From Nitrosomonas sp. (GTDB lineage Bacteria > Pseudomonadota > Gammaproteobacteria > Burkholderiales > Nitrosomonadaceae): DNA of 32,068 nt. The translations under genes were made by a program, and so were the position numbers. The stretch covers positions 1-32,068 of the forward strand of contig JAGOKN010000028.1 of assembly GCA_017994575.1 (NCBI GenBank), written 5' to 3'. Below are positions 1 through 32,068 of the stretch, one piece after another; positions within the stretch are counted from its first letter, which is position 1; each line of letters opens with the position of its first letter. The notes beneath the pieces were generated by a model that worked only from the letters and a program-made list of their open reading frames with translations, ran no database searches and was not told where the DNA came from.

Positions 1-652
1 TCAATGGCGAGGCTTCTCCCGCAACAGGTTGATTCGCCAGCCACTTTGCGATTGTATCCGCCTCGTGATCAGTCAACTGTCTAGCAATCTCAGACATACA
101 ATCAGAGGCCTGTCCCCGTATAATGCTACCTTTGCGCCACCCGCCCAACTGTGCCGTGATGTAGGCACGAGAAAGTCCAATCAGCCCCGGAATGGCAGGT
201 TCTATTCCCATCAGATTATCCCCATGGCAGGCACTACATGCGGGAACATCTTTCTGCGCATTACCCGAGTAAATGAAACGTTCCGCCAGTTCAATTTCTT
301 CAGGCTGCATGACAAAGCTTTCAGGTTCCGGATAGAGCAACCGGAGTGAAGCAAAATGATGTGCGATTGATTGCAGGTAGTCATCCGACATATTTTCCAG
401 CAAGATATTCATCGGTTGGTAATAGCGCCGACCATCTCTGAAATTGCGTAACTGATTAAACAGATAACCCTGCGGCTTACCCGCGATACGGGGGTAATAT
501 GCATCACGCCCGGCTTTATCCTCTGCACCATGGCAAATGGTACAGGCTTTCACACGCTCATCCATGGTATCAGGCACAGTCACCGAAGGGCTACCATACA
601 CATTCGCCACGCAAGCGACCCCGAAAAATATCAACACTATAAAACGCATCAT
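1..652 (-). CDS. Diheme cytochrome c (c4-like), 3' end outside window
   Basis: This is a secreted diheme electron carrier, read on the minus strand from ATG at 652 with no stop before the window edge (217 codons visible). Residues 1-20 form a hydrophobic signal peptide, so the product should be periplasmic. Two heme-attachment motifs are visible: CTICH at residues 37-41 and CSACH at 139-143. Each is followed by a PxIxG and YLxxQLxxFRxGxR-type stretch and a later Met (for example Met81) that could be the sixth heme ligand, a pattern typical of the cytochrome c4/c553 family. A second ATG directly follows the first, so the start could be 649. There is no strong ribosome binding site. The gene runs in the same direction as the LicD-type gene but is separated from it by about 115 bp, so co-transcription is uncertain. 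The specific redox partner cannot be told from the sequence. Confidence 0.85.
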   Translation of the reverse strand, partial: MMRFIVLIFFGVACVANVYGSPSVTVPDTMDERVKACTICHGAEDKAGRDAYYPRIAGKPQGYLFNQLRNFRDGRRYYQPMNILLENMSDDYLQSIAHHFASLRLLYPEPESFVMQPEEIELAERFIYSGNAQKDVPACSACHGDNLMGIEPAIPGLIGLSRAYITAQLGGWRKGSIIRGQASDCMSEIARQLTDHEADTIAKWLANQPVAGEASPL

Positions 653-768
653 TGAGGATTCCATACTTTGACTGTTCAAATGAGTGAACGAAGCGCAATG
701 AAATGCCCCGTTCGTTATGTTGCTGAGCAATGATAGTTGGAAATACCGATCCTGTTCAATACATCAAG

Positions 769-2349
769 CTATTTCTTACTCGATTTGCGCTCCGACTTTG
801 CGGCACTTTTCTGACTCCCACCCCCTGCTAGAATTCGCGCCACCAAATCTGAAGTTGAAATACCCGACGTATATTCAAGCTCTTGAATCATTTCAGTAGG
901 TAATGTTTCGCACAGTTTATATTTATCCTGTCTTTCCTGCTCGGATGCGCACGCAAACGTATAAATATCATAACCATTTTGTTGCATGAATACTGGGGTA
1001 ATACTGGCAGGAGTGTCAGTGACCACGGCATCCACATATTTGCAAGCAGAAACAATCGCTGCACGCTCGGCTTGCTTCATGACGGGGAACTTGCCCTTAT
1101 TTTCCAGCACACGCTCATCGGAAACCACGCACACCGTTAAATGCGTGCCCAATGCACGCGCTGCCTGCAAAAAATTGACATGGCCTTCATGAAACAAATC
1201 CGCCACCATACGCGTATATATCCGTTTTTGCCGCTGATTCTTCGGCCATACCGGAATTTCCTTGCCTAAACGCGTGATGGCGCGCTCCAACCATTGGCGA
1301 CTACGTAAAGCCAACACGTCATCCGGATCCTTCATAGCAATCTGATGCGCGTAGTACCAAGCTTTATTAAGATCCCCCAGCAACCAGCGTTGCACCAGCC
1401 GATGGTAGGCATAACAACGAACCAACAGTGTAAAATTTTCCAGATTGAGGGCAGAAATCACAGTATCCCAATGGGGATTGGGTGTTCGCCAGTCCCCATA
1501 AAATGCTGTGAGAATTTTCTCCGGTTGGCGAGGAAACCAGATTCCACCGAATTCAGTACTGCGCTGCACTAAATCAAAGGCAGGAAAAACCGACACCCGC
1601 TGATACTCTGTTGGATAATTGGGGAGTGAAAATCCACCGACGATGCGCTGATCCTCTCGATGCTTCAAACCACACACATCCAGCGTAATGCCTAATTCCG
1701 GATGAACAAAATCGCGATAATTGCTATATTCAATGCGCATAGGTGATCTGACCCATCCCATTTCCTCCAGCGCGGCACAGCATGCTTCCCAAGATTCCAT
1801 CCACACAGCGATGTCCAAATCTTTATCAAAATCCAACAGGCATCCATTACGCACCAAACCTAGCAAAGTCCCTGCAAATGGAAATGCAGGAATACTCAAC
1901 TTGGCTAATTCAGCACAGGTCATCTTTAATAAATTTTCCGCTTCTCCTGAAGCAAATACATTTTCGTCGTTCAATAGAGTCTTTTCTGATTTTCTATTCG
2001 GCGGAATTTTTCCCGTTTTGGCCAGCGCCATTAGGTGGTTTAAAGCACAGACGAAATGGGTGCGGGTTGCGGATAAATCCAGCAAAATGAAACTCGCCGT
2101 ACCCAATGTTTGCGCCCAATGAGCCTTGTAAAAATCACTTTGCACATGGGCGTAAATTTTCTCAGCATAATCCAGCACATCGCTCGCACGATTGGTACGC
2201 ATTGCCAATGAACACCAAAGCCTTGCCACATCCTGTGACATCGGATATTCATTCTTTAATGGATCCAATATCTCTGCCGCATCATTCAGCTTCCCGCTGG
2301 CAATTAACTGTTTTGCTTGCAATAACAAGTCTTCAAGCGGCTGAGTCAT
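769..2349 (-). CDS. TPR / LicD-like / cytidylyltransferase fusion protein
   Basis: A 526-residue soluble protein with three recognisable parts. Residues 1-100 are helical and TPR-like. Residues about 135-295 resemble LicD-type phosphotransferases: GTLLGLVRNG at 160-169, the acidic DKDLDIAVW at 175-183, and YGDWRTP at 284-290. Residues about 375-505 resemble the nucleotidyltransferase superfamily of CTP:phosphoethanolamine, phosphocholine and glycerol-3-phosphate cytidylyltransferases. They carry LFHEGHVNFL at 385-394 in place of the usual G-x-F-D-x-x-H-x-G-H loop, and ISTSD at 497-501. By family knowledge, one half would activate a phospho-alcohol with CTP and the LicD half would move a phospho-group onto a glycan; having both in one chain is my inference. 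The C-terminus is a Lys/Ser-rich tail. The gene diverges from the RTX gene, with a Fur box between them about 110 bp upstream of this start. The substrate is unknown. Confidence 0.8.
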   Translation of the reverse strand: MTQPLEDLLLQAKQLIASGKLNDAAEILDPLKNEYPMSQDVARLWCSLAMRTNRASDVLDYAEKIYAHVQSDFYKAHWAQTLGTASFILLDLSATRTHFVCALNHLMALAKTGKIPPNRKSEKTLLNDENVFASGEAENLLKMTCAELAKLSIPAFPFAGTLLGLVRNGCLLDFDKDLDIAVWMESWEACCAALEEMGWVRSPMRIEYSNYRDFVHPELGITLDVCGLKHREDQRIVGGFSLPNYPTEYQRVSVFPAFDLVQRSTEFGGIWFPRQPEKILTAFYGDWRTPNPHWDTVISALNLENFTLLVRCYAYHRLVQRWLLGDLNKAWYYAHQIAMKDPDDVLALRSRQWLERAITRLGKEIPVWPKNQRQKRIYTRMVADLFHEGHVNFLQAARALGTHLTVCVVSDERVLENKGKFPVMKQAERAAIVSACKYVDAVVTDTPASITPVFMQQNGYDIYTFACASEQERQDKYKLCETLPTEMIQELEYTSGISTSDLVARILAGGGSQKSAAKSERKSSKK

Positions 2350-2431
2350 AGCCGATAACCAGTCATTTCATTTTTATTCACAATCACCAAAGCGGCTCCA
2401 ATCAATTCTCGGACATGGCAGATAATAAAGA

Positions 2432-2459
2432 TTGCATTTTAACCATTATTTAATATAAT
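2432..2459 (+). promoter_or_regulatory. Sigma70-type promoter of the RTX gene
   Basis: The -35 element TTGCAT (2432-2437) and a perfect -10 TATAAT (2454-2459) are separated by 16 bp. The predicted transcription start falls inside the adjoining Fur box, and the chosen start codon of the RTX gene is about 80 bp further on. The bfd promoter has nearly the same architecture. Confidence 0.65.
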
Positions 2460-2478
2460 AGGAATCATTCTCATTATT
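2460..2478. promoter_or_regulatory. Fur box (RTX / LicD-fusion intergenic region)
   Basis: The minus-strand 19-mer AATAATGAGAATGATTCCT matches 13 of 19 positions of the classical Fur consensus GATAATGATAATCATTATC. It sits immediately downstream of a TATAAT -10 element, where bound Fur would block transcription of the RTX gene. It could also act on the divergent LicD-type gene, whose start is about 110 bp away on the other side. Confidence 0.7.
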
Positions 2479-2546
2479 ACTTGATGAGACAGTACGTATA
2501 TTCAATGCATGAATTGCTTTTAGGCAACATTTCTGGAGACAATATT

Positions 2547-3191
2547 ATGGCAGTAATACGGGATAGGCGCCCTAACTTGGGCTCGGGAGCGGTTAAGTTT
2601 ATCGATGGAATTCCTTTTGATGGTTTGGGGTCCGCTGGATTCGGTGAAGATGACTTACTGATCATTGGCGATGATTTGGATAATCTCGATCTGATTGGCG
2701 GTTCTGGCCATGATGAAATAGACGGTGGCGCCGGCAATGATGTCTTAAGAGGCGGTGCCGGCAATGGCATTTTGATAGGTGGGGACGGCAATGATGATCT
2801 GGACGGACAGGAAGGCACCGAAAAACTGTTTGGCGGCAATGGCGATGATATCTTAAGAGCCGGCGGCAGCAAACCGGCCAACATCCCAGCGCCTGAGCTA
2901 GCAGATTACGATAGGCTGAATGGCGGCGCCGGCAGCGACACCTTTGGTTTTTATGGGCTAGGCAGCTTTGAGATCGCTGATTTCACACCGGGCGAGGATC
3001 GTCTGTTTTTTGATACAGCATCCATTGGCATCGATCATATTGAAGAGCTATTACCTTACATATCAAGAGTAATCGAACCTGCCGGCAATAACGGTTATAT
3101 CGTTGAATTTGTTGGCGGTGCTGCAACCATTGAGTTTCTTAACTTCAACATTAATGCTCTTACTGCAGACATGATTGTGTTCAGTCTCTAA
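2547..3191 (+). CDS. RTX-repeat calcium-binding protein, probably secreted
   Basis: The protein is 215 residues from the chosen ATG, which has GGAG at 2535-2538 eight bases upstream; an in-frame TTG/ATG further upstream at 2481-2486 lacks such a site. Residues 51-104 form six consecutive glycine-rich nonapeptides (GGSGHDEID, GGAGNDVLR and so on; the fifth, GQEGTEKLF, is degenerate). A seventh, GGAGSDTFG, lies at 126-134. These are RTX beta-roll repeats that bind calcium. The following IADFTPGEDRLFF resembles the C-terminal region of serralysin-type RTX proteins. There is no N-terminal signal peptide, as expected for type I secretion through a C-terminal signal. No catalytic domain is visible and no ABC exporter lies nearby. 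The promoter overlaps a Fur box, so expression under iron limitation is expected. Its role is not known. Confidence 0.8.
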   Translation: MAVIRDRRPNLGSGAVKFIDGIPFDGLGSAGFGEDDLLIIGDDLDNLDLIGGSGHDEIDGGAGNDVLRGGAGNGILIGGDGNDDLDGQEGTEKLFGGNGDDILRAGGSKPANIPAPELADYDRLNGGAGSDTFGFYGLGSFEIADFTPGEDRLFFDTASIGIDHIEELLPYISRVIEPAGNNGYIVEFVGGAATIEFLNFNINALTADMIVFSL

Positions 3192-3251
3192 GCCAGCTTA
3201 TCGACTTAATCATCTCAGCGTTTTGCATCACGGGTAGGTCTTTCTCTTCTC

Positions 3252-3291
3252 AAAAATGCCCTACTGCTTAATTAAGCAGTAGGGCATTTTT
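3252..3291. terminator. Bidirectional rho-independent terminator
   Basis: This is a perfect 40-bp palindrome with two 20-base arms meeting at TTAATTAA. It has a GC-containing stem (GCCCTACTGC) and a run of A on the left and T on the right. It lies between the convergent RTX and diheme peroxidase genes and can terminate both transcripts. Confidence 0.9.
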
Positions 3292-3324
3292 ATTAGCTAC
3301 CCAACCCTTTCTCTTACCTCTACT

Positions 3325-4779
3325 CTATAGTGAAGCCAGAAAAGCCACCAAATCAGACTTTTCCCTCTCAGTCAGTCCAATTGCAAAGCGAGTGTCATAA
3401 AACTCAACGACGGCTGGCAAATCTTTCGCAGAACCATCGTGAAAATAAGGAGGTCTTGATGCAACCGCACGTAGAACCGGCCCTTTGAAACGTCCTATGT
3501 CTTTCCATTGGCCGGTAATCAAAGCACGCCCCGGGTCGGTAGTTTGAATGGTCTCGCCGGTCGTTTTGTTCCTCAATGTGTACAAAGGCATATCAGGGGT
3601 ACGACGCGATGCATCTGAGATACCGATATCCAGTGGCATTGGCGTTGAATGATTGCCAGAATTTGGCGTGTTGTGACAAGTGGTGCATGTACCAGGCAAT
3701 ACGCTTATACCAAGGTCATCATTGATTCCTTTGACTCCAGCAATTTGAATCGGCTTGTTATTAAACAAATCCTGGCCGCGCGCAATGGCGGCACGAGCAC
3801 GTTCCTGATCAATTCGTGATCTAGCAGAATAACGATGCCACGTATTATAGAGCGACATGACATTGGGATTAAAAAGCTCGCGGGTATGATAATCTCCCAC
3901 AAGAGTATCATTAATGCCAAAATAATAAGTCTGATTAATCAGCCTCTTAGGTCCACCTTGAGCACCATCCTCGCTTAAACTACCGGCGACTTTGTCTCGC
4001 ACCTGCGCAGTAAATAATCCCATCTCGAACGCGACAATTTCATCACGCTCTGCTTCGTTCAGTGCCGCTAATGCCTCTGCATGCCCCAATGTGGCGTGGT
4101 TTGCTTGTGTAGACAAATCCAACGGTATCGGCGAGAAACAGGTTGTCGTGCCATAGATACAATCGCTGGAGCTTGGATCAAGCGTTGTCTCACGCCCTTC
4201 CCACATAACCGCACTAATAAATTTCAGATTAGTTGTCGGCATAGGACGACGAAACAATGACAATTCTGTCGCGCTTGCAAAACCATACGGATCATCTACT
4301 GCATCCAGTTCAAATTCGGCATTGGCAGGAATACCAATACCGACACGGATATTTGCTTTGTTTAGTAACATGCTGTAGGCCTGGCGGCGCTTTTCAACAG
4401 TGGATACGTCAGCCAAAGGAGTATTAGCGCCATCAACTAAGCGAAAAACTGGATCTAAGCCTGCCGTTTTCTCGAAACGCGCCTTTACACCTTTAGGGGT
4501 AATTACCCACCCTTCTGTAGGAACATGGCAAGTCGCGCAAGTCCGGTCATTCGTTCCAAATTTTTTAAAAAACGCATTCTCGAAATCAATAAAGCCTGCC
4601 GTACTATAGGTTTTATCTACACCATGGGCATTAATCGCACTGATAGTTTTTGGTTTCTGTGAGATTGCACGCTCACTCTCGATGATAATACTCACGCTAT
4701 CTACTGCCAGTACTGGTGTAGCCAACATAGTCAGTGAAGCAAGCACCGATACGAATGCCTTGCTATTTTTACTATTCAT
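3325..4779 (-). CDS. Diheme cytochrome c peroxidase / MauG-family protein
   Basis: A 484-residue periplasmic protein with a signal peptide cleaved near residue 25 (ATPVLA). Two heme-binding motifs are present: CATCH at 81-85 and CTTCH at 365-369. The C-terminal region carries the conserved stretch RPPYFHDGSAKDL (442-454) seen in bacterial cytochrome c peroxidases and MauG-like enzymes. It is longer than classical CcpA (about 320-350 residues), with an insertion between the hemes, so it belongs to the wider diheme family. That family reduces peroxide or oxidises protein substrates, and the exact reaction cannot be assigned here. The start is supported by an AAGGGAAG sequence shortly upstream. 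The gene appears monocistronic and ends at the shared palindromic terminator. Confidence 0.85.
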   Translation of the reverse strand: MNSKNSKAFVSVLASLTMLATPVLAVDSVSIIIESERAISQKPKTISAINAHGVDKTYSTAGFIDFENAFFKKFGTNDRTCATCHVPTEGWVITPKGVKARFEKTAGLDPVFRLVDGANTPLADVSTVEKRRQAYSMLLNKANIRVGIGIPANAEFELDAVDDPYGFASATELSLFRRPMPTTNLKFISAVMWEGRETTLDPSSSDCIYGTTTCFSPIPLDLSTQANHATLGHAEALAALNEAERDEIVAFEMGLFTAQVRDKVAGSLSEDGAQGGPKRLINQTYYFGINDTLVGDYHTRELFNPNVMSLYNTWHRYSARSRIDQERARAAIARGQDLFNNKPIQIAGVKGINDDLGISVLPGTCTTCHNTPNSGNHSTPMPLDIGISDASRRTPDMPLYTLRNKTTGETIQTTDPGRALITGQWKDIGRFKGPVLRAVASRPPYFHDGSAKDLPAVVEFYDTRFAIGLTEREKSDLVAFLASL

Positions 4780-5018
4780 TTTTTCTTCCCTTTGTTTAAA
4801 AAATAAAATAATGACTGTGATGAGGTCAAGAAGCTTCTGAATCAGTAGTCATGTAGACACCAAGGAAAAATCTTACTTACGCAGCAACAATTGAATTTGA
4901 TCTATGCAAAATTTTCTTAACTAGCGCAGTATTATCCTGATAAAACACATAAATTAGAATGTGACAAATTGCCGCACTTGATCTAGTCTGACTTCCTGGA
5001 TTGGCTTGGTTTAATGAA

Positions 5019-5190
5019 ACCGGACTGTCCGGTTAAGAGAAAATAGCTTAACTGGAGGAAGAAGATGAAATTACCCCACACCCAATATAGTCAAGAATTT
5101 AGGGAGCAATCAGTTAAGTTTTTTAAAGAAAATGGGGTAACTTTGATTGAAGCAGAAAAATTGAAAAAAGTCGCTTAACTGGGTTGTCCG
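5019..5190 (+). mobile_element. IS3-type element, left-end remnant
   Basis: The stretch begins with the palindrome ACCGGACTGTCCGGT (5019-5033) and holds a ribosome binding site and the first codons of an OrfA-like transposase. The segment GTCCGGTT occurs again at its right edge (near 5185-5192), directly before the GC-rich block. Only about 170 bp remain, so this is a stub. The assignment to IS3 rests on the short protein fragment alone. The roughly 240 bp between the diheme peroxidase start and this remnant show no gene. Confidence 0.5.
5065..5178 (+). pseudogene. Truncated IS3-type OrfA transposase fragment
   Basis: This is a 37-codon ORF with a good ribosome binding site (GGAGGA at 5054-5059). 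Its sequence, with QEFREQSVKFF then a turn and IEAEKLKKVA, resembles the beginning of the helix-turn-helix OrfA protein of IS3-family transposases (typically about 90-100 residues). It stops where the IS remnant ends, so it is a non-functional truncation. Confidence 0.55.
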
Positions 5191-5193
5191 GTT

Positions 5194-8100
5194 TTACTTG
5201 ACCAGGTCACCGCCGCGCGCACCGTCACCCACCAGGAGCGGTGAACGCTGGAGATCGTCCAGCGCCATCGGTCGCGCGTAGAGGTACCCCTGCAGGCTCT
5301 GGCAGCCCTCGGCGCGCAGGAACGCGGCTTGGTCTTCGTTCTCCACCCCCTCGGCGACGACGGAAAGGCGCAACGACTGGGCCATTGCAAGGATGGTCCG
5401 CACGATCGATGCATCCTCGAAGATCGAGGTGCAGTTGGTGACGAACGCGCGATCGATCTTCAGTGTGGCGATGGGCAGCTTGCGCAGGTACGACAGACTC
5501 GAGTAGCCGGTGCCGAAGTCGTCGACCGAGACCGACACGCCGCTGCGCGACAACGAACGCAGGATGTCGATGACGTGATCCAAGTCGGTCAGGAAGATCC
5601 CCTCGGTCACCTCGATCACGAGGCGCGTCAGGTCGCCGCCTTCGGCGTTGCACGTGCGCCTGAGCGTGGCTTCGAAGTCCTGCGACAGCAGCTGGCGCGC
5701 CGAGATGTTCACCGCCATGTACAGGTCCAGGCCTTGCTGCGCCAACTGGACCTGGGCCCGACAGGCCTCGATCATGGTCCAGTTGCCCAGGCTTTCGATC
5801 AAGCCCGTGCTTTCGGCCAGCGGGATGAATTCGGCCGGAGACACCGGGCCGAGCTTGCCGGACGTCCAACGCATCAGCGCCTCGACACCGATTATCCGGC
5901 CGGAGGCTGCGGACACGATCGGCTGGTAGACCTGCCATATTTCGTCGAGCTGGATCGCGGACTTGAGTCCGTGATAGAGCTCAAGCTTGCGCTTGGCAAC
6001 GCTCTCGATCTGATCGGTAAAGAACATCGAGGTGTTGCGCCCCACATCCTTGGCGACGTAGAGCGCGCAGTCCGCATGCCGCATCAGCAGGTCGGCACTG
6101 TCGCCGTGCTCGGGGTATAGCGCGATGCCGACGCTGCACGAACCGGTGAGCGTCAGGTCGGCGCTTTCCACCGGCTCGTTGATCGAGCCCAGCAGTTGGT
6201 CAGTGAACGTCTGCGCCCTGGCCGCGTCCACGTCGGGAAGTACGACAACGAACTCATCGCCGCCGGTGCGGTAGACGGTGTCCTCCTTGCCCACGGCGCT
6301 CTCGAGACGCCTGGCGATGCCGATCAGGTACGCATCGCCGATGGCGTGGCCCAGCGAGTCGTTGATCGTCTTGAAGTGGTCGAGGTCGATGAACAGCAGC
6401 GCAAAGGGCCTGCCGGCACCGATCAGGCAGTCGAGCGTCGTGCCCAGTTGGATGCGGTTCGCCAGACCCGTCAGCGGATCGTGGTACGCCAGAAATTCGA
6501 TGTGCTGCTCCGCCCGGCGCTGCTCGGTGATGTCGATGCACAGGCCCAGGATGCAGGGCGACGACGGGTCGGGGAACGCGAACGGGATCTTCGTGGTGGC
6601 CAGCAAGTGGACGTTGTTCTCAGCATCCGTCATCTTCTCTTCGATGGTTTTCGGCATGCCGGTGCGCATCACCTCGGAGTCGTCGCGCCGGAAGTTCGCG
6701 GTTTCTACGGCCGATTTCTCGAAGTCCGCGTCCTTCTTGCCTTCGAGTTGCGCCACCGTGGTGCCGTAGGCTCGGGCAACGCATTCGTTCGCCAGCACGT
6801 AGGTGCCTTCCGCGTCCTTCGCGAAGATGAAGTACGGGATCAGATCGATGACCTGCCGCAGCAAGGCAGCGTCCACCATGTCGGGGCCCGGTGGTCGCTC
6901 CAACTCCACTATAGAGTGCCTGGTTATCAGCGCCTCGATGTCGACCATCCGGTCGGAAGCGACGGACACGATCGGCTGGTCGACCTGTTGCATCTCGTCG
7001 GACTTGAGTCCGTGGTAGAGCTCAAGCTTGCGCTTGGCGACTCTCTCGATTTGATCGGTGAAGAACGTCGAAGTGTTGCGTCCCGCATCCCTGACAACGT
7101 AGAGCGCGCAGTCCGCATACCGCATCAGCATGTCGGCACTGACGCCATGCTCGGGGTACAGCGCGATGCCGATGCTGCACGAACCGGTGAGCGTCAGGTC
7201 GACGCTTTCCACCGGCTCTCTGATCGAGTCCAGTAGTTGGTCAGTGAACGTCTGCGCCCTGACCGCGTCTGCGTCTGGAAGCACGACGACGAACTCGTCG
7301 CCGCCGGTGCGGCAGACGGTATCCTCCTTGCCCACGGCGCTCTCGATACGCCTGGCGATGCCGATCAGGTACGCATCGCCGATGGCGTGGCCCAGCGAGT
7401 CGTTGATCGTCTTGAAGTGGTCGAGGTCGATGAGCAGCAGCGCAAAGGGCCTGCCGGCACCGATCAGGCAGTCGAGCGTCGTACCCAGTTTGATGCGGTT
7501 CGCCAGACCCGTCAGCGGATCGTGGTGCGCCAGAAATTCGATGCGCTGCTCCGCCCGGCGCCGCTCGGTGATGTCGATACACAGACTCAGGACGCAGGGC
7601 GACGACGGGTCGGGGAATGCGAACGGGATCTTCGTGATGGCCAGCAAGTGGACGTTGTTCTCAGCATCCGTCATCTTCTCTTCGATGGTTTTCGGCATGC
7701 CGGTGCGCATCACCTCGGCGTCGTCGCGGCGGAAGTTCTCGACTTCTTCGGCCGATTTCGCGAAGTCTACGTCCTTCTTGCCTTCGAGTTGCGTCACCGT
7801 GGTGCCGTAGGCCCGGGCGACGCATTCGTTCGCCAGCACGAAGGTACCTTCCGCATCCTTCGCGAAGATGAAGTACGGGACCAGATTGATGATCTGCCGC
7901 AGCAAGGCAGTGGCCACCATGTCGCGACCCGATGGTCGCTCCAACTCCACTATGGAGTGCTTGATTTTAGGTTTGCGCTGATTTTGTGTAATGCTCGTAT
8001 CAACATGCCAGTCTTTCCTGACCATGATATCGTGCATTTGTATTTGCTCATTCACCCGCGCTAACAGTTTATCCCACGCATGGGCTGCCGTCAGTCGGGT

Positions 8101-8421
8101 TCTGAAGCGCGACAGTACGGAATGATCCGGCACATCGTCTTCCAATGATAATCCCAGAAATCGCATCACGTGAAGATTCGAGTTCGCCATATCTTCCGCC
8201 GACTCATCGCTTAAACCACCATTCCAGATGCCTACCAACAGTATCTTGAATAGCAGCAATCCCGAATAAGCCGGACGACCTGCAGCATCCGATACCGGAG
8301 CGTAATATACTGCGATCGCTTCCTCTATCGGGTTCCAGTCGATCAATTGATCAATTTGCTTCAGGAAATTCCCTTTACGGGTGCGACGGATTACATCGTA
8401 TTCCGAGAAACTCATATCCAA
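5194..8421 (-). CDS. Chimera: IS5 transposase N-terminus + PAS-GGDEF-PAS-GGDEF-EAL
   Basis: A single open frame of 1075 residues. Residues 1-154 are the N-terminal domain of an IS5-type transposase (DUF772-like, with KILLVGIWNGGLSDE and SRFRTRL). Residues 155-501 are PAS, GGDEF (motif at 373-377) and a 30-residue stump of an EAL domain. Residues 502-1075 are a second PAS, GGDEF (720-724) and a complete EAL domain with EALMRW (847-852), NISARQ, DDFGTGYSSL (967-976), LKID and VAEGVE. By family knowledge, GGDEF domains make cyclic di-GMP and EAL domains degrade it. The key residues look intact in all three, while the usual RxxD inhibitory site before GGDEF is absent (GKED). There is no membrane segment, so it should be cytoplasmic. 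The last codons and the stop come from the neighbouring IS remnant. Whether the chimera is expressed from the transposase start is unknown. Confidence 0.8.
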   Translation of the reverse strand: MDMSFSEYDVIRRTRKGNFLKQIDQLIDWNPIEEAIAVYYAPVSDAAGRPAYSGLLLFKILLVGIWNGGLSDESAEDMANSNLHVMRFLGLSLEDDVPDHSVLSRFRTRLTAAHAWDKLLARVNEQIQMHDIMVRKDWHVDTSITQNQRKPKIKHSIVELERPSGRDMVATALLRQIINLVPYFIFAKDAEGTFVLANECVARAYGTTVTQLEGKKDVDFAKSAEEVENFRRDDAEVMRTGMPKTIEEKMTDAENNVHLLAITKIPFAFPDPSSPCVLSLCIDITERRRAEQRIEFLAHHDPLTGLANRIKLGTTLDCLIGAGRPFALLLIDLDHFKTINDSLGHAIGDAYLIGIARRIESAVGKEDTVCRTGGDEFVVVLPDADAVRAQTFTDQLLDSIREPVESVDLTLTGSCSIGIALYPEHGVSADMLMRYADCALYVVRDAGRNTSTFFTDQIERVAKRKLELYHGLKSDEMQQVDQPIVSVASDRMVDIEALITRHSIVELERPPGPDMVDAALLRQVIDLIPYFIFAKDAEGTYVLANECVARAYGTTVAQLEGKKDADFEKSAVETANFRRDDSEVMRTGMPKTIEEKMTDAENNVHLLATTKIPFAFPDPSSPCILGLCIDITEQRRAEQHIEFLAYHDPLTGLANRIQLGTTLDCLIGAGRPFALLFIDLDHFKTINDSLGHAIGDAYLIGIARRLESAVGKEDTVYRTGGDEFVVVLPDVDAARAQTFTDQLLGSINEPVESADLTLTGSCSVGIALYPEHGDSADLLMRHADCALYVAKDVGRNTSMFFTDQIESVAKRKLELYHGLKSAIQLDEIWQVYQPIVSAASGRIIGVEALMRWTSGKLGPVSPAEFIPLAESTGLIESLGNWTMIEACRAQVQLAQQGLDLYMAVNISARQLLSQDFEATLRRTCNAEGGDLTRLVIEVTEGIFLTDLDHVIDILRSLSRSGVSVSVDDFGTGYSSLSYLRKLPIATLKIDRAFVTNCTSIFEDASIVRTILAMAQSLRLSVVAEGVENEDQAAFLRAEGCQSLQGYLYARPMALDDLQRSPLLVGDGARGGDLVK
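5869..7959 (-). repeat. Tandem duplication of a PAS-GGDEF unit (~1.04 kb period)
   Basis: The unit beginning with codons for HSIVELERP occurs at 7959 and again at 6918 (reading leftwards), a period of 1041 bp. Copy 1 spans about 6919-7959 and copy 2 about 5869-6918, after which copy 2 continues into the full EAL domain. The two copies are nearly identical over long stretches. Copy 1 has lost four codons near its end (KSDEMQQV against KSAIQLDEIWQV) and stops inside the EAL domain. Confidence 0.9.
7960..8421 (-). mobile_element. IS5-type transposase 5' fragment
   Basis: These 154 codons encode the start of an IS5-family transposase and have base composition like the surrounding genome, unlike the GC-rich cyclic-di-GMP part that follows. 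The frame passes straight into the PAS module after QNQRKPKIK, where an intact transposase would go on to its DDE catalytic domain. The upstream 277 bp (8422-8698) contain no gene; the far end of the element could lie there but was not identified. Confidence 0.7.
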
Positions 8422-8656
8422 TCACTTCAATACCGCTGTTTTAAAACATTATTGTAACACCAGATTCTATAATTGAGGGGATGGCCGTGCAAAAATCTCA
8501 TAACGTGTCCGCAATGACGATCTTAGGATAATAGCCGTAACGTTTTTTTGCAGGCATCAATTTGCGCTTAAAGATCATGGCCTTGACCAGATCAAGCTAA
8601 ATTGACTGATTACAACTTATTTCAAACAGAATCTTCGTTAGAGAAAAGATTCCAGT

Positions 8657-8688
8657 TTGTGCCCACCGCAGAGTCTGGGCGGGCACAA
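8657..8688 (-). terminator. Terminator of the tandem-domain gene
   Basis: Arms TTGTGCCCACC (8657-8667) and GGCGGGCACAA (8678-8688) form an 11-bp stem with one G-U pair and a 10-base loop. On the minus strand it is followed by a T-rich run (TCTTTTC). It lies about 10 bp beyond the stop codon of the leftward gene. Confidence 0.65.
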
Positions 8689-8698
8689 TTTTCTAGCG

Positions 8699-10951
8699 CT
8701 ATATCAACTCACGCTCATAAGCCGATATGATTTCAATGATAGTCGATCCTGCGGTCAATGCTTTGGAAACGTCATCCGTTTCGCCCGCTTCCCTCAAATC
8801 CTGCAATGCATTTTGCATTTTTACTCGTTCAAGGGAACCCAAACGTAATTCCAAATCGGGCAAGAAGATGTTGATATACAGGGACACTCTTTCTGAAGCC
8901 AGCAGAGCCTGGTTTTTATCGGCACCAAATGTCGCCCCGATCACACTAACATTACGGTTGATCTGACCAATAATTCCTTTACTGACCTCACTCACGATTT
9001 CATTAGCGACTACATTCGCCATGTCACCGGTTAATTGCGTTTTGATACGATTGCTTCCCGCAGGATTATCCTGAGCAATGAGTCCTTCGACGATACGATA
9101 GAAAAACTCACCTTCAATCTGTTTTTCTCTTGCTTCAGTAACATCGGCATCGCGATCATCAATGATTCCTTCCACTTCGCGCAGTACCCCGATCAGATAG
9201 CTTCTCACCAAAGGAATAATGATATTTTCCCGTGCGATTGCAAGATTCAAACGATCATCGGTATTTGCTTTGCTTAATGCCTGTCTTCCTTGTACAAATG
9301 CCAGTGTAATTTGATCATCCAGATCCGGATTAGTCCCCGATTGCAGAGTTTGTCTATCTTCTGTTAGGACTTTATTTTCCCTGCCTGCAGTACCAGTAAT
9401 GGCCGAGTAAGCAGCATTGGCTCTATCCCACTCCAGTTCCAATTCACTGGTCGAAAGGCTATCAAAACCATCATTGACTAGCGTTATTCGGTTATAGACT
9501 ACGAGCGCAAAAACGCGTTGCAATGATTTATCGATAATCTGCGCTGCAAATGCAACTTCGTTGCCACTTTTGATAGATTCAATGGCCGCCGTAACATCCG
9601 CGTTTATTGATAGACCGTAGACTTGATCAGCAATCTGCGTCAGTTGTTGCAAATCTCCAGCATAGGCAGCAGCAATAGCTTGCCCATCGACCGTCGCTTG
9701 TCCACGCAATTCCCCTATCGTCTTAAAACTTGAAACAGCGTTATCAATCAGCGCTGTGCTAGTGGTAGCGCTATATTTAACTAAGTTCAGCTCAACTTCG
9801 TAGCTATCCAGAATCGCTGAAATGACATTGCGTGCTTCTTCAGATTTAGGCACGCTATTTTCACTACTTGCGCTTTGTAGATTGCTGAGCGCGGTTTCCA
9901 AATTTGAACGAGTATCTGCATCTAAACGCAACTCCAGATCAGGCAGAAGAATTTTGGCAAAAGCTACTGCTCCTGAAGCCTCTGCCATCGCTTGCACACG
10001 ATTAACACCAATATTTTCCGCTTGCCCATTCATCTCACCTTTAACCCTGCCAATCAATCCCTTACTTAATTCACTGACTATCTCGTCGGCCACCACATCG
10101 GAAACGTTTCCTGCCAATTGAGCTTTAATCAGCGCATTGCCTGTTGGATTATCGCGCGCAACCAATGATTCGATGATACGATAAAAAACTTCACCTTCTT
10201 TTAATTGAATCCGTGCAGTGATCAGATCCGAACTCCTATTTCCAATCACACCCCTAACTTCACGTAAAACTCCGATGTAATAAGCACGCGCTAATGCCAT
10301 TCTGGTGACATAACGCTCAACAGCAATCGTTGCAAAATCTTCAGTAGGATTGCTCTTATTCAGTGCTGTTCTAATGCGTGCAAATGATTCATTGATTTGA
10401 ACATCCAATCCTGGATTGCTGCCTTCTTCTATGAATTTTCTATCCGAACTCAGCACTTCATTAGACCTAGCAGTCGTTCCAGAGATGGCCTGAAAGGCCG
10501 CTTCAGTCTCATCCAGCAATTGGATTAACGTAGCGGATGTCGCCGATTCAAATTGATCTCGTATTGCTGTTATACGATTAAAAAAACTTTGATAAAAAAC
10601 ACGTTGCAAAGTCTTATCTACCACCTGGGCTGCCAGGCTTGGTTCGTTCCCACTCTTGATCTCTTCAATCGCAGCCAGAATATCACTATCCAGTTGCAAG
10701 GAATTCCCTTCATCAATCTCTACCACAAGGCTTTGAAGAGCGCCCGCATAAGCATTGGCGATTGCATCACCATTAATTGGTGTTTCTTTGCGCAATGTTC
10801 CAATGGTTTGGAAAGCAGTCACAGCAGTTTGAATTGTTTGGATATCGGAAGCTGCAAACACGCTCGCATTACCCATCGAAAACGCAATAAAAAACAAACC
10901 CATCGTCAGCGCCTTACTCAATGAGTTTACAAGCCACTTTAATAAGAACAT
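8699..10951 (-). CDS. Fur-controlled exported protein with two homologous domains
   Basis: The protein is 750 residues from the ATG at 10951, chosen because AGAAAGGAG (10961-10969) lies nine bases upstream; an upstream in-frame start at 10981 would overlap the promoter. Residues 1-33 form a signal peptide ending near VFA. The mature part consists of two clearly homologous, mostly helical domains, about 36-388 and 398-750. Both contain IGVLREVxGxI (near 226 and 587), EGExFYRIxExLxAxDNP (near 252 and 613), SGNExxxAAQ and FLPDLELRL or LLPDLELRL. I do not recognise the family. It lacks the GxHxxE motif of imelysin/EfeO-type iron proteins, has no heme-attachment motif and has almost no cysteine. 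A near-perfect Fur box covers its promoter, and a siderophore receptor gene lies just upstream on the same strand. A periplasmic or surface role in iron limitation is inferred; the molecular function is unknown. Confidence 0.8.
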   Translation of the reverse strand: MFLLKWLVNSLSKALTMGLFFIAFSMGNASVFAASDIQTIQTAVTAFQTIGTLRKETPINGDAIANAYAGALQSLVVEIDEGNSLQLDSDILAAIEEIKSGNEPSLAAQVVDKTLQRVFYQSFFNRITAIRDQFESATSATLIQLLDETEAAFQAISGTTARSNEVLSSDRKFIEEGSNPGLDVQINESFARIRTALNKSNPTEDFATIAVERYVTRMALARAYYIGVLREVRGVIGNRSSDLITARIQLKEGEVFYRIIESLVARDNPTGNALIKAQLAGNVSDVVADEIVSELSKGLIGRVKGEMNGQAENIGVNRVQAMAEASGAVAFAKILLPDLELRLDADTRSNLETALSNLQSASSENSVPKSEEARNVISAILDSYEVELNLVKYSATTSTALIDNAVSSFKTIGELRGQATVDGQAIAAAYAGDLQQLTQIADQVYGLSINADVTAAIESIKSGNEVAFAAQIIDKSLQRVFALVVYNRITLVNDGFDSLSTSELELEWDRANAAYSAITGTAGRENKVLTEDRQTLQSGTNPDLDDQITLAFVQGRQALSKANTDDRLNLAIARENIIIPLVRSYLIGVLREVEGIIDDRDADVTEAREKQIEGEFFYRIVEGLIAQDNPAGSNRIKTQLTGDMANVVANEIVSEVSKGIIGQINRNVSVIGATFGADKNQALLASERVSLYINIFLPDLELRLGSLERVKMQNALQDLREAGETDDVSKALTAGSTIIEIISAYERELI

Positions 10952-10992
10952 CACAAAAAACTCCTTTCTAAAATTATCCAAAGATAATAATA

Positions 10993-11021
10993 ATTATAAT
11001 GATAATCATTATTATTTACAA
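10993..11021 (-). promoter_or_regulatory. Promoter of the tandem-domain gene
   Basis: On the minus strand, -35 TTGTAA (11016-11021) and -10 TATAAT (10993-10998) are separated by exactly 17 bp. The Fur box fills the spacer and overlaps the -10, so Fur binding would exclude RNA polymerase. Confidence 0.65.
10995..11013. promoter_or_regulatory. Fur box, near-perfect
   Basis: TATAATGATAATCATTATT matches the Fur consensus GATAATGATAATCATTATC at 17 of 19 positions, differing only at the two ends. It is the best iron box in the window. It lies about 45 bp upstream of the start codon of the tandem-domain gene, inside that gene's promoter. Confidence 0.9.
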
Positions 11022-11114
11022 TTAAAAATTGGCACCTTGAATCAAACTACTTAATATCAGAGATCTCTATCAGTCATACACTTCAGTTGCTGATTTTAAT
11101 TACTTATATGTTTA

Positions 11115-13514
11115 CTAGAAATTAGCTATCAGATTAGCTCTGACTGCAATTGGAGATCCGGGTGTGATGTTGTTATTGTTATGCACCGATGCGAAGTAAT
11201 TGGTGTCAAACAAATTTTCAATATTCAATTGCGCGCGAACATTTTTCGTCAACTTGGCAAATAATGCCGCATCAACTCGCGTGAAATCGGGTATTTTGAC
11301 TGTATTATCCGTCGCAGCAAACATATCTCCCCGATAAATCACACCCAATGCTGCGCCTAGGCGAGGGGTAAAATCATATCGATTCCAAACTGAGAAAGTA
11401 TGACGCGGCAGCTCTGCAACCGACGCGCCTTTAAGTGCAGCAGGTGATTGAGTACTAGTAATTTCACCCACCTGATAAGCATATCCTCCCATCACGCTCC
11501 AGTTTGAAGTCAGTTGACCATTGAGACTAATCTCTATTCCTTCAGTGCGTTGACCTTTAGTTAAAAAAGAACGCGACGAGTCATTAGGATCGACCGTAAT
11601 GACATTAGTGCGATCCAGTTGAAACACGGCACCTGTCAAGGCTAGATCAGGGCGAATATCCCATTTAACTCCCGTCTCGAGTGTCGTAAATTTCTCAGGT
11701 TTGAGCACAGCAGTAGTAATATTTATGGATGTCAGTTGATCGCCTGCACGTGGAACATATGCCTGACTATAACTCACATAAAATGATACTGGCTCAAATG
11801 GTTTATAAATCAATCCAAAGCGGGGAGAAATCAAATCATCACTCGTTTTTAAGCGAGTTCTGTCTGCATTTTTCTGTTGAAAATCCACTTCGAATAAATC
11901 ATAGCGAACGCCAGCAATTAATTGCAGCTGCGGCAACAGCTCTATCTGATCTTGAATGTAGAGTGATGTGACATTAACAACGCTTTTATTATGAGCATCT
12001 TGATCGCCAGTCAAATAAGTAATCGGTACATTAGTGATCGGATTACTGACTGGAACACGCAGGCTGCCACTAGCAAAATTATTATTAAAGAAACCTGATT
12101 GCCGCTGGTTATGTGTCTCCTGACGCCCCACTTCGATACCTGCCATCAGCGTATGTGCAATTGGTCCTGTGTTCAGAGAGTAGAGTAAATTCGTTTGGTT
12201 GAATACATTCTCTCGCGTAGTTACGTTGCTATACGCCCCCAATGAAACCAGTCCGGAAAAAACCTGGCTATTTGCAAATATATTTTGATAGAACTTATCG
12301 TAAGTGGCATAGTTGGTCCGGTTTTGCAACGTAACTCCTGATTCGAATTTATGTTCGATCAATGAATTAAACGATAGCACATCGATATTTGCGTTACTTC
12401 GGCGAGGATCTCCAAAGAATTGGGATTCATGAACATTGACAGGTCGACCATTGAATGAAGGAATGCCTCGATCGGCAGTACGCTCATCATGAAACCGTTC
12501 CATGCCGGCAACTATCTTGGTGCGGTGCGTTGGTTTGATTGTGACAGTCGGAGATATACCCAGTCGCTCCATGCTAACGCCATCGCGGAAACTGCCGGCA
12601 TTCTCGTACAAGGCATTCAAACGTACTGCAGCCACGTCATTAATTGCATAACCGACATCGGCCGTCATTCTTTTTTGATTGAATGAACCGCCCTGGAAGG
12701 AAAATTCCTGAATAGGACTCCAATTGGCTTGCTTCGACACACGATTGATCACGCCACCAGAACCGCCACGACCAAAAATCATACCATTGGCCCCCTTCAG
12801 TACTTCAATGCGATCAATGTTATAAAGATCACGGAAAAATTCGGCATCATCTCGGATGCCGTCTACGAAGAAATCTCCTGTTGAACGATTGCCACGAAAC
12901 ACTAGTGCATCACGATTACCCTCACCCTGCGAAACACCAACACCAGGCACATAACGAACGGCATCTCCCAGACTTCGAATTGATTGGTCTTTAATTAATT
13001 CACTGGTTACAACTGATATGGATTGAGGCACATCACGCAACAGTGTATTGGTTTTTGTTGCCGAGCTAATACTTTCCACCGTATATCGATTAGTATTACT
13101 TGCAGTAATCTGGATGGAAGGCAATGTTGTCACTTTCACATCCTCTCCGGTAGCTGCAGACAATTCTGTAATCGCATATCCTTCATCTGTTTGAATGATT
13201 TGCAAACTCGAACCCACCAGCAATTGATCAAGTGCTTGCTTAACTTCGAATTGACCGGATAATCCTAGGGTTGCCCTTCCCTGCAACAGCGCAGAATCGA
13301 AGGCAAGTTTTATGCCTGCTTGCTGCGAGAACTGCTTCAGTGCATCTTGTAATGAAGTCGCTGGAATATTGTAGTTTCGCACGATTGGTGCGGTGTTATT
13401 TGGAGATTCAGCCCTACTTGGTTCAGGCAGGAGAAATATCAGGATGCTAAAACTAATTAATATTGTAAAGAAGCAAATATTTCTGGGAAAGCCAATAGAG
13501 TCACAGATAATCAT
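11115..13514 (-). CDS. TonB-dependent siderophore receptor with STN domain
   Basis: A 799-residue outer-membrane receptor. Residues 1-35 are a signal peptide. Residues about 47-108 are an STN domain (YNIPATSLQDALKQFSQQAG and onwards), the periplasmic signalling module of FecA/FpvA-type receptors. Next comes a plug domain with DVPQSISVVTSE, FVDGIRDDAEFFRD and IEVLKGANGMIFGRGGSGG. The rest is a 22-strand-type beta barrel ending in NLFDTNYF and a terminal Phe. The plug sequence resembles catecholate/hydroxamate siderophore receptors (Fiu/FhuE-like), but the ligand cannot be fixed. STN receptors normally signal to a FecR-type anti-sigma factor and a FecI-type sigma factor; neither gene is in the window. 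The start codon lacks a good ribosome binding site, although an in-frame stop directly upstream excludes a longer protein. TonB-ExbB-ExbD encoded at 14.5-16.4 kb would supply energy. Confidence 0.9.
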   Translation of the reverse strand: MIICDSIGFPRNICFFTILISFSILIFLLPEPSRAESPNNTAPIVRNYNIPATSLQDALKQFSQQAGIKLAFDSALLQGRATLGLSGQFEVKQALDQLLVGSSLQIIQTDEGYAITELSAATGEDVKVTTLPSIQITASNTNRYTVESISSATKTNTLLRDVPQSISVVTSELIKDQSIRSLGDAVRYVPGVGVSQGEGNRDALVFRGNRSTGDFFVDGIRDDAEFFRDLYNIDRIEVLKGANGMIFGRGGSGGVINRVSKQANWSPIQEFSFQGGSFNQKRMTADVGYAINDVAAVRLNALYENAGSFRDGVSMERLGISPTVTIKPTHRTKIVAGMERFHDERTADRGIPSFNGRPVNVHESQFFGDPRRSNANIDVLSFNSLIEHKFESGVTLQNRTNYATYDKFYQNIFANSQVFSGLVSLGAYSNVTTRENVFNQTNLLYSLNTGPIAHTLMAGIEVGRQETHNQRQSGFFNNNFASGSLRVPVSNPITNVPITYLTGDQDAHNKSVVNVTSLYIQDQIELLPQLQLIAGVRYDLFEVDFQQKNADRTRLKTSDDLISPRFGLIYKPFEPVSFYVSYSQAYVPRAGDQLTSINITTAVLKPEKFTTLETGVKWDIRPDLALTGAVFQLDRTNVITVDPNDSSRSFLTKGQRTEGIEISLNGQLTSNWSVMGGYAYQVGEITSTQSPAALKGASVAELPRHTFSVWNRYDFTPRLGAALGVIYRGDMFAATDNTVKIPDFTRVDAALFAKLTKNVRAQLNIENLFDTNYFASVHNNNNITPGSPIAVRANLIANF

Positions 13515-13553
13515 AAAGTGTTAAAACAAAAATATTCCTTTCCATTTTTCCCA

Positions 13554-13579
13554 AGACGAGATACAAAAAATTAATTTCC
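13554..13579 (-). promoter_or_regulatory. Candidate FecI/PvdS-type ECF sigma promoter
   Basis: On the minus strand, GGAAAT (13574-13579) and CGTCT (13554-13558) are separated by 15 bp, about 40 bp upstream of the receptor start codon. This resembles promoters used by iron-starvation ECF sigma factors (an AAAT-type -35 and a CGT-type -10). It fits the STN domain of the receptor. The rest of 13515-13835 shows no gene and no Fur box that I could recognise. Confidence 0.5.
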
Positions 13580-13835
13580 GAATGGATATTGAACAAAAAA
13601 CTACCTTTAATGATGCGGGATTAAAAAAGACCGTTTAACTGAAGTCGACAATACACAATTATTCAATTGATCCCACATCGGGTTCTTTTTGATAGACTTT
13701 TCATAAATAACCAGCGCTAATACTTCTCAGCACTATAACAGTAGAGATCGCATACTTAAATTTAGGTCATGATGCCAAGTAGTAAAAAGTCATGGGGATT
13801 CTGACTGATTCCTTTTGACAGGCCATCACTTCACA

Positions 13836-14042
13836 TTAACAAGTTGCCTGAGAAATAAATTTTTGCACTTGAGATTTTTGTACCAGCGTCTGGTCTAGAA
13901 CCTGTTTAGTATGACACGCACAAATACCACATTGCTCTGTAACTCCTAAACAAGCTTTCAAATCTCTCATACGATCAGCTCCCTGATGCACTGCTTCGCG
14001 AATCGCCCTTTCGGTTACTCCCTTGCAAACACATATATACAT
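13836..14042 (-). CDS. bfd: Bacterioferritin-associated ferredoxin
   Basis: A 68-residue [2Fe-2S] protein beginning MYICVCKGVTERAI, the typical Bfd start; a longer in-frame reading to 14075 adds only non-homologous residues. The four expected cluster ligands are Cys4, Cys6, Cys38 and Cys41 (CVC and CGIC), with extra cysteines at 31, 43 and 68. Bfd passes electrons to bacterioferritin heme so that stored ferric iron is reduced and released. It is induced by iron starvation, in line with the Fur box 70 bp upstream. No bacterioferritin gene is present here. Size and sequence fit the family well, apart from a slightly extended C-terminus. Confidence 0.92.
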   Translation of the reverse strand: MYICVCKGVTERAIREAVHQGADRMRDLKACLGVTEQCGICACHTKQVLDQTLVQKSQVQKFISQATC

Positions 14043-14111
14043 ATTCTGCGTCCTAAGATCTATAATTAAAATCAATCTTCTTTAATAAAATCAACCATCA
14101 AAGAATATAAT

Positions 14112-14130
14112 AGTAATGAGAATGATTCTT
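14112..14130. promoter_or_regulatory. Fur box of bfd
   Basis: AGTAATGAGAATGATTCTT matches the Fur consensus at 13 of 19 positions and shares its core TAATGAGAATGATTC with the box in front of the RTX gene. It directly follows the -10 element of the bfd promoter. Confidence 0.75.
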
Positions 14131-14131
14131 A

Positions 14132-14159
14132 ATTATACCAATCTCTTAATAAATTGCAA
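14132..14159 (-). promoter_or_regulatory. Promoter of bfd
   Basis: On the minus strand, -35 TTGCAA (14154-14159), a 16-bp spacer and -10 TATAAT (14132-14137), with the Fur box just downstream. The layout is the same as for the RTX gene. The remaining part of the gene-free stretch 14160-14434 shows nothing recognisable. Confidence 0.65.
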
Positions 14160-14434
14160 CAAAATAAATCCCTCTTCCAAATTCCGTTCTCGCTCCATAT
14201 CAACTCAATCACCAAGCAAATCTCATCCATTCAATACTTCCAGCTTCAATTCACACAGACTGTGAAAAACCGGAAAAATAGCTCAGTAGAAATAGAAAAA
14301 ATACTTAGATAGGAAACGAGAGGTATAAAAACCAATTATTTCCTGCATTGAAAAAATGAACAGATAGGCAGCTTCCAATGAGAAAAAGCAATATCGTTGC
14401 TGCATCATTTTCCAAGGCACGATGCACATAAATA

Positions 14435-14468
14435 AAAGCTATTCAAACTAAAATGCTTGAATAGCTTT
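14435..14468 (-). terminator. Terminator of the tonB-exbB-exbD operon
   Basis: Arms AAAGCTATTCAA (14435-14446) and TTGAATAGCTTT (14457-14468) form a perfect 12-bp stem with a 10-base loop. On the minus strand it is followed by TATTTATG. It lies about 32 bp after the exbD stop codon. Confidence 0.75.
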
Positions 14469-14500
14469 CATAAAGCAGCATATAAAAACCTTAACGACAC

Positions 14501-14920
14501 TTATTTTCCCGAAGGATCTGTAATAAATCCGATTCGCGCCATACCTGCCTTGGCAGCAATGCTCATAACCCGTGCGACATGCTCATAATGCGCCAGTTTG
14601 TCCGCGCGGATATGCAATTCTGTTTTTGGCGCCTGAGCTACTGTCGCGCCAAAACGAGAAGCCAATTGCTCTAATGCCGCAGGCTCACCATTCCAAAAAA
14701 GACTTCCATCTGCCCGAATAGCCAATTCAACGTGTTCAGGTTGGGTAATATTGGGAACACTTTCTGCCTTTGGCAAATCAATTTTGACGGAATGTGTCAG
14801 CAGCGGCGCTGTAATAATAAAAATTATTAACAATACCAACATGACATCCACCAATGGCACTACATTAATTTCTGCCATTGGCGCTTGACGACCGCTATCT
14901 TGCATACTACCGAATGCCAT
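14501..14920 (-). CDS. exbD: Biopolymer transport protein ExbD
   Basis: A 139-residue inner-membrane protein of the TonB energy-transducing complex. A short cytoplasmic head (AEINVVPLVDVMLVLLIIF, residues 16-34) leads into the single membrane helix, and Asp25 is the conserved protonatable residue of the ExbD/TolR family. The rest is the periplasmic domain. Its ATG overlaps the last base of the exbB stop codon, so the two are probably translationally coupled. It is the last gene of the operon and is followed by a hairpin terminator. Confidence 0.93.
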   Translation of the reverse strand: MAFGSMQDSGRQAPMAEINVVPLVDVMLVLLIIFIITAPLLTHSVKIDLPKAESVPNITQPEHVELAIRADGSLFWNGEPAALEQLASRFGATVAQAPKTELHIRADKLAHYEHVARVMSIAAKAGMARIGFITDPSGK

Positions 14921-15681
14921 TATTGTCGCCCCCTTTCATAGGCTGCATCAATCGTTGTTTCAGCAGTCGGCGAGGAAAAAGATCGCACCGAAGAATTTGA
15001 TTCATCATTATCCCCAACCGCAATCAGAACAAAAAGATCATGCGCAAAAGCTTCCAGACGCGCTAACCAAATGCGATTACGACGTACAAAGGCGTTATAA
15101 GCAAGTACCGCTGGGATAGCAACTGCCAATCCCAGCGCAGTCATGATCAACGCCTCTCCTACAGGACCAGCCACTTTATCTAATGTTCCCTGACCCGAAA
15201 GCCCAATCTGGATCAAGGCATGATAGATACCCCATACTGTCCCAAACAAACCAATATAAGGTGCCGCCGAACCTGCTGATGCAATCAGCGTCAACCCATT
15301 CTCAACACGGGTCGCTTCCTGATCGATACCATTACGCAAAGCACGCGTTAGAAACTCACTCGTACCACCTGCTGCAGCTAATTTATAAGAACTATGAATT
15401 TTAGAATCAGCTGCAGCATCAATTCCCAGCTTAGCGAGCGCTGCAAACGCATTATTTGGAGCAGTATTCTTAAACTCGACACTAACCGCTTGTAGCGAGT
15501 CAAAGCTCCAAAAATGTTTAATAAACGCCTCGGCGCGGCGCTTAGCAATATAGTTAGCAATACTCTTTGTGATGATCAGGTACCAGCTCGCTATTGAGAG
15601 TGATAACAGTAGCACTAGCACACTGATACCCACTTCATCAATTTGCGCGAGAAAGTGAGAAAAACCAAGTCCTGTTTCCAT
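14920..15681 (-). CDS. exbB: Biopolymer transport protein ExbB
   Basis: A 253-residue MotA/TolQ/ExbB-family proton-channel subunit. An N-terminal membrane helix lies at about residues 17-38. The family signature block LTLIASAGSAAPYIGLFGT lies at about 128-146, followed by two further helices including GEALIMTALGLAVAIPAVLAY. With ExbD it converts the proton gradient into motion of TonB. It begins four bases after the tonB stop codon and overlaps exbD by one base, so tonB-exbB-exbD is one operon. The C-terminal tail after the last helix is long and polar. Confidence 0.93.
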   Translation of the reverse strand: METGLGFSHFLAQIDEVGISVLVLLLSLSIASWYLIITKSIANYIAKRRAEAFIKHFWSFDSLQAVSVEFKNTAPNNAFAALAKLGIDAAADSKIHSSYKLAAAGGTSEFLTRALRNGIDQEATRVENGLTLIASAGSAAPYIGLFGTVWGIYHALIQIGLSGQGTLDKVAGPVGEALIMTALGLAVAIPAVLAYNAFVRRNRIWLARLEAFAHDLFVLIAVGDNDESNSSVRSFSSPTAETTIDAAYERGRQ

Positions 15682-15684
15682 TAA

Positions 15685-16386
15685 TTAATTTCCTTGCAAT
15701 ACAAAATTAAAAGGTTGTAAGGCAACTGCCCGAACCGGCTGGCCATTGCGTAGCGATGGATTACATTGCCAACTTTTTACCGTAGCCAACGCAGCTTCAT
15801 CAAGCCGCTCATAACCACTGCTATTGATAATCTTGACATTATCGATGCGCCCGTTTTCATCCAACTCCACGCGCAGCACTAATTTACCTTCTTCGCCCAT
15901 GCGACGAGAAATCGCAGGATAGGTGGGCGCCGTCAATTTTGGGCATGAAACAGACAATTCTGAAGATAACGTAACGGGTCCCGTTTGCATTTGTGCAGGC
16001 GGCGCAACCACTGGGTCAGATGCTTTAGTTTGTTCTATAGGAGGTGCCGATGGCGATTCGACATACTCATCATGCTTGGGTGTTACAGGTGATTTCGCGA
16101 CAAGACGCTCTTGTTTTGGCTTGACAACTGCTGGTTTCTTTACAGGCTGAGGCTTAGCAGGTGGAGGTTCAGGAGCAGCTTTAGGTAAAGTGTCTGGAGC
16201 GGGTAATGCAATAAGATCAGCAAATAATGTAACCATTTGCTCAGGCTGTGGGGTCAGACGTTGATTCCACAAAAAATAAAACAATCCCGCATGCACTATC
16301 AGTACAAACAACATTCCGGGCAACAATGAAATGAAGCGTTGCTGCGACCCTAGGTATTCAATATTTTTCCCAGATAATGATTGCAT
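15685..16386 (-). CDS. tonB: Energy transducer TonB
   Basis: A 233-residue protein from the ATG at 16386; a TTG four codons upstream is a weaker alternative. There is one membrane anchor at about residues 22-40. A long Pro/Lys-rich periplasmic linker (PEPPPAKPQPVKKPAVVKPK) follows, and then a TonB C-terminal domain over the last 85 residues with PTYPAISRRMGEEGKLVLRV and SSGYERLDEAAL. TonB spans the periplasm and pulls on the TonB box of outer-membrane receptors such as the one encoded at 11.1-13.5 kb. A Fur box lies about 150 bp upstream, so the operon should be induced by iron limitation. Confidence 0.93.
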   Translation of the reverse strand: MQSLSGKNIEYLGSQQRFISLLPGMLFVLIVHAGLFYFLWNQRLTPQPEQMVTLFADLIALPAPDTLPKAAPEPPPAKPQPVKKPAVVKPKQERLVAKSPVTPKHDEYVESPSAPPIEQTKASDPVVAPPAQMQTGPVTLSSELSVSCPKLTAPTYPAISRRMGEEGKLVLRVELDENGRIDNVKIINSSGYERLDEAALATVKSWQCNPSLRNGQPVRAVALQPFNFVLQGN

Positions 16387-16522
16387 TACAGATAACAAAC
16401 CCAGACAAACTTCTTATTTACTCGATTTAAAATAGGCTAAACATACCAATGATTTTGCTTTTCTATGAGTGTTACTTGATCTGTACTTAAATACTGTTAA
16501 TAATATTTGAGGCAGACTTCAA

Positions 16523-16528
16523 ATTATA
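16523..16528 (-). promoter_or_regulatory. Probable -10 element of the tonB operon
   Basis: TATAAT on the minus strand lies six bases downstream of the tonB Fur box. A -35 element at normal spacing is not convincing: TTGATA lies 20 bp away. Confidence 0.4.
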
Positions 16529-16533
16529 ATAAC

Positions 16534-16552
16534 GCAAACGATAATAATTATC
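16534..16552. promoter_or_regulatory. Fur box of tonB-exbB-exbD
   Basis: GCAAACGATAATAATTATC matches the Fur consensus at 15 of 19 positions. It lies just upstream of a TATAAT element reading towards tonB. Confidence 0.7.
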
Positions 16553-16664
16553 AATCACCTGCTTAGGGTTATATTGAATTCCGTCGCATCATACGATACC
16601 CTCTACCTTGAACTACTCATAAAATAACATTCACCGAATGTTACAGGTAGTCTCATCAATTAAA

Positions 16665-16678
16665 TTGATATAAATCAA
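16665..16678. promoter_or_regulatory. FNR/CRP-family box (TTGAT-N4-ATCAA)
   Basis: TTGATATAAATCAA is an exact match to the FNR/ANR-type consensus. It ends two bases before the start codon of the RDD gene, an unusual place for an activator site. It could act as a repressor site, serve the divergent tonB promoter about 115 bp away, or be a chance palindrome. Confidence 0.4.
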
Positions 16679-16680
16679 AT

Positions 16681-17103
16681 ATGACATACCCAACACCTGG
16701 ATTTGGCAGACGAATAATCTGCCTGATTTATGAATTTCTGCTTTTATTGGCCGTGTTGTTTATAGCCAGTTTTATTTTTCATCTGATTTTCAGCGACATC
16801 AATGCGGCATACTTTAAGCCGCTATTCCAGTTCTATTTGCTGGTAATTATGGGATACTATTTTATTTGGTTTTGGACACACGGAGGACAAACGCTGGCTA
16901 TGCAGACTTGGAAAATACGCATTGTAGCTGCAGACGGCGGCGGATTAACGAACCGCCAAGCCATCACAAGATATTTGCTTGCTTTGCCCAGTGTTTTCTT
17001 ATTAGGAATTGGCATTTTCTGGGCGCTATTTGATCGCGATCACCAGTTTCTCCACGATCGATTGGCTGGAACCAGAGTGATTAATCTAGAACTTAAAAAA
17101 TAA
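16681..17103 (+). CDS. RDD family membrane protein
   Basis: A 140-residue integral membrane protein of the RDD family. It starts with GFGRRIICLIYEFLLLL (7-23), the domain's opening helix with its conserved arginine. It has membrane segments at about 12-37, 47-62 and 96-116. It ends with the typical LLGIGIFWALFDRDHQFLHDRLAGTRVI block. The family's function is poorly defined; some members affect ion transport or stress tolerance. There is no clear ribosome binding site, and the region is occupied by an FNR-like palindrome. The domain starts at once after the initiator, so a later start is unlikely. It is monocistronic and divergent from tonB. Confidence 0.85.
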   Translation: MTYPTPGFGRRIICLIYEFLLLLAVLFIASFIFHLIFSDINAAYFKPLFQFYLLVIMGYYFIWFWTHGGQTLAMQTWKIRIVAADGGGLTNRQAITRYLLALPSVFLLGIGIFWALFDRDHQFLHDRLAGTRVINLELKK

Positions 17104-17305
17104 TTATATGCATGAAATACTGAAAGTCTCATTGATAAATACCTCTAAATGTATATAATTTTCAAACCTTGGATTCAAGAAAAATGTATAATAATAAACG
17201 CATTGTTATAATTTGTCCGTGTACTGATTGATACATGAAGATAGGTTTTTAGAATTTTTAGAATGTAAATATAAACCAAACTTTTTTACAGGCTTGATCA
17301 AATAA

Positions 17306-18238
17306 ATGCGTAGTCAGATTCTCTCAGTAACCGCCAATCTGAAGCTCTTATTCAGAGAATGTACAGTTCAAGCTAATAGCTTAATTATACTAGCTGCAAC
17401 ATTTTTTATCTTTTTTATTGACCTGAATTTACCATTAGGTGTTGCTGCGGGCGTGCCTTATGCATTGGTCATTTTTGCCAGTTTATGGGTTAATGGCATA
17501 CAGTTTACCTACCTAGTTACTGCGCTGGGTTTGCTGTTTACCGTCATTAAATTTTACCTGCTTCCTATCAGCATCGTACCGATTGAAATTGTTCAGATCA
17601 ATCGAGGGCTCATCCTGTTATTAATTGTCTGTACTACGATTATGGTAACTCGAATCAAAAAGGCAAACATCGATATGTCGGCCCTAATGAACCAGATACC
17701 GATTGATCCGATCACCGGGTATAAGAACAGGCATGCTTTTGAGACTGAATTGGATACAGAGATACCTCGTTGCAAACGTTATCACCGTAATTTATCTATC
17801 GCTATTATTGATCTTGACCTCTTCAAACTATTTAGCGATAACTACGATTATAGAAATAAGAATAATTCCATAAAAAGAATTTCCCAAGAGATTAAAGCCA
17901 ATATCAGGGCAACAGATCTCTTTTATCGCATTGATATTAATGTATTTGCCATTTTATTTCCCGAAACAGACTTAGCCGAAGCCAAAGAAGTTTGCGAAGC
18001 TATTCGTAAAAAAACATCTACCAGAATCAGTGATGATACCGAGAATAAAATTATTCTGCGGATAGGTATTGCTATGCTTGGAGAAGCTGATAGCAAAATG
18101 GATTTGTGCAAACGGGCAGAAGATGCACTCATTATTTCAAAACATAATGAAAAAAATCTGGTGACTACGCTTCCGCAAGTAACTACCAAAGATAAGCAGC
18201 ATATTGCAGCGATTTTATCGCGCTCAAGATCTGATTAA
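17306..18238 (+). CDS. Membrane protein with degenerate GGDEF domain
   Basis: A 310-residue protein with four predicted membrane helices (about 24-40, 45-62, 66-85, 100-117) followed by a GGDEF-fold domain. The domain opening DPITGYKNRHAFE (134-146) and IIDLDLFKLFSD (168-179) are recognisable. The signature RxGGDEF is replaced by RIDINVF (208-214), and the usual G-D-x-x-L region is also lost. It should therefore not make cyclic di-GMP and may be a receptor, a regulator or a decaying gene. The frame is intact over its full length, which argues for a retained role. It stands alone between the RDD gene and ftsK. Confidence 0.75.
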   Translation: MRSQILSVTANLKLLFRECTVQANSLIILAATFFIFFIDLNLPLGVAAGVPYALVIFASLWVNGIQFTYLVTALGLLFTVIKFYLLPISIVPIEIVQINRGLILLLIVCTTIMVTRIKKANIDMSALMNQIPIDPITGYKNRHAFETELDTEIPRCKRYHRNLSIAIIDLDLFKLFSDNYDYRNKNNSIKRISQEIKANIRATDLFYRIDINVFAILFPETDLAEAKEVCEAIRKKTSTRISDDTENKIILRIGIAMLGEADSKMDLCKRAEDALIISKHNEKNLVTTLPQVTTKDKQHIAAILSRSRSD

Positions 18239-18372
18239 TTGAATCTCAGGGCTCCCTCAATAAAACAAGGCCTTCAATCGCAAGCAACCACGGGCATGCT
18301 ATCGTTGTTCGTATTTCTTCAATACATTGATACCGTATACAGACCTTAAAGAAATTACTACAAATTCTCTTA

Positions 18373-18378
18373 TATAAT
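18373..18378 (+). promoter_or_regulatory. Possible -10 element upstream of ftsK
   Basis: TATAAT lies 45 bp before the ftsK start codon. No good -35 element is seen at normal spacing, so this is a weak call. Confidence 0.3.
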
Positions 18379-18422
18379 TTAGTGTATCAGATCGAACCAT
18401 CTTATAAGTTTCTGAGACACCC

Positions 18423-20723
18423 ATGAGTTTAATTAACAAACCAATGGCCAAAAAATCAAATGGCCAGTCTTTTTCACCCAGAGTAGCCCGATTACTTCGT
18501 GAATCAGGTTGTCTCGTTCTGGCAGGCGCTGCGCTTTATCTGATATTAATATTTTTCAGCTATGATCAAGGCGATGCAGGTTGGTCGCATAGCGGAGATT
18601 CTTATCAAATCCTAAATGCTGGCGGGCATGCGGGTGCTTGGTTGGCTGATTTACTACTCTATTTATTCGGAGTATCTGCGTGGTGGTGGGTGGCTTTCTT
18701 TATTTCTGCCGTGAACTGGAGTTATCGACGAATTGATGTAGTAGGAGTTTTTGATCGGCATTCTCTATTGATATCAGCCGCAGGTTTTTTGTTGCTGCTA
18801 TCAGCTAGTAGCGGACTTGAAGCTCTTCGATTCTATACTCTCAACATATCGCTTCCACTCACACCTGGTGGTATGTTGGGAGATGCTATCAGTTATTATT
18901 TTTCAAAAATATTGGGATTCACCGGCGCAACATTGACATTACTCATCCTGATCGCCATTGGTTTTAGCCAATTCACCGGTTTATCATGGGTGCGTGTCGT
19001 TGAAAGCATTGGTGAAAATGTAGAAATATTCTTACTATCTCTAAAAAACCTGTGGCAAATAAGACAAGATAAGTTCGCGGGTATCATTGCATCTCACGTC
19101 CGCGAAGAAATCGTCGAAAATGAAAAAAAACGTATGGAAGAAAGCCCTCATCTTCATATTGAGATGCCGACTACAACGATTGTCAAATCTCCACGCGTAT
19201 TCAAAGAAAAACAAACGCCTTTATTTTCCGATTTACCGGATTCACCTCTGCCACCTTTGCATCTGTTGGATGAACCGGATAAAGATTTTGAAGTGTTATC
19301 CAAAGAAACACTGGAATTCACATCACGCTTGATTGAGCGAAAACTCAAAGAATTTGGTGTAGACGTCAAAGTCGTCGCCGCTTTTCCAGGTCCTGTGATC
19401 ACCCGTTATGAAATCGAACCGGCAGTGGGCGTCAAAGGTAATCAGGTCATTAATCTGGTCAAAGATCTGGCGCGCGCACTATCTGTTGCCAGTATCCGGG
19501 TGGTAGAAACCATTCCGGGAAAAACCAGCATGGGACTTGAACTTCCCAATCCCAAGCGACAAATAGTCCGTTTACAAGAGATCCTCAGTTCACAAGCCTA
19601 CGCCGATTCCGTTTCGCCTTTAACGATTGCTCTGGGTAAAGATATCAGCGGTCGTCCAATCGTATCGGATCTGGCAAAAATGCCTCACGCACTGATTGCA
19701 GGAACAACCGGATCAGGAAAATCGGTCGCCATCAATGCGGTTATTCTGAGTTTCATTTATAAAGCCACTCCAGAGCAGATTCGCCTTATTCTCATTGACC
19801 CCAAAATGCTCGAATTGTCGGTTTATGAAGGCATTCCCCATTTACTCACACCGGTAGTCACCGACATGCGCGAAGCGGCCAGCGCATTACGCTGGTGCGT
19901 TGCTGAAATGGAGCGGCGTTACAAACTAATGTCATCGCTGGGCGTCCGTAATCTCAGCGGCTACAATTTAAAGGTACAAGAAGGCATTAAAAAGGAAGAA
20001 CCCTTGGTGAATCCATTCAGTCCACCGGAGGGAGCACCGGAATATTTGGAAGAATTACCGCTCATCGTAGTATTAATTGATGAATTAGCCGATTTGATGA
20101 TGGTTGCAGGTAAAAAAGTCGAACATTTAATTGCTCGACTTGCACAAAAAGCGCGTGCATCCGGCATCCATCTTGTATTGGCTACCCAGCGTCCCTCAGT
20201 TGATGTCATTACCGGTCTGATCAAAGCGAATATACCTACCCGCATTGCCTTTCAAGTATCCAGCAAGATTGATTCGCGCACTATTCTGGATCAAATGGGT
20301 GCTGAAGCATTGCTTGGCCAAGGAGACATGCTGTACTTACCACCAGGCAGTGGCTACCCGCAACGCATTCATGGCGCATTTGTGGCTGATCACGAAGTTC
20401 ATAATGTGGTCGAATACCTGAAAGAACATGGTGAGCCTTGTTACATCGAAGAAATTCTGAGAACCGATGACGAAGACGGTGATTCAAATGGCTCAGTTGA
20501 GATAAAAAGATCACCCGAAGGGGAAGCCGATCCGCTGTATGATGAAGCCGTAGCCATCGTAGTTAAAACCCGGCGCGCCTCGATCTCTTTAGTGCAAAGG
20601 AATTTACGCATCGGCTATAATCGTGCTGCCCGCCTCATTGAAGAAATGGAACGTGCTGGCTTGGTATCTTCAATGCAAAGTAATGGCAACCGGGAAGTGT
20701 TGGCACCCGCACGTAGCGAGTGA
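18423..20723 (+). CDS. ftsK: DNA translocase FtsK
   Basis: A 766-residue septal DNA pump that clears and resolves chromosome termini at division. The N-terminal 185 residues carry four or more membrane helices. A short charged linker (about 215-290) follows, much shorter than in E. coli FtsK. The motor domain has Walker A GTTGSGKS at 427-434, Walker [15 protein letters not shown], and the conserved [22 protein letters not shown]. The last 65 residues are the winged-helix gamma domain ([20 protein letters not shown] and onwards), which reads KOPS sequences and contacts XerD. All motifs are intact. It is followed after 57 bp by lolA, an order common in proteobacteria (ftsK-lolA-rarA-serS). Confidence 0.95.
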
Positions 20724-20780
20724 TCAATTATCAAACCGCAACCGGTTGTTCAGCACGATAACTTCAAGAATAGGAACATT

Positions 20781-21387
20781 ATGAATCATTTTAGCTGCGC
20801 CAGACTGTTATTACTACTTCTCGCCAGCTTGATGCCTGCATTGACTGAGGCCTCTGCGACTGAAAGTCTGAAAAATTTCATCAAGGAAACCCGCACTGTC
20901 CGTGCAAACTTCTCACAAACGCTGTATGACAAGAACGCACGTACTTTACAAGAATCAAAAGGCACCATGCTATTTGAGCGCCCTGAGAAATTTCGCTGGA
21001 CTTATGAAAAACCTTATGAACAGCTGATCGTAGGCGATGGCACGCAAGTCTGGTTTTATGACCAAGATCTGAATCAAGTAACCATCCGGCAATTCAATAT
21101 CGCTATTGGCAGCAGTCCGGCTGCGCTACTCGCTGGCAGCAGCACTATTGAAGATAATTTTGTGCTCAACGAGCTGGGCCTGCAAAATGAGATTGAATGG
21201 CTCGAGGCGATTCCTAAAAGCAAGGAAAGTGCTTTCGAATTCATACAGATGGGATTTTCCCCAGAAGGTATGCTCAGAATCATGGCGTTACGCGATAGTT
21301 TTGGTCAAACCACGCTACTGACATTCTCGGATTTAGAAAAAAACCCTAAATTACCGGTAGAGTTATTCAAATTTACACCACCCGCGA

Positions 21388-21410
<23 letters not shown>
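20781..21410 (+). CDS. lolA: Outer-membrane lipoprotein carrier protein LolA
   Basis: A 209-residue periplasmic chaperone that ferries lipoproteins from LolCDE to the outer membrane. The signal peptide ends near EASA (about residue 26). The mature part shows the family's opening ARxxFxQTLYD pattern (RANFSQTLYD), the block LFERPEKFRWTYEKPYEQLIVGDG and the tryptophan-rich DGTQVWFYDQDLNQV strand. Length is normal. It lies between ftsK and rarA and its end overlaps the start of rarA, so the genes are probably co-transcribed. Confidence 0.93.
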
Positions 21411-24065
<2,655 letters not shown>

Positions 24066-24104
24066 TCGATAGGCACGTCTTTTCACTCTGGAGGGTTCAA
24101 CATC

Positions 24105-24791
24105 ATGCACCACGGAAATACATACGAATCAAACGATAGCAATGATATTGAAACTTTGAAAGCAGAAATTCGTGATGCCGTCGCACATGGCTCTCATATT
24201 CAGGAAACCGTGCATCGATTGACACTGAAAGCCATGAATATACAACGCGTTGATCTGGAATCCTTACAACGGATTATCAAGGCTGTCATGCAAGGCGTAC
24301 ATGATGGCGCTGAACTGCAAACTCAACAAATAGCCAATCAAACTCAAGCTGCCAAAATGCAGATTACTGACGCCGTCTCAGGGCTCGACTCGGCATTGGC
24401 AAGCTTTGCCGAAGCATCCAAGCTCGCTATTGAAGAGGCCGTCGGGCAAGCCAAGCAATTTTCCGATCAGGAATTGAAGCGTACGCGTTCTGACTTGGAA
24501 GGCTTGGAAAACCTATTCCTAGATACATTGCATCATACCGCCACAACCGCACAAGGCTTGGTTGCCGATGTACTATACGACCTCAGTCGCCATGCTAAAA
24601 ATAACGGAACGATGGTCGGCTCCCAGTTGAAAGAAACACTGACCATCTTTGCCCAACAGACCGCTGCAGTGGGTCAGTCCCAGTTAGCAACAGGCGCAAC
24701 GCTTGCACATACGACAGCTGATTTTGTGGTAAAAATCGCCAATGGCGTATTGTCAGGCATTACGGCCCCATCCAAAACGGGCAAACACTAA
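24105..24791 (+). CDS. Helical protein of unknown function (possibly DUF6781)
   Basis: A 228-residue soluble protein with a strong ribosome binding site (GGAGGG about 10 bases before the ATG). It is almost entirely helical and rich in Ala and Gln, with heptad-like stretches from residue 60 to 130 suggesting a coiled coil. There is no signal peptide and no cysteine. The last third is Ala/Gly/Thr-rich (AVGQSQLATGATLAHTTADF) and amphipathic, somewhat like phasin or membrane-surface proteins. It resembles proteins of unknown function seen in other betaproteobacteria, possibly DUF6781, but I am recalling that name from memory and am not sure of it. It follows serS by 39 bp and converges with rdgC. 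Confidence 0.7.
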   Translation: MHHGNTYESNDSNDIETLKAEIRDAVAHGSHIQETVHRLTLKAMNIQRVDLESLQRIIKAVMQGVHDGAELQTQQIANQTQAAKMQITDAVSGLDSALASFAEASKLAIEEAVGQAKQFSDQELKRTRSDLEGLENLFLDTLHHTATTAQGLVADVLYDLSRHAKNNGTMVGSQLKETLTIFAQQTAAVGQSQLATGATLAHTTADFVVKIANGVLSGITAPSKTGKH

Positions 24792-24800
24792 ACTGTCTGT

Positions 24801-25691
24801 CTAATGTCCATGATCTTCGCCACCCAGGGCATCGATAACATCGGTGATGAGCTGACCTAACTCACCAGTCATCATAGCGAAATCACTATCAAATAATTCT
24901 TCATCCGACTCGGCTGACTCTTTTAGGATGTCTAAAGGGGTGATCCGCCGCAATTGAAGATTATCATGTAAAACGAATGACACTTTACCGTTCCAAGTCA
25001 TTGCAAGTTTGATGACTTGCTTTCCAGCGCGGATATGCCGGATCGTTTCTTCAGTTTCCAGAACATGACGCGTATAGCGGATGGTTGCCTTTTCATCATT
25101 CATGCCTTGTAATTCACAATCACGATCAATAGTAAAAATGGATGACAAATCATCACCGGACAACCAGCGCGTCATCGCTGACGAAGGTGAAATTTGCGTT
25201 TCCAATGGCTCCAGCGTCAAACCATGGATTGATTTAATCAATACTTCAACGAATTCATCCGCTTTGTTGGCATTGGCCGTATCAATGATCAACCGATTTT
25301 TTATCGTATCGATCCAGGCATAGGTTTTGTGGCGTTGCACAAAAGCACGCGGCATGAGTTCGATCAGCGCGGCTTCTTTGATATCCCTGATCTGTTTTTT
25401 ACCCGGTTTGTAGCCCTGGATTTGCTCTATATCCGCAATCCGCGTCTTGGCATGCTGATTAACCACCGAGGCGGGTAATAGTTTTTTTTCTATCCCCAGA
25501 GCAATCAAAAATTGCTGGCCATACGCATGCACAAAATTTTCTTTTTCATCTCTCGGCACAACCCATCCGCGACTTTTCATCTCCATTTGCATACATTTCT
25601 GCAGTGCATGCTGTGAAAGTGCTTCTTCCAGGCTATTCAGTGTTATATTTCCGCCAGTGATACGATAAGCTAGTAAGTTTCTAAGCCACAT
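24801..25691 (-). CDS. rdgC: Recombination-associated protein RdgC
   Basis: A 296-residue DNA-binding protein that forms a ring dimer on double-stranded DNA and restrains RecA. The family's N-terminal LRNLLAYRIT and the SRGWVVPRDEKENFVHAYGQQ block are present, as is the central LLPASVVNQHAKTRIADIEQ, followed by the PGKKQIRDIKEAALIELMPRAF region. Length is close to the usual 300 residues. The gene is monocistronic on the minus strand, convergent with the helical protein gene and divergent from the DUF2007 gene. Confidence 0.93.
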   Translation of the reverse strand: MWLRNLLAYRITGGNITLNSLEEALSQHALQKCMQMEMKSRGWVVPRDEKENFVHAYGQQFLIALGIEKKLLPASVVNQHAKTRIADIEQIQGYKPGKKQIRDIKEAALIELMPRAFVQRHKTYAWIDTIKNRLIIDTANANKADEFVEVLIKSIHGLTLEPLETQISPSSAMTRWLSGDDLSSIFTIDRDCELQGMNDEKATIRYTRHVLETEETIRHIRAGKQVIKLAMTWNGKVSFVLHDNLQLRRITPLDILKESAESDEELFDSDFAMMTGELGQLITDVIDALGGEDHGH

Positions 25692-25755
25692 GATTTTGTT
25701 TAATCGACTAATTATTTTTTAATGGAATATTATTTTCTGCAGCAAACTTCATCGC

Positions 25756-26073
25756 ATGAAAAAAGTTTACTCTGCCAATAATTTGATGGAAGCGCAGATA
25801 GTACTTGATCTGCTTGAGCACGCCTATATCCCGGCACAATTATTTAATCAACATGCACAAGGCGGACTCGGCGATATTCCATTCACCCATGCGTATCCGG
25901 AAGTGTGGGTGATGCGTGATGAAGATTACCAACGCGGTAAAAAGATTGTACAAACTTATGAAATAACTCCGGATACGACAGGTATCATTCACTGTCCCGC
26001 TTGTGGTGAGGAAAATCCAATCAATTTTCAGTTGTGCTGGAAGTGCGGAGGAGGGTTGGAGATTGCTGGATGA
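25756..26073 (+). CDS. DUF2007 domain / zinc-ribbon protein
   Basis: A 105-residue cytoplasmic protein. Residues 1-70 match the small DUF2007 (putative signal-transducing) fold, with KKVYSANNLMEAQIVLDLLE and PEVWVMRDED. Residues 80-101 form a zinc ribbon with CPACGEENPINFQLCWKCG, giving four zinc ligands in two CxxC pairs. It is divergent from rdgC. The function of the family is not established. Confidence 0.75.
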   Translation: MKKVYSANNLMEAQIVLDLLEHAYIPAQLFNQHAQGGLGDIPFTHAYPEVWVMRDEDYQRGKKIVQTYEITPDTTGIIHCPACGEENPINFQLCWKCGGGLEIAG

Positions 26074-26107
26074 CGCCATACTTGAGTTGATCACGGTTTT
26101 AACCTCT

Positions 26108-26284
26108 TCATCCGGTTTGTTGTAGCCATTGCCGCCCCTTGTAGGTCAATCGATAACGTTGCGTGGGGCTTCGCGGCGTCAGGCGCTGCTCAGCCAGCTC
26201 GGCATAACGGCCGATAGTTTCGCTGATCGCAGCAACCAGATTTACGATTGCCAGGATGATGGTGTAAGGCGGTTGGTATTTCAT
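26108..26284 (-). pseudogene. Fic-family protein remnant (58 codons)
   Basis: The minus strand encodes a 58-residue ORF starting MKYQPPYTIILAIVNLVAAI and SETIGRY. This is the characteristic N-terminal helix of many Fic/DOC-family AMP-transferase proteins (PPYTITPAIxxLVxxISExIGR). It then jumps to an unrelated or C-terminal-like stretch (TQRYRLTYKGRQWLQQ) and stops. The HPFxxGNGR catalytic core is missing, so this is an internally deleted gene. It lies downstream of the AAA_13 gene on the same strand and marks the left edge of the accessory insertion. The 85 bp between it and the AAA_13 stop hold nothing else. Confidence 0.55.
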
Positions 26285-26363
26285 GAAATCTTCCAGTACA
26301 AGCAGCCACGAAACACGCGAAAAACATGAGAAATGAGAACCACGGCAGTATGGAACGGGTAAA

Positions 26364-28481
26364 TCAATCCGCCTTCCCGTTCACTAACTTGTTACATTCT
26401 GCTACGACATATTCTGGGATTGTATCGAATTTAGCGGGGTCAAGCTGATTAATGAATTCATTCTCGATGTGGTAGGTTTCATTTATGAACTTCTGAATCA
26501 CCGAATTTTCAACGTCACGCCCTATCAGGCGGAAAATCTGAAGTTTTTCATACCCATTCACGGATGCATTGTATAGTGCCCTCAGAGCATTCAGGTCACC
26601 GATTCGATTTAAAAGTTGTGAGTATGAAAAATCATTCAGATGGCTTGATATTTCAGTACAACCACTTTTGAATTTGGCGAGCTCCATTTCCGGGTATTTG
26701 TCTTCTGCATCTTTCGGCTCGCGGTTATCAGTACCGCGCTCTTTACCGTTCCCTTTGTGTAATAGGTTTGACAACACCTGATAGGCGTCACCCTTATTGT
26801 CATCAATCTCAAAATGGCGCCTTAGGTAGATTAGTTTGACGATATCGTCTTTTTCAGAGGCGAGGGCATTCTTACAGATTTGGGGAAAGGTCTGTATATC
26901 ATCCTTGCATATATCGCATTCGCTAATTTGGCCAGCCGCCAACCTTAGAAATGATGCCGATGTTTGATTTTTGAACTTGTCAGAAAGAGACTTGACCGTG
27001 TCGATAATGGGCTCTACATCATGAGTAAGCATCAGAACCGTTTTGTTTTTCAGGCATGTGCCGGTTTCGCGACGGAAAAGCATTTCGAGGATCGCGTATT
27101 TTTTATTCTTATCGAATGAGGAAATTGGATCGTCTAAAATAATCAGATCGGGCTTTTTGGCCAGGCACTCATACATGAAAAGCACAGTAGCAAACGCGTT
27201 CCTTTCGCCAAAGCTAAGGTGCTGATTGCCACCGCTGAGGTGCTCTTCGTGATCAACATGCCGCAATCTCAGTTGAGCTTGCTCGCCTTCACCGACAATT
27301 TCAACTTCATAGCGGTACCCAGCATTGACAAGAAATTCATTAATGTTTTTCTGATGCCGCTCAATAGTTTTCTTTATATCGCTTCGCTGCTGATTGATCT
27401 TCCCTTGCAGCTGACCGGCCTGTTCAATCACTTTGTCGATGGAGGCATTTATCGGAGCTATGGCGTCCTGCATTTTGATTGATTTAAGCTCGGAGAAAAA
27501 CTGCAAATCGAGTTTGTATGCAGGCAGTTTATCGGTGACTTTTTCACCGTCTTTGAACTGGAATGCGGAAAGCGTTCTGAGCTTTTCCAGCTTTTCGATG
27601 AAGTTGTCGATCTGAGTTTTCACCGTGGCAAGAAATGCCTCATGCTCTTTTTCAATTCCTTCCTTCAAAACCGTGATTGCTGTCAGCTTGTCTTTGGCTT
27701 CATCAGAAAAGAAATCGCCAAGCTTTTCGATCACATCAATGATAGCAATTAGGTTCTTGATAATGTTTTTATCATATTCCTGTCCAACTTTTTTGATCTG
27801 ATCCCTCTTATCGGCAGCATGTGATGTGCAGAAGGGGCAATTGTCTGACAGCTCTACAAACTCATATCCCTTGGTTTGCCAGTCGATCCAGCCCACGCTG
27901 TTTTGACTCTGAATGAACGGGGTATACGATTCCAATCCGGGAGGTACGTGATGAATCTTGTTGCCAACAGACAATCCTTTCATGCCGGTAGATCTTTTAT
28001 CCAAACCTGTCCCGCTCAATTTGAAAGCATTTCCCATTTCCTTAAGAGTAATTATCAAGGACTCTAATTCCTGATTTCCAGAAAAAAGCTGCTTGATATT
28101 TCGAACCAGTTCTTCTATTTCCTGCTCTTTCTGTTTGTAGGCATCGGTTCTGATGAAAATATCGAAGCTGTTGCTGAGGAGTTCGTTCGGCTTGAAAACA
28201 AACTGACTGACATACTCTTCATTAAAGCATATGATGCTTTTGAGCATATCTGCTCCCTTGACTTCCGGCTGCTTGTTCTCCGGATTTTCTTTTCTGAGTT
28301 TGAACGGCATGAGCTCGCTCAGTGATTCTCCCGCTTTGAGACCGAGCAATATCGCCCTTGCAATCGTGCTTTTGCCGGTTCCATTAGGTGCAAATTTGAT
28401 ATTTAATTTATGCTCTTCCAGAGAAATAACTGCTAAATCTATGTTGTTGCAGCTCTTAATCTCTATCTGAATTGCACTCAT
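26364..28481 (-). CDS. AAA_13-type ATPase, PrrC/RloC-like, possible anticodon nuclease
   Basis: A 705-residue ABC/SMC-type ATPase with a split head. Walker A APNGTGKST is at 31-39, and a coiled-coil middle part is interrupted by a CPFC pair (215-218) reminiscent of the zinc hook of RloC. The second half has the signature LSFGERNA (422-429), Walker B LIILDDPISSFD (446-457) and H-loop MLTHDVE (484-490). A second CxxC (522-525) follows. The C-terminal region has R554-x3-E558 and then His575. PrrC and RloC, members of this Pfam family, use an Arg-x3-Glu and a more distant His to cut tRNA anticodon loops. The shorter Glu-His distance here makes that only a hypothesis. The start has an excellent ribosome binding site (AAGGAGG, five bases away). 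No restriction-modification gene is adjacent. A role in phage defence is inferred. Confidence 0.8.
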   Translation of the reverse strand: MSAIQIEIKSCNNIDLAVISLEEHKLNIKFAPNGTGKSTIARAILLGLKAGESLSELMPFKLRKENPENKQPEVKGADMLKSIICFNEEYVSQFVFKPNELLSNSFDIFIRTDAYKQKEQEIEELVRNIKQLFSGNQELESLIITLKEMGNAFKLSGTGLDKRSTGMKGLSVGNKIHHVPPGLESYTPFIQSQNSVGWIDWQTKGYEFVELSDNCPFCTSHAADKRDQIKKVGQEYDKNIIKNLIAIIDVIEKLGDFFSDEAKDKLTAITVLKEGIEKEHEAFLATVKTQIDNFIEKLEKLRTLSAFQFKDGEKVTDKLPAYKLDLQFFSELKSIKMQDAIAPINASIDKVIEQAGQLQGKINQQRSDIKKTIERHQKNINEFLVNAGYRYEVEIVGEGEQAQLRLRHVDHEEHLSGGNQHLSFGERNAFATVLFMYECLAKKPDLIILDDPISSFDKNKKYAILEMLFRRETGTCLKNKTVLMLTHDVEPIIDTVKSLSDKFKNQTSASFLRLAAGQISECDICKDDIQTFPQICKNALASEKDDIVKLIYLRRHFEIDDNKGDAYQVLSNLLHKGNGKERGTDNREPKDAEDKYPEMELAKFKSGCTEISSHLNDFSYSQLLNRIGDLNALRALYNASVNGYEKLQIFRLIGRDVENSVIQKFINETYHIENEFINQLDPAKFDTIPEYVVAECNKLVNGKAD

Positions 28482-28542
28482 ATTTGCCTCCTTTCATACT
28501 TTTCGCATGTTTCGCTGTACATAACTTCCGCATCATTCGCGA

Positions 28543-28689
28543 TCAATCCAGATCACCCTTGAATGTCTTCTGACTTAGCACGCCCTTGAATCTCTCCAAA
28601 TCAATCAGGCTTTGCTGGTAAAGGAATTTAAGGCTTTTGGCCTTTTTGATACTGATAACCAATCCGACGATACAATCACACATGCGCAT
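28543..28689 (-). CDS. Small ORF, 48 residues, unknown
   Basis: A 48-codon ORF starting MRMCDCIVGLVISIKKAK, three bases after the stop of the preceding small gene and about 60 bp before the AAA_13 gene. A GGAAG sequence lies upstream at an acceptable distance. It has an N-terminal hydrophobic patch with a CxC pair and a basic C-terminal half. I do not recognise it. Its tight packing in the cassette is the main argument that it is real. Confidence 0.4.
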   Translation of the reverse strand: MRMCDCIVGLVISIKKAKSLKFLYQQSLIDLERFKGVLSQKTFKGDLD

Positions 28690-28692
28690 ATT

Positions 28693-28863
28693 CTATTTTT
28701 CTTCCACAATGTGGTTATCTTTCAGAACCACAACACCCGCCTCAATACGTTTGGCTCGTTCACGAGCTCTTTGAGCAGCTCGTTTCATGGCGATCTCAAC
28801 CACAGCCAAATCTGGGGCGCGCCGTTTTTGTTTCTCGCCGGAATTTACAGTCTGATTACTCAT
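28693..28863 (-). CDS. Small basic protein, 56 residues, unknown
   Basis: A 56-codon ORF with a strong ribosome binding site (AAGGAG seven bases before the ATG). The product is highly charged and mostly helical, with an Arg/Lys/Ala-rich centre (AMKRAAQRARERAKRIE) and a short beta-like tail (AGVVVLKDNHIVEEK). A small nucleic-acid-binding or antitoxin-like protein would fit, but no family is recognised. Its start codon overlaps the stop codon of the upstream 62-codon ORF (TAATG), which indicates translational coupling. The cassette continues to the AAA_13 ATPase gene. Confidence 0.6.
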   Translation of the reverse strand: MSNQTVNSGEKQKRRAPDLAVVEIAMKRAAQRARERAKRIEAGVVVLKDNHIVEEK

Positions 28864-29051
28864 TAATTTACTCCTTCATCGATCAGTTTTGGCTCACTGC
28901 CAGAGTTGTCGTAGAGCGCAGTGTGTTGAAGTGAGTTAGCAAACTCCAACATCATACCATCGCGCAAATTGTTGGGGTTCCTATCGGCACACCAACCTAC
29001 TATTATTCTCCGAATCCATTTTACTTGGTGCGATCGATTGCGATCCACCAA
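28863..29051 (-). CDS. Small ORF, 62 residues, unknown; first of cassette
   Basis: A 62-codon ORF, possibly starting at TTG 29051 or GTG 29048. Neither has a clear ribosome binding site, and an internal Met pair near residue 33 is another option. The sequence (VKWIRRIIVGWCADRNPNN and LEFANSLQHTALYDNS) matches nothing I know. It is divergent from tex, and its stop overlaps the start of the 56-residue gene, which supports it being expressed. It could also be the tail of a larger gene cut by the insertion next to tex. Confidence 0.4.
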   Translation of the reverse strand: MVDRNRSHQVKWIRRIIVGWCADRNPNNLRDGMMLEFANSLQHTALYDNSGSEPKLIDEGVN

Positions 29052-29102
29052 CTACTTGGTTTACCATCCCCTATCTGCATTCAATCACTCAAACACAATC
29101 TC

Positions 29103-31328
29103 ATGCTGCCTTCCATAGAACAACGCCTCGCCGCAGAACTTACCGTTAAATTTTCGCAAATCCAAGCCACCATTCAGTTACTCGACGACGGCGCCACGGT
29201 GCCTTTTATCGCCCGCTACCGTAAAGAAGCCACCGGCGGATTGGATGACATTCAGCTACGCTTGCTGGAAGAACGTTTGCATATCTTACGTGAGTTGAAA
29301 AAAAGGCGGCTTGCCATCATTGCTGCGATTGAGAAACAAAATAAAATGACCCCTGAATTGCTTGATGCCATCAACCATACGGAAGACAAAGCTCATCTGG
29401 AAGATTTATACCTGCCATACCGTAAAAAACGCCGCACCAAGGCGCAAATTGCGCATGAAGCTGGTTTGCAAGCATTGGCGGATTCCCTGCTGAGTAACGC
29501 GAGACTACAACCTGAAATCGAGGCGGCCAAATACCTTAAAGCTCCCTTTGTCACAGAAGAAGGTGAAAATCCGGGGGTAGCCGACACTGAAAAAGCTTTG
29601 GAAGGTGCACAGCATATCTTGATGGAGCGCTTCGCCGAACAAGCGCCATTGCTTCAATCGTTGCGCGAATACTTGCGCTCTCATGCCATCCTAGTCGCTA
29701 AAGTCGCCAAAGATAAGAAAGAAACTGACACCAAATTCACCGATTATCACGAGTATGCCGAAGCCATCGGCAAAATCCCCTCACATCGGGCACTGGCATT
29801 GCTACGCGGCGAACGCGAAGCTATTTTGAAGCTGAAATTGTGCCTGGACTGTGAGCTTGAAAAAGACACCCGCATTACCACACTCAATCCTTGCGAATCA
29901 GCCATCGCACGACAATTCGGCATTCAGGATCAGAAACGCCCGGCGGATGCCTGGTTGATCGACACGGTTCGCTCAGCCTGGCGCTTAAAAATCTTTGTAC
30001 ATCTGGAAACCGAATTTATGCACAGCTTGCAAGAGCATGCCGAAACCGATGCTATCCAGGTTTTTGCGCAAAACTTGAAGGCACTACTGCTGGCGCCACC
30101 TGCCGGTCCACGCGTCACGATTGGCCTTGATCCGGGACTAAGAACCGGCGTCAAAGTGGCGGTCGTGGATGCAACCGGAAAAGCATTGACCACGACCACT
30201 ATTTATCCGCATCCGCCGAGAAATGATTGGGATCATGCAATTCAGACTCTAAAACAACTGGCTGAGCACCATCAGGCAACGCTCATCGCCATCGGCAATG
30301 GTACCGCATCACGCGAAACCGACCATCTGGCCAAAGATCTGATCAAAAAATATCCGCAACTCAAACTCACGTCGATCATGGTATCCGAAGCGGGTGCTTC
30401 GGTTTACTCGGCTTCTGAACTGGCTTCGCAAGAATTACCGGATATGGATGTCTCGCTGCGCGGAGCGGTCTCAATTGCACGACGATTGCAAGACCCATTA
30501 GCCGAACTAGTCAAGATCGACCCCAAATCCATTGGTGTCGGTCAATACCAGCATGACGTGGATCAAAGCAAATTGGCGCGTTCACTCGATTCCGTGGTGG
30601 AAGACAGCGTCAATGCCGTTGGCGTCGATGTGAATACCGCCTCCCCTGCTCTACTGGAATACGTGTCCGGTCTCAATAGCAAAATTGCGCACAACATCAT
30701 CGCCTACCGGAATATCCAAGGTCGATTCGCACAACGCACTGACTTACTGCGCGTTCCCAGTCTGGGCGCAAAAACCTTTGAACAAGCTGCCGGATTTTTA
30801 CGCATTGTCAACGGAGCCAATCCGCTCGATGCTTCCGCCGTGCATCCCGAATCCTATCCAGTGGTGGAACGCATCCTGAAGGATCACCAATTGACTGTCA
30901 ACACACTGATCGGCAATCATTCATTGCTAAAATCCATCCCTCCTGAAAAATATACCAATGACAAGGTTGGCTTATTGACCATCAAAGACATCCTACACGA
31001 ACTGGAAAAACCCGGCCGCGATCCCCGCTCCACCTTCAAAACCGCCACTTTCAAGGAAGGCATCGAAACCATCAAAGATTTACACCCGGATATGATTCTT
31101 GAAGGTGTAGTCACGAATGTGGCCGCCTTCGGCGCTTTTGTCGACATCGGCGTGCATCAGGATGGATTGGTGCATATCTCAGCGCTGGCCGATAAGTTTG
31201 TCAAGGATCCGCATGCCATCGTTAAAGTCGGTCAAGTAGTCAAAGTCAAAGTGTTGGAAGTGGATGAAAAGCGTAAACGCATTGCACTAACGATGCGACT
31301 GAGTGATGGAAAAGTGACAACACGCTAG
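29103..31328 (+). CDS. tex: Transcription accessory protein Tex
   Basis: A 741-residue nucleic-acid-binding protein from the ATG at 29103, which gives the usual Tex start (MLPSIEQRLAAEL); a reading back to 29025 adds 26 residues not typical of the family. Domain order is an N-terminal helical region with VPFIARYRKEATGGLDD, an RNase H-like YqgF fold with TIGLDPGLRTGVKVAVVD near residue 340, helix-hairpin-helix repeats with NTASPALLEYVSGL, and a C-terminal S1 RNA-binding domain at about 660-732 (EGVVTNVAAFGAFVDIG). All parts are present. Tex acts in RNA metabolism and transcription and is needed for virulence gene expression in some species. It is divergent from the small-ORF cassette. Confidence 0.94.
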   Translation: MLPSIEQRLAAELTVKFSQIQATIQLLDDGATVPFIARYRKEATGGLDDIQLRLLEERLHILRELKKRRLAIIAAIEKQNKMTPELLDAINHTEDKAHLEDLYLPYRKKRRTKAQIAHEAGLQALADSLLSNARLQPEIEAAKYLKAPFVTEEGENPGVADTEKALEGAQHILMERFAEQAPLLQSLREYLRSHAILVAKVAKDKKETDTKFTDYHEYAEAIGKIPSHRALALLRGEREAILKLKLCLDCELEKDTRITTLNPCESAIARQFGIQDQKRPADAWLIDTVRSAWRLKIFVHLETEFMHSLQEHAETDAIQVFAQNLKALLLAPPAGPRVTIGLDPGLRTGVKVAVVDATGKALTTTTIYPHPPRNDWDHAIQTLKQLAEHHQATLIAIGNGTASRETDHLAKDLIKKYPQLKLTSIMVSEAGASVYSASELASQELPDMDVSLRGAVSIARRLQDPLAELVKIDPKSIGVGQYQHDVDQSKLARSLDSVVEDSVNAVGVDVNTASPALLEYVSGLNSKIAHNIIAYRNIQGRFAQRTDLLRVPSLGAKTFEQAAGFLRIVNGANPLDASAVHPESYPVVERILKDHQLTVNTLIGNHSLLKSIPPEKYTNDKVGLLTIKDILHELEKPGRDPRSTFKTATFKEGIETIKDLHPDMILEGVVTNVAAFGAFVDIGVHQDGLVHISALADKFVKDPHAIVKVGQVVKVKVLEVDEKRKRIALTMRLSDGKVTTR

Positions 31329-31426
31329 TCATTCTGCATGAAATTAAGAATGAGAATCCATCATGGCACCTCCTTATTCAGAACAATACATCTCTAAAAT
31401 CGACTAGAGATAATTTTCAGCAATTT

Positions 31427-31446
31427 GAGACCTTTGCGCAGCAAAG
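31427..31446. other. IS5-family terminal-repeat-like sequence
   Basis: GAGACCTTTGCGCAGCAAAG resembles the terminal inverted repeats of some IS5-family elements (GAGACCTTTGC). It also forms a small hairpin (CTTTGC/GCAAAG). It lies 80 bp before the first IS copy and may be the end of a different, lost element. Apart from this, the gene-free stretch 31329-31508 shows only a small inverted repeat. Confidence 0.3.
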
Positions 31447-31508
31447 AACCAAGTTCAAGGGGTGGTGATATAATTAGTCGCCCCTAAAAAAAGTATCAAA
31501 CAACAATT

Positions 31509-31940
31509 GTAAGACTCCTGCACAACCTCCCCTGCCAGTGCAATAACCAACTAAAATAGAGGCTGTTAAAAAACAGTTGGAGCAAAAGATACAGATGAGT
31601 TTCGGAACACTGGAATTGTCAGAGCGATTGAAGAGAGATGGCGTGCTGATGAAGATTGATACTCTGATTGACTGGGAAGAATTACGTCCGAAGCTTAGGG
31701 GTTTATACAAGCGCGAGTTATCGCATGGTGGAGGACAAGACCGTTTGATGCGCTGTTGATGTTCAAAGCGACCCTACTGGGTCAGTGGCATAGTTTATCG
31801 GATGCTGCGTTGGAACAAGCGCTGTGTGTACGCATTGATTTTCTACAATTTTGTGGACTATCCTTGTCGGACGCGATATCGGACGAAACCACTTTGTGCC
31901 GGTTCCGTAACCGGCTAGTGACCAACGACCGGTTAGATGT
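31509..31940 (+). mobile_element. IS5-family element, truncated copy 1
   Basis: The element begins with GTAAGACTCCTGCACAACC. After 432 bp it is cut off, and the same 19 bases start again at 31941. The copy contains the transposase start but lacks the catalytic domain and right end. Confidence 0.7.
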
Positions 31941-31944
31941 GTAA
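31595..31944 (+). pseudogene. IS5-family transposase, truncated and frameshifted
   Basis: The frame starts at ATG 31595 (MSFGTLELSERLKRDG) and closes after RLMRC at 31759. The homologous reading continues in another frame from about 31740 (PFDALLMFKATLLGQWHSLSD and on to LCRFRNRLV), matching the DUF772 N-terminal domain of IS5 transposases. A small indel near 31735-31742 therefore broke the frame. The second frame ends at 31944, at the junction with copy 2. No catalytic DDE part is present, so it is inactive. Confidence 0.75.
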
Positions 31945-32068
31945 GACTCCTGCACAACCACCCCTGCCATTGCAATAACCAACTAAAATAGAGGCAGTTA
32001 AAAGACAGTTGGAGCAAAAGATGCAGATGAGTTTTGGAGCACTGGAATTGTCAGAGCGATTGAAGCGA
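31941..32068 (+). mobile_element. IS5-family element, copy 2 (continues beyond window)
   Basis: This segment repeats 31509-31636 with a few substitutions and the same spacing to the transposase start. It runs off the end of the window, so its completeness is unknown. Confidence 0.75.
32027..32068 (+). CDS. IS5-family transposase, N-terminus only in window
   Basis: Fourteen codons from ATG 32027 read MSFGALELSERLKR, almost identical to the start of copy 1. In this copy an extra in-frame ATG exists two codons upstream. The rest lies outside the window. Confidence 0.6.
   Translation, partial: MSFGALELSERLKR

Follow-up and report, generated by a model that had tools for sequence, protein, structure and literature searches.

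A stop-free reading frame joining a truncated IS5-family transposase to a predicted cyclic-di-GMP enzyme in Nitrosomonas

PdeL (YahA) of Escherichia coli is described as an HTH-EAL trigger phosphodiesterase with a LuxR-like HTH and reported DNA binding, and like it the gene studied here joins an N-terminal domain of DNA-binding context to a c-di-GMP enzyme (PMC5052742). Rickettsia palindromic elements are described as a short peptide inserted in frame into a host gene, a second case of mobile DNA lying in frame with host coding sequence as it does here (PMC10969869). We analysed a window of 32,068 nucleotides from Nitrosomonas sp. (contig JAGOKN010000028.1 of assembly GCA_017994575.1, the whole stretch under study), in which the start of an IS5-family transposase continues in frame into a GGDEF-EAL protein. 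Judged from the sequence, the gene is probably an accidental chimera made by insertion sequences, a predicted c-di-GMP enzyme to which the transposase piece would contribute a leader and otherwise be a passenger.

Anatomy of the fusion frame

Positions 5194-8421 of the minus strand form a single stop-free frame of 1,075 codons, from a TTG at 8421 to a TAA at 5194. The likelier start is an in-frame ATG at 8415, which fits the MSFSEYDV-type start of related transposases; from this ATG the frame (5194-8415) gives 1,073 residues, the first 152 of them transposase-derived (7960-8415). The first-pass annotation had counted 154 transposase codons, of which the origin stands and the number becomes 152. 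It had also described a stop-free passage from transposase into PAS-GGDEF-PAS-GGDEF-EAL, and the frame and the Pfam and NCBIfam domains agree with this order. Pfam placed DUF772, PAS_4 (two stretches), GGDEF (two stretches) and EAL, all above cut-off. Since a random join would agree in frame about one time in three, by our reckoning, the in-frame state alone is no strong evidence of selection.

All domains lie on the minus strand. DUF772 (8053-8280) is followed by PAS1 (7564-7875, a PAS_9 profile match), GGDEF1 (7078-7530, the stretch matched to the sequence of structure 4yme_A, with its signature at 7291-7305), PAS2 (6514-6843, a PAS_4 profile match), GGDEF2 (6034-6489, profile match, signature at 6250-6264) and a complete EAL domain (5269-5964, profile match, signature at 5875-5883). 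The GGDEF signature is intact in both domains, at residues 371 and 718 counted from the ATG (Pfam E 1.5e-85), and an EAL motif occurs at residues 494, in a truncated EAL start, and 845. The complete EAL domain covers Pfam profile positions 5-236 of 236, and its EAL, N, E, DD, K, E and Q positions, which we take to be the catalytic residues, line up with those of 5m3c and 4rnh. The earlier claim that the GGDEF and EAL residues look intact is thus upheld, with signatures kept in both GGDEF domains and in EAL. In both GGDEF copies a glycine replaces the arginine of RxxD, presumably the inhibitory-site motif.

A tandem duplication of about 1,041 bp accounts for PAS-GGDEF being doubled. Copy A (6919-7959, minus strand) comprises PAS1, GGDEF1 and an EAL start only, and then runs into copy B (5873-6918, minus strand), which comprises PAS2, GGDEF2 and the first part of the complete EAL domain. 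Window positions 6926-7966 and 5873-6925 each match the opposite copy in a second strain at ~90%. Between the copies dS is 0.15 and dN/dS 0.51, and with five outgroups 21 differences appear derived in copy A and 13 in copy B. The 5' edge of copy A coincides with the IS5 junction (7959/7960) to within a few bases. The nine bases preceding copy B agree with the IS5 side at 6/9 positions, counted by eye at an offset chosen by eye, a match with a chance of about 0.01 under equal base frequencies in a stretch too short to rest on; it hints that the IS5 fusion may be earlier than the duplication. A short palindrome (arms ACTCCA and TGGAGT, 3-base loop) lies at 7942-7956, at the edge shared by fusion and duplication, and is a possible breakage hotspot.

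Mobile-element edges and origin of the enzyme part

The transposase part of the frame was assigned by Pfam, NCBIfam and congener alignment. DUF772 is found at residues 48-123 (counted from the TTG) with E 1.8e-19, over profile positions 1-74 of 74. The N-terminus matches NCBIfam NF033581 (IS5 family transposase) at positions 2-134 of 285 with 76.7 bits, short of the whole-protein cut-off (140), as would be expected for a cut copy; two intact relatives score 226.6 and 234.2. DDE_Tnp_1 was absent from the fusion in the Pfam scan and present in both relatives scanned (L180 and L034). Thirteen distinct congener copies that align across all of residues 1-152 show 70-86% identity to the fusion there, and five of them stay open for at least 349 residues (L034, L180, L183, L044 and L049). 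In 19 other IS5-similar loci the match ends at 7959-7965 (12 loci) or earlier (five), and L046 and L035 match 12-23 bases beyond the junction. Likeness to other IS5 copies ends at the junction, and therefore no right end of the element follows; of the inverted repeats only the left was found, at 8486-8499 (minus strand), where it reads GAGATTTTTGCACG. Its tip is abutted by an 85-bp remnant (8500-8584, minus strand) of a second, different IS5-family transposase gene. The IS5 fragment finds matches at E 1e-20 in four of 250 genomes sampled from the order; all four, one of them the window's own, are Nitrosomonas.

Pairwise dN/dS between the fused IS5 part and 18 other copies is 0.06-0.17, similar to that of most pairs of distant intact copies, and mostly reflects the time preceding the fusion. 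The fused copy has eleven residues that no other copy shares, where the others have 0 to 18 such residues (18 compared), and several of the eleven lie near an aspartate that we take to be the first catalytic one of the transposase.

Upstream of the ATG, the leader following the left repeat is present and resembles that of other copies, in line with the first-pass view that the insertion sequence would supply the start codon; by eye, a GAAG in this leader is a candidate ribosome-binding site. A promoter from the same source had also been proposed, a suggestion the scan does not bear out, as it returned one promoter-like site with 0.8 expected by chance. The terminator scan returned nothing exceeding chance.

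At its other end the frame runs into a remnant at about 5007-5209, with terminal repeats visible by eye. We take this remnant to be IS3-like, from an OrfA-like frame in L196 and from its repeats. Its terminus ends at 5209, inside the final codons of the fusion, and provides both the four closing codons (DLVK) and the TAA stop; an identical DLVK-stop is supplied by the IS3-like terminus to a gene at L173 811-2100 (G022:C30), presumably a cheA-like gene cut in this way. The enzyme gene is thus flanked by mobile-element remnants at both ends, IS5 at its start and IS3-like at its stop.

The composition of the enzyme part (GC 0.63, GC3 0.85) stands apart from that of the IS5 part (GC3 0.53) and of five other window genes (GC3 0.38-0.46), by which it is apparently foreign and acquired elsewhere. 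The earlier proposal of a captured signalling gene fits a part of foreign composition behind a start codon and leader supplied by an insertion sequence. The flanking genes (3325-4779 and 8699-10981) have their matched parts 0.4 kb apart in congener G005, as against 4.1 kb in the window, so that ~3.6 kb has been added, from roughly 5003 to 8584; by eye, the intergenic edges are alike in G005 and the window. Among the matches listed for 22 congeners (best 8 candidates each), the flanking genes are adjacent in G005 only; in G020, which is a single contig, the best matches of the two are widely separated, and in several other congeners they sit on different contigs, a pattern that counts against the chimera reading.

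A donor of the enzyme gene was not found in the genome-contig, class-genome, plasmid or congener searches. With a 574-residue unit as query, genome contigs gave at most 45% identity over a matched segment (best 80 matches), 369 genomes of the class gave only the window's own at E 1e-130 (best 3 candidates per genome), and 72,556 plasmid records gave a best match of 41% over 94% of the unit. Among the candidates scored, the closest relatives, 51% identical, are in congeners G024 and G029 (61 genomes, best 12 candidates each). Over a 7.4-kb stretch the window matches the Nitrosomonas oligotropha Nm45 genome, which holds L102, at 75% identity, and congeners G005 and G108 at 75% and 74%; pieces common to the window and the Nitrosospira NpAV genome are 64-73% identical. 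These matches fit a Nitrosomonas host, probably an ammonia oxidiser.

These edges also suit a silent pseudogene, that is, a recently arrived foreign gene clipped at both ends by insertion sequences, with its frame still open for want of decay time. Such a pseudogene is possible, though we hold it rather unlikely. It agrees with the mobile remnants on either side, with the composition still being foreign, and with a promoter-like signal at chance level, the last of which weighs against a working chimera. The other close IS5 copies found in the window's genome are likewise partial or broken, some of them at contig ends.

Second strain and constraint on the frame

The junction at 7959/7960 also lies in the interior of contig G093:C16 (L052), 99% identical over 3,507 bases, which carries the entire fusion gene at 99% and shows a 127-bp deletion flanked by direct repeats of 10 bp (5046 and 5173), within the IS3-like remnant. 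This contig is 99-100% identical over much of its length to contigs C107 and C30 of the window's genome (G000), and G093 holds separate 64-75% matches to most other window parts and to portions of C16. C16 thus most likely comes from a G000-like strain and was mis-binned, and we count it as a second strain, not a second species. Searching related genomes for the same junction, as the first-pass annotation had advised, we found it in two of 85 genomes of the genus, the window's own included (best 3 candidates per genome), apparently both of one species; so narrow a distribution agrees with a recent pseudogene, and a fusion in one species only may be too young to judge.

The second strain bears as well on whether an IS5 copy was misjoined to a GGDEF gene during assembly. 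The window's genome is fragmented (147 contigs) and repeats favour misjoins, but the identical junction is interior to a ~1%-different contig with its own 127-bp deletion, which makes misassembly unlikely; we give an artefact hardly any weight.

Within the fusion frame the two strains differ at 23 sites, 12 of them nonsynonymous. Eight differences cluster in codons 238-259 (window 7647-7708), where copy A of G000 resembles copy B, and this cluster is likely a gene-conversion tract between the tandem copies. When the tract is excluded, a step decided after the data were seen, 5 of 15 differences are nonsynonymous (simulated P about 0.004; 0.0037, 0.0045). With all differences retained, 12/23 is a borderline deficit (P 0.05), which tempers the chimera reading. 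Outside the tract, copy B and the EAL domain show 2/9 nonsynonymous differences (simulated P 0.002), so that PAS2-GGDEF2-EAL looks to be under constraint. Copy A without the tract shows 3/6 (P 0.28), no significant constraint, which fits a pseudogene and, together with its truncated EAL start, speaks against the chimera reading. The IS5 part has zero strain differences in 462 bases (P 0.08 if the rate of the gene itself is assumed, 0.01 with that of window positions 1-5044). Synonymous and nonsynonymous strain differences in the flanking genes number 1/2, 4/4, 14/4 and 6/1.

Set against a pseudogene are the deficit in PAS2-GGDEF2-EAL and the signature residues that have been kept. No stop or frameshift within the frame separates the strains either, but this outcome is expected 73% of the time with 15 differences. 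Translation might begin inside the enzyme part, so constraint there gives no proof that the IS5 part is made. The C-terminal PAS2-GGDEF2-EAL unit may well be functional.

The chimera reading can be put as a series of putative steps. A high-GC PAS-GGDEF-EAL gene would have come to lie among broken insertion sequences, with genes on either side that are adjacent in one congener. Its leader, the candidate GAAG ribosome-binding site and its start codon would come from an IS5-family element cut off behind codon 152, the IS3-like terminus would give the last four codons and stop, and the ~1,041-bp tandem duplication would have created the second PAS-GGDEF. The locus would then make a predicted c-di-GMP enzyme, its output most likely coming from the intact PAS2-GGDEF2-EAL, while the transposase piece would ride as a passenger. 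In this account we infer that the gene is transcribed, that translation crosses the junction and that the enzyme is active, and we infer the sequence of steps as well.

DNA tethering and comparison with known systems

An alternative, raised in the first-pass annotation as well, is that the gene is an exapted c-di-GMP enzyme tethered to DNA, in which the IS5 N-terminal domain would serve as DNA binder, coupled PdeL-like to c-di-GMP turnover. The complete DUF772, the IS5 part free of strain differences, and the left repeat ~70 bp upstream of the start, the sole exact match to a 15-base pattern in the window's genome (86% complete), would suit this reading, but a single exact site leaves few targets, and eleven residues of the fused copy recur in none of the others among the 18 compared. 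A full-length structure model from a shallow alignment of 40 sequences places 736 of 1,073 residues at pLDDT 70 or above, with pLDDT below 50 across much of residues 1-166 and 466-513 and ten-residue blocks of the IS5 part at 24-55; modelled alone (21 sequences, likewise shallow), the IS5 part has a mean pLDDT of 56. Neither model gives a confident fold for the domain on which tethering would depend, and neither decides for or against a folded DNA-binding domain. We consider tethering improbable. A specific form, in which the target of the fusion protein would be the IS5 left repeat of the leader that precedes it, with its own expression coupled to c-di-GMP in a PdeL-like circuit built of insertion-sequence parts, seems just as improbable.

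Under the chimera reading, the locus would be a well-resolved case in which insertion sequences provide both the start and the stop of an apparently acquired gene, with an insert-free congener (G005) for comparison and a second strain for measuring constraint. Should the cell make the fused protein, the locus would illustrate how easily truncated foreign genes can be rescued by scraps of insertion sequences. DNA binding by its IS5 domain as well would make it a bacterial parallel to the transposase-domain captures that have been reported in eukaryotes. The titles and abstract openings of the open-access literature searched name no transposase-GGDEF fusion.

With an IS5 family transposase (NF033581; DUF772 plus DDE_Tnp_1) the fusion shares residues 1-152, the left inverted repeat and the leader; unlike an intact one, it has neither DDE_Tnp_1 nor the element's right end. 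Its residues 641-1053 align with 5m3c (diguanylate cyclase) and 4rnh (motility regulator), which we take to be MucR and MorA, over the full GGDEF-EAL, signatures included; relative to both it has an extra PAS-GGDEF, by internal duplication, and the transposase N-terminus. In contrast to the Rickettsia palindromic elements as described in the cited text, its start is a partial transposase and its stop comes from the end of another insertion sequence (PMC10969869). From PdeL, as described with its LuxR-like HTH, it differs in that its N-terminal domain is a cut transposase, a putative DNA binder at most, and in the presence of GGDEF domains (PMC5052742).
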